Source: Bacillota bacterium
GTDB lineage: Bacteria; Bacillota; Clostridia; Peptostreptococcales; Acidaminobacteraceae
Assembly: GCA_024636005.1 (NCBI GenBank)
Contig: JAGXHV010000042.1
Coordinates: forward strand, 1-45,524
Direction of reading: 5' to 3'
Length of the DNA stretch: 45,524 nucleotides
In this document: in pieces, positions 1-45,524 of the stretch
How positions within the stretch are numbered: the first letter of the stretch is position 1
How the letters are laid out: every line of letters starts with the position of its first letter
Notes under the pieces: generated by a model
What the model was told of the DNA's origin: nothing
What the model saw: the letters and a program-made list of their open reading frames with translations, nothing else
Databases searched by the model: none
Position numbers and translations under genes: made by a program

Positions 1-3
1 AAA

Positions 4-24
4 GTCTACCTAAATCGGTAGTCT
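4..24 (-). terminator. weak hairpin at the end of the EamA transporter gene
   Basis: Read on the minus strand, CTACC and GGTAG form a five-pair stem that includes the stop codon of the transporter gene and is followed by a short T-rich run. The stem is short, so this is only a possible terminator. Confidence 0.3.
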
Positions 25-879
25 TTTTTCTCTTAGAAATACAGGCAACAATGTGGCAGTCGTTATGATGAATGCACCTACTATGCCTTGTGCTCCAAAT
101 TGTTCTCCTAGAAGTAGCCAGCCTAAAAAAGCTCCAAAGATGGGTTCAAAAACATAAAGTAGTGATGTCCTGGATGCCGAGATAACGCGTTGGCAATAGT
201 TTGCGATCAGATAGGCTATACTTGTGCATCCTATACTCAGAATCAAAAGGTTCCGAATCGCAATTTCAGACAGTTCAAGGGAAGGGGATTCAAACATAAT
301 CGCTGGAACAAGGCTGAACAGACCAACTGTAAGAACTTGAATAGCTGCTATGTTGATTGGATTTTCACTTCGCACATATATTTCAACCGTGAGAATGTAG
401 AATGCGACTATGACCGTACCAATCAGTGTTATGAAGTCACCAATATTGATCCCACCTTGAATGCCATCGAGTGTGACCATTCCAAGGCCTATTAGAGCTA
501 GGACTGTTGACACCCAGACTTGTCGAGGTTGTCGTTCCTTTCTAAAGAGTGTCATGATTATTGGAACGAAAATGACATTGCTTCCCACGATGAAAGCATT
601 TTTGGAGACCGTTGTATGTTTGAGGCCATAAGTATGGAATATAAATGCCAGAAATAATAAAGTACCGGTAATCATACCTCCCTTGATTTGTCGAGGTGTA
701 GGCTTGAATCTGCCAATAATCATAAGGACAAAAATTAGGATTAGTCCGCCCAAGACAAATCTATATGCCATAAAAGTGAAGACTCCCATTTCGGACAGCA
801 GTGGTTTGGTTAGTGCAAAGGATGAGCCCCATAATGCCACAGCTACAAGCAGCAACATTTCATTTATTATCTTTTTCAA
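10..879 (-). CDS. EamA/DMT-family transporter
   Basis: A strongly hydrophobic protein of about 289 residues with roughly ten membrane segments in two repeated halves, the layout of EamA (drug/metabolite transporter) permeases. The N-terminal ALWGSSF and the second-half GWLLLGEQFG are typical of the family, and the length is normal. The longest frame opens with a GTG at 888, but that codon overlaps a GAGGTG ribosome binding site. The TTG at 879 lies six bases after that site and is the better start. The substrate cannot be told from sequence; relatives export or import amino acids, sugars or metabolites. It is the last gene on the minus strand here and is separated from the ABC genes by a hairpin, so it is probably transcribed on its own. 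Confidence 0.85.
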   Translation of the reverse strand: MKKIINEMLLLVAVALWGSSFALTKPLLSEMGVFTFMAYRFVLGGLILIFVLMIIGRFKPTPRQIKGGMITGTLLFLAFIFHTYGLKHTTVSKNAFIVGSNVIFVPIIMTLFRKERQPRQVWVSTVLALIGLGMVTLDGIQGGINIGDFITLIGTVIVAFYILTVEIYVRSENPINIAAIQVLTVGLFSLVPAIMFESPSLELSEIAIRNLLILSIGCTSIAYLIANYCQRVISASRTSLLYVFEPIFGAFLGWLLLGEQFGAQGIVGAFIITTATLLPVFLREKRLPI

Positions 880-944
880 TTCGTTCACCTCATAAACAAT
901 TTAGCACAGAATTCCCAAAACTGCCAGATGTGATTGATATAAAA

Positions 945-968
945 AAAAATCCTCAAATGAGGATTTTT
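945..968 (-). terminator. intrinsic terminator after the ABC-2 permease gene
   Basis: AAAAATCCTCA and TGAGGATTTTT form a perfect inverted repeat. Read on the minus strand it sits just after the permease stop codon and runs into a long T tract, so it should end the two-gene ABC operon. Confidence 0.75.
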
Positions 969-970
969 AA

Positions 971-2176
971 TTAAGAGGGGAACATCACTTTTTCCTTATG
1001 CATTAGATTTCTTGAAAGACTGAGTAATACTATTGTGATAACAGATGAAGTAACAAAAGAGATCATTACTCTTCCAAGATCACCGTCACCTAGAAGTACC
1101 TGTTGCATGTTGACCAGGTTGTTATAAATCGGGATATAATAACTCATAGAACTTACAGTCCCCGATCCGAACATATTCATGAAACCTGCTATCATAACCA
1201 TCATATAAGCTGGAGTGATATATGCACCAGCCTCTTTAACTGAGTTGGCAATCATGGAGAGTACGGAAATGATGGTGACATACATTCCGACCAGTCCAAT
1301 CATACTAATGAAGAACATCAGGAAATCAAAACCGCCTAGTGACATTTGTGACATTTCAAAAGCGCCACTCGCCGATAGGAAACCTGCAGAGAATGGAATG
1401 GATATCATTACCCCAATAAAAGAAGAAACCATTGAGATCAACGCAACCACAGATAAACTAATGACTTTTCCACCGATAATCACGCCACGGTCGACCGGTG
1501 TTAGAAGCATTGTCGCAATAGTTCCACGTTCCTTTTCGCCCGCAATCGAATCAATTCCAATACTCATAGCTCCTGCAAAGATGAAAATTGAGACGAGCAT
1601 AGGAACCAAATTGGCTATTCCTCGATCGATACCTTGGTTCTCCTGAGGTATTTCAATGCTGGAAGTTACCAAATCATAAACTTGTAAATAGGAAGCATCA
1701 CCAATGCGTTCCGCTAAAATGGTTTGGCGGTATTCTTCAAGTAATGTTCTCATTTTATAATTTGCATTCATGGATTGGTCACTTTTAGGAGAATAAGCCC
1801 CTTCAATTACTGGCAACGGCCCTGACTCAAAAGCCATGAGTTTATCTTCAAACTCGGGATCGAAATAGATGTAGTAATCATAGGTCTCCTCTAGAATCAA
1901 TTCTTTAGCTGTATTTTTATCAAATGCACCTGGTATGAATTCAATGGACTCATCTGCATCCATCATATCAATTACCGCTATTGGGATACTTGAGCCAATA
2001 ACTTTGGAAACATGAGCTTCAATATCATCCTGAGATCGTTGAATCATGTAGCCCATCATGGAATAAATAAGAGCAATACTGAGCATTGGAAGAACAAAAC
2101 TTGTGATGACAAGTCTTTTATCAGTGAATACCCTTCGAAGTTCTTTTTTTGTAATGATCATTAACGACTTAAACAT
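971..2176 (-). CDS. ABC-2 type transporter permease (NatB/YhaP-like)
   Basis: A 401-residue membrane protein. One N-terminal membrane segment (about residues 20-45) is followed by a polar extracytoplasmic domain (about 50-175) and then five or so membrane segments. This is the arrangement of ABC-2 permeases such as NatB of Na+ exporters. The motif GEKERGTIATMLLTPV (about 215-230) is the conserved coupling stretch of the family. It overlaps the ATPase gene by eight bases and follows it in the same operon, so the two should form one exporter. The substrate is uncertain: Na+ and antimicrobial peptide or drug efflux are both seen with this fold. The ATG start at 2176 is supported by the tight overlap. 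Confidence 0.85.
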   Translation of the reverse strand: MFKSLMIITKKELRRVFTDKRLVITSFVLPMLSIALIYSMMGYMIQRSQDDIEAHVSKVIGSSIPIAVIDMMDADESIEFIPGAFDKNTAKELILEETYDYYIYFDPEFEDKLMAFESGPLPVIEGAYSPKSDQSMNANYKMRTLLEEYRQTILAERIGDASYLQVYDLVTSSIEIPQENQGIDRGIANLVPMLVSIFIFAGAMSIGIDSIAGEKERGTIATMLLTPVDRGVIIGGKVISLSVVALISMVSSFIGVMISIPFSAGFLSASGAFEMSQMSLGGFDFLMFFISMIGLVGMYVTIISVLSMIANSVKEAGAYITPAYMMVMIAGFMNMFGSGTVSSMSYYIPIYNNLVNMQQVLLGDGDLGRVMISFVTSSVITIVLLSLSRNLMHKEKVMFPS

Positions 2177-2948
2177 TGCTCACACCTCCAGAATTGTTGT
2201 ATAATTGGAAAAACGAATCATCCAAATTGTCTTGTCCTGTTAGTGCATAGATTTCATCCAACGTTCCCATTGCCTTGATGTCACCGTCCATAATTATGGC
2301 GATTCGATCACAAAGTTTCTCTGCAACATGCATCATATGTGTGGAAATTATGATTGTTTTGCCTTCGTTTTTAAGAAGCTTGAGATAATCTGTCACTGCT
2401 CGAGCTGTTATGATATCAAGTCCTGTCGTGGGTTCATCAAAAATAATGACATTTGGATTATGGATCAAACTCACCACTATGGACAACTTTTGTTTCATAC
2501 CGGTAGACAAGTCTGAAATTTTAGTGTGTCTGAAGGGTGTGACCCCAAAATAATCAAAGAGGTGGTTCATACGTTCATCAATTAAACGCTCAGGCATATC
2601 ATGAAGTCTGCCAAAAAATTTCGTTGTATACTCTGGAGTGAAATGAGTATCAAGTTTGAGTTCGTTTGTAAGAAAGGCGAGTTCTCGTCTTACAGATTCA
2701 CCTTGTGAGTGACCTTCAAATCCATTGACGTTGATGCTGCCTTCAGTGGGTTCAATGAGTGTGGCAAGACATCTTAGTGTTGTGGTTTTACCAGCACCAT
2801 TTGGACCAATCAAACCGAAAATTTCGTTGTCATTCACTTTAAAACTGATGTTGTTTACGGCTGTTTTGAATTTCACTTTATCTTCGTTTGCAAGCATTTG
2901 TTTTTTTGAAAGATTAAAAGTCTTTTTGAGATTGCTTATTTGTATCAT
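2169..2948 (-). CDS. ABC transporter ATP-binding protein (NatA-like)
   Basis: A 259-residue ABC ATPase. Walker A is GPNGAGKTT (about 48-56), the signature is LSTGMKQKLS (about 147-156), Walker B is VIIFDEPTTGLD (about 167-178), and the switch histidine is in STHMMH. The protein powers the ABC-2 permease encoded immediately downstream. The start ATG follows an AGGAGG site. Compared with minimal NatA it has a slightly longer basic N-terminus (KKTFNLSKKQML) and a C-terminal tail of about 25 residues. It is divergent from the acetyltransferase gene with 112 bases between the start codons, so that spacer should carry promoters for both. Confidence 0.9.
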   Translation of the reverse strand: MIQISNLKKTFNLSKKQMLANEDKVKFKTAVNNISFKVNDNEIFGLIGPNGAGKTTTLRCLATLIEPTEGSINVNGFEGHSQGESVRRELAFLTNELKLDTHFTPEYTTKFFGRLHDMPERLIDERMNHLFDYFGVTPFRHTKISDLSTGMKQKLSIVVSLIHNPNVIIFDEPTTGLDIITARAVTDYLKLLKNEGKTIIISTHMMHVAEKLCDRIAIIMDGDIKAMGTLDEIYALTGQDNLDDSFFQLYNNSGGVSNV

Positions 2949-3060
2949 GTTTTCCTCCTATATGAAATACATATGTACTGAGAACACTTTAACACTTATT
3001 CCTGAAACAAGGCTTACTAAAATCTTAAATTCCTATTAAATAACAAAAAAGGAGCACGTA

Positions 3061-3942
3061 ATGATTAATTATTTTATCAAATTAAAAACCTATTTGTCAA
3101 AGCAGGACGTCGCTGACATAAAGACGCTTGAAGTAAAATGTTGCAATTTTAATCCTGTGGCGTTAAAGCTGGAGCTCGAATACAAAACGGCTGACCTTCT
3201 TGAGGCTTCCGAACCGCTCCTTGAGATCAACGAGTTCATGTACTATGATGACAAGAGGCTAATTGGATATTTGGGAATTGGAAGCTTCGGGGGATCGACA
3301 CCTGAACTGAACGGTATGGTCGATCCGGATTACAGGAAAAAGGGAATCTTTGGGGAACTCATGAGACTTGCGGTGGATGAATGTCGTAGACGTAAGATGA
3401 ACAGCATGCTACTTTTGAGTGATCGCAATTCCATCTCAGGTCAAGCATTTATTAAATCAATGGGTGCTGACTTTCATCACACAGAGTTTGAAATGCATAT
3501 CCGCTCACTAAAAAATGAGGTCCCTCCAACCGGGATTTTTCTAAGAAAAGCGACCGATTCTGATGCAATTGAGGTCGCACGACAAAATGTGATTTATTTT
3601 AACGGTTCAGACGAGGAACATAATATGATTATGCCTGAAACAGAAGAAAAAAGAGGCATGAGAATTTATATCGCGGAATATAATGGGAATATTGTCGGTA
3701 AAACACACCTCCAAATTATAGGAGATGAAGGCAGTATATTTGGACTCGGGATTTTACCGGAGTCCAGAGGTCTTGGACTCGGAAGAAAACTTTTGCTCGA
3801 ATCCATAAGACAACTTTATGAATTGAATGCATCCAGCATCATGCTTCAAGTGGAGTCCGAGAATTCAAATGCACTCAATCTTTATAAATCTTGTGGTTTC
3901 GAAGAAACTTCAGTGATGGATTATTATAAACTCGATTTATAA
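3061..3942 (+). CDS. tandem GNAT-family N-acetyltransferase
   Basis: A 293-residue protein with two GNAT folds in a row. The N-terminal half has the acetyl-CoA loop-like DPDYRKKGIFGELM (about 89-102). The C-terminal half (about 155-293) has the fuller motif LPESRGLGLGRKLLLES and the ending NALNLYKSCGFEE, which are classic motif A and B features of the family. Two-domain GNATs act on varied small molecules or protein amino groups, and the substrate here is unknown. The ATG at 3061 has an AAAAGGAG site. The hemerythrin gene begins 72 bases downstream on the same strand and may be co-transcribed. Confidence 0.85.
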   Translation: MINYFIKLKTYLSKQDVADIKTLEVKCCNFNPVALKLELEYKTADLLEASEPLLEINEFMYYDDKRLIGYLGIGSFGGSTPELNGMVDPDYRKKGIFGELMRLAVDECRRRKMNSMLLLSDRNSISGQAFIKSMGADFHHTEFEMHIRSLKNEVPPTGIFLRKATDSDAIEVARQNVIYFNGSDEEHNMIMPETEEKRGMRIYIAEYNGNIVGKTHLQIIGDEGSIFGLGILPESRGLGLGRKLLLESIRQLYELNASSIMLQVESENSNALNLYKSCGFEETSVMDYYKLDL

Positions 3943-4014
3943 TTCTTATGCTTGACTAAATTTTCATCTAGAATTATTATTGGAATAGACTACATTAGAG
4001 AAGGGGTACATATA

Positions 4015-4431
4015 ATGATTAAGTGGGACGCACAATACGAACTTGGAATCTCTACAATCGACGAGCAACATAAGGAACTTATTAAAATCACAGGAAGATT
4101 GTCGGATTTACTCACAAATGCGATTGAGGGAGATGATATCTATGATGAGATGGTAACAATCATCGGAGCCGTCACTGATTATACGGTATATCATTTCCAA
4201 TTTGAGGAAGAGCTGTTCAACAAATTTGACTATGAGTATAAGGATTCCCACATAGCTGAACACAATAAATTGATTGATGAAATCAGAAGTCTTGATTTGA
4301 GGGCGGTTGACGAGGATCAAGTTGTTTACGGCAAAAAAATCCTTAAATTTTTGATCACATGGGTGTTCAAACATATCACCGGGTCTGATTTTCTGTACAA
4401 AAATTTATTTGTTGAAAAAGGAATCGCTTAA
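4015..4431 (+). CDS. bacteriohemerythrin (O2-binding di-iron protein)
   Basis: A 138-residue hemerythrin-fold protein. The di-iron ligands are visible in order: H in DEQHKEL, H and E in VYHFQFEEE, H and H in HIAEHNKL, and H and D in FKHITGSD, matching the usual five-histidine, two-carboxylate set. It binds O2 reversibly in the cytosol and in anaerobes or microaerophiles is thought to sense, store or scavenge oxygen. The frame is open further upstream from a TTG at 3952, but the ATG at 4015 is preceded by GAAGGGG and starts at the family-typical MIKWD. Downstream lies a hairpin, so transcription probably ends there. Confidence 0.93.
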   Translation: MIKWDAQYELGISTIDEQHKELIKITGRLSDLLTNAIEGDDIYDEMVTIIGAVTDYTVYHFQFEEELFNKFDYEYKDSHIAEHNKLIDEIRSLDLRAVDEDQVVYGKKILKFLITWVFKHITGSDFLYKNLFVEKGIA

Positions 4432-4456
4432 AAATGCATGGAATTTACCTAAAAAA

Positions 4457-4490
4457 AGCCGCCAGTCCTAGATTGACGGCTTCAAATTTT
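4457..4490 (+). terminator. hairpin after bacteriohemerythrin gene
   Basis: AAGCCGCCAGTC pairs with GATTGACGGCTT with one mismatch and one G-U pair, followed by TCAAATTTT. The U-tract is broken, so termination strength is uncertain. Confidence 0.55.
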
Positions 4491-4519
4491 GGTATAAATC
4501 GATTATGTGGAGGTGTTTA

Positions 4520-5461
4520 ATGAAAAATTATATTGGGCTAGATATCGGTGGTACAAAAATTCTTGGTGTTCTTTACGATGAAAAGGGCAATCCGATTTCA
4601 AAAAGCAAGAAAAAGACCAAAGCATCCGATGGCGTAGAGGTGGTTATGGAGCAAATCACTAAGGTCATCGACGAACTATTGGAAGACAATACTGTGGAAC
4701 TCGCAGGAATTGGTGCTGGAATTCCAGGTCTTGTCACTGATGAGGGCATCATAACTTTTTCGCCCAACATTCCACTTAGGGATTTCAATCTCAGAAAAAT
4801 ATTGAGTAAAAAATATGATGTACCCGTGGTGATTGGAAATGACGTAAATGTTGCGATGTATGGAGAATTCAAATATTTGAATAGTGATGATTTGAAACAT
4901 GTCCTCGGTCTCTTTATTGGCACCGGAGTTGGTGGAGCCATCATCATAGATGGGAAACTCTATCAAGGACAGGGGACTGCTGCTGAATTCGGCCACATGG
5001 TTGTAAACTCTGATGGCGTTTTCTGTGGATGTGGTTCACAAGGGTGTCTTGAAGCATATGCATCAAAGTGGGCCATACAGGAATTTTTACGTTCACAAAT
5101 CAAGAAAGGACGTCAGTCAACTCTGAGGGATACACTTGAAAATGGCGATGTCATAAAGAGTTCAGCCATTGAAAAGGCATATTCTGAGGGAGATGAAATC
5201 ACAGTTGAGGCTATAGATCGAGCAATCAGATATTTGGGCATTGCTCTTGGTAGTCTAATCAATTTATTCAATCCCCAAATGATTATTCTTGGCGGTGGTA
5301 TGATGGAGTCCATGGGCAAGATACTTCGGTCAAAGCTCATGGAGGAATCAGAACTGCACGCGATGCCGGGACTTATGAAAACGGTTGAGTTCAAATTATC
5401 CGAACTCGGTGACGATGCCGGAGTCTATGGCGCTTACCAGCTAATTATTAACAACAAATGA
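4520..5461 (+). CDS. ROK-family sugar kinase (glucokinase-like)
   Basis: A 313-residue ROK protein. The N-terminal phosphate-binding motif is GLDIGGTKILG. The zinc-binding segment CGCGSQGCLEAY (about 173-184) follows the ligand histidine in EFGHMV. GTGVGGAII and the C-terminal ILGGGMME are also present. It should phosphorylate glucose or a related hexose at C6. The frame opens at 4505, but the ATG at 4520 follows GGAGGTG and is the better start. It lies 15 bases upstream of a small cysteine protein and is the first gene of the apparent polyphosphate operon. That placement raises the possibility of polyphosphate as phosphate donor, since known polyphosphate glucokinases are ROK proteins. ATP use remains the default assumption. 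Confidence 0.88.
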   Translation: MKNYIGLDIGGTKILGVLYDEKGNPISKSKKKTKASDGVEVVMEQITKVIDELLEDNTVELAGIGAGIPGLVTDEGIITFSPNIPLRDFNLRKILSKKYDVPVVIGNDVNVAMYGEFKYLNSDDLKHVLGLFIGTGVGGAIIIDGKLYQGQGTAAEFGHMVVNSDGVFCGCGSQGCLEAYASKWAIQEFLRSQIKKGRQSTLRDTLENGDVIKSSAIEKAYSEGDEITVEAIDRAIRYLGIALGSLINLFNPQMIILGGGMMESMGKILRSKLMEESELHAMPGLMKTVEFKLSELGDDAGVYGAYQLIINNK

Positions 5462-5476
5462 ATTTTGGAGGATAAA

Positions 5477-5650
5477 ATGTCAAAAAAACTATGCAAACTC
5501 GTTAAAGATGATATCTTGGAAGATGATTTCAAGACCTATGTCAAATATGTCAGAAAACCTCGCTATGTCTGTAAAAAGTGTGGCAGGGCCGCAGCAGATG
5601 AGGATATGCTTTGCAATCCAAAAAAAATAAAAGAAAAAGACAAGGAATGA
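5477..5650 (+). CDS. small cysteine-rich protein, possible zinc-binding
   Basis: A 57-residue highly charged protein that I do not recognise as a named family. It has four cysteines: C6, the CKKC pair at 32-35, and C46. The last three sit in a stretch resembling a rubredoxin- or ribbon-like metal site (YVCKKCGRAAADEDMLC). The C-terminus is a lysine/glutamate tail. The start is the ATG at 5477, ten bases after GGAG; an in-frame TTG at 5465 overlaps that site and is unlikely. It is packed between the ROK kinase (15 bases) and Ppx (4 bases), so it is surely co-transcribed with the polyphosphate genes. No function can be assigned. Confidence 0.8.
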   Translation: MSKKLCKLVKDDILEDDFKTYVKYVRKPRYVCKKCGRAAADEDMLCNPKKIKEKDKE

Positions 5651-5654
5651 TATT

Positions 5655-7163
5655 ATGGAACAGACATTTGCAGCAATCGATTTGGGATCCAACGCCATAA
5701 AACTGAAAGTCGTTCAGATTGACGGCCAAAGTTTTATGACACTGGAAGACCTGAGTGTGCCCATTCGAGTCGGAGAAGAAGTCTATTTGTCAGGTATGAT
5801 ATCGCTGGACACAGTCAATGAAATAGTGGAAACTCTAAAATACTTCAGTCAAGTGCTACTGGAGTATGATGTGAAAACATTTGAAATCATCGCTACAAGT
5901 GCGCTTAGAGAAGCCAGCAACACGAAAAATGTGGTGGAATTGATTCATATGAAGACAGGTCTTACAGTAGAAGTCGCTGAGGACACAATCGAAAAGTTTC
6001 TCACTTATAAATCCATTCGAGATCAAATGGACAATTACAGGGAAATAAGAAGTGGTTCCTTGCTCGTCGAAGTTAACTCTGGAAGCTGTGATATCAGCAT
6101 TTACAGCCAAAACAAATTGATCAAGAACGAAGAAATAAAATTAGGGATCAAAGCTCTCAAGTATACTCTGATGGATCTTGAAAAAAGAACAGTGCTATAT
6201 CCAAATGTGCTGAAGGAATTGATCGAAACAAGGACCTCTCATATATGGCCATCAATAACATCTAGAAAATTAAAACATTTGGTAGCCATAGGCGGCGATG
6301 CCAAGCTGATCAGAGAAGTCCTTTTCAATAATGATGTGGTAATTCCCATGGCAGATTTCAAAGCAATGTGTGTCAGAGCGTTGGAATGTGATTATGAAGT
6401 CAGGGCTTTGATTGAGAAATCGGGTGCCAACTGGTATGAATTCCTAGCGACCATCATTGTCTATGATGTGTTTTCTGATTTGGTTGAAACAGAATTCATC
6501 TGGATTCCTGAAATTTCACTCAGAGATGGTATGATAGCGGAACTTGTCGAAAAAAATAGAAATTTGATGAGATATCGCAGTTTCAATAATGATATCTACA
6601 CCTTGACAAAAGAAATTTGCAAACGGTACAGAACCAGTGAGAGCCATGTTAAACAGGTAGAAAAGATGGCGCTTGCTTTTTTTGGAGCCCTGAAAAAGGA
6701 TTATGAGTTCAACTCCAGGGACTATATGTTGCTGCGACTCGCCGCAAATCTCCATGAGATAGGCAAATATACGAGAATGAAAGACTACTTGGTTACAACT
6801 TATGACAAGATAATCAATTTGAATATTTTAGGAGTGACCCATAATGAGATTATGATGATTGCCCATACCAGCAGATTAATCACCAGTTCAGAACACAAAA
6901 CCTATGGTTCGGAACTGGAAGGCATAAGAGATGAAGATCAAATCAGAGTATATAAACTCGCTTCCATACTTTCAATGGCTGATGCTCTGGACAAGGGCAA
7001 GAAACAAAAGATCCATGTGGTCAAAGCCTATGTGGAGGAGGAGCTGTTTGTCATTGAAATTGCCAAGGATGAACAAAGTGTTTTAGAGGAATGGAGTTTC
7101 GAATTCACTATTACTAATTTTGAGAACACATTCGGAATCAGACCAGAATTGAGGGAAATATGA
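5655..7163 (+). CDS. ppx: Ppx/GppA-family exopolyphosphatase with C-terminal HD domain
   Basis: A 502-residue protein. The N-terminal two-thirds is an ASKHA-fold Ppx/GppA phosphatase: AAIDLGSNAIKL at the start, IIATSALREASN around 75, and a second phosphate loop near LVEVNSGSCDIS (about 134-145). The remaining C-terminal part (about 310-500) is HD-like, with LHEIGKY in place of the usual HD pair and HNEIMMIAHTSR further on. It is expected to hydrolyse polyphosphate chains or (p)ppGpp-type alarmones in the cytosol. Its stop codon overlaps the start of the polyphosphate kinase gene (ATGA), implying translational coupling. The replacement of the second HD aspartate by glutamate may alter or abolish metal-dependent activity in that domain. 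Confidence 0.9.
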   Translation: MEQTFAAIDLGSNAIKLKVVQIDGQSFMTLEDLSVPIRVGEEVYLSGMISLDTVNEIVETLKYFSQVLLEYDVKTFEIIATSALREASNTKNVVELIHMKTGLTVEVAEDTIEKFLTYKSIRDQMDNYREIRSGSLLVEVNSGSCDISIYSQNKLIKNEEIKLGIKALKYTLMDLEKRTVLYPNVLKELIETRTSHIWPSITSRKLKHLVAIGGDAKLIREVLFNNDVVIPMADFKAMCVRALECDYEVRALIEKSGANWYEFLATIIVYDVFSDLVETEFIWIPEISLRDGMIAELVEKNRNLMRYRSFNNDIYTLTKEICKRYRTSESHVKQVEKMALAFFGALKKDYEFNSRDYMLLRLAANLHEIGKYTRMKDYLVTTYDKIINLNILGVTHNEIMMIAHTSRLITSSEHKTYGSELEGIRDEDQIRVYKLASILSMADALDKGKKQKIHVVKAYVEEELFVIEIAKDEQSVLEEWSFEFTITNFENTFGIRPELREI

Positions 7164-9214
7164 TGAGATTATTTAACAGAGAACTAAGCTGGCTGGAGTT
7201 CAATGAACGCGTCCTTCTGGAATCAAAGGACGAATCATTGCCGCTGCTCGAAAGAGTGAAGTTCAGTGCGATTTTTTCTTCCAACCTCGATGAATTTTTT
7301 ATGGTTCGTGTAGCTGCGATCAAAAATCAGATATCACTGGGGTATGAAGCTGTGGATCCTTCTGGATATACCGCAAGAGAAAAACTTTCTGCCATAAACA
7401 ACAAGGTCAGCGATCTTGTGGAGCTTCAGAGCAAGATTCAAACCAAACTCATAAAAGATATGGACAAAGAAGGCATTCATTTTTTGAGAAAAGAGAATTA
7501 CAGCGAGGCTGACCTGCAAAAGCTTGAGATGACGTTCAATATGGATATTTTTCCGGTTTTGACTCCGATGGCTGTTGATTTTACCAGGAGATTTCCTCTG
7601 GTTAACAACAAAGGACTTTACATCGCAGTCAAGCTTTTGATTGGTTTTGACACCAAACTGGCCATTGTCCAAGTTCCAAGTGTATTGGATCGATTTATTG
7701 TTTTTTCAAAAGATGATGATAATATAGTTTATGTTTTACTTGAGGATATCATAGAAACCTTCATAGATAGGTTGTTTTTGGGGCATCAGGTACTGTCCAC
7801 TTCACTTTTCAGAGTGACGCGAAATGGAGACCTTAACATTATCGAAGATGAAGCGGAAGATTTGTTGATGGTCATCGAAGAGGCGGTAAGACTGAGAAAA
7901 TGGGGAGAGACTGTTCGCCTTGAGATCACAGGAGGAGCAGATCCGTGGCTTTACAAAGTCCTTCAAGATGCGCTGATGCTCGATTTTAAGCAGGTATATG
8001 AAATCAAGGAAATCATGGATGCGACTGGCTTTTTTAAATTGAAGGCTCCAAAATCAAAGAATGAACTAGTCAAAAAAATATATAAGCCCAAAAAATTGGC
8101 ATTCATGGATAAAAAGAATATTTTTAAATTCATCAAAAATGAAGATTTATTTGTGCATCACCCCTACGAATCTTTTGATTGTGTAGTGGATTTCATCAAG
8201 CAGTCCAGCAAAGATCCACATGTACTCGCCATCAAACAGACGCTTTACAGGGTGAGTGGAGACTCTCAAATCGTCAAAGCTCTTTCAGAAGCCGCTGATC
8301 GAGGCAAACAAGTCACTGTTCTTGTAGAGTTGATGGCGCGGTTTGATGAGGAAAACAACATCAACTGGGCCAAAAAACTTGAACAACGGGGAGTCCATGT
8401 CATTTATGGCATTTATGGTCTGAAGACTCACTCTAAAATCACCTTGGTGGTGAGAAGAGAAAAGAACAAAATTCGAAGATATCTACATCTTGGAACAGGA
8501 AATTACAATGACCAGACCTCAAAGTTATACACCGATATGGGAATATTCACTTCTCGTGAAAATTTTGGGTCGGACGCATCGGTTTTCTTCAATATGGTTT
8601 CCGGTTTCGCGACCTCAGTAAACACCCACGTTCTAAGTGTAGCTCCTTTTAATTTAAGACAGAAGTTTTATCAACTCATCGATCAGGAAATCAAATATGC
8701 CAAAGAAGGCAAGAAGGCTAAAATCACTGCTAAAATGAATTCCCTGGTCGATATTGAGATGATTGAAAAATTGTACGATGCCTCCAGAGCCGGAGTCAAA
8801 ATCAGGCTTGTGGTCAGAGGGATTTGCACCCTTGTTCCCGGAGTTGAGAAGATGAGTGAAAATATTGAAATCATAAGTATTGTAGGAGAATTCCTCGAAC
8901 ATAGTAGAATCTACATCTTTCATAACAACGGGGATCATAAAGTGTTTCTCTCAAGTGCGGACTGGATGACCAGAAATCTGAACAGAAGAATTGAACTCAT
9001 GTTTCCGATTGAGGAAAAAACCATAGCAGACCGAATTATCAAAACAATGGATTTGTATCTCAGTGATAATTTGAAAGCGTGGGAGCTGACCTCAGAAGGA
9101 CAATATGTCAAGCGTAAATCCAAGGGAAAAACAATTCATGCCCAAGAGATATTAAAGCAACTGGAATATGATGACAATACGTCATTCATATCAAAATTGT
9201 CGGAGAGGATGTAA
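7160..9214 (+). CDS. ppk1: polyphosphate kinase 1
   Basis: A 684-residue Ppk1 of normal length. The N domain begins FNRELSWLEFNERVL. The catalytic phospholipase-D-like half contains VLAIKQTLYRVSGDS, the phosphohistidine motif GLKTHSKITLVVRRE (histidine near residue 425), YLHLGTGNYND, and the second HxK-like motif near FLSSADWMTRNLNRR. It reversibly transfers the gamma phosphate of ATP to polyphosphate. The gene overlaps ppx by four bases and is followed ten bases later by the HD-CHAD gene. A synthesising enzyme, a degrading enzyme and a polyphosphate-binding CHAD protein are therefore made from one transcript. Confidence 0.96.
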   Translation: MMRLFNRELSWLEFNERVLLESKDESLPLLERVKFSAIFSSNLDEFFMVRVAAIKNQISLGYEAVDPSGYTAREKLSAINNKVSDLVELQSKIQTKLIKDMDKEGIHFLRKENYSEADLQKLEMTFNMDIFPVLTPMAVDFTRRFPLVNNKGLYIAVKLLIGFDTKLAIVQVPSVLDRFIVFSKDDDNIVYVLLEDIIETFIDRLFLGHQVLSTSLFRVTRNGDLNIIEDEAEDLLMVIEEAVRLRKWGETVRLEITGGADPWLYKVLQDALMLDFKQVYEIKEIMDATGFFKLKAPKSKNELVKKIYKPKKLAFMDKKNIFKFIKNEDLFVHHPYESFDCVVDFIKQSSKDPHVLAIKQTLYRVSGDSQIVKALSEAADRGKQVTVLVELMARFDEENNINWAKKLEQRGVHVIYGIYGLKTHSKITLVVRREKNKIRRYLHLGTGNYNDQTSKLYTDMGIFTSRENFGSDASVFFNMVSGFATSVNTHVLSVAPFNLRQKFYQLIDQEIKYAKEGKKAKITAKMNSLVDIEMIEKLYDASRAGVKIRLVVRGICTLVPGVEKMSENIEIISIVGEFLEHSRIYIFHNNGDHKVFLSSADWMTRNLNRRIELMFPIEEKTIADRIIKTMDLYLSDNLKAWELTSEGQYVKRKSKGKTIHAQEILKQLEYDDNTSFISKLSERM

Positions 9215-9224
9215 GGTGTAAATC

Positions 9225-10388
9225 ATGTTTTTAAACTATTTGAAAGGGTTTGCAGAAGCTAGTGCATTATATAGTGAAGAACCTGAATTTGAGACGACTC
9301 ATCTCGAGAACGTCATTCTTCATTCCATGCATCTAAGTAAAAAAAGGAATCTGGATGAAAAATTGGTAATGGCAATTGCCATGGGTCATGATTTGGGAAG
9401 AACCCATTTGAAAATTCATGGCAAAAAGCACGCTAAAACTGGCTCGAAGCTGATGAAGAAGCTCCTTAAGGATTCAGATTTCAGCGAAGAAGAAAAGAGG
9501 ATCATTTGTGATGCGATTGAACACCATAATGAAAAGAATAAAATCCATAATGAGTATGATGAACTGATCAAGGATGCCGATTCATTGGCCCATAGGGATG
9601 ATGGCATTCTTGCTGAGGACAACAAATATGAACAATCAAGAATCATTGCGAGCGAGTGTGATCTTCTGGAGATGGCATTTGCACCTGTCTTTGAATGGAT
9701 TAGTGTGTATAATGAACATGTCGAAATACTCAAAGCAAAATATTTGGACATGGACAAATGCAATAATCATCCTGAGGAATGGGTTCACGAGATAAGAACC
9801 GGTATAAGAAAGTTAAGAACGATATTGAAGTTGCTTGCACCTTCTGAAAAAAAAATTCAGAGGAAGTTGGATCAGTGGGCACTTGAAATGTCAGAAGCTA
9901 GGTTTCTCCATGTGGCCACAGTGAAATCAGATCGTTTATCTCCAAAAGTGAACAAAAAATTGAATGGACTTTATAAAGAGCTCGGTTCGAAACTCACTCA
10001 AAAGAAAATTGAAAAAAGAATTGAACAATTGAATATAGAGTTTGATCACGAAAAAATCATGTCAGATTCACTTGCTAGGTATGAGCGATTGATCATGGAT
10101 GCTACTCCGAAAAACATGCATAAACTGAGGGTCAAAGGAAAATCCATCAAATATTTGACACAGATGGGACTGATGGAGTTGTCACCTCGTGAGATGGTGG
10201 ACGCAGTGCTCAGACTACATGATTTGCTTGGAGATTATAATGATTTTCTAGAGATGGCTGATTATTTCAAAGACTCAAGTTATAAAGATGAGGCGAAAAA
10301 TCTCATGGAGTCGATTCAAATGGAAATTTTTTTTATACGAAAAATCATTCTTTGTTGTACAACAACAAAGAATGTAAGGTATAATTAG
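9225..10388 (+). CDS. HD-domain and CHAD-domain fusion protein
   Basis: A 387-residue fusion. The N-terminal part (about 20-135) is an HD phosphohydrolase: histidine in ILHSMH, the HD pair in AMGHDLGRTH (55-56), AIEHHNEKN (about 98-105) and D in KDADSLAHRD (about 117). The C-terminal part (about 165-380) is a CHAD domain, an all-helical polyphosphate-binding module, shown by the two diagnostic repeats VHEIRTGIRKLRTIL (188-202) and MHKLRVKGKSIKYL (about 298). It probably binds polyphosphate granules through CHAD while the HD domain hydrolyses a phosphorylated or nucleotide ligand. The gene closes the polyphosphate operon, and its last codons carry the promoter and palindrome of the next operon. 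Confidence 0.85.
   Translation: MFLNYLKGFAEASALYSEEPEFETTHLENVILHSMHLSKKRNLDEKLVMAIAMGHDLGRTHLKIHGKKHAKTGSKLMKKLLKDSDFSEEEKRIICDAIEHHNEKNKIHNEYDELIKDADSLAHRDDGILAEDNKYEQSRIIASECDLLEMAFAPVFEWISVYNEHVEILKAKYLDMDKCNNHPEEWVHEIRTGIRKLRTILKLLAPSEKKIQRKLDQWALEMSEARFLHVATVKSDRLSPKVNKKLNGLYKELGSKLTQKKIEKRIEQLNIEFDHEKIMSDSLARYERLIMDATPKNMHKLRVKGKSIKYLTQMGLMELSPREMVDAVLRLHDLLGDYNDFLEMADYFKDSSYKDEAKNLMESIQMEIFFIRKIILCCTTTKNVRYN
10346..10374. promoter_or_regulatory. 13-bp-arm palindrome over the amidase operon promoter (candidate operator)
   Basis: CATTCTTTGTTGT and ACAACAAAGAATG are perfect inverted arms around a three-base ACA spacer. The site lies inside the last codons of the HD-CHAD gene and ends five bases before the TATAAT at 10380-10385, so it covers the expected -35 region. 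There is no T tract on the plus strand, which argues for a protein-binding operator rather than a terminator of the upstream operon. Confidence 0.6.
10380..10385 (+). promoter_or_regulatory. probable -10 element of the amidase-xdh operon
   Basis: A perfect TATAAT lies 77 bases before the amidase start. The region where a -35 would be is occupied by the palindrome and has only TTGTAC at 10355-10360 (19-base spacing), so the promoter looks regulated rather than constitutive. Confidence 0.5.
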
Positions 10389-10462
10389 TTGTAATTCATG
10401 AAGGAATTGTAATTAAAAAGTCAAATTTCTCAAGGATATAGTTATTTATGAAGGGGAGAAAA

Positions 10463-11911
10463 ATGATGAATCAGGAAATGACAATCTCAAAATTCCATAA
10501 AGCCTTGTTGGAAGGAAAGACAACAGTTAAAGAATTGGTAGAGTACTATTTGGATCGCATCGAGAAAGTCGATCCAAAAATAAAAGCGGTAATCTCCATA
10601 AATATGGATGTTGTCAAAGATGCTGAAAAATTGGACGAGTATTTTAAGAATAATGGGTTGGTCGGACCGCTACACGGTGTGCCAATCCTGGTCAAAGACA
10701 ATATTGAAACTATTGAAAATGCAACTACTGCAGGAAGCTTAAGCCTCAAAGACCATGAACCTCATAGAGACGCTTTTATCATTGAGAGATTAAGAGCAGC
10801 TGGCGGGCTCGTGATCGCCAAGGCTAATCTTCATGAATTTGCGATATGGGGTGAAACCATCAGCTCGATACTTGGTCAGACTATTAATCCATATGACTTC
10901 ACCAGAACTCCAGGTGGATCGAGTGGGGGGACCGGAGCCGGACTGGCCGCTGATTTCGCATTGGTGGGGCTCGGAACTGATACCATCAATTCTGTGCGAT
11001 CTCCAGCTTCAGCCAACAATCTTGTCGGTATCAGACCCACAATTGGCGTAGTAAGTAGATCCGGGATCGTACCTTATTCATATACTCAAGATACGGCAGG
11101 ACCACTAGCTAGAACTGTTGAAGATGCTGTAATGTGTCTGGATGTCATGAAAGGCTATGATAGTGATGACGAGATTACAGCATGGTATTTCAAGAACCAA
11201 TCGGAAACGTTCCAGTCCCATTTGAAACAAGATGGATTAAAAAGCAAACGTGTTGGGGTAATTAAAGAATTGTTTGGTGAGAAAGATGTTCATATGGACA
11301 CCACAACTGCCGTATTGAGTGCAGTTGAACAGATGAGGGCGGGTGGTGCAATCATCATTGAAATCGAGGATATCTTTGACACTGGTGCGCTCGTCAAAGA
11401 AGTAAGTGTTCACCTTCACGATTTTAAGGATCATTTGAACAGTTATTTGGCTACGATTCCAGAATCACTTCCATGTAAAAATATGCAGGAGATAGTGGAT
11501 AGTGGTTTGCATCATCCAGGTGTGAAAGACAACATGCTGACTGCACTCTCGCTTTCTACAGATTCTGATGAGTATAGAATGCGTCTGGTCAAGAGGACGA
11601 AACTCCAAAACAAAGTCATGAAAATAATGGCTGATCACGATTTGGATGCTTTTGTGTATCCACATCAGAAACAATTGGTCTGTAAAGTGGGATCGTCACA
11701 AAACGAACGCAATGGTGTTATTGCTTCTGTTACAGGTTTCCCGTCGATTTGTGTTCCAGTGGGATTCTCAACACCAGATGAAAATGCTCCGATTGGTGTT
11801 CCGATAGGCATGGAGATCATGGGTAGACCGTTCTCTGAAGGTGTGCTCATTGAAATTGCATATGCATATGAACAAATGGCAAAAATGAGGAAAGCACCCA
11901 TAGGATTATAA
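10463..11911 (+). CDS. amidase-signature family amidohydrolase
   Basis: A 482-residue amidase-signature enzyme related to GatA and small-molecule amidases. The Ser-cisSer-Lys machinery is visible: K78 in GVPILVKDNIE, the GGSSGG loop at 151-156 with the cis-serine, and S177 in GTDTINSVRSPAS as nucleophile. The usual Gly-Gly before that serine is Ile-Asn, so the oxyanion loop differs from the textbook family. It should hydrolyse a carboxamide to acid plus ammonia, but the substrate is unknown. The frame opens at 10448, but AAGGGGAG lies after that codon, so ATG 10463 (or 10466) is the start. It is the first gene of the seven-gene operon ending in a molybdenum hydroxylase, which suggests an amide produced in that pathway. 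Confidence 0.85.
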   Translation: MMNQEMTISKFHKALLEGKTTVKELVEYYLDRIEKVDPKIKAVISINMDVVKDAEKLDEYFKNNGLVGPLHGVPILVKDNIETIENATTAGSLSLKDHEPHRDAFIIERLRAAGGLVIAKANLHEFAIWGETISSILGQTINPYDFTRTPGGSSGGTGAGLAADFALVGLGTDTINSVRSPASANNLVGIRPTIGVVSRSGIVPYSYTQDTAGPLARTVEDAVMCLDVMKGYDSDDEITAWYFKNQSETFQSHLKQDGLKSKRVGVIKELFGEKDVHMDTTTAVLSAVEQMRAGGAIIIEIEDIFDTGALVKEVSVHLHDFKDHLNSYLATIPESLPCKNMQEIVDSGLHHPGVKDNMLTALSLSTDSDEYRMRLVKRTKLQNKVMKIMADHDLDAFVYPHQKQLVCKVGSSQNERNGVIASVTGFPSICVPVGFSTPDENAPIGVPIGMEIMGRPFSEGVLIEIAYAYEQMAKMRKAPIGL

Positions 11912-11929
11912 AATAGAAAGGTGGTTATT

Positions 11930-12244
11930 ATGAGTAAAATCAGCGACAACTTAAACTATTTCCAAACAAATCACAAAGAAATTTATGAGGCTTACTCCAA
12001 TTACGGAAAGTTGATTCACAAAGAGGGCGGTCCTCTAGATGAAAAGACAAGATCACTTGTGAAAATCGCCATATCATCGGTCGGAGAACATCATCTGGCT
12101 CTTGAAACCCATATCAGAAAAGCCATAAAAGCAGGTTGTACACTTGAGGAAATTGAACATGTCATACTTTTGACCGCACCATCAGTAGGTTTCCCAAGTA
12201 TGATGGAGTCTTTACTGGTATTCAGGGAATTCATTGAAAAATAA
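11930..12244 (+). CDS. carboxymuconolactone decarboxylase/AhpD-fold protein lacking the redox cysteines
   Basis: A 104-residue all-helical AhpD/CMD-fold protein. The family motif region reads GEHHLALETHIRKAIKAG. The glutamate and final histidine of the ExxxCxxCxxxH pattern are kept, but both cysteines are replaced (L and E). A peroxidase role like AhpD is therefore unlikely, and a decarboxylase, lactonase-like or accessory role is more plausible. The frame opens with a GTG at 11921 inside the GAAAGGTGG ribosome site, so the ATG at 11930 is preferred. It lies 18 bases after the amidase and 11 bases before the chemoreceptor, so it is co-transcribed with both. Confidence 0.82.
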   Translation: MSKISDNLNYFQTNHKEIYEAYSNYGKLIHKEGGPLDEKTRSLVKIAISSVGEHHLALETHIRKAIKAGCTLEEIEHVILLTAPSVGFPSMMESLLVFREFIEK

Positions 12245-12255
12245 GGGGGAATGAA

Positions 12256-13788
12256 ATGGTATATATAGGCGTTTTGCTCGCATCCGTTTTTTGGATTTTG
12301 GTCTTTTCAATCGTATTGAATATGATGGGAAAAGATAACGAGGCACTTGTGGTATTGATCAAGAAATATGCACAAGGTAATTTTCTTGCGGAAAATGATC
12401 AAAAGTTAAGATTCACAAACAACAAAAAATTGGAAGATGAAATTGGCGGACTTCAAAAGACAATGAAGGACTGGCTATATAACATGCTGAAATCTGAACT
12501 TGAATTGTCCAAATATGCCAAAATGTTGCAGGAAAATGCTGAGGAATCATTAAAGCATATGTCTTTGATAGAATCGCAAATCAACATAATCAAGGGCAAC
12601 TCGCATCAGATTGCAAGTGCTTCTCTGGAAAACGCTTCTGTTTCGGAGGAACTTCAGAGTGCCAATGACCAAATGGCAAATGACAGCCATGAGTATATGG
12701 AAGTGACCGAGGGGACAATCAAGAACATTCAGACTGGGAAACACGCTATCGTTGGTGCACTGGAAGGCATTGATGAAGTGGAACTCAAAATGAAAAGCTC
12801 TGTTGATAAAGTCAATGCACTTCAAGACTTGATGGACGCAATTCAGACCATGACTCAAGGCATCTCAAAAATTTCTGACCAGACCAACCTCTTAGCGCTC
12901 AATGCGTCCATTGAATCCGCACGCGCGGGTGAGGCCGGTAGAGGTTTTGCGGTAGTGGCAAATGAAGTCACCAAGTTGGCTGATGAAAGTTCAAGACTCG
13001 CTGAAGATATCGATCGAAAAGTCATGGCGATTGCCGAAAACATGAAATCCGTTGTGACAGAGATCAATGGTGGTATGAAAACAACGCAAGCACTTAAAGG
13101 TAATAATCAGGAAGCGATTTCTCATTTGGATGAAATGGTCAAGGGTTCTGAAAGCATGCTTACATTCATTCGAAATATTTCGATTGGAATTCAGGAACAA
13201 TTGAAGGCAACTGAAGTGTTGTCGGGAAATGTTGAGAAGCTTGCTGGCATAGCTGCAGATTCCGATGGTGCGACTGTAGAGGCTGGAAAAGACGTTGAGG
13301 ACCATCGACATAAAACAAATGAAAATGCGGTTCTTGCACAGTCCATTAAAGGAATTTCACAAAACTTGAATGCATTTGTACAGATGTTTGACGAGGCGCT
13401 TAGCGAAGAATTGTTCAGTACTGGCGAAAAACTTGCAGATATAATGAAAAAGCAAAAGATCGACAATGCTTACCTCCAGAAATTTTCAAAGGAAACCGGA
13501 ATTTCTGAATTTTATATCACTGATGAAAATGGGGTTACGGTACTATCGAACAATCCCGCAGGAATAGGATTTACAATTGAAAATGATCCTACCACTCAAG
13601 CTTATCCGTTTTATGCAATTCTTAAAAATCCGAAACACACAGTCTCACAATCTATGATGGTTAGAGATATTGACGGAAAATACTTTAAGTTTGTAGGGTT
13701 GTCCAGAACGGATCAAAGTGGAATCATTCAGTTAGGACTCAGTCTTGAAGATTTGTTGAAATTCAGAGGAAGATATGCGTTACTTTAA
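12256..13788 (+). CDS. methyl-accepting chemotaxis protein with C-terminal sensor domain
   Basis: A 510-residue chemoreceptor with unusual order. A single N-terminal membrane anchor (about residues 3-24) leads directly into a long coiled coil. The signalling hairpin (ISDQTNLLALNASIESARAG, about 207-226, then GEAGRGFAVVANEV) leads to a C-terminal domain (about 385-510) carrying ITDENGVTVLSNNP and IGFTIEND, which resembles a single Cache/PAS-like sensor. Having no extracytoplasmic loop, it probably senses a cytoplasmic ligand or metabolite. Its 3' end overlaps the flavoprotein gene by 14 bases, so it is locked into the catabolic operon. The likely role is steering motility toward the operon's substrate or the energy it yields. 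The CheA/CheW partners are not in the window. Confidence 0.88.
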   Translation: MVYIGVLLASVFWILVFSIVLNMMGKDNEALVVLIKKYAQGNFLAENDQKLRFTNNKKLEDEIGGLQKTMKDWLYNMLKSELELSKYAKMLQENAEESLKHMSLIESQINIIKGNSHQIASASLENASVSEELQSANDQMANDSHEYMEVTEGTIKNIQTGKHAIVGALEGIDEVELKMKSSVDKVNALQDLMDAIQTMTQGISKISDQTNLLALNASIESARAGEAGRGFAVVANEVTKLADESSRLAEDIDRKVMAIAENMKSVVTEINGGMKTTQALKGNNQEAISHLDEMVKGSESMLTFIRNISIGIQEQLKATEVLSGNVEKLAGIAADSDGATVEAGKDVEDHRHKTNENAVLAQSIKGISQNLNAFVQMFDEALSEELFSTGEKLADIMKKQKIDNAYLQKFSKETGISEFYITDENGVTVLSNNPAGIGFTIENDPTTQAYPFYAILKNPKHTVSQSMMVRDIDGKYFKFVGLSRTDQSGIIQLGLSLEDLLKFRGRYALL

Positions 13789-15016
13789 TACAATAGTAGT
13801 TGGTGGAGGACCCAGCGGCATCACTTGTTCTTATCACTTGAAAATGAATAATATTGAACACTTGATTATAGAAAAAGGTGAAATGCTTCAGACGTGGAAG
13901 TATGAACGCTGGGATTCCTTTTATCTCGTGACACCTAACTGGATGACCAATCTTCCGGGGTTGAATCACGAGATTCCATACAATAATGAATATATGTCTA
14001 AAGATGAGATCTTGCGAGTATTTGAGTGTTATCTCAATTTTGTGTGTCCAAATTACATGGAAAATACCAATATAGGTCGCATCTCAAAATGCGAAGAAGG
14101 TTATCTTCTTGAGACGGACCAAGGTAAATTCATGGCTAAGCACATCATAATCGCAACAGGGATGTACAATAATCCTTTTTTTCCCGGAATTAGTGAAAAA
14201 ATCCCTAAAAACATCTTTCAGATGCATTCATCAGACTACAGAAACCCAGATCAACTAAAGCCAGGAAATGTTGTTGTGGTCGGTAGCGGATGGTCTGGTG
14301 TTCAAATTGCACTCGAATTACGTAAGTTGACAGGTCGTGATATATATCTTTCGATAGGAAGCATGACACCGCTGCCAACGGTCTATAGAAATGTAAATGG
14401 CGTATACTGGTTGAATCGATTATCCGGTTTCAAAAAAGGAAAAGCGATACTAAGTTATCATCTCGATGATTTCAAAAATGACAATATTGCCAACAAATTG
14501 AATCAGAATTTGAAACAGTGTCAAATGAAAGGTGTTCAGATTTTAGGTCGAATGAATGATGTGGAAGAGGAAATTCTGATCTTTTCCGATTCGCTTCTCA
14601 AATCCATTGAAGATGCTGATGACTATTTGGACCAGGTCAAAATTAGAATTGAAGAGCATATTGCAAAAGAGAAAGTGGAAGTTTCGAGCGGAACACTGGA
14701 TCATTATAATAATCGTTTGGATTTGGATCTGCTGAACAGGATTACAGAACTTGACTTAGACCGAAACAAAATTGGTAATATCATATGGTGCACTGGTTTT
14801 AAGAGAGATTATTCGTGGATTGATTTGCCGATCTTCAATGAAAAAGGTTTGCCTAAAGTTGAAGATGGAGAATCCATATCTGAAAATATCTACTTTTGCA
14901 GCCTGGGTCTCAAAGTGGACAATAAGCTCAAATCTGCGTTTGGAGTGGGTCTTTTTGCAATCAACGAGTCTGCCGAACGAACTGTTCAAATGTTGCTTGA
15001 TAATACTATGAAGTAA
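13775..15016 (+). CDS. flavin-containing monooxygenase-like NAD(P)/FAD oxidoreductase
   Basis: A 413-residue two-dinucleotide-domain flavoprotein. The FAD fingerprint is VVGGGPSGITCSYHL (about 7-21). The FMO-type fingerprint is near IFQMHSSDYRNPD (about 145-157), and the NAD(P)H fingerprint is VVVGSGWSGVQIALEL (about 167-182). The segment ERWDSFYLVTPNWMTNLPG is characteristic of bacterial FMO-like proteins often mislabelled as potassium-transport flavoproteins. A charged helical insertion (about 240-310) is extra. It might oxygenate or oxidise an operon intermediate. A monooxygenase would need O2, which sits oddly with the anaerobic character of the rest, so an oxidase or dehydrogenase role is possible. 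It overlaps the chemoreceptor gene and is nine bases upstream of the Mo subunit. Confidence 0.82.
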   Translation: MRYFNTIVVGGGPSGITCSYHLKMNNIEHLIIEKGEMLQTWKYERWDSFYLVTPNWMTNLPGLNHEIPYNNEYMSKDEILRVFECYLNFVCPNYMENTNIGRISKCEEGYLLETDQGKFMAKHIIIATGMYNNPFFPGISEKIPKNIFQMHSSDYRNPDQLKPGNVVVVGSGWSGVQIALELRKLTGRDIYLSIGSMTPLPTVYRNVNGVYWLNRLSGFKKGKAILSYHLDDFKNDNIANKLNQNLKQCQMKGVQILGRMNDVEEEILIFSDSLLKSIEDADDYLDQVKIRIEEHIAKEKVEVSSGTLDHYNNRLDLDLLNRITELDLDRNKIGNIIWCTGFKRDYSWIDLPIFNEKGLPKVEDGESISENIYFCSLGLKVDNKLKSAFGVGLFAINESAERTVQMLLDNTMK

Positions 15017-15025
15017 GGGGGCACA

Positions 15026-17356
15026 ATGAATATAAAAAATGGTATTGGAATTTCTTTGACAAGAAAAGAAAGTTTGGATAAGGTTTCAGGACGAGTTATG
15101 TATGGGAGCGACAATATGACGCCTCAAATGCTTTATGGTGCTCTTAAATCAAGTCCACATGCACATGCGAAAATTTTAAAGATGGACACTGAAAAAGCTG
15201 AAGCCATGAAAGGCGTCAAAGCAATTTTTACAGGAAATGACTACAAAGACAATTTGGGATTATATCTATGTGATAAACCTCCTGTTGCACGAAATGTCGT
15301 CAGGCATTATGGGGAGGTTGTAGCGGCTGTCGTTGCAGATACGTATGCCAATGCAAAGGCTGCAGCAGATGCGATTGCGGTGGAATACGAAGTGATGACA
15401 CCAATTTTATCACCAATGGAAGCGCTAAGTGATGAAGCGTATATCATTCATGAAGAGATGGAATCATATAGTCACATCAAACCGATTCATCCTGAACCGG
15501 GTACCAACGTCGCAAACAGAACTAAAATTAGAAAAGGTAATCCCACAGAGGCTTTTAAAAGTGCTCATGTGACTATAGAGACTTTTGTTGAAATACCACC
15601 GGGAGACCATGTTGCCATGGAACCCAGAGTGGCTATCGCAGAAATCAAAAAGACCGGAAATGTCCATATTTTGTCGTCGACTCAAGCGCCTTTTGTTGTC
15701 AAAGGGTTGATGCATCAATTCTTCGGAATCGATCCAGGGAAAATTATTGTGAAAGCACCCTTGATTGGTGGTGGATTCGGAGGTAAGGCCGGGATCCAAC
15801 TTGAAGGTCTAGCTTATTTGCTATCGTTAAAAGTTGGAGGTAGACCTGTAAAACTCGTCAACACACGTGAGGAAGATTTGACCGGTTCTCCTGGACATAT
15901 TGGACTTCAAGCGAAAGTTAAAATAGCCGCTGATGCCGAAGGAAAAATCATGGGCATGGATATGGATTATTATTTCAACAGTGGCGCATATGCCGATTAT
16001 GCTGTCAACGTCTCCAGAGCGGCAGCGATTTCTTGTACTGGACCATATTATGTACCCAATATAAGATGCGACTCCATGTGTATTTATACCAACATGCCAT
16101 TTGCCACAGCCTATAGAGGGTTCGGACATATTGAAATGGCATTCGCTATCGAACGCGCCATGGATGAACTGGCAAATGCGCTGGAGATGGATCCACTTGA
16201 ACTCAGAATTAAAAATGGAGTCAAACCACATGATACCACACCCGTTCAAAGTGTACTCAATGAGAGCACGGGAGATATTATCAAGTGTTTTGAAGAAGTT
16301 GGAGCAATGCTCGGTGGTGACATTGGAGCCATAGAACAGATGGATAACAATGTGGTTCGTGTCAAAGGTGTTACTGGACTCTGGAAAGCGCCTGCCATGC
16401 CAACCAATACAGATGCTGGTGCTATTCTTACGTTCAATGCCGACGGCAGTTGCAACCTAAACACTGGCGTTGTTGAAATCGGTCAAGGCACAAAGACCGG
16501 ACTTGCTCAAATCGCATCTGAACGACTTGGAATACCAGTGGATAAGGTACATGTAGTCATGGAAGTGGACACAAGCATTTCTCCAAGCGATTGGGCAACT
16601 GCTGCCAGCCGCGGCCTTATGATGGCTGGAATGGCAACACTTGAAGCTTGTGAAGATGCTGAAAATCAAATCAAAGAAATTGCATCGGCAGTATTGAGAG
16701 TGCCGACAAGAGATCTGAAAGTGGCTGGCGAACGCGTTTTTGTACCGGATGAACCCAAAATAGGACTAAACCTTTCTGAGGTGGTGCTAGGCTATGTCTA
16801 TCCAAATGGAAACGCAATCCATGGACAAGTGATCGGTTCCGGAAAATATATCGCAAAACATCTGACGGACATAGATCCTGAAACCGGAGAAGGTCATCCG
16901 GATCTCGAATGGACACTCGGTGCTGAGGGCGTTGAAATTGAAGTGAATTTAAGTACTGGAAAATATAAGATTCTAAAAGCGGTTTGTTGCATCGATGTCG
17001 GCAAAGTGATCAGTCCGGCATTGGCAAGAGGACAAATTGTTGGTGGCATGGCAATGGGTATGGGCTATACAACCATGGAGGGTTTCACATTCAATGATAG
17101 GGGACAGGTCACCAATGGTGTTCTTAGAGATTATAAGATCATGCGTTATGGGGACGAACCAGAATACCAAGTTAAATTTCTCGAAACGCCTCAGCAAGAT
17201 GGACCATATGGTGCGAGAGGGCTTGGGGAACAATCCGTAATAGGAATGCCAGGCGCAATCGCAAACGCACTTTCAAGAGCTGTTGGCAAAGGAATGAACC
17301 AGATTCCATTGACACCGGAGAAAGTTTGGAAGACATCAATGGAGGTGAAGAGATGA
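15026..17356 (+). CDS. molybdenum hydroxylase (xanthine dehydrogenase family), Mo-binding large subunit 1
   Basis: A 776-residue molybdopterin subunit with the family's a/b hammerhead (1-120) and Mo-binding regions. Visible cofactor and active-site motifs are STQAPFVVKG (equivalent to bovine Gln767), IGGGFGGKAG (about 248-257), FATAYRGFGHIE (arginine equivalent of Arg880), and GARGLGEQS with the catalytic glutamate near residue 735. The residue after GGK is Ala255 where bovine xanthine dehydrogenase has Glu802, so xanthine itself may not be the substrate. It hydroxylates a carbon next to nitrogen using water and passes electrons to the FeS and FAD subunits encoded downstream (ATGA overlap). 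It is not CO dehydrogenase, because the AYRCSFR loop is absent. Confidence 0.93.
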   Translation: MNIKNGIGISLTRKESLDKVSGRVMYGSDNMTPQMLYGALKSSPHAHAKILKMDTEKAEAMKGVKAIFTGNDYKDNLGLYLCDKPPVARNVVRHYGEVVAAVVADTYANAKAAADAIAVEYEVMTPILSPMEALSDEAYIIHEEMESYSHIKPIHPEPGTNVANRTKIRKGNPTEAFKSAHVTIETFVEIPPGDHVAMEPRVAIAEIKKTGNVHILSSTQAPFVVKGLMHQFFGIDPGKIIVKAPLIGGGFGGKAGIQLEGLAYLLSLKVGGRPVKLVNTREEDLTGSPGHIGLQAKVKIAADAEGKIMGMDMDYYFNSGAYADYAVNVSRAAAISCTGPYYVPNIRCDSMCIYTNMPFATAYRGFGHIEMAFAIERAMDELANALEMDPLELRIKNGVKPHDTTPVQSVLNESTGDIIKCFEEVGAMLGGDIGAIEQMDNNVVRVKGVTGLWKAPAMPTNTDAGAILTFNADGSCNLNTGVVEIGQGTKTGLAQIASERLGIPVDKVHVVMEVDTSISPSDWATAASRGLMMAGMATLEACEDAENQIKEIASAVLRVPTRDLKVAGERVFVPDEPKIGLNLSEVVLGYVYPNGNAIHGQVIGSGKYIAKHLTDIDPETGEGHPDLEWTLGAEGVEIEVNLSTGKYKILKAVCCIDVGKVISPALARGQIVGGMAMGMGYTTMEGFTFNDRGQVTNGVLRDYKIMRYGDEPEYQVKFLETPQQDGPYGARGLGEQSVIGMPGAIANALSRAVGKGMNQIPLTPEKVWKTSMEVKR

Positions 17357-18174
17357 TCGCATACAATCTTGATTACTTTAAACCAGAGACAACTGAAGAG
17401 GCATATGAATGCATGAAATCGCTGAAAGAGGAAAAAGTCAATGCTCTTTATTATTCAGGAGGCACTGAGGTAATCACCAATCTCAGAAAAGGCGCTGTAA
17501 AGGCCGATGCGGTAATCGACCTTAAAGGAATTGGTGAAATGTCAGAAATCCTCGTTGAAGACCAATACATCATTGTTGGAGCAAATGTTCCGCTGAATGC
17601 GATGATAGAACATGTAGAACTGGGAACTGTGATGCCGATTCTCAATAAAATTGCTGATCATACCGTCAGAAATGCATTGACCATTGGCGGAAATATTTGT
17701 GGTAAATTGCCATTTAGAGAAGCAGTGCTCCCTCTGCTGGCATTGAACTCTCTAGTAAAATGGGTCGATGAGAGCGGAGTTAAAGAATCTTTGCTTAGAG
17801 ATGTTTTTGATAAAAGATTGAAATTGCCTCCAAATGCATTTTTATATCAGATTATGATCCCAAGAAAAGCAAGTGGAAAGATGATGTCAAAGAGAATGGA
17901 AGCCCACACTGAAGTTGATTACCCAATTTTACATGTGGTCATGAATATATCTGATACTGAAGTGTTTGTTGGTTTATCCGGATTCGCAAGTTTTCCGGTT
18001 TATCAGGTGGTACCAAGAAATGAGTACGACGAGTGGTCTGATCCGGTGGAATCGATTGCTGCGATGTTTGAAAAAGATGCAAAATCAGATGAGCGTGCCA
18101 GCAAAGAATATCGAGTTCATCTTTTGAAAAACCAGATTGCATTGTTTACCGGAGGTGCTTATGATTCAATATAG
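17353..18174 (+). CDS. molybdenum hydroxylase FAD-binding subunit 1
   Basis: A 273-residue medium subunit of the CO-dehydrogenase/xanthine-dehydrogenase FAD family. Its FAD motifs are SGGTEVITNLRKG (about 35-47) and HTVRNALTIGGNICGKLPF (about 106-124). The second is the usual T(I/V)GG(N)(I/L)C stretch that binds FAD. It relays electrons from the FeS subunit to NAD or another acceptor. The true start is the ATG at 17353, which shares bases with the stop codon of the Mo subunit; an earlier in-frame ATG at 17326 lies inside that gene. It overlaps the FeS gene by 14 bases, giving translational coupling of all three subunits. Confidence 0.92.
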   Translation: MIAYNLDYFKPETTEEAYECMKSLKEEKVNALYYSGGTEVITNLRKGAVKADAVIDLKGIGEMSEILVEDQYIIVGANVPLNAMIEHVELGTVMPILNKIADHTVRNALTIGGNICGKLPFREAVLPLLALNSLVKWVDESGVKESLLRDVFDKRLKLPPNAFLYQIMIPRKASGKMMSKRMEAHTEVDYPILHVVMNISDTEVFVGLSGFASFPVYQVVPRNEYDEWSDPVESIAAMFEKDAKSDERASKEYRVHLLKNQIALFTGGAYDSI

Positions 18175-18643
18175 TGGAAATGTCAATATTCAGTTGAATG
18201 TCAATCGTGAAATCCATGAAGTGGTTGTAATGCCTCAGGATACTTTGCTCAGGGTATTAAGAGAAAAAGTTGGATATACGGGTCCCAAAGCGGGATGTGA
18301 GAACGGAGATTGTGGAGCTTGTACGGTTTTACTAGATGGAAAACCGGTTAAAGCCTGTCTCATGCTTGCGGTTGAAACTGTGGGAAAAGAAATTTTGACT
18401 GTTGAAGGCCTTGAAGATACTGAGATTCAAAAGGCATTCGTATCCGAAGGTGGATTCCAGTGTGGTTTTTGTACAGCGGGATTTCTTATGAATGCATTTG
18501 CACTACTTGAGACTAAGCCGGATGCAAATGAAGCGGAAAAAAAAGATTGGCTAAGCGCAAATCTATGTCGGTGCACTGGATATGAAGGTATTGAAAATGC
18601 CCTAAACCTTGCACAAAAGAGAGTTCAAGAGAAAAAAAGATAA
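18161..18643 (+). CDS. molybdenum hydroxylase [2Fe-2S] subunit 1
   Basis: A 160-residue small subunit with two [2Fe-2S] clusters. The plant-ferredoxin-type site is GCENGDCGACTVLLDG with the fourth cysteine in KACLML. The second cluster, in the four-helix domain, is CGFC with CRCTGYEG. Length and order match the family. The start is the ATG at 18161 after GGAGGTG, inside the end of the FAD gene. It ends the operon: its stop codon lies in the left arm of a hairpin terminator. Confidence 0.94.
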   Translation: MIQYSGNVNIQLNVNREIHEVVVMPQDTLLRVLREKVGYTGPKAGCENGDCGACTVLLDGKPVKACLMLAVETVGKEILTVEGLEDTEIQKAFVSEGGFQCGFCTAGFLMNAFALLETKPDANEAEKKDWLSANLCRCTGYEGIENALNLAQKRVQEKKR

Positions 18644-18666
18644 GAACGATCCGCGTTCTTATCTTT
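18639..18666 (+). terminator. terminator hairpin after first Mo-hydroxylase operon
   Basis: GATAAGAACG and CGTTCTTATC form a perfect ten-pair stem with a five-base loop, followed by TTT. The stop codon of the FeS subunit gene is inside the left arm. Confidence 0.6.
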
Positions 18667-18790
18667 CAGACTGTAGACAAACGCCCAAATCCATCGTTAC
18701 TGGATAAAATCCATTTCAGTTACGACGCTATAGGTCACGCCTTCACTGGATTATATCCGTGCCTTGACTTTGAACGTTTACTACAGTCTG
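18667..18790. repeat. complex inverted-repeat element between convergent operons
   Basis: CAGACTGTAG (18667-18676) and CTACAGTCTG (18781-18790) are perfect outer arms, extended by AAACG (18679-18683) and CGTTT (18775-18779). Inside are two near-identical 14-base direct copies of ACTGGATWAWATCC at 18699-18712 and 18745-18758, each able to fold on itself. No ORF is present. It could be a mobile palindromic repeat, a small structured RNA or a processed 3' end. Nothing identifies it further, and this is the only copy in the window. Confidence 0.5.
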
Positions 18791-18816
18791 CAGTTTAATG
18801 ACTTTGTCATCACCCT

Positions 18817-18869
18817 AAAAGGGGTTGTTGCAAAACTGATGTAACTAGTTTTGCAACAGCCCCTTTTTT
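18817..18869. terminator. bidirectional terminator between convergent xdh and moxR genes
   Basis: AAAAGGGGTTGTTGCAAAACT pairs over its 21 bases with the facing arm at 18847-18867, with one G-U pair and a short loop. T runs follow on both strands. It separates the plus-strand Mo-hydroxylase operon from the end of the minus-strand MoxR gene. Confidence 0.85.
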
Positions 18870-20079
18870 ATGATGTGAGTGCCATTCGCTCTTTTGTAAG
18901 TCTTTTATAGGTATTATCGATGAATTCCAAAACTGCTTTAATTTCTGGATGTTGTGATGTGTCTCTATAACTGGCGGAAATGTTTTCAATCAGTTTCATC
19001 AAATCGGATAATGCCTGTTTGTAAAGTTTGTCAATATCAAAATTTGGAAATTCTTTTTGATTTTCAATGTGTCGATCCAATTCATCGAGAATGGATGTAA
19101 GTACTTTCTCGTATTTCTTGGCATCCTTTCCTGGTTTATCCAAAGTCTCGTAAATGACTTCTTTGACTTTCAAAATATCCTCTTCCTTCTGCCAAAATGA
19201 AAATTGGAGAGCGTTTAAATCTTCGGGGATACAATGGGATCTTCCTTCGAATATGGCACTTGCTTTAACTAGATTTCGGCTGAGTTTCAATCGTCTTGGT
19301 GATATGGAGATTTTGTGTTTTTCTTCGAGTTGAGTGGCAATGCTTACCATGCTTCTTGCTATTTCGGTATTCATCTTTATTTTGGGAAGTTCGTCTTGAA
19401 TCAACATCAGTTCTGATAATTTGATTCTGGACTTGCAGGTCAAATCATCATCCATCAAAATCATTTTCACTTTGTTGTCAGGATCTTTAAGTGGTTTGAG
19501 ATGATAACGCGCAAGGAATCTGTCGTGAAGTGCCTGAAGTTTGAAGTCGGTTTCTTCAGCGTCAAGATCGTCTTTTTGTTTTGGAAAAAAATTGGTATCT
19601 GCCATGAAGAATCGAAGATTGGTTTTTATGGTCTCGGTTCCGTTTTTAAACTCACCTTCATTCAGAATGGTCAATAAACCAGAGTTGGCAACTTGATCGC
19701 TGACTCTATAGAATTCTGAGCAAAATGCAATCACTGCATCGGGTAAAAACCCTTTGTAATGACGTTTAATAATGCCGTGTGTTTTGAAATAGGCAATGTC
19801 TGGAGCTCCGAAAATATTGTTTGGGGATATATCGGCACCCATTTGAATATGAAAATAGGGGGTGCCTTCTGCTTGATCGAAATCCATGTGAGCTACAAAT
19901 TCTCTCAGAATGGCTGACTTTGCTATCCCAGGTTCCCCCAGTACAATCATGTGGGTCCTTGAGATCATGGATAACATCAGACAGGTCACAAATTCATCCA
20001 CTTCATAATATTTGGAAGCGATGTGATTACGGATATCGTGTAATTTTTGGCTTGCTGATATGAGTTCATTGGTTTTCAT
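18868..20079 (-). CDS. MoxR/RavA-like AAA+ ATPase
   Basis: A 403-residue AAA+ protein of the MoxR group. Walker A is GEPGIAKSA (48-56), the MoxR-specific stretch is NNIFGAPDIAYF (about 87-98), the sensor-1 region is FFMADTNFF (about 158-165), and HDRFLARY (about 188-195) carries the arginine-finger region. The Walker B position reads VIAFCSEF (about 116-123): the usual aspartate is Ser121 and only Glu122 remains, so ATPase activity may be weak or altered. Such ATPases work with VWA partners as metal- or cofactor-insertion chaperones, for example CoxD-CoxE and RavA-ViaA. The VWA gene lies 13 bases upstream in the same operon. The pair sits between two molybdenum-hydroxylase operons, which suggests a maturation role. 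Confidence 0.85.
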   Translation of the reverse strand: MKTNELISASQKLHDIRNHIASKYYEVDEFVTCLMLSMISRTHMIVLGEPGIAKSAILREFVAHMDFDQAEGTPYFHIQMGADISPNNIFGAPDIAYFKTHGIIKRHYKGFLPDAVIAFCSEFYRVSDQVANSGLLTILNEGEFKNGTETIKTNLRFFMADTNFFPKQKDDLDAEETDFKLQALHDRFLARYHLKPLKDPDNKVKMILMDDDLTCKSRIKLSELMLIQDELPKIKMNTEIARSMVSIATQLEEKHKISISPRRLKLSRNLVKASAIFEGRSHCIPEDLNALQFSFWQKEEDILKVKEVIYETLDKPGKDAKKYEKVLTSILDELDRHIENQKEFPNFDIDKLYKQALSDLMKLIENISASYRDTSQHPEIKAVLEFIDNTYKRLTKERMALTS

Positions 20080-20092
20080 AAATCGTATCCTC

Positions 20093-22036
20093 CTATATCA
20101 AAGTGTATAATCGCTGATTCGTCAGGTTGTTCCAATTGCCTAAATTATCGCCCCTAATGTCAAGGATCTCATCTGAAATGAGGCCGATATCACCATAGTC
20201 CTTGTAGGTGTATGAATGCATTATTATGGTGTAGAGCTTGAATTTCCGCTCCCTTTTAAGTGCGAGGAATTTTTCTCTGAAATTCGGATGAATCTCACAT
20301 TGACCATCTGTAATGAATAAAATGTCGCTGTTCTTATGTTTGGCTTGTTTTATGATTTCCATAGCCGTGGAGAGAGGTTTCTCAAAGTCTGTGCCACCAC
20401 AGATGAAAGTATCCATGATGTCCAGGACATCTCCCGCAGTTATTGTGAGTGGGTTGATTTCTTTAATGTATAAAGGCTCAGACGCTGATGCAAATTGGAT
20501 CAGCACCAATTTTCGCTTTTGGATTTTTGAAATTTCAAGGATCGCTAAAATATGTGCAAGTGTCTCATCGAATTTTTTACCTTGCATGGATCCTGAACCG
20601 TCGTAACACAGAATGATGGGTCCCTTTCGTTTGTCTTTTTTTGCTGCCATCTCAATAGTCAGAAGATTGTCATTGAGGTATCTGTCGTAAAAATCGTTCT
20701 CGAATGCCTCGATGTCCAGTGCTATACCGATGAGTTCATCCTCAATAAGTCCCTCGATATCATTTGAGTACCGGATACCATCTTGCGGTGTTATTTTTTC
20801 TCGCTTTTTTTTATAGGCAATGGTACTGGCGTGTTTTTTATTTTTTCCCACTTTGTTGATGAATTCTATGAATCGGGCAGATTTTGTTCGACTGTATAGG
20901 GATATGATCTCATCAAAAGTAAGATCGGAAATAGTGCGCCCCGGTATGCCAAGTGTCTTGATTTGGGTGTTGAAGTGATCCAGTTTTTCATTTGTGGCCA
21001 CGATAATATCATCCCAGTCCAGTGATTCCGTCTTTTTTTGAATTTCACCCAGTTTGTCTTCGAGCTCTTTTTTGAGTTCAGGTGTCATTTTCAACATTTC
21101 GGTTTCAATGGGAGGACTCTTTGGAGTTGCTTTGCCATCGATTATCTTATTTTGGTCCACATGTTCATTGTCGTCAATAGTATCCGTTTGTTTATGGAAT
21201 GGAGAGGCACCATGTGATTCACCGATGGAAAAGGATTTGATATAGGGTTTGAAACGGGATTCCAGATCGTCCTTGATATACTCTTCGTAATCCGAATCCA
21301 CTTCGCCTTCCTTCCTTAGCACTTCTTCCAGAGCATCCTCGACAGTTGTGGACGTTTCTGATTGGTCGAGATGTTCCCTCACTTTTTCGATGTAATCAGT
21401 GAGTGGCTTTTTCTCCTCGTTTTCTTGTGATGTAGAAGGCAATACTTTATCAGGTTGATTGTCTGAAGGATCAGTATTTTTAATGGATTCGTCATTTTTG
21501 CTTAGCAATGGGATCAACGTCATTAAAAATGCTTTAGGTTCTTCAATTTGAGAGGATGTTTGAGATAAAATTTCATTGATCATCTCAATTTCTCTTGAAC
21601 TTAGGATATCAGTAAATTCAAAATTTTCAAAGTCATTACTTTTGATCTTTGACAACAAGTTGTTGTAGGACTCTATATGTTCTTCCATCTCGCTCAAAAA
21701 TTCGGATCCTCTCAGTTTTTCAAGCAACTGATCGAGTAGGAGTTTCATTGCCAGATAAGATTCGCCTTTTGAACCTGCACACCTCAGCCTAAGAATTGTA
21801 GTTCTGGGATGCGATGCAATTGATTCAATGATGACATCGTGCATGGAAAGAGAATCTTCGGAGTTGAGTTTTATTACAATTTTGTATAGAATAAGAAATA
21901 GATCCATTGAAATCGCGTCGAACTCTGGAATGAGTCTTTGACCGTTTTCGATGAACTGTCGCAACAAATTTGATTTTGCAAGGGTTTCCCTGAATATCAG
22001 CTCATCCATTAAGTTATGGGTTACTATGCTTTGCAA
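20093..22036 (-). CDS. VWA-domain protein (ViaA/CoxE-like) partner of MoxR ATPase
   Basis: A protein of about 647 residues. The N-terminal 450 residues are helical and acidic, with low-complexity stretches. The C-terminal VWA domain (about 470-640) holds a complete MIDAS metal site: DGSGSM, then T in CGGTDFEKP, then D in ITDGQCE. This is the architecture of ViaA-type partners of MoxR ATPases. The frame is open up to 22102, but AAAGGTGG lies seven bases before the TTG at 22036, which is the likelier start. It is first in the minus-strand operon, divergent from the second Mo-hydroxylase operon across a 222-base spacer with palindromes. Its client is unknown; the neighbouring Mo enzymes are the obvious candidates. 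Confidence 0.83.
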   Translation of the reverse strand: MQSIVTHNLMDELIFRETLAKSNLLRQFIENGQRLIPEFDAISMDLFLILYKIVIKLNSEDSLSMHDVIIESIASHPRTTILRLRCAGSKGESYLAMKLLLDQLLEKLRGSEFLSEMEEHIESYNNLLSKIKSNDFENFEFTDILSSREIEMINEILSQTSSQIEEPKAFLMTLIPLLSKNDESIKNTDPSDNQPDKVLPSTSQENEEKKPLTDYIEKVREHLDQSETSTTVEDALEEVLRKEGEVDSDYEEYIKDDLESRFKPYIKSFSIGESHGASPFHKQTDTIDDNEHVDQNKIIDGKATPKSPPIETEMLKMTPELKKELEDKLGEIQKKTESLDWDDIIVATNEKLDHFNTQIKTLGIPGRTISDLTFDEIISLYSRTKSARFIEFINKVGKNKKHASTIAYKKKREKITPQDGIRYSNDIEGLIEDELIGIALDIEAFENDFYDRYLNDNLLTIEMAAKKDKRKGPIILCYDGSGSMQGKKFDETLAHILAILEISKIQKRKLVLIQFASASEPLYIKEINPLTITAGDVLDIMDTFICGGTDFEKPLSTAMEIIKQAKHKNSDILFITDGQCEIHPNFREKFLALKRERKFKLYTIIMHSYTYKDYGDIGLISDEILDIRGDNLGNWNNLTNQRLYTLI

Positions 22037-22118
22037 AACATCACCACCTTTATATGTTGTAGAAATGTTTACCCTAAAGTACACTTGGTAATCTGATAAC
22101 AATTATAATGCCAAATTT

Positions 22119-22137
22119 ACTAACAATGTTTGTTAGT
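22119..22137. promoter_or_regulatory. perfect palindrome in the divergent vwa/xdh2 promoter region
   Basis: ACTAACAA and TTGTTAGT face each other around TGT. The palindrome lies just upstream of a minus-strand TATAAT (22102-22107) and overlaps the place where its -35 would be, so it could control the VWA-MoxR operon. It also lies about 75 bases before the plus-strand -10 (22213-22218). Confidence 0.55.
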
Positions 22138-22149
22138 TGGTACTAAATA

Positions 22150-22182
22150 AATAGACTTTATCGTCTGAAAATTTAGTCTATT
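22150..22182. promoter_or_regulatory. second inverted repeat upstream of xdh2 operon
   Basis: AATAGACT and AGTCTATT are perfect eight-base arms separated by 17 bases. They lie upstream of the TATAAT at 22213-22218, which has no recognisable -35, as expected of an activator-dependent promoter. Confidence 0.4.
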
Positions 22183-22212
22183 ACAATAATGAGATAAATG
22201 TGTAAAAAAAGA

Positions 22213-22218
22213 TATAAT
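22213..22218 (+). promoter_or_regulatory. probable -10 of the second Mo-hydroxylase operon
   Basis: A perfect TATAAT stands 41 bases before the FAD-subunit start, with no TTGACA-like hexamer at normal spacing. Confidence 0.45.
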
Positions 22219-22258
22219 GAGAGAGAGACGTACTGAATTATTGTTGGAGGTCATTAAA

Positions 22259-23089
22259 ATGAAAACATTTGAATACTTGAGACCAACGTCGCTAAAAGAA
22301 GCGTTGGACATGCTAAAGAAACATGACGGAAATGTATCCATACTCAACGGGGGAACAGACCTCATAGTGAGAATGCGTGAAGGTCACTCATCACCTGAAA
22401 TTGTTATGGACATCAAAAAAATACCGGGCCTTGATCAAATACAAGTGGATGAAGACCGTATCACAATTGGCGCAACGGTATTACTCAATGATTTGGGATT
22501 GAACGAGGTCATAAAAACAAGATATCCTTATCTTGCACAAGCCGCGTTATCAGTTGGCTCGAAGCAAGTCAGAAACAGAGCGACGTGCATAGGCAATATT
22601 TGCAACGCTTCACCGCTTGCAGATACAGCAACTCCACTTCTCGCTTTAAATGCGGATGTCCACATTTATGGAGAAGAGGGTATAAAGACTGTACCTCTCA
22701 AGGATTTTTTTGTTTTTGTTAGAAAAACAATTCTGAAACCTACTGAGATAGTGACGGGAATTTCTTTTAAACAAGATCCAGAAGCACTGGGAATCTTCAC
22801 AAAAATGTCACGTCGCAAAGAAGTAGATTTATCGACTGTGTGTTCCACTGTCATTCGCTCAGGTTCTGAATATAGAATCAGTTGCGGCGCAGTAGCTCCA
22901 ACACCTGTGAGATTAGCTAAAACTGAAGCTTTTTTAACTGGAAAAGCATTGACCAGTGAAGTCATTGATGAGGCATGTAAATTGGCTTCAGGAGAAGTTA
23001 CACCTATAAGTGACATTAGAGCTTCTGAAGAGTATAGACGTGAAATGGTCGGAGTTATGCTTCGCCACGCGCTCTCGGAATGGCTATAG
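22259..23089 (+). CDS. molybdenum hydroxylase FAD-binding subunit 2
   Basis: A 276-residue FAD subunit of the xanthine dehydrogenase family. LNGGTDLIVRMREG (about 29-42) and SKQVRNRATCIGNICNASP (about 102-120) are the two FAD-contacting stretches. The C-terminal domain ends ASEEYRREMVGVMLRHAL, as in YgeT/XdhB-type proteins. The frame opens at 22217, but TGGAGG precedes the ATG at 22259. It is first of the second hydroxylase operon (FAD, FeS, Mo), the reverse of the gene order in the first hydroxylase operon. The FeS gene follows after ten bases. Confidence 0.93.
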   Translation: MKTFEYLRPTSLKEALDMLKKHDGNVSILNGGTDLIVRMREGHSSPEIVMDIKKIPGLDQIQVDEDRITIGATVLLNDLGLNEVIKTRYPYLAQAALSVGSKQVRNRATCIGNICNASPLADTATPLLALNADVHIYGEEGIKTVPLKDFFVFVRKTILKPTEIVTGISFKQDPEALGIFTKMSRRKEVDLSTVCSTVIRSGSEYRISCGAVAPTPVRLAKTEAFLTGKALTSEVIDEACKLASGEVTPISDIRASEEYRREMVGVMLRHALSEWL

Positions 23090-23099
23090 GAGGATAAAC

Positions 23100-23570
23100 A
23101 TGAAAACTATGATAGAATTTACACTCAATGGAGAAGTTGTTGAGTGTTTGGTAGATAATCAAAGAACCCTACTTAAGATGATCAGAGAAGATTTCGATCT
23201 TACTGGAGCTAAAGAAGGTTGTGGTGCTGGAGAATGTGGTGCTTGTACGATTATTATGAATGGCAAGGCGCTAAACGCTTGTCTCGTACTTGCAGTTGAA
23301 GCAGATGGCACAGAGATTACAACAATTGAAGGATTGGTAGTGGACGGAGAGCTCGATCCGCTTCAAGTGTCATTCATAGACAATGCGGCTCTTCAGTGCG
23401 GTTATTGCACACCAGGTATGATTATGACTGCAAAAGCGATGCTGGAAGAAAATCCACATCCAACTGAAAATGAGATCAGAGAAGGCATCAGCGGCAACTT
23501 GTGTCGTTGTACCGGTTATAAAAAAATAATAGAGGCAATCCAAGTAGTTGCCGACCAAAATAAAGCGTAG
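23100..23570 (+). CDS. molybdenum hydroxylase [2Fe-2S] subunit 2
   Basis: A 156-residue two-cluster iron-sulfur subunit. The first cluster is GCGAGECGACTIIMNG plus the cysteine in NACLVL. The second is QCGYCTPGM with LCRCTGYKK. This is closer to the consensus than the FeS subunit of the other operon. An upstream in-frame start at 23010 lies inside the FAD gene, whereas the ATG at 23100 follows AGGAGG. It passes electrons from the Mo site of the subunit encoded 12 bases downstream. Confidence 0.95.
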   Translation: MKTMIEFTLNGEVVECLVDNQRTLLKMIREDFDLTGAKEGCGAGECGACTIIMNGKALNACLVLAVEADGTEITTIEGLVVDGELDPLQVSFIDNAALQCGYCTPGMIMTAKAMLEENPHPTENEIREGISGNLCRCTGYKKIIEAIQVVADQNKA

Positions 23571-23582
23571 GAGGTGGGAGAC

Positions 23583-25895
23583 TTGAAGTTTGTAGGAACT
23601 AGCGTAAAACGTGTCGACGGAGTGAAAAAAGTCACAGGCTCCTTAAAATATGTGGATGACATCAAATTATCAAAAATGCTATATGTGGCTGTAAAAAGAA
23701 GTCCTCATCCGCACGCAAAAATACTGAACATCAATTTTGAAAAAGCATTGGCCATCAAAGGTGTCAAGGACATCATCACTGGAGATTTATTCACCAAACG
23801 TGGTGGACTTTATTTGGAAGACAAAAACTTTTTAGCTGTTGGAAAAGTGAGATATAGAGGCGAAGCCGTAGTCGCTGTTTGTGCCATTACAGAGGAAATC
23901 GCCCAATCGGCACTAGAATTCATTGAGATAGAATATGAAGTGTTACCTGCAGTTACCAATGCCAAAGATGCTATGAAACCCGATTCACCACTTGTGCATC
24001 CGGATTTAGGTGAATACAAATGGGCGCCAATATTCTTCCCGGTGCCAGGTACTAACATTTCAAATCACTATACACTTAGAAAAGGTGATGCGAAAAAGGC
24101 ATTTGAGACAGTAGATTTTGTAGTTGAAAATGATTTTTATGTTCCTCATGTACAGCACGTTCCTATTGAAACACATACAGCAATAGCTCAAATGGATGCG
24201 GATGGGTTTTTGACAGTTTGGGCAAGTTGTCAATCGCCATATGCTGTAAGGCAAGCCCTTTCAGAAGCATTCGACATTCCACTCAATAGACTGCGCGTAC
24301 TTTCGCCAGCAGTTGGTGGCGGTTTCGGATCGAAGGCAGGAACCACCCTTGAAGGCATTTTGATTCCTTTTGCGAAAAAATTTCCAGACCGTCCAGTCAA
24401 ATTGACTTATTCAAGACAAGATGAGTTTGAAAATGCTTATGTAAGACAAGGTCTTCATGCGAGAATAAAGACAGGTGTCAACAAAGATGGTAAAATTATA
24501 GCTGTTGAAAATGAATTCATTTGGGATGGTGGCGCATATAATGAGTATGGCGTCAACATCGCAAAAGCAGCAGGATATGCTTCGGCAGGTCCTTATGATA
24601 TTGAAAACGTTTATACAGATTCATACTGTGTTTATACAAATCACCCGGTAGGTGGACCATACAGAGGTTTCGGAATGAGTGAAATTCATTTTGGTATTGA
24701 ACAAAATCTCGATATGGTAGCTGAACAAATTGGAATCGATCCGGTTGAAATAAGACGAATCAACGGAATGAAGCCAGGTGGTGTAACAGGTACAGGCGAA
24801 GTGGTTGAAGTTGCTGGCTTGATGGAATGCTTAGATATCGCTGTGGATGAAATCAAATTCTATGAAAAAAGTGAATCCACAAGTCCTACTAAAGTCAGAG
24901 GTAAAGGAATCGCATGTGGTTGGAAAGCTCCATCTATGCCAACAAATGCGGCATCCTCAGCAATCATCAAACTGAATGAGGACGGAACTGCGCATCTATT
25001 AGTTAGTGCACAGGATATCGGTCAAGGTTCAGACACAGTCATGACACAAATTGCAGCTGAAGTGCTTTCCATTTCACCTGAGAAAATTACCATTCGCACA
25101 GGTGACACAGACCAAACACCATACGAGTGGCAAACAGTTGCATCCAGAATCACTTATTCGACGGGCAGAGCTGTATTTGAAGCAGCAAATGATGCGATGA
25201 ACCAATTGCTTGAACTCGCCCAAATTAAAATAGGACTATCCAAGCGCGATTTGGAACTTAGAGATGGTTATGTGGTCTCAAAAATCTATCCAGATAGAAA
25301 AGTTGCAATTTCAGAACTTGCTCTTGGACTAACTTTTGAAGACGGATCAGGTATTCATGGACCAATTATAGGCCGTGGCGCTTTTATTCCTCCAAATGTT
25401 CGTAATGCCGATAAGAAAACCGGTCTGGGGGAACATCCGGTTGTGTTCTGGACCTATGGCGCACAAGCAATTGAAGTTGAAGTGGATTTGGAGACTGGAG
25501 CAGTAAAAGTTCTGAAAGTTGTCTCTGTATTTGATGTCGGTAAAGTCATGAATCCACAATTACTCGAAGGACAAATGGAAGGTGCTATCGCACAAGGGAT
25601 AGGTACAGCACTATTTGAGGAACTTATGCTGAAAGATGGTAAAGTACTCAATCCTTCATTTGTTGACTACAAAATTCCAACAGCAGACGATATGCCTGAG
25701 ATGGTCATAAAGTTTGTGGAAAATCCGGAGGAAACTGGTCCATTTGGAGCCAGAGGTGTTGCCGAACCGGCAATGGTTCCTACCGCACCTGCAATAGCGA
25801 ATGCGATATATGCTGCTACAGGTATTCGCTTAAATACAATGCCTTTGACTGCAGAAAGAGTTTTGAATGCAATCAAGGCGAAAGACAACGATTAA
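23583..25895 (+). CDS. molybdenum hydroxylase (xanthine dehydrogenase family), Mo-binding large subunit 2
   Basis: A 770-residue Mo-cofactor subunit. Motifs are ASCQSPYAVRQ, VGGGFGSKAG (about 245-254), GGPYRGFGMSE with the conserved arginine, and GARGVAEPAM with the catalytic glutamate near residue 728. As in the other large subunit, the bovine Glu802 position is alanine (Ala252). The two large subunits differ at many positions around these motifs, so they probably act on different carbons or substrates rather than being recent duplicates. An in-frame GTG at 23574 overlaps the AGGAGG site; the TTG at 23583, eight bases after it, is the likelier start. The NCS2 permease follows after 33 bases and is probably co-transcribed. 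Confidence 0.93.
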   Translation: MKFVGTSVKRVDGVKKVTGSLKYVDDIKLSKMLYVAVKRSPHPHAKILNINFEKALAIKGVKDIITGDLFTKRGGLYLEDKNFLAVGKVRYRGEAVVAVCAITEEIAQSALEFIEIEYEVLPAVTNAKDAMKPDSPLVHPDLGEYKWAPIFFPVPGTNISNHYTLRKGDAKKAFETVDFVVENDFYVPHVQHVPIETHTAIAQMDADGFLTVWASCQSPYAVRQALSEAFDIPLNRLRVLSPAVGGGFGSKAGTTLEGILIPFAKKFPDRPVKLTYSRQDEFENAYVRQGLHARIKTGVNKDGKIIAVENEFIWDGGAYNEYGVNIAKAAGYASAGPYDIENVYTDSYCVYTNHPVGGPYRGFGMSEIHFGIEQNLDMVAEQIGIDPVEIRRINGMKPGGVTGTGEVVEVAGLMECLDIAVDEIKFYEKSESTSPTKVRGKGIACGWKAPSMPTNAASSAIIKLNEDGTAHLLVSAQDIGQGSDTVMTQIAAEVLSISPEKITIRTGDTDQTPYEWQTVASRITYSTGRAVFEAANDAMNQLLELAQIKIGLSKRDLELRDGYVVSKIYPDRKVAISELALGLTFEDGSGIHGPIIGRGAFIPPNVRNADKKTGLGEHPVVFWTYGAQAIEVEVDLETGAVKVLKVVSVFDVGKVMNPQLLEGQMEGAIAQGIGTALFEELMLKDGKVLNPSFVDYKIPTADDMPEMVIKFVENPEETGPFGARGVAEPAMVPTAPAIANAIYAATGIRLNTMPLTAERVLNAIKAKDND

Positions 25896-25928
25896 CGGAG
25901 AAGCTATTTAATTAAGGGGAGGGGTTTT

Positions 25929-27161
25929 ATGTCTAAAAAAGATGAGAATTTGGTAAATAAGCACGCAATTACTGATGTATCGGCACTTGGAACACCCAAA
26001 ATGCTTACATTGGGCTTACAGCACGCATTTACAATGTTCGGTGCTACGGTACTTGTTCCAATCATCACAGGTCTAGACGTTTCGGTATCATTGTTCTTGG
26101 CCGGTGTAGGTACACTTTTATTCCACCTTGTAACAGGTGGCATGGTACCTGCATTCTTAGGATCTTCATTTGCATTTATTGCGCCAATGCTCGCTGTGGC
26201 TAGTAGTCACGGTCTTGATTATGCGCGAGGCGGCATAGTTGTCGCCGGTGTCATCTACCTGATTCTTGCGGGTTTGATGCAATTATTCGGTACTGACAGA
26301 ATTATCAAATTTTTCCCACCAATCGTCACTGGTCCGATCATTCTTGTTATCGGTCTTAAACTGGCGCCGGTTGCAATCGATATGGCATCAACGAATTGGT
26401 TGTTAGCGATTCTTGCGTTTACGATCGTAACTGTTGTCAGTGTCTTTGCTAAAGGTTTCCTAAAAGTAATTCCTGTAATCATTGGTTTGATTGGTTCTTA
26501 TATTGTTGCGGCAGTATTTGGATTAATTGATTTTACACCAATCAATGATGCGGCAATCTTCGGAATTCCTGCATTCTCATTAGCTAAATTTAATTTGGAC
26601 GCTGTATTGACTGTAGCTCCGATTGCTCTTGCTACAATGGTTGAGCATATCGGTGATGTTATAGCAATTGGCGCTACTGTTGAAAAAGACTTCATCAAAA
26701 AGCCAGGTTTATCTAGAACACTTCTTGGTGACGGTCTCGCAACTTCAATATCTGCTATGTTTGGTGGTCCTGCGAACACGACTTATTCTGAAAATACAGG
26801 CGTTTTGGCACTTACAAAAGCTTGGGATCCAAAAATAATGAGAGTCGCAGCGGTATTTGCAATCATTTTGGGTCTCGTACCTAAATTAGGCGCACTTATT
26901 GCTACAATCCCAACAGCAGTAATTGGTGGTATCTCTATAATTCTTTTCGGTATGATCGCAGCTATTGGTGCTAGAACACTTGTTGAAAATCAAGTGGATT
27001 TCAACAAACCAAGAAACTTGATCATCGCAGCAGTCATAGTTGTTTTAGGACTTGGTGGAGCAGTGCTTCCAATCAACATAGGCGCATTATCTCTCAGCAT
27101 CGAAGGTATGGCACTTGCAGCAATAGTCGGCATTTTCTTAAACATCGTTTTACCAGAATAA
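25929..27161 (+). CDS. NCS2-family nucleobase permease (uracil/xanthine type)
   Basis: A 410-residue membrane protein with about 12-14 segments, of the nucleobase-ascorbate (NCS2) family. The membrane-8 glutamate is in TMVEHIGDV. The family signature appears as ENTGVLALTK. In this signature, glutamate at the first position (ENxG) is typical of uracil carriers such as UraA, whereas purine carriers usually have QN. That points to a uracil-like ligand, or at least argues against a simple xanthine label. It should import a nucleobase with protons. The start ATG is preceded by AGGGGAGGGG. The gene ends the second hydroxylase operon at a strong hairpin. Confidence 0.9.
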   Translation: MSKKDENLVNKHAITDVSALGTPKMLTLGLQHAFTMFGATVLVPIITGLDVSVSLFLAGVGTLLFHLVTGGMVPAFLGSSFAFIAPMLAVASSHGLDYARGGIVVAGVIYLILAGLMQLFGTDRIIKFFPPIVTGPIILVIGLKLAPVAIDMASTNWLLAILAFTIVTVVSVFAKGFLKVIPVIIGLIGSYIVAAVFGLIDFTPINDAAIFGIPAFSLAKFNLDAVLTVAPIALATMVEHIGDVIAIGATVEKDFIKKPGLSRTLLGDGLATSISAMFGGPANTTYSENTGVLALTKAWDPKIMRVAAVFAIILGLVPKLGALIATIPTAVIGGISIILFGMIAAIGARTLVENQVDFNKPRNLIIAAVIVVLGLGGAVLPINIGALSLSIEGMALAAIVGIFLNIVLPE

Positions 27162-27185
27162 TGAAGTACGCTTCTCGTTAATCCA

Positions 27186-27220
27186 TTATGCCGGTAAGCA
27201 GCTTACCGGCATAATTTGTT
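27186..27220 (+). terminator. intrinsic terminator after NCS2 permease
   Basis: TTATGCCGGTAAG and CTTACCGGCATAA are perfect 13-base arms around CAG, followed by TTTGTT. Confidence 0.85.
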
Positions 27221-27227
27221 AGTTGGT
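27215..27227 (+). promoter_or_regulatory. 13-mer shared with the vwa/xdh2 spacer (candidate PucR site)
   Basis: TTTGTTAGTTGGT occurs here and again, base for base, at 22129-22141. Here it continues to TTGGTTA, the core of the PucR box reported in Bacillus subtilis (WWWCNTTGGTTAA). It lies upstream of the pucR gene itself. Confidence 0.4.
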
Positions 27228-27239
27228 TACAACAATATC

Positions 27240-27287
27240 AATATTTTGTGCAAAACATTGTATCTCAACAACAACAAATAGTATAAT
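27240..27287 (+). promoter_or_regulatory. pucR promoter with overlapping near-palindrome
   Basis: TTGTAT (27258-27263) and TATAAT (27282-27287) stand 18 bases apart. A near-palindrome, AATATTTTG-TG-CAAAACATT (27240-27259, one mismatch), abuts the -35, a usual position for autoregulation. A second TATAAT lies at 27307-27312. Confidence 0.45.
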
Positions 27288-27331
27288 TAATACACAGAAT
27301 ATTTAGTATAATATTGTTGGGAGGTTTGATC

Positions 27332-29032
27332 ATGCAAAATAAAATGGGAGTTCGACTGAGCGAAATTATTTCTCTTGAAGCTTTTGAAGGCTGTGAAGTT
27401 ATTAGTGGTTCAAACGGACTATCCAGACCAGTCACCAAAGTCAATGTAATGGAAGTTCCTGATATTGTTCAGTGGCTTCAACCTGGAGAGATGCTACTTA
27501 CTACGGCTTACTCTATAAAAGACAATGTTTTCAAGTTAAATGAAATGATTCCGAAGATGCATGAGATCGGAGTCGCAGGACTTGGGATAAAAATGAAACG
27601 TTATATAGAAGAATTACCGGCATCGGTCATCACACTTTCCGATGAGATAGGGTTTCCTATCATAAAGATTCCTATGGAAATATCTTTCGGTGATTTAATC
27701 ACATCAGTTCTTACGACAGTTGTGAGCAATCAAACCAATTTACTCATTCAAATTGACGCATTCAATAATCAACTTAAAGACATCATGCTTAGAGGTGGTG
27801 ATTTGAGGGAAATATGCGATATGATTGGGGACGTTGTTGGTGCACCTGTAGCCATTACTGAAGAATTATTTAAGGATTTTGTCATCAATTCTAATCAAGA
27901 GCATGAAGATGAAATTGAAGAAATTGTCAACAAAATGCTTTTTAAACGTACTGATAAATTCAGAAGAATTTATAAAGACCAAGGAATTGAAACGGCTGTG
28001 GATGTTATAGGTGGTCATCCGGTCAAACGGTTGATGATTCCGATTTTCTCGGAAGAAGTTCTTTACGGGCAGGTTATCATTTGGAATATTGATGAGAAAG
28101 TCGAAGAAAAGACACTGTTCATGATTCAAGCTGCAGTATCACTTATTGCACTACATTCAACAAAAAAATTATCTATTTATGAAAATGAAAACAAACATAA
28201 GATTGAATTTATCGAAGAATTGCTATCACCACAAGAGAGTCAGCAACAGAGGGCAATCGAAAAATCCAATTATTTTGATTTTGATAGAAATAAGGCACAT
28301 GGTGTTGTTTTGGTTAAAACAGTGGATGCACCATATGACGTAAGAATGACACCAAATAACACTCAAATCATGAAACAACTCAATTCTAAATTGGTTAGTG
28401 TTGTTGAAAGGATGCAAAGACACTATAAGGGTACTTTGCTTTATGGAAATAAAAGTGACCGAGTCATATTTTTGCTTAGTTTTGATCCATATGCCTCTCC
28501 TGAGGACAGCAAAAATGCCATGATTTCCTTTTCCAAGGAACTTACAAATTTTGCAAAATTCGAAAATATCGACAAAAAGATTCACATTGGAATTGGTCGG
28601 GTTTATTCACCGCTTGGCATGCTTCATAAAAGTTACAAAGAATCTGAGCGCGCCATTCACAAACTAGAACTGAGCAATTCAGATCAAAACGCACTTCATT
28701 TTGATGATTTGGGCATTTATAGAATACTTTCAAATGAAAGCATTCAACCCGAACTTGTTCAGTTTTTCATGGAAGTTCTAGGACCGATAGTCAATTATGA
28801 TAGGGATAAAGACGCAGAGCTCCTCAATACACTTAAAATGTATTATGCCTGTGGATGCAATCTCAAAAAAGTATCCGAAGAAATGTATACACATTACAAT
28901 ACAGTGATTTACCGTATGCAACGGATTAAGGAAATAGGAAATATTGATTTTAGCAATCCAGATGTATCACTCAATGTGCATATAGCTATTAAAATAATGG
29001 ATGTAATTAAATTGGACTTAATTAAGAAATAG
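27332..29032 (+). CDS. pucR: PucR-family transcriptional regulator
   Basis: A 566-residue regulator. The N-terminal domain (about 1-125) is the PucR purine-catabolism sensor module, with VMEVPDIVQWLQPGEMLLTT. A GAF/GGDEF-like middle follows. The C-terminal helix-turn-helix is of the PucR/CdaR type, around YYACGCNLKKVSEEMYTHYN (about 505-524) with VIYRMQRIKEI after it. Relatives activate purine or allantoin catabolic genes in response to a pathway metabolite. The frame opens at 27314, but GGGAGG precedes the ATG at 27332. It is followed after ten bases by the AllH-like gene, so it probably heads and controls the operon to its right. It may also act on the hydroxylase operon to its left, which shares a 13-base upstream sequence. 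Confidence 0.92.
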   Translation: MQNKMGVRLSEIISLEAFEGCEVISGSNGLSRPVTKVNVMEVPDIVQWLQPGEMLLTTAYSIKDNVFKLNEMIPKMHEIGVAGLGIKMKRYIEELPASVITLSDEIGFPIIKIPMEISFGDLITSVLTTVVSNQTNLLIQIDAFNNQLKDIMLRGGDLREICDMIGDVVGAPVAITEELFKDFVINSNQEHEDEIEEIVNKMLFKRTDKFRRIYKDQGIETAVDVIGGHPVKRLMIPIFSEEVLYGQVIIWNIDEKVEEKTLFMIQAAVSLIALHSTKKLSIYENENKHKIEFIEELLSPQESQQQRAIEKSNYFDFDRNKAHGVVLVKTVDAPYDVRMTPNNTQIMKQLNSKLVSVVERMQRHYKGTLLYGNKSDRVIFLLSFDPYASPEDSKNAMISFSKELTNFAKFENIDKKIHIGIGRVYSPLGMLHKSYKESERAIHKLELSNSDQNALHFDDLGIYRILSNESIQPELVQFFMEVLGPIVNYDRDKDAELLNTLKMYYACGCNLKKVSEEMYTHYNTVIYRMQRIKEIGNIDFSNPDVSLNVHIAIKIMDVIKLDLIKK

Positions 29033-29042
29033 TGGGGGCGCT

Positions 29043-29963
29043 ATGAACGCAATTAGAATTTCCAAGGAGCTTAAGGATCACTTCGCTCAGAACAGATCGA
29101 ACAAGTACGTTGTTCACTCTATATTCAAAGAAGCGATCAATCTTATGGATGATTCTCGTGAACTTATAACTCTCCTGACTGAAAATAAGGATTTGGCACC
29201 AATGAGTGTTGTAATAGCTGGCAGATCATCTGGTTTTAGAAATGTACTTGCAAATGATGAAGTTGAGATTACGGATAATGGAATGACATTTGTCCATAGT
29301 CAGATGCAACTTGATTTTTCAAATGCTTCGGTGACTCCATGTGTTCTGATGCTCAAAGGTACAAGTTTGAATCTAGAGGAGCAAATCACTAAATTAAATT
29401 TGTTGAGAGATGTTTTGTGTGAACGTGGCGATACAAGTGGCTTATTACCTCTGCTGGATACTGTCGAACGATATAGAGGACTCGACTCTAACCCTTGTGG
29501 ACTGAGAATGAACACTTATTGTGAATTCATACAGGAGGTCTTCATAGAAATAATTAAGAGTCTTGATCGTAAAAATTTCAATGAGGTTGTGGATTGGCTT
29601 CCAAAGTTCATCGGATTCGGTCCGGGATTAACACCTTCTACAGATGATTTTTTAACAGGTGTGATCTTAACTTACACTGCCAGTGCAATGATGGGTGAAG
29701 ATTCAATGGAAGCCACCAAAGATTTTGCACACAACATTTACAGGTTCTCTATCGATCGTACAACTAAAGTGAGTGAAACGATGTTGAAGCAGGCAGCGCT
29801 TGGAAGGGCATCTGAAAATCATTTGAAAGTGGTTCAATCACTTTTTATAAGTAACAATTCAAATTTTGAATTTCTGGTTAAACGAGTGTTGGCCAATGGT
29901 GCGACTTCAGGTGCGGATTTTCTACTCGGAGTGTATTGTGCCATGGTGTTAAACAAATACTAA
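29043..29963 (+). CDS. allH: DUF2877 protein, AllH/YlbF-like oxamate carbamoyltransferase component
   Basis: A 306-residue DUF2877 protein. The diagnostic motif is FGPGLTPSTDDFLTGVI (about 197-213). In E. coli the equivalent, YlbF (AllH), works with FdrA (AllF) and YlbE (AllG) as an oxamate carbamoyltransferase that phosphorolyses oxalurate to oxamate and carbamoyl phosphate. Here its partner genes follow directly. The individual role of this subunit is not clear from the sequence. It starts ten bases after pucR. Whether the carbamoyl acceptor is oxamate here is inference, not shown. Confidence 0.85.
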   Translation: MNAIRISKELKDHFAQNRSNKYVVHSIFKEAINLMDDSRELITLLTENKDLAPMSVVIAGRSSGFRNVLANDEVEITDNGMTFVHSQMQLDFSNASVTPCVLMLKGTSLNLEEQITKLNLLRDVLCERGDTSGLLPLLDTVERYRGLDSNPCGLRMNTYCEFIQEVFIEIIKSLDRKNFNEVVDWLPKFIGFGPGLTPSTDDFLTGVILTYTASAMMGEDSMEATKDFAHNIYRFSIDRTTKVSETMLKQAALGRASENHLKVVQSLFISNNSNFEFLVKRVLANGATSGADFLLGVYCAMVLNKY

Positions 29964-29987
29964 TATATGAATAAAGGAGGCTAAATC

Positions 29988-31541
29988 ATGATTTGTTATG
30001 AGGTCCGAAAGAATTCTTACTATGATTCCGTGACACTTATGTTGATTTCCAAAGAAGTCAAAAATATCGAAGGTGTCAAAGATGTCATGGTAGGAATGGG
30101 TACCGATTTGAACAAAGAACTGTCGAACAATTTAGGACTTGGCAGTGAGAAACTAGATGAACTTTCTCCAAATGACTTTTTCATCTCTGCTGACGTTGTG
30201 GATGAAGCAATCATGGAAGTAGTAGTTGAACGAGTCGATGGACTTTTGAAGGAAAAGAAATCTTCAGCGGGTAGTGATTACAGACCAGCCACTATCAAAT
30301 CCGCACTTGAGATGATGCCTGAGGCAAACCTGGCCGTTGTATCAATAGCTGGTCAATATGCTGAAGGTGAAGTGTCAAGACTGCTTGACAACGATTTACA
30401 TGTCATGTTATTTTCTGACAATGTATCGGTAGAAGCTGAGCTTCGATTAAAACAAAAAGCAGTTGAAAAAGGCTTGTTGATGATGGGGCCGGATTGTGGT
30501 ACTGCAATCATAAATGGCGTGCCACTTGCATTTGCTAATGTTGTAAAAAAAGGACCTATTGGAATCGTTGGCGCATCTGGCACAGGGACTCAAGAAGTGA
30601 GTGCGTTAATTGACAAACTTGGATCGGGCTTATCTCAGGTCATCGGAACCGGAGGTCGCGATCTAAAATCTGAAATTGGTGGACTAATGATGTTGCAAGG
30701 TTTTGATGCATTGATGCGAGATGATTCAACTGAAGTCATCGTTTTGATTTCAAAGCCGCCATCACCAGAAGTCGCTGAAAAGATTCTAAAGAAAGTATCA
30801 GAGACTAAGAAACCTGTTGTTGTTGATTTTATAGGTGGAGACATTGAAGCCATCAAAGCTGCTGGTGCATATCCATGTCTGACCCTTGAAGATGCAGCCT
30901 ACAAAGCTGTGGCGCTTGCTAAAGGTGAAACACCGGTTGATTTCACAGGATTTTCATTAAAAGATGATGAAATTGAGACTATTGTGAATAAGAAAGTTGC
31001 AGCATTAAAACCAGAACAAAAATATTTCAGAGGCTTGTTTACTGGTGGTACTTTGGCAGACGAAGCAATGAAAATGCTTGGTCAATCTTTTGGAGGCATC
31101 TATTCCAACATACCACTTTCTCCTGAATATGCCATAGAGAATTTAACCACACTCACAGGACATGTGTGTCTTGACCTGGGTGAAGATCAGTTCACAGTAG
31201 GAAGACCTCACCCGATGATTGATCCTTCAACCAGATCTGATCGCTTCAAGACTGACATTGCAGATGATGTCGCAGTTGTGCTCGTAGATGTCGTCTTGGG
31301 ATATGGCTCACATGAAAACCCTGCAAAAGAAGTAGCAGACGCCATTCATGAAGTGAACAAAAAACTTGACAACAATGTGATTTACGTAGCATCAATCACA
31401 GGAACTGAGGGTGATCCACAAGATTTGAAAGCATCACAAAGCGTGCTTGAAGCTGAAGGATTCATAGTAATGCCTTCCAACGCACAAGCCGTTCGTCTTG
31501 TTCAAAAAATCATGGATCAACTGAACAAGAAAGGAGCTTAA
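29988..31541 (+). CDS. fdrA: FdrA-like acyl-CoA-synthetase-fold protein (AllF)
   Basis: A 517-residue FdrA protein with the succinyl-CoA-synthetase-alpha fold. An N-terminal ACT-like region (VKDVMVGMGTDLNKEL) is followed by a nucleotide-binding-like domain with MGPDCGTAI and IGIVGASGTGTQEVSALID (about 187-205). A second flavodoxin-like domain carries GLFTGGTLADEAM. Together with AllG and AllH it is expected to transfer a carbamoyl group to phosphate. E. coli FdrA is, from memory, about 555 residues, some 40 longer. The missing end appears to be supplied by the 59-residue ORF that starts one base after this stop codon. It lies 24 bases after allH. Confidence 0.88.
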   Translation: MICYEVRKNSYYDSVTLMLISKEVKNIEGVKDVMVGMGTDLNKELSNNLGLGSEKLDELSPNDFFISADVVDEAIMEVVVERVDGLLKEKKSSAGSDYRPATIKSALEMMPEANLAVVSIAGQYAEGEVSRLLDNDLHVMLFSDNVSVEAELRLKQKAVEKGLLMMGPDCGTAIINGVPLAFANVVKKGPIGIVGASGTGTQEVSALIDKLGSGLSQVIGTGGRDLKSEIGGLMMLQGFDALMRDDSTEVIVLISKPPSPEVAEKILKKVSETKKPVVVDFIGGDIEAIKAAGAYPCLTLEDAAYKAVALAKGETPVDFTGFSLKDDEIETIVNKKVAALKPEQKYFRGLFTGGTLADEAMKMLGQSFGGIYSNIPLSPEYAIENLTTLTGHVCLDLGEDQFTVGRPHPMIDPSTRSDRFKTDIADDVAVVLVDVVLGYGSHENPAKEVADAIHEVNKKLDNNVIYVASITGTEGDPQDLKASQSVLEAEGFIVMPSNAQAVRLVQKIMDQLNKKGA

Positions 31542-31542
31542 G

Positions 31543-31722
31543 ATGAATAGAATCGATCGTTTATTCAGCCAAGATTTAAAAGTCATCAACATGGGCCTTG
31601 AATCTTTTTCCAAAGATCTTAAGAACCAAGAAGTTCCAGTGGTTCAGATGGATTGGAGACCACGTGCAGGCGGCAATGCTAAGCTGGGTGCCCTACTCGA
31701 TAAATTGAAATCAAATAAATAA
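31543..31722 (+). CDS. small FdrA-associated protein (detached domain)
   Basis: A 59-residue ORF with its own ATG, eight bases downstream of AAGGAG and one base after the fdrA stop. The sequence NMGLESFSKDLKNQEVPVVQ (16-35), followed by MDWRPRAGGN, looks like the C-terminal segment found at the end of full-length FdrA proteins as I remember them. Coding is supported by its exact fit between fdrA and allG (17 bases) and by a complete frame. It probably binds FdrA or AllG to complete the complex. An alternative is a fission of the fdrA gene in this lineage. It would be missed by annotation with a 60-residue cut-off. Confidence 0.8.
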   Translation: MNRIDRLFSQDLKVINMGLESFSKDLKNQEVPVVQMDWRPRAGGNAKLGALLDKLKSNK

Positions 31723-31739
31723 CCAAAGGAGATGATGAG

Positions 31740-33002
31740 GTGGAAGAATTAATTAGAAAAGCCAATGAACAAGCTCTAAACAATCTTCAAAAAGCGAGAC
31801 CTACCTTGATTGGTATGGGTGTAGCTAAAGATATGATTCCTGGTATGGATAAAAAGACTATTTTGCATGCGGGACCTCCAATTAAGTGGGAGAACATGAG
31901 TGGTCCACTTAAAGGTGCTGTAATAGGCGGTTTAATTTATGAAGGCCTTGCAAGCAATGAAGATGAAGCGACGAAACTTGCCGCATCTGGTGAAATCAAG
32001 TTTGACTCTTGTCACCATCATGATGCTGTTGGTCCTATGGCTGGCGTCACAACTTACAGCATGCCAGTTTGGATTGTCAAAAATGAAACTTTTGGGAATT
32101 ACGCTTACTGTACATTGAATGAAGGACTTGGAAAAGTATTAAGATATGGCGCGTTTAACGAGGAAGTCATTACAAGACTCAAGTGGATGGAGAACGTTCT
32201 TTACCCAGTGCTTAAAGCTGCTCTCGAATTACATGGTCCACTTGATTTAAAATCTATGATCGCACAAGTGGTTCAAATGGGAGATGAGGGGCATAATAGA
32301 AATAAAGCAGGCACTTCTCTCTTTATCAGAGAATTCGCACCACATATTGTACTCACTGAGTTCAGCAATGAAGATAAGGCTGATGTTCTCAAGTTTATGC
32401 ATTCGAACGATCACTTTTTCTTGAATTTGACTATGCCTTCAGCAAAATGTACTTTGGATCCAGTTGGAAACATTCCTTATTCTACAATTGTTTATGCTAT
32501 GGCGCGTAATGGCACTGAATTCGGTATAAGAGTTTCAGGTCTTGGAGATCAATGGTTTACAGCTCCAGCAGAAGTCATTGATGGATTATTTTTCCCTGGT
32601 TTCACTCTTGAAGATGCCAATCCGGACATCGGCGACTCTGTTATTACTGAAACTTCTGGTCTTGGTGGATTTGCAATGGCTACGGCTCCTGCAATCGTCC
32701 AATTTGTTGGCGGAACGCCGCAAGATGCAATCAATTACACAACAATGATGTATGAGATCACAGAAGAAGAAAATGATGCATACAAGATGCCATCAATGAA
32801 CTTCAGAGGAACACCTACCGGTATCGACATCCGTAAAGTCATCGAAACACAAATATTACCGATCATCAACACAGGTATTGCTCATAAAGATCCGGGTGTT
32901 GGACAGGTAGGAGCAGGTCTTGTAAGACCACCGATGAAATGTTTTGAAGATGCACTCGAAGCTTTTGTTGATAAAATGACTTCAGAGGGTATCATTAAAT
33001 AG
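31740..33002 (+). CDS. allG: DUF1116 protein, AllG/YlbE-like oxamate carbamoyltransferase component
   Basis: A 420-residue DUF1116 protein. It matches YlbE/AllG in the N-terminal KARPTLIGMGVAKDMIPGM, LHAGPPIKWENMSGPLKGA, the histidine-rich DSCHHHDAVGPMAG (about 90-103) and the asparagine-containing YCTLNEGLGKVLRYGA. In E. coli the family member is one subunit of the oxamate carbamoyltransferase. The start is a GTG at 31740, since the ATG codons in the ribosome site region run into a stop. It is followed after 34 bases by the cyclase-type hydrolase in the same operon. Confidence 0.87.
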   Translation: MEELIRKANEQALNNLQKARPTLIGMGVAKDMIPGMDKKTILHAGPPIKWENMSGPLKGAVIGGLIYEGLASNEDEATKLAASGEIKFDSCHHHDAVGPMAGVTTYSMPVWIVKNETFGNYAYCTLNEGLGKVLRYGAFNEEVITRLKWMENVLYPVLKAALELHGPLDLKSMIAQVVQMGDEGHNRNKAGTSLFIREFAPHIVLTEFSNEDKADVLKFMHSNDHFFLNLTMPSAKCTLDPVGNIPYSTIVYAMARNGTEFGIRVSGLGDQWFTAPAEVIDGLFFPGFTLEDANPDIGDSVITETSGLGGFAMATAPAIVQFVGGTPQDAINYTTMMYEITEEENDAYKMPSMNFRGTPTGIDIRKVIETQILPIINTGIAHKDPGVGQVGAGLVRPPMKCFEDALEAFVDKMTSEGIIK

Positions 33003-33036
33003 TAAACACATATCTAATTATTTTAGGAGGTAACAT

Positions 33037-33834
33037 ATGAAATTCTGGGACAAAATTAAAATGTACGATTTAACAGTAAATACGAGCCACTTGACACCAC
33101 CGTGGCCAACTTATGAGCCACTTCAAGTGAAATTCTTTAAGAGATTGTCTCCAAATGGTGCAAACGGTCAATTGATCACTACTTCAAATCACGTAGGTAC
33201 ACATCTTGATGGACCACTTCACTTCGATACTGCAGGAAGAGATATTGCTTCTCTTGAACTTGAAAAACTTTGTGGACCTGGTGTTGTAGTTGATTTATCT
33301 GATCAAGCTGAAGATTTTGGAATTTATACACCACAAGATATCATGGATAGAGTTGAAGTGAAAAAGGGTGATATTTTAATCATCAACACTGGTTACAACA
33401 AGTATGGATTTGATCAACCAGAAGCAGATGAAAGAAGATACATGCTTAGACATCCAGGTCCTTCACTTGACTTTATGGCTTGGGCTCAAGAAATGGAAAT
33501 CGCTTGGATTGGTGTTGACTGTGGTTCTGCGGATCATCCGATGAACACTAAGATTCGTGACTGGGAGCCAGGCGAAGCTAAAATTTGTGATGAGCTTTTC
33601 CAAAAGAAATATGGAAAAACATTAAATGAAGTTTATCCATGGCCAGAGCAATACCAAGCAATGCACATACAAATGTTTGGAAAAAAATATGGCGAAATCA
33701 TCCATGCTGAGAACGTCGGTGGACAAATCAATGAGTTATCAAACAAAAGATTGATTATCGGTTGTTTCCCATGGAAATTCCAATATGGTGAGTCAGCATT
33801 CTGTCGTATTGTAGGATTTGAAGAGCAAGAATAA
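33037..33834 (+). CDS. metal-dependent cyclase-family hydrolase (kynurenine formamidase-like)
   Basis: A 265-residue cyclase-family protein. The metal-binding motif is SNHVGTHLDGPLHF, with H52, H56, D58 and H62 as likely ligands, and further conserved residues in WIGVDCGSADHPMN (about 152-165). The family opens cyclic amides or hydrolyses formamides (isatin hydrolase, kynurenine formamidase) and belongs in the cytosol. In this operon it could open a hydroxylated ring to a ureido acid. It differs from cyanuric-acid-type barbiturases, whose fold is unrelated. A strong hairpin follows immediately downstream. Confidence 0.85.
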   Translation: MKFWDKIKMYDLTVNTSHLTPPWPTYEPLQVKFFKRLSPNGANGQLITTSNHVGTHLDGPLHFDTAGRDIASLELEKLCGPGVVVDLSDQAEDFGIYTPQDIMDRVEVKKGDILIINTGYNKYGFDQPEADERRYMLRHPGPSLDFMAWAQEMEIAWIGVDCGSADHPMNTKIRDWEPGEAKICDELFQKKYGKTLNEVYPWPEQYQAMHIQMFGKKYGEIIHAENVGGQINELSNKRLIIGCFPWKFQYGESAFCRIVGFEEQE

Positions 33835-33846
33835 AAAAGTTTAGGG

Positions 33847-33886
33847 CGTGCCCATGGGAACCTTAGGGTTCCCGTGGGTATGTTTT
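33847..33886 (+). terminator. long hairpin between cyclase and CoA-transferase genes
   Basis: CCCATGGGAACC pairs with GGTTCCCGTGGG (one G-U) around TTAG, with further weak pairs at the base, followed by TGTTTTATTT. It splits the operon and may terminate or attenuate most transcripts before the CoA-transferase gene. Confidence 0.75.
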
Positions 33887-33903
33887 ATTTGAGGAGGAAG
33901 TTT

Positions 33904-35088
33904 ATGGGACCTTTAGAAGGTTTGAAAGTACTTGATTTGACTCGGGTTTTAGCAGGCCCTTATTGTACTATGATGCTCGGCGATTTAGGCGCAGAAATCA
34001 TCAAAATTGAAGTCCCGGTTAAAGGGGACGACTCAAGACACTTTGGTCCTTATCAACATGGTGAAAGTGCTTATTTTATGAGTTTGAACAGAAACAAAAA
34101 AAGTGTGACACTGAATTTAAAGACCGAGCGCGGCAAAGCACTTCTGAAATCTTTTGTTGAAAAAGTCGATGTGATTATTGAGAACTTCAGACCGGGTACG
34201 ATGGAAAAATTGGGACTTGGTTATGATGTCTTAAAAGAAATCAATCCAAAAATAATATACGCAGCTTCCTCTGGATTTGGTCACTCAGGTCCTTACAGCA
34301 CCAGACCAGCTTATGACGGAGTTGTACAGGCTATGGGCGGGATCATGAGTATTACAGGTCCTGAAAACGGAGAGCCAACAAGAGTCGGTCCATCCATCGG
34401 TGATATTGGTGCAGGTCTTTTTACTGCCATAGGTGTACTTGCTGCCCTTAATCACAGAAACAACACTGGAATTGGACAAAAGGTTGACGTCGCAATGCTC
34501 GATTGTCAAGTCGCAATGCTTGAAAATGCAATTGCAAGATATGTGACAACGAATGAAGTGCCACGACCATCAGGAAACAAACATTCATCGATTGCTCCAT
34601 TTGAGCCATTTGACACCAATGACACGAAAATTGTTGTTGCCGTAGGTAATGATCAGATTTGGAAGCGTTTCTGTGAAGTTGCTGATCTCAAGGATATTGT
34701 CGATGATCCAAAGTTCGCAACCAATCCACAACGTCATCACAATTACAATGAAATGAGACCTTTAATTGCTGAAAAAATGAAAATGAAGTCCACAAAAGAA
34801 TGGCAAAAGACATTAGATGCCGCAGGTGTTCCAAACGGACCAATCAACTCTATCAAAGAGGTCCTTGAAGATGAACAGGTTATTGCCAGGGAGATGATTG
34901 TTGAGGTCGAACATCCAATCGCCGGCAAACTCAAAATGGCAGGAGTTGCAATCAAGCTCAGTGAAACTCCAGGAGAGATCAATTCACCAGCACCTATTTT
35001 GGGACAACACAATTTTGAAGTTCTAAAACAATATTTTGAATACACAGACGAAGAAATTGAGACACTTATCGCGGAAGGTGTTTTGTAG
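33904..35088 (+). CDS. family III (CaiB/BaiF) CoA-transferase
   Basis: A 394-residue CaiB/BaiF protein. The N-terminal motif is GLKVLDLTRVLAGPYCTMML. The catalytic aspartate is D167 in VGPSIGDIGAG, which lines up with Asp169 of formyl-CoA transferase. The region YVTTNEVPRPSGNKHSSIAP is typical. It should move CoA between two carboxylic acids. Its partner here is not given by sequence; oxalate, formate and malonate are all reasonable in this setting. The frame opens at 33874, but GAGGAGG precedes the ATG at 33904, after the terminator. XdhC follows after nine bases, so it shares a transcript with the cofactor-maturation genes. Confidence 0.9.
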   Translation: MGPLEGLKVLDLTRVLAGPYCTMMLGDLGAEIIKIEVPVKGDDSRHFGPYQHGESAYFMSLNRNKKSVTLNLKTERGKALLKSFVEKVDVIIENFRPGTMEKLGLGYDVLKEINPKIIYAASSGFGHSGPYSTRPAYDGVVQAMGGIMSITGPENGEPTRVGPSIGDIGAGLFTAIGVLAALNHRNNTGIGQKVDVAMLDCQVAMLENAIARYVTTNEVPRPSGNKHSSIAPFEPFDTNDTKIVVAVGNDQIWKRFCEVADLKDIVDDPKFATNPQRHHNYNEMRPLIAEKMKMKSTKEWQKTLDAAGVPNGPINSIKEVLEDEQVIAREMIVEVEHPIAGKLKMAGVAIKLSETPGEINSPAPILGQHNFEVLKQYFEYTDEEIETLIAEGVL

Positions 35089-35097
35089 GAGGCTGAA

Positions 35098-35931
35098 ATG
35101 GAAGCTCAACTCATGAAAAAAATATTGAAGTATATCGACAAAGGAGAGGCTGTTGCACTTGTGACTGTCACCAGCAAACTCGGAAGTGGTCCTAGAGACA
35201 CTGGAAGCATGATGCTGGTGGGTTTAGGTGGTAAGTTGATTGACGGCACAATCGGTGGAGGCAAAGTTGAAGAACAGGCAAAACTTGACGCTGCTGAGTG
35301 TATCAGGAAGAACGAATCCTCTGCATTCAAATATGAACTGACTCTTAAAGATACGGAACATTCACTTGGAATGGCTTGTGGAGGAGCAGTGGAAATATTT
35401 GTGAAGGTTTTTTCCGCACAGGACAATTTGGTGATATTCGGAGGGGGGCACATTTCCCTTGAGTTGAGTAGCTTTGCTAAAGCACTGAATTATCGAGTGA
35501 CAATCATCGATCATCGACCAGAGTATATCAGTAATGAGCGATTTCCGAACGTAGAAAGCAAGATGTCAATGGACGACTTTATAGCTGAACCTTATGAAAT
35601 GGATTCAAACACCAGTGTCGTCATTGTTACACATGGTCATACCTATGACCTGGAAGCTCTTAAAATGGTCATCGATTCCCCAGCTAGATATATTGGAATG
35701 ATAGGCAGCAGAAGCAAAATAAACTTTTGTTACACGCAGCTTCAGAATGAAGGGGTATCAGAAGATCTTTTGGCAACTGTACATGCGCCGATTGGAATTG
35801 ACATCGGAGGGGAGACCCCTCCTGAAATCGCACTCGCTATCATGGGTGAGATTCAAGCAGTCAAGTACAATCGTTCAGGAGGATTTTTAAGTAAAGTAAG
35901 GAGGCCTCCAAGTGACAGAAACTCAAAATAA
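35098..35931 (+). CDS. xdhC: XdhC-family molybdenum hydroxylase maturation protein
   Basis: A 277-residue XdhC. The N-terminal XdhC/CoxI domain begins with the catalytic-domain signature ALVTVTSKLGSGPRDTGSMM. The C-terminal Rossmann part is LVIFGGGHISLELSSFAKAL followed by VTIIDHRPEY. Proteins of this family bind the Mo cofactor, help put on the terminal sulfur (or selenium) ligand and hand it to the apo-hydroxylase. Its 20-base overlap with yqeB and the presence of two Mo hydroxylases upstream fix its context. Confidence 0.92.
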   Translation: MEAQLMKKILKYIDKGEAVALVTVTSKLGSGPRDTGSMMLVGLGGKLIDGTIGGGKVEEQAKLDAAECIRKNESSAFKYELTLKDTEHSLGMACGGAVEIFVKVFSAQDNLVIFGGGHISLELSSFAKALNYRVTIIDHRPEYISNERFPNVESKMSMDDFIAEPYEMDSNTSVVIVTHGHTYDLEALKMVIDSPARYIGMIGSRSKINFCYTQLQNEGVSEDLLATVHAPIGIDIGGETPPEIALAIMGEIQAVKYNRSGGFLSKVRRPPSDRNSK

Positions 35932-36727
35932 AGTGCTTGTAAGAGGTGGTGGCGATCTCGCCACCGCTGTCATACAAAAATTGTTTAAAAGTGGGTTCAG
36001 AGTTGTAGTTTCTGAACTTGAGAACCCTAAAATGGTTCGTAGAACCGTATCTTTTTCAAGTGCAATATATGAAGGCACTCATTCGGTTGAAGGTATTGAG
36101 GCGATTTATTGCAAACATGTCGATGAGATTGATGTGCATCTCAATGCTAATAAGATTCCTGTTTTGACCTGTAATGAAGATGTAATCATGGAGGCTTTCA
36201 AACCTGACATTTTTGTTGATGCGACCCTATCCAAGAAGAAAGTGGATTATGATTTGGATAAAGCTGAAATTGTTATCGGACTGGGGCCTGAAATCAATGC
36301 AGGTCAGGATGCCCATGTTGTCATAGAGACGGCAAGAGGTCATGATTTGGGACGATTGATTTATGTCGGGTATGCTAAAGAAAACACGCATTGTCCTGGA
36401 GACATAGCTGGGTATACAACTGAACGAGTGCTTCGTTCACCTTGTGATGGTGTCATAAGATCCTTGAAAAGAATTGGAGACCATATCGAGAAAAACGAGA
36501 CAGTTGCTTTTGTGAACGATATGCCGGTGATTTCCCAGGTTGAAGGTGTCTTAAGAGGCTTGATCCATGACAATGTCGAAATAATAAAAGGCATGAAAGT
36601 TGGGGATGTCGATCCTCGTGGCATCACTGAATATTGCTATACAATAAGCGAAAAGGGAAGAAATATCGCCGGTGGTGTTCTTGAAGCCATCATGTGGAGG
36701 CGCGATGTTTTTAGTAAAGCGGATTAA
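35912..36727 (+). CDS. yqeB: YqeB/EF2563-type selenium-dependent Mo hydroxylase accessory protein
   Basis: A 271-residue protein with an N-terminal Rossmann motif VLVRGGGDLATAVIQKLFKS (about 8-27), then VSELENPKMVRRTVSFSSA. This matches the EF2563/YqeB family. Comparative genomics ties the family to selenium-dependent molybdenum hydroxylases, which carry a labile selenide on the Mo cofactor. The start is a GTG at 35912 after AGGAGG, within the end of xdhC. Its presence is the main evidence that at least one of the two hydroxylases is selenium-dependent. SelD, which should supply selenophosphate, is not in the window. Confidence 0.9.
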   Translation: MTETQNKVLVRGGGDLATAVIQKLFKSGFRVVVSELENPKMVRRTVSFSSAIYEGTHSVEGIEAIYCKHVDEIDVHLNANKIPVLTCNEDVIMEAFKPDIFVDATLSKKKVDYDLDKAEIVIGLGPEINAGQDAHVVIETARGHDLGRLIYVGYAKENTHCPGDIAGYTTERVLRSPCDGVIRSLKRIGDHIEKNETVAFVNDMPVISQVEGVLRGLIHDNVEIIKGMKVGDVDPRGITEYCYTISEKGRNIAGGVLEAIMWRRDVFSKAD

Positions 36728-37511
36728 ATCTATATTTAATGAGAATGATACCTGTCTGGTGTCCATCATCGGTGGAGGCGGAAAAACAACTACGCTTTAT
36801 GAACTGAGCAAAATATTGAGTAGGGATCATAGGGTCCTCGTGACATCTACCACCGCCATGTTCAGACCAGGTCTCAGCCAAGTCAGTGAAATATATTTTA
36901 ATGAATTGCCTAGTTTCAATCCTGATACTAAAGGTGTAGTGGGGTTTTTTTCTCATGTGCATGAAGAGAATGATCAAAAAGTGAAAGGCGTTGAACCTTC
37001 TGTGTTGGACGCTTTTGTTATTGAAAAAAGACCAATGGTCATTTTGAATGAAGCGGATGGTGCGAAGCACAGACCAATTAAAGCTCACCTAGATCATGAG
37101 CCTGTCATACCTGAAAAAACGGATATCGTGATTATTGTTTTGGGACTTGATGGAGTGGGTAAACCCGTATCAGAAGAATGGATTCTCAGAACAGAGAGAT
37201 TCTGTGAAATTACTGGGGCTCATTTAAGTGATAAAATTGAAGTATCTCATTTAATCTGTCTCATATCCGATCCAAGGGGACTTGGAAAAGGGATCCCTGA
37301 TCATGCGGAAGTGATCCTTATACTCAATAAGTTTTCAAAGCTTGAGGTGGACATTGATTTCAAGTTGTTTTTTGATGCATTACCAAGTTGGATTTCGGCG
37401 CTTGTTGTAGCTGAAATGGAAGAAAGTAAAGAAATGATAGTCATTAGGAGAGAATATGATAGTAGCGGTGATCCTCGCAGCGGGACTCTCATCACGAATG
37501 AAGAAAAATAA
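36705..37511 (+). CDS. yqeC: YqeC-type selenium-dependent Mo cofactor maturation protein
   Basis: A 268-residue P-loop protein. SIIGGGGKTTTLYELSKIL (about 19-37) is a Walker A-like loop. The mid-region ILNEADGAKHRPIKAHLDHE (about 112-131) is the most typical part of the YqeC family. It is co-conserved with YqeB in genomes that have selenium-dependent molybdenum hydroxylases. The longest frame begins at 36672, but GGAGG lies four bases before the ATG at 36705. It overlaps yqeB by 23 bases and mocA by 56 bases. Confidence 0.9.
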   Translation: MFLVKRIKSIFNENDTCLVSIIGGGGKTTTLYELSKILSRDHRVLVTSTTAMFRPGLSQVSEIYFNELPSFNPDTKGVVGFFSHVHEENDQKVKGVEPSVLDAFVIEKRPMVILNEADGAKHRPIKAHLDHEPVIPEKTDIVIIVLGLDGVGKPVSEEWILRTERFCEITGAHLSDKIEVSHLICLISDPRGLGKGIPDHAEVILILNKFSKLEVDIDFKLFFDALPSWISALVVAEMEESKEMIVIRREYDSSGDPRSGTLITNEEK

Positions 37512-38076
37512 ATTGTTATTGCCACTTGGCAAAACAACTGTCATAGAGCATGTGGTCAAAACGGTATTGTCATCCAAAGTGGATTATGTCATTGTGGTTT
37601 CTGGACGTGATCATGAATTCGTTCATAAACTACTGAAGTATTACCCGATACGGCTTTTATACAACGACCAATATGAAAATGGTCAAAGCACTTCAATCAT
37701 AAAAGGGATGGAGACGTTGCCTAGAACAGGTATCGAGGGAGTACTTTTTGCAATGGGTGATCAGCCACTCATCACAGTAGAGGGATTAAATGCGATTATT
37801 GATGCCTTTACGATGAAAAAAGGCAAAATTATAGTACCTGTGAATCAAGAAACAGGTAAAAAAGGAGCACCTGTGCTTTTCGAGCAATCCTTTTTTAGTG
37901 AAATCAGAAAAATTGAAGGGGATCAAGGCGGAAAAGTCGTGATCAGACAATTTCCTGATGCCGTTTTTGAATGTGAAATTCAGAGTTCTGAATTTTTTGA
38001 TGATATAGACACGGAAGAAGCATATGAATCGATTATTGAACTATGGAGGCGACATGAAACAATTGATGAAACTTAA
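37456..38076 (+). CDS. mocA: MocA/MobA-like molybdopterin nucleotidyltransferase
   Basis: A 206-residue nucleotidyltransferase with the sugar-nucleotide-transferase-like start VILAAGLSSRMKKNKLLLPL (5-24), then GDQPLI (about 100) and GKKGAPVLF (about 135). MocA attaches CMP to molybdopterin, the form used by xanthine dehydrogenase-type enzymes; MobA attaches GMP. Given its place between yqeC and moeA in a hydroxylase island, the cytidylyl form is expected. The unusually long 56-base overlap with yqeC and 23-base overlap with moeA show tight translational linkage. Confidence 0.88.
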   Translation: MIVAVILAAGLSSRMKKNKLLLPLGKTTVIEHVVKTVLSSKVDYVIVVSGRDHEFVHKLLKYYPIRLLYNDQYENGQSTSIIKGMETLPRTGIEGVLFAMGDQPLITVEGLNAIIDAFTMKKGKIIVPVNQETGKKGAPVLFEQSFFSEIRKIEGDQGGKVVIRQFPDAVFECEIQSSEFFDDIDTEEAYESIIELWRRHETIDET

Positions 38077-39265
38077 TCCAATAGAAAAAGTATTGAGCGA
38101 TATTCATGTTTTTTTTGGCAGATCGTACGATCCTATTGAACGGATTGAACTCACTCGAGCGTTTGGAAGGTATTTGGCCAGTGATATCATTAGCAAAGAA
38201 ATGATTCCTGATTTTTCAAAATCGACAGTAGACGGTTATGCTGTACATTTCTTAAGCGGTCCATGTACCCTCAAAAAAGTTGGCGAATCCTTGATGGGAA
38301 GCGGCAATATGAGTGTACTCAATAAAGGAGAATGCATTTATGTACCTACCGGAGGAATGATTCCCGAGGGTACCGAGACAATGGTCATGATTGAAGATAC
38401 AGAAGTTTTGTCTGCGGATTCGGTATATTTTAAAGAAGCATTTGTCGAAAGGGAGAACATCATAGAGCGGGGATCCGATATGTCCATCGGGCAGGTGGTG
38501 CTGACCAAGGGAATGAGAATCGGTACTCACGAGATTGGAGCATTGGCGGCACTGGGACACTTTCAGGTTGAAGTCATGAAAAGCCCTGAGGTGACTTTTA
38601 TTTCCACAGGAGATGAACTCACAGAATCAAGCGAACCGCTCAAAATGGGTCAAATTAGAGAAATCAATACATTTGCACTCGCATCCATAGCACAAAAGCA
38701 AGGGCTCGAAGTGATCATGAGAAAGATAGTAAAAGATGATTATGCTGAGATCAAGGCCACTATTGAAGATGCCATATCCAAGTCGGATTTGGTGTTTATT
38801 TCGGGTGGCAGTTCAGTTGGAGAAAAAGATTACACTTATGAATTGCTCGACGAAATTTGTGACGCGGGGGTTCTGATCAATGGAATGGCAATCAAGCCTG
38901 GCAAACCTACTATTGTTTCGAAACACGGAGACAAACCAGTTATAGGTCTTCCGGGGCATCCTGTTTCATCCATCATTGTATATGAACTTTTGGCATCAGA
39001 AATCCTAAGAAGTTGGGGGTTTAAAGTTCCAAGGCATAAAAGTGTAGAAGTGACATTATCTCAATCGGTTCGTCCCGCCAAAGGTAGAGATACCTACCAG
39101 ATGGTTCAAATAAAAGAAGTCGACAACCAATTTGTGGCTGTGCCGACTTCGGGAAAATCAGGGATGATTACATTGCTGACAGGTTCAAACGGGTATGTCA
39201 TCGTTCCGAAGGAATTAGATCAGCTAACGGAAGGATCAAAGGTTAGGGCGTATTACTTCAATTGA
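38054..39265 (+). CDS. moeA: molybdopterin molybdenumtransferase
   Basis: A 403-residue MoeA. Motifs in order are FSKSTVDGYAVHF, YVPTGGMIPEGTETMVMIED, STGDELTESSEPLKMGQIRE, FISGGSSVGEKDYTYELL, GMAIKPGKPTI and GLPGHPVSSIIVYE. It inserts molybdate into adenylylated molybdopterin. Start ATG 38054 follows GGAGGC; the upstream ATG 38024 lies inside mocA. The gene ends the island, and its last 30 bases overlap the end of the convergent helicase gene. No other Moco-synthesis genes (moaA-E, mog) are present here. Confidence 0.93.
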   Translation: MKQLMKLNPIEKVLSDIHVFFGRSYDPIERIELTRAFGRYLASDIISKEMIPDFSKSTVDGYAVHFLSGPCTLKKVGESLMGSGNMSVLNKGECIYVPTGGMIPEGTETMVMIEDTEVLSADSVYFKEAFVERENIIERGSDMSIGQVVLTKGMRIGTHEIGALAALGHFQVEVMKSPEVTFISTGDELTESSEPLKMGQIREINTFALASIAQKQGLEVIMRKIVKDDYAEIKATIEDAISKSDLVFISGGSSVGEKDYTYELLDEICDAGVLINGMAIKPGKPTIVSKHGDKPVIGLPGHPVSSIIVYELLASEILRSWGFKVPRHKSVEVTLSQSVRPAKGRDTYQMVQIKEVDNQFVAVPTSGKSGMITLLTGSNGYVIVPKELDQLTEGSKVRAYYFN

Positions 39266-40351
39266 TATTTTCATATCTATAAAGGACTCAATAGACTCTA
39301 ATCTTTTAGAGTCTTTTTCTGTTAATAAGGTAATGGCAATGCCACTTTCTCCTGCTCGACCAGTCCTACCAATTCTGTGTACGTAGTTTTCTGGATCGTC
39401 GGGTAAATTGTAATTGATGACATGCGTTATGCCTTCAACGTCAAGTCCTCTCGATGCCACATCTGTCGCAACCAAGTACTTAAGATTTCCATCTTTGAAG
39501 GACGCCATCACAAATTCACGTTTGGCTTGTGTCAAATCTCCATGTAATGCTTCGACATCATATCCGGCTGCCAGCATTTCCTCATAGAGGGAATGCGTTC
39601 CAAGACGGCTTCGACAAAAGATCATGGCTTTGTTTGGTTTTTCCCTATCGAGTATGGTCTTTAAATCTTCGAATTTTTTGCGATTGGATGTATGAATGAC
39701 CGATTGAGTGATTTTCTCAAGAGTAATCTGCTTTTTAGGGGCGATGACAACTACAGGGTCATTAAGATGTTTGTTTGAAAAACCATCGACCGTGTGGCTT
39801 AATGTCGCTGAAAAACATAATGTCTGACGATGTGTTGGAAGTGCTTCAATAATTGCATCCACGTCTTTTTTGAATCCGATATGAAACATTTGATCGGCTT
39901 CATCGACAATGAACATCGCAAGAGCATCAAAATTGATGGAACCTCTCCTGATATGATCAAGGATTCTACCAGGTGTGCCTATGACCATATGGACATTTTC
40001 TTTAAGTTTACTTAGCTGTGCGTTGACATCTTGTCCGCCGTAAGCCGCCAAAATACCGATTGGGACTACTTCTGATAGTGTTTTGGCTACGCCCGTGATT
40101 TGAAGAGCAAGTTCTCTTGTTGGCGTGATGATCAGAATCTGTATGGACTGCAGTGAAGGGTCGATGGCTTGAAATGCGGGGAGTAGGAAAGCCATGGTTT
40201 TCCCTGTGCCAGTCTGTGCTTCAGCTAAAAGATCTTTGCCTTTGTTTATTTTTGGAATAGCCAATTGTTGAATGGGAGTCGGAGTCAGAATGTTTTGGCA
40301 TTCCAGTGCATATACCAAATCTGATCGAATACCGAGTTTATAGAAATTCAA
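39236..40351 (-). CDS. DEAD-box RNA helicase
   Basis: A 371-residue helicase core with essentially no C-terminal extension. The Q motif is PTPIQQLAI, motif I is AQTGTGKT, Ia is PTRELALQ, II is VDEADQM, III is SAT, V includes VATDVASRGLD, and VI is HRIGRTGR. It unwinds short RNA duplexes, with likely roles in ribosome assembly or mRNA decay. The start codon is a TTG at 40351, with GAGGT seven bases upstream. A promoter with TTGCAA and TATAAT 17 bases apart lies just upstream and overlaps the dppA promoter. Confidence 0.93.
   Translation of the reverse strand: MNFYKLGIRSDLVYALECQNILTPTPIQQLAIPKINKGKDLLAEAQTGTGKTMAFLLPAFQAIDPSLQSIQILIITPTRELALQITGVAKTLSEVVPIGILAAYGGQDVNAQLSKLKENVHMVIGTPGRILDHIRRGSINFDALAMFIVDEADQMFHIGFKKDVDAIIEALPTHRQTLCFSATLSHTVDGFSNKHLNDPVVVIAPKKQITLEKITQSVIHTSNRKKFEDLKTILDREKPNKAMIFCRSRLGTHSLYEEMLAAGYDVEALHGDLTQAKREFVMASFKDGNLKYLVATDVASRGLDVEGITHVINYNLPDDPENYVHRIGRTGRAGESGIAITLLTEKDSKRLESIESFIDMKISIEVIRPNL
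39293..39318 (+). terminator. intrinsic terminator of moeA located inside the helicase coding sequence
   Basis: AGACTCTAA and TTAGAGTCT are perfect nine-base arms around TCT, followed by TTTTCT on the plus strand. It stands 28 bases after the moeA stop and within the final codons of the opposite-strand helicase gene. Confidence 0.75.
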
Positions 40352-40391
40352 AAGGAATACCTCATTTCTTTAGTGGGTGTCATAACGTATA

Positions 40392-40420
40392 ATTATAGCG
40401 TATTGGCATGGGAATTGCAA
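40392..40420 (-). promoter_or_regulatory. sigma-A-type promoter of the DEAD-box gene
   Basis: On the minus strand TTGCAA (40420-40415) and TATAAT (40397-40392) are separated by exactly 17 bases. Transcription would begin near 40385, about 35 bases before the TTG start. Confidence 0.65.
40403..40420 (+). promoter_or_regulatory. candidate sigma-54 promoter of dppA
   Basis: TTGGCATGGGAATTGCAA matches the -24/-12 consensus (TTGGCACGN4TTGCW) with one difference. GG (40405-40406) and GC (40417-40418) are exactly ten bases apart. A start near 40430 would give a leader of about 29 bases with GGGAGG before the gene. Confidence 0.6.
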
Positions 40421-40458
40421 CGATGTTGATAGAGGCAAAATAACATTGGGAGGTTAAG

Positions 40459-41256
40459 ATGAAAGTTTTTATTAGCGCAGATATGGAGGGTGTTACAGGA
40501 ACAACTTTGTGGGAGGAATGTGATCGGAACAGTCCGTTTTATGCAAGGTTTGCTCAGCAAATGACGAAAGAAGTCGTTGCGGCTTGTAAAGGTGCATTTG
40601 CTGCTGGAGCAACAGAAGTGGTGGTCAAAGATTCACATGCATCAGGTACAAATATTGATATCACACAGTTGCCACCTGGAACAAAATTGATCAGAAATTG
40701 GAGTGGTCACCCTTATTCCATGGTGGAAGGGATAGATTCCAGCTTTGATGCCGCCATGTTCATCGGATATCATGCTGCGGCAGGAAGACCAGGAAACCCT
40801 CTGTCACATACGATGTCTTCTGTACCTTATAGGATGAAAATCAATGGCGAGTGGGCAAGTGAATTTCTGATCTATAGCTATGCGGCAGCATATGAAGGTG
40901 TACCGACAGTATTTCTGTCAGGCGATGCAATGCTATGCGAAGATTCTCACGCCATTCATCCACTACTTAAGACGGTTGTTGTAAAAGATGGTAAAGGTGG
41001 TTTGACCATCAATGAATCACCAATTTCAACACTCGAGTGGATAGAAAAAGGAGCTACTGAAGCTCTAAAGCAAAATTTGAATAATGCTAAAATCACTTTA
41101 CCTGAACATTTTGAAGTGGAATTGATGTTCAGAGAACATAAGGTCATGAGACGAAAATCTTACTATCCAGGTATGGAAATCGTAGATGATCTAACGCTTC
41201 GGTTTGAAGCGGATGATTATTTTGAAGTTCTTAGAATGATATCTTTTGTATTATAA
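40459..41256 (+). CDS. dppA: M55-family D-aminopeptidase DppA
   Basis: A 265-residue DppA homologue. Zinc ligands are visible at positions matching the Bacillus enzyme: D8 and E10 in ISADMEGVTG, H60 in VKDSHASG, H105 in GYHAAAG, and a glutamate near 131-135 in EWASEF. DppA releases N-terminal D-amino acids such as D-Ala from dipeptides and is a self-compartmentalised decamer. It probably recycles D-amino-acid peptides from cell walls. It is divergent from the helicase and convergent with the dipeptidase gene. The only good promoter upstream on this strand is of sigma-54 type. Confidence 0.92.
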   Translation: MKVFISADMEGVTGTTLWEECDRNSPFYARFAQQMTKEVVAACKGAFAAGATEVVVKDSHASGTNIDITQLPPGTKLIRNWSGHPYSMVEGIDSSFDAAMFIGYHAAAGRPGNPLSHTMSSVPYRMKINGEWASEFLIYSYAAAYEGVPTVFLSGDAMLCEDSHAIHPLLKTVVVKDGKGGLTINESPISTLEWIEKGATEALKQNLNNAKITLPEHFEVELMFREHKVMRRKSYYPGMEIVDDLTLRFEADDYFEVLRMISFVL

Positions 41257-41259
41257 ACA

Positions 41260-41296
41260 AAATCCCGATTGCTGAAATTGCAGTCGGGATTTTATA
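41260..41296. terminator. bidirectional terminator between dppA and the M19 dipeptidase gene
   Basis: AAATCCCGATTGC and GCAGTCGGGATTT pair over 13 bases with one G-U and a seven-base loop. A/T runs flank both sides, which suits two convergent genes. Confidence 0.8.
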
Positions 41297-41304
41297 TTTC
41301 GTTG

Positions 41305-42546
41305 TCATATGTTTTCGATGATTTGAGTTGTTCGATTCACGTCACCAGATTTGGACGTGTACTCGAAAGTGGCCACATAAAATCGTTCAATAAGCGTCTC
41401 ATCAATCAAACTGTATAGTTGATTGGAGAGGGAATCAAGCCAAGCATCATGCCGGATGCCATTCAACCAAAAATAGGAACCAATGCTATAGTCCAAATCT
41501 ACGGGTTCTGTTTCAAAGCGATTAATGTTGCCACGAATCAAAGTTATTGAACCTGTTTTTGAATTGGGAGGAGAAAAACTCATTTCATCAAGCAACCTTA
41601 GGGAGTTGAGTCCCATAATTTTATCTATTGTGCCCTCTGAAAAACCTCTATCCTTCATAGTCTTTGCGACAAGCTGCATGTGGGAAATATCTGGTATGTC
41701 AACTGGCATTGTAGCGCCATCGAAGTCGGACCCTAGACCGACATGATCTTCGCCGATCACATTGATGATGTGTTCAATGTGGTCGACGAGAACGTCAACA
41801 CCAGAATTGACATCACCGATGAAATAACGACAGAATACAACATGCACAACACCGCCTGAGTCAGCAATGGCTTTGAGTTGACTGTCTTTGAGATTTCTGA
41901 CATGAGGCTTGATCGAATAAGCACCTGAATGTGTCGCTATCAATGGTTTATTTGTTGTTTGGATTGTGGATTCAAAAGTTTCCTCATCCATGTGAGAAAC
42001 ATCGACTAGAATCCCTAATTCATTCATGGCTTTGACAACTTCTTTGCCAAGTTTTGTCAATCCACCAGAAGTAGGGGTACCCAGTGCGGTGATTTTTTTT
42101 GTACCTTCTCCTAATGTGTTGGAGTGGTCCCAAACCAACGTGATGATTCTAACACCAAGATCGTGGTATTGTCTTAGCAAACCCATGGCATTTTCTTCGT
42201 TAAGTGAATAGGCACCTTCGATGGTCTGGACGGCCACAAATTTATGCCTGTCTATGGATTTGATGATCCCTTGATGGGTGTAGCCTTTTTCCATTCTGAC
42301 CGAATTGAGTTCAACGGTTTTATCAAGAGCTTGCATCATAGAGAGCAGCCGACTGTTGTTGCGATCGGGATTGCCCATATCATCCGTAAAAGCTGCGAAG
42401 AAAGCGACATTGACATGTCCGGTGACTAGTTTTTCAAGGTCGATATTAAAGTCCGTTACCAGCCCAATATCAGCTGAAAAAGACCAATCGTCTTGATTGA
42501 TGATTTTCATCAGGGTATCGTTATGTGCATCAACAGTCAATCTCAT
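41305..42546 (-). CDS. M19-family (renal-type) membrane dipeptidase
   Basis: A 413-residue metallo-dipeptidase. The first metal motif is VDAHNDTL (H8, D10). The bridging glutamate is in VQTIEGAYSL. Further ligands lie in ATHSGAYS and the metal-site end is GSDFDGAT. The family cleaves dipeptides, often with a D-residue at the C-terminus. The catalytic domain ends near residue 325, and about 85 further residues (FSPPNSKTG onward) are an extension of unknown role. There is no signal peptide, so it acts in the cytosol. It overlaps the C39 peptidase gene by 17 bases and is last in the opp operon. Confidence 0.9.
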   Translation of the reverse strand: MRLTVDAHNDTLMKIINQDDWSFSADIGLVTDFNIDLEKLVTGHVNVAFFAAFTDDMGNPDRNNSRLLSMMQALDKTVELNSVRMEKGYTHQGIIKSIDRHKFVAVQTIEGAYSLNEENAMGLLRQYHDLGVRIITLVWDHSNTLGEGTKKITALGTPTSGGLTKLGKEVVKAMNELGILVDVSHMDEETFESTIQTTNKPLIATHSGAYSIKPHVRNLKDSQLKAIADSGGVVHVVFCRYFIGDVNSGVDVLVDHIEHIINVIGEDHVGLGSDFDGATMPVDIPDISHMQLVAKTMKDRGFSEGTIDKIMGLNSLRLLDEMSFSPPNSKTGSITLIRGNINRFETEPVDLDYSIGSYFWLNGIRHDAWLDSLSNQLYSLIDETLIERFYVATFEYTSKSGDVNRTTQIIENI

Positions 42547-43504
42547 GAGATGGCCTTTCGATTACATAAATAAGGTGCTTCCAAGCTTTTAGAAATTGAG
42601 TGTATTTGTATTTTCTTGAAATGTTTTCAATAGACTTTGTGGCAGGGTCATTGACACATACCATTACGCCGGAATCACTTTGTTCTACTCCCGTCACAAC
42701 TATAAGATGACCGCTTGGATAAGCTTGTGATGAGCCTTCCAATTCACTGACGTCTTTTGTTTTTATGGATGCGATGACTGGAGTTCCACGTCTCAAAAGT
42801 TCTAAAACGCAATCAAAACTGTCACAATACTGTACAGATGCTTTAAAGCCACATTCCCCCGCATAGGCGACATTGTAAGACCAATTCCCATAAATTGAAG
42901 TACCGTTATCTATGGTGCCTTTTGCGACTTGTTCAGTGGGGAGGTTAAGCCCATGGAAAGCAAACACCATCGAGAGGGATGTGGGACTACATATGATGTT
43001 TCCGATTTCTTCTACAATAAGTTGAGAGCGGGTGGGAACGTCAAGCAATATATCTTCGGAATCCACAATGCATTCAAATCGGTTTTCTGGCAGACTGAAT
43101 GTAGCATAGACTGATTTGACTGAAGGAGACTGGATCTCAACATTTTTTCTGGTGAGTGCCAATTTCACTTGTACTGCTTCTCCATGTCCAGAATGTACTA
43201 CCAGTTCATCGATGTCCAAACGTGCAATATTGTCCTTTTGTCCAGAAAAGCTCCCAGTATTGTTGCCATCGGTTGTCCATTTGCCATAACTGAACCACAT
43301 GCTCCAGTTTTGTGAAGTACGAACTCTGATCCACACTTCAATATTGGTGTTTTCGTAAGTTGTGGTATTCCATGAGACTACCAATCGTTCAAATGGTCCT
43401 ACTTCCTTGACTTCAGACACCCATTCTGCGGTTAGGCTGTCATTTTCAAGGTGGAAAGGGCGATTGGATAATTTGGGTTCCCATATAAGCAAATTGTTTT
43501 GCAT
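42530..43504 (-). CDS. C39-like cysteine peptidase with N-terminal beta-sandwich region
   Basis: A 324-residue protein. The C-terminal half is a papain-fold C39_2-type peptidase: the catalytic cysteine is in NIICSPTSLSMVF (about 177-189), the histidine in YPSGHLIVVTG and the third residue in CVNDPAT. The usual CGP motif is CSP. The first 150 residues are rich in aromatic and beta-forming residues (VSWNTTTYENTNIEVWIRV) and look like a beta-sandwich ligand-binding domain. No signal peptide or membrane segment is seen, so it appears cytosolic. It is encoded after oppF with three bases between, which suggests it processes imported peptides or glycopeptides. Its specificity is unknown. Confidence 0.78.
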   Translation of the reverse strand: MQNNLLIWEPKLSNRPFHLENDSLTAEWVSEVKEVGPFERLVVSWNTTTYENTNIEVWIRVRTSQNWSMWFSYGKWTTDGNNTGSFSGQKDNIARLDIDELVVHSGHGEAVQVKLALTRKNVEIQSPSVKSVYATFSLPENRFECIVDSEDILLDVPTRSQLIVEEIGNIICSPTSLSMVFAFHGLNLPTEQVAKGTIDNGTSIYGNWSYNVAYAGECGFKASVQYCDSFDCVLELLRRGTPVIASIKTKDVSELEGSSQAYPSGHLIVVTGVEQSDSGVMVCVNDPATKSIENISRKYKYTQFLKAWKHLIYVIERPSHEIDC

Positions 43505-43507
43505 AGT

Positions 43508-44458
43508 CTATTCCCCCTTGATGTTGGATTCCAACATAGTCTTGTATACATCTACCTCAGGTTGGTTAGCGAGTATGAAATGACCTTCTTTAATTTCGAC
43601 CCATTTGGGTGCTTCGAGATGGTACTGGTGCTGCTTGGGATCGTAAAAAATGACCTTTCTACTCTTCTCGTAATTGGGATTGGGCATGGGGATCGCCGAT
43701 AATAGACTCTTCGTATAAGGATGTAAAGGATTGTTGTAGAGTTCTTCTGTTTCGGCGAGTTCCACTAGACGTCCTTTATGAATGACGCCTACTCGGTCTG
43801 TGATGAAGCGCACAATGGACAAGTCATGGGCAATGAAAAGATAAGTTAAACCCAGATCCTTCTTCAATCGGTTCATCAGATTGAGCACTTGAGCTCTAAT
43901 GGAGACATCCAGTGCAGAGATCGGCTCATCGGCAATTATGAATTTTGGTTGCATGACCAGTGAACGTGCGATGCCGATACGCTGGCGCTGCCCACCTGAA
44001 AATTCATGAGGAAACCTACTGGAGAATTCAGGTAGAAGTCCGACTTCAAGCAATGCATCATCAACGATTTTCTTGCGTTCGGCGTCATTGGCATAATTTC
44101 TTAGATTATATAAACCTTCAGAGATAATGTAATCCACTTTAGCACGCTCATTGAGTGAAGACATGGGATCTTGAAATATCATCTGTATGTCTTGGACAAC
44201 TTTTTTGTCTTTCTTTCTGTCAATCTTTCCACTGATGCGCTCGCCTTCAAATGTGACTTCTCCTGAAGTGATTGCATTGATCCGGATGATTGCTCTGCCG
44301 ATGGTTGTTTTGCCTGATCCTGATTCACCAACCAGACCGAATGTCTCACCTTCATAGATATCGAAGCTGACATCGTCTACAGCTGTAAAAGCCTTTTTCC
44401 TACTACCGAAAACGACACTTATATTCTTAACTTCGAGAAGTTTTTTTCTTTCACTCAT
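43508..44458 (-). CDS. oppF: oligopeptide ABC transporter ATP-binding protein OppF
   Basis: A 316-residue peptide-transporter ATPase. Walker A is GESGSGKTT, the signature is [15 protein letters not shown], Walker B is [12 protein letters not shown], and the C-terminal oligopeptide extension contains [18 protein letters not shown] longer reading begins at ATG 44473. The ATG at 44458 has GGGGG eight bases upstream and overlaps the oppD stop (ATGA), so it is preferred. It pairs with OppD. The permease and binding-protein genes are not in the window and probably lie further upstream past the right edge. Confidence 0.93.
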
Positions 44459-45513
44459 TCGCTTGACCCCCATTCATTTTTGAGTCTAATGACATTTTCT
44501 GAAACCGGCACTTTAGGTGCACGGGGGTCGAGTAGCCACGTTTTGGCTTTATGTGTCGGTGAAACCTGTACCATAGGCGGTTCATAAAGGAAATCCACTT
44601 TTAAAGCATTTGGATTTCTAGGTGCAAAAGCATCGCCCACGATAGTCTTAAATAAGTTTGGAGGCGTCCCTTTTATGGCACTAAGATCTTCTCCTTTAAC
44701 ACCAAGTTGAGGCAACGAGCTTAAAAGTGCATTGGTATAGGGGTGTATTGGTTCATAGAAAATCTCATCAGCTGTTCCCACTTCAACGATTTCACCTGCA
44801 TACATGACGGCGACTCTGTCTGCAACGTGGGCGACAACACCTAGGTCGTGAGTGATGTAAACGATTGTAAGCTCATATACGCGTTGAAGTTTTTCAAGCA
44901 GTTCTATGATTTGAGCTTGTATGGTCACATCAAGTGCAGTGGTCGGTTCGTCACAAATGAGAATTTCCGGTCTGCAAGCTACTGCTATAGCAATAACAAT
45001 TCTTTGTCTCATGCCTCCTGAAAATTCGTGTGGGTATTGTTTATATCTGTTTTCGGGATTGTCGATGCCCACACTGGTCAACAGTTCATACGTGGCAGTT
45101 CTCGCATCGGTTTTATTCAAATATTTCTGATGCAGTTCCAATGTTTCCTGTAATTGCTTCCCTATAGTTTTGAGAGGATTGAGAGAGGTCATTGGATCTT
45201 GAAAGACCATTGCAATCTCTTTTCCTCTGATTTTCAGCCAATCTTTTTCAACTTTATATGTTGACATGTTGTTCCCTTTATAAATGATTTCACCTGAATC
45301 AATCCAACCATTCGCATCTAAAAGGCCCATACAGGATTTGGTGAGCACAGATTTTCCAGATCCGGATTCACCTACAATCGCCAAGCTTTCTCCCTTGAAA
45401 ATTTCCAAGGAGGCACTTCTTATGGCGGTCAATGTTTTTCCTCTCAAATTGAATTTGATGACGAGGTCTTTAAGTTCGAGTATGGGTTTTAGAGTTCTGT
45501 CTATAGTATTCAT
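44455..45513 (-). CDS. oppD: oligopeptide ABC transporter ATP-binding protein OppD
   Basis: A 352-residue ATPase. Walker A is GESGSGKSV, the signature is [16 protein letters not shown], Walker B is [12 protein letters not shown], and the peptide-transporter tail has [16 protein letters not shown]. The C-terminal end (about 300-352, with [20 protein letters not shown]) follows the Opp type but lacks the clear cysteine motif of iron-sulfur-bearing relatives. The ATG at 45513 follows AGGAGG. It is the first visible gene of the minus-strand opp-peptidase operon, which continues beyond the window. Confidence 0.93.
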
Positions 45514-45524
45514 AATGACCTCCT

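Follow-up and report, generated by a model that had tools for sequence, protein, structure and literature searches.

The 107-bp gap between the divergently transcribed genes of a DEAD-box RNA helicase and an M55 D-aminopeptidase holds two predicted promoters that stand back to back and have the hexamer TTGCAA in common, as the -12 element of a sigma-54 promoter on one strand and as the -35 element of a sigma-70-type promoter on the other. Probably, these overlapping promoters can be occupied by one polymerase at a time, and the M55 gene is an arm of a murein-peptide regulon controlled by sigma-54 and an enhancer-binding protein (EBP). In this model, the sigma-54 RNA polymerase would bind positions 40403-40420 on the plus strand and wait there as a closed complex until fired by an EBP encoded approximately 8 kb downstream, yielding the D-aminopeptidase, and the housekeeping polymerase would take the TTGCAA and TATAAT hexamers of the minus strand and produce the helicase; as the same six base pairs would serve as both the -12 and the -35 element, and the footprints coincide, only a single polymerase could be accommodated. 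All positions, unless a contig is named, are those of the window, that is, the whole 45,524-nt stretch of DNA that was analysed.

Predicted promoters in the helicase-M55 intergenic region

The helicase gene (39236-40351, minus strand; 371 aa, TTG start) has the Pfam domains DEAD (161.5 bits) and Helicase_C (113.8 bits); its product is similar to CshA, DbpA and RhlE, yet it scores below the NCBIfam equivalog cut-offs of those families. Its Shine-Dalgarno sequence, GAGGT (40359-40363, minus strand), lies 7 nt ahead of the start codon. The M55 gene (40459-41256, plus strand), preceded by the Shine-Dalgarno sequence GGGAGG at 40448-40453 on the same strand, encodes a DppA-like protein of 265 aa (Peptidase_M55, 289 bits) that has D8, E10 and H60. 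Its assignment as a DppA equivalog (NF058634) was rejected, the score being 149.7 bits against the curated NCBIfam cut-off of 430 bits. Positions 104, 115 and 133 of the B. subtilis enzyme do not fall on the expected residues in this protein, perhaps owing to a numbering offset.

The sigma-54 promoter predicted for the M55 gene, TTGGCATGGGAATTGCAA (40403-40420, plus strand), has the -24 GG at 40405-40406 and the -12 GC at 40417-40418, separated by ten nucleotides and set in the TGGCA and TTGC context, with a predicted transcription start near 40430. It is mismatched at one position with the Clostridiales sigma-54 consensus TTGGCATNNNNNTTGCT (Nie et al. 2019, PMC6615313), and it is the only occurrence of TGGCA-N6-TTGC on either strand of the window. 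The genome has one intact rpoN (PF04552, E 2.4e-62), which reads through with the RpoN box SRRTVAKYRDEM, and 11 strong EBPs. A first-pass annotation had placed a sigma-54 element for the M55 gene at these positions and had named the lack of rpoN as an observation that would speak against it; the gene is present, and this half of the arrangement is well supported by the sequence.

A pattern search of the whole 2.54-Mb genome for TGGCAY-N5-TTGCW yielded 24 sites, approximately 15 of which, including the M55 site, are followed at a distance of 25-69 nt by a start codon that has a Shine-Dalgarno sequence, the remaining ones appearing to be intragenic. Motif spacing as a genome-wide test was discarded, as the reversed-pattern control was unfair, its CpG-containing words being rare. 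Elsewhere in the genome, two perfect sigma-54 motifs were observed in tandem, 111 bp apart, before one gene of 392 aa (locus L183, contig C134, positions 1501 and 1612, minus strand). The window also contains a purine/allantoin-type cluster (10448-39265) with two molybdenum hydroxylases (MoCoBD domains), an amidase, a CoA-transferase III, MoeA, an AllG-like oxamate carbamoyltransferase subunit and an XdhC-like protein; no strict sigma-54 site was found inside this cluster.

On the minus strand, TTGCAA (40415-40420), followed after a 17-nt spacer by TATAAT (40392-40397), forms the candidate promoter of the helicase gene, with a predicted start near 40385. It scores 10/12, with six of six positions matched in the -10 and four of six in the -35, without an extended -10. 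The spacing of the hexamers, which are kept in the congeners, is within the 16-18 nt of a sigma-70-type promoter. The first-pass annotation had read this strand in the same way, with the same six base pairs serving as the sigma-54 -12 and the sigma-70 -35; the coordinates of both elements agree with that, and a sigma-70-type helicase promoter is likely. By its coordinates, the sigma-54 motif falls inside the sigma-70 footprint, as in the class I/II overlapping promoters of Schaefer et al. (2015, PMC4551910).

The M55 neighbourhood and the enhancer-binding protein

The right end of the window overlaps contig C93 over exactly 141 bp, hence the two contigs adjoin; in two congeners (G001, G002) the region lies on one contig and is collinear. 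The divergent helicase and M55 genes are followed by the M19-C39-AbcF-AbcD-PermC-PermB-SBP operon, which reads toward M55, then by the EBP gene and, divergent from it, by the S66-Bla2-Alr-LysA-M20 operon. Between the M55 gene and the convergent oligopeptide operon there is a terminator (41259-41293, plus strand) with a 14-pair stem and a T tail, also kept in G002. The part of this operon inside the window (41305-45513, minus strand) encodes an M19 dipeptidase, a C39-like peptidase and two oligopeptide ABC ATPases, and its promoter, two permeases and oligopeptide-binding protein (SBP) lie past the window, on C93. In the other operon, the gene of the S66 LD-carboxypeptidase is followed by those of a beta-lactamase-fold enzyme, alanine racemase, DAP decarboxylase and an M20 peptidase. 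One sigma-54 site, TTGGCACGAGAATTGCA, lies ahead of the binding-protein operon and another, TTGGCATATTTATTGCA, ahead of the S66 operon, and these two further promoters flank the EBP gene (C93 4194-6050, corresponding to 49577-51433 on the window scale), whose product has a PAS-like N-terminus and GAFTGA.

The EBP gene is linked to genes of the same kind in other genera: to the transporter and S66 in G019 and G031, to S66, the racemase and DAP decarboxylase in G017, and to DAP decarboxylase, the racemase and M55 in G030, G057 and G018. A congener without M55 (G003) is also without this EBP. The M55 promoter is most likely part of a regulon for the catabolism of murein peptides, and the other genes of this regulon extend over 41305-45513 of the window and 140-11615 of C93 (locus L192). 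Judging by the protein families, the enzyme set would fit peptide uptake, removal of D-Ala, its racemisation and the conversion of DAP to lysine. The D-peptide recycling of the first-pass annotation is better described as such a D-Ala/DAP catabolic regulon, with its peptidase assigned to M55 by Pfam and not as a DppA equivalog. No sigma-54 site that looks orthologous was found before M55 in other genera. Neither a dyad search nor a three-way word comparison revealed an EBP-binding site (UAS) common to the three promoters above the level of shuffles; the dyad TCCGGA, located before the oligopeptide operon, was rejected as an EBP site, as it looks like the terminator of the EBP gene.

The predicted promoter of the EBP gene itself makes a second overlap. 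This minus-strand promoter, ATGCCA-17/18-TGTTATAAT (10/12, with an extended -10; C93 6050-6115, locus L192, with the equivalents L189 and L190), is present in all three genomes, a one-base indel making the spacer 17 or 18 nt depending on the species. ATGCCA is the sigma-54 -24 element read backwards, and the EBP -35 overlaps the -24 of the divergent S66 promoter, back to back. Among the canonical sigma-54 sites of this genome, only those of M55/helicase and S66/EBP are situated between divergent genes a short distance apart, and at both of them a 10/12 promoter on the opposite strand has a sigma-54 hexamer as its -35. Each sigma-54 hexamer inherently scores 4/6 as a -35, and only the position of TATAAT is non-trivial; given the space available, the chance per site was estimated by hand at approximately 1 in 9. 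Reuse of the hexamer at two divergent sites out of two is thus suggestive, not compelling.

Conservation and competing readings

In an alignment of the region from this genome (G000) and the congeners G001 and G002, no invariant run is longer than that at 40392-40420 (29 nt), which extends exactly from the minus-strand -10 on the left to the final base of the shared hexamer on the right; it includes the sigma-54 site, invariant in all three genomes. Between G000 and G002, identity at third codon positions is just 57-60% in the genes on either side, and 8 changes were counted over 27 columns of the leader (40421-40446). The pairing of M55 with the helicase is limited to the three congeners, and elsewhere M55 has other neighbours, without such a promoter.

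The alternative that survives best, to which we would give a little less than an even chance, is that both promoters are real and their overlap is a mere by-product of packing divergent promoters into 107 bp, with the helicase expressed at an approximately constant level and no switch. Our preferred reading claims exclusion and not purpose, hence the two overlap and the confidences attached to the readings do not sum to one. When the canonical sigma-54 sites of the genome are compared, roughly half of them contain TTGCAA, and the palindrome alone is no sign of dual use, because the sigma-54 preference by itself explains it. Across the order, a composite of ATTATA with a sigma-54 site was found in 14 of 395 genomes, three of these being orthologues, and the control, with this hexamer in opposite orientation and hence of the same composition, in 12 of 390 genomes; the composite is not enriched over the control and makes no general rule. 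The intergenic space is tight on either side, and outside the genus the helicase is unlinked to M55 and stands apart from the regulon, so that, together with the sigma-54 preference for the palindrome, these observations also argue against a purposeful switch. Less easily accommodated by a mere by-product are the exact coincidence of the invariant run with the two outermost elements, the hexamer reuse at both sigma-54 promoters between close divergent genes, and the repression of overlapping sigma-70 promoters by the sigma-54 holoenzyme (PMC4551910). As a separate observation, an independent back-to-back overlap was seen in G027 (locus L231, near 1501), where an EBP gene with a promoter of sigma-70 type diverges from an ornithine cyclodeaminase-like gene with a sigma-54 promoter.

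It is quite improbable that the minus-strand hexamers are a chance match in AT-rich DNA and that transcription of the helicase starts elsewhere or depends on another sigma factor. The 4/6 match of the -35 and the missing extended -10 would fit this, as would the abundance of sigma-70-like sites in the region (6 found, with 8.2 expected from shuffles), but the match is the best on the minus strand within 39.2-42.6 kb, its perfect -10 is at 17 nt and well placed before the helicase Shine-Dalgarno sequence, it is invariant in three genomes despite a change of the adjacent base, and no other minus-strand match with at least 5/6 in the -10 was found elsewhere in the intergenic DNA. It is hardly credible that the housekeeping polymerase uses the TATAAT at 40388 on the plus strand, a start that the first-pass annotation had named as evidence against its own reading, to transcribe M55 and leaves the sigma-54 motif unused: this TATAAT is present in two of the three genomes, but no acceptable -35 was found upstream, a substitution at 40391 in G002 turns it into TATTAT and spares the minus-strand TATAAT, the sigma-54 site is retained, and sister sites stand ahead of the other regulon operons.

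Predicted mutual exclusion and comparison with known systems

A closed sigma-54 complex covers roughly -34 to -5. In the preferred reading of two overlapping promoters, mutual exclusion would be expected, because the sigma-70 footprint would enclose the whole of this complex and TTGCAA has to be read by both sigma factors. Exclusion of one polymerase by the other, proposed by the first-pass annotation, thus gains support in a steric form from the geometry of the common bases and from the E. coli precedents considered below. From the two promoter elements and their conservation, rpoN, the EBP and the two sister sigma-54 promoters we infer the use of both promoters, the action of this EBP on the M55 promoter, exclusion in the cell and the nature of the substrate. 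A physiological switch between the helicase and D-peptide use, as that annotation had it, may reasonably be conjectured, and a regulatory link from peptide supply to the RNA helicase is possible, although in other genera the helicase stands apart from the regulon and the search for an EBP-binding site found none. A broader model, which we consider unlikely, is that in this genus a poised, inactive sigma-54 polymerase keeps both its activator and an RNA helicase repressed as long as cell-wall peptides are absent, both divergent sigma-54 promoters doubling as -35 elements (with the -12 for the helicase and the -24 for the EBP), and peptide supply being linked to RNA turnover.

In the dmpR/Po system of Pseudomonas, the partner of the sigma-54 promoter is the EBP gene. 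The sigma-54 and sigma-70 promoters are back to back there too, and the sigma-54 polymerase has an effect on the sigma-70 promoter that diverges from its own (Johansson et al. 2008, cited in PMC3844500); however, going by the title of that work, they are non-overlapping, whereas here the hexamers are in common and the partner is a helicase. Competition between the sigma-54 and sigma-70 polymerases for binding to overlapping promoters was measured in vitro at E. coli argT, chaC, mdfA and patA (Schaefer et al. 2015, PMC4551910), where the sigma-54 site is likewise inside the sigma-70 promoter footprint; the same authors note that few such sigma-54 cases are documented. The present case differs in coming from a clostridium and being predicted from sequence, in that its sigma-54 site is itself a consensus promoter of a divergent gene, and in having an EBP nearby. 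In the Desulfovibrio orp cluster (PMC3897727), an EBP gene is similarly transcribed from a sigma-70 promoter next to divergent sigma-54 operons, and the overlap produces negative feedback, but in that cluster the sigma-70 promoter shares bases with the EBP-binding site and not with the -12/-24 core.

As for the regulon, the E. coli ddpXABCDF operon similarly places a D-peptide hydrolase, the D-Ala-D-Ala dipeptidase DdpX, and a peptide ABC transporter under sigma-54, but it depends on NtrC nitrogen control, with no local EBP, and is without the LD-carboxypeptidase, racemase and DAP decarboxylase (PMC8743547). The Clostridiales sigma-54 regulons (Nie et al. 2019, PMC6615313) have the same consensus and, as here, local EBPs that drive operons of amino-acid and peptide catabolism. 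A target set of M55, S66, alanine racemase and DAP decarboxylase is named for none of the 39 EBP groups in Table 1 of that paper, and the regulon appears to be missing from the catalogue given in that table.

The arrangement in this uncultured clostridium is a clear new example of an already known kind. If the preferred reading is true, it would join the few documented contests of sigma-54 and sigma-70 for the same bases as a conserved Gram-positive case, with a clean sharing of one hexamer that is open to test by point mutations, and the regulon would suggest that sigma-54 controls the use of cell-wall peptides as food in such anaerobes.
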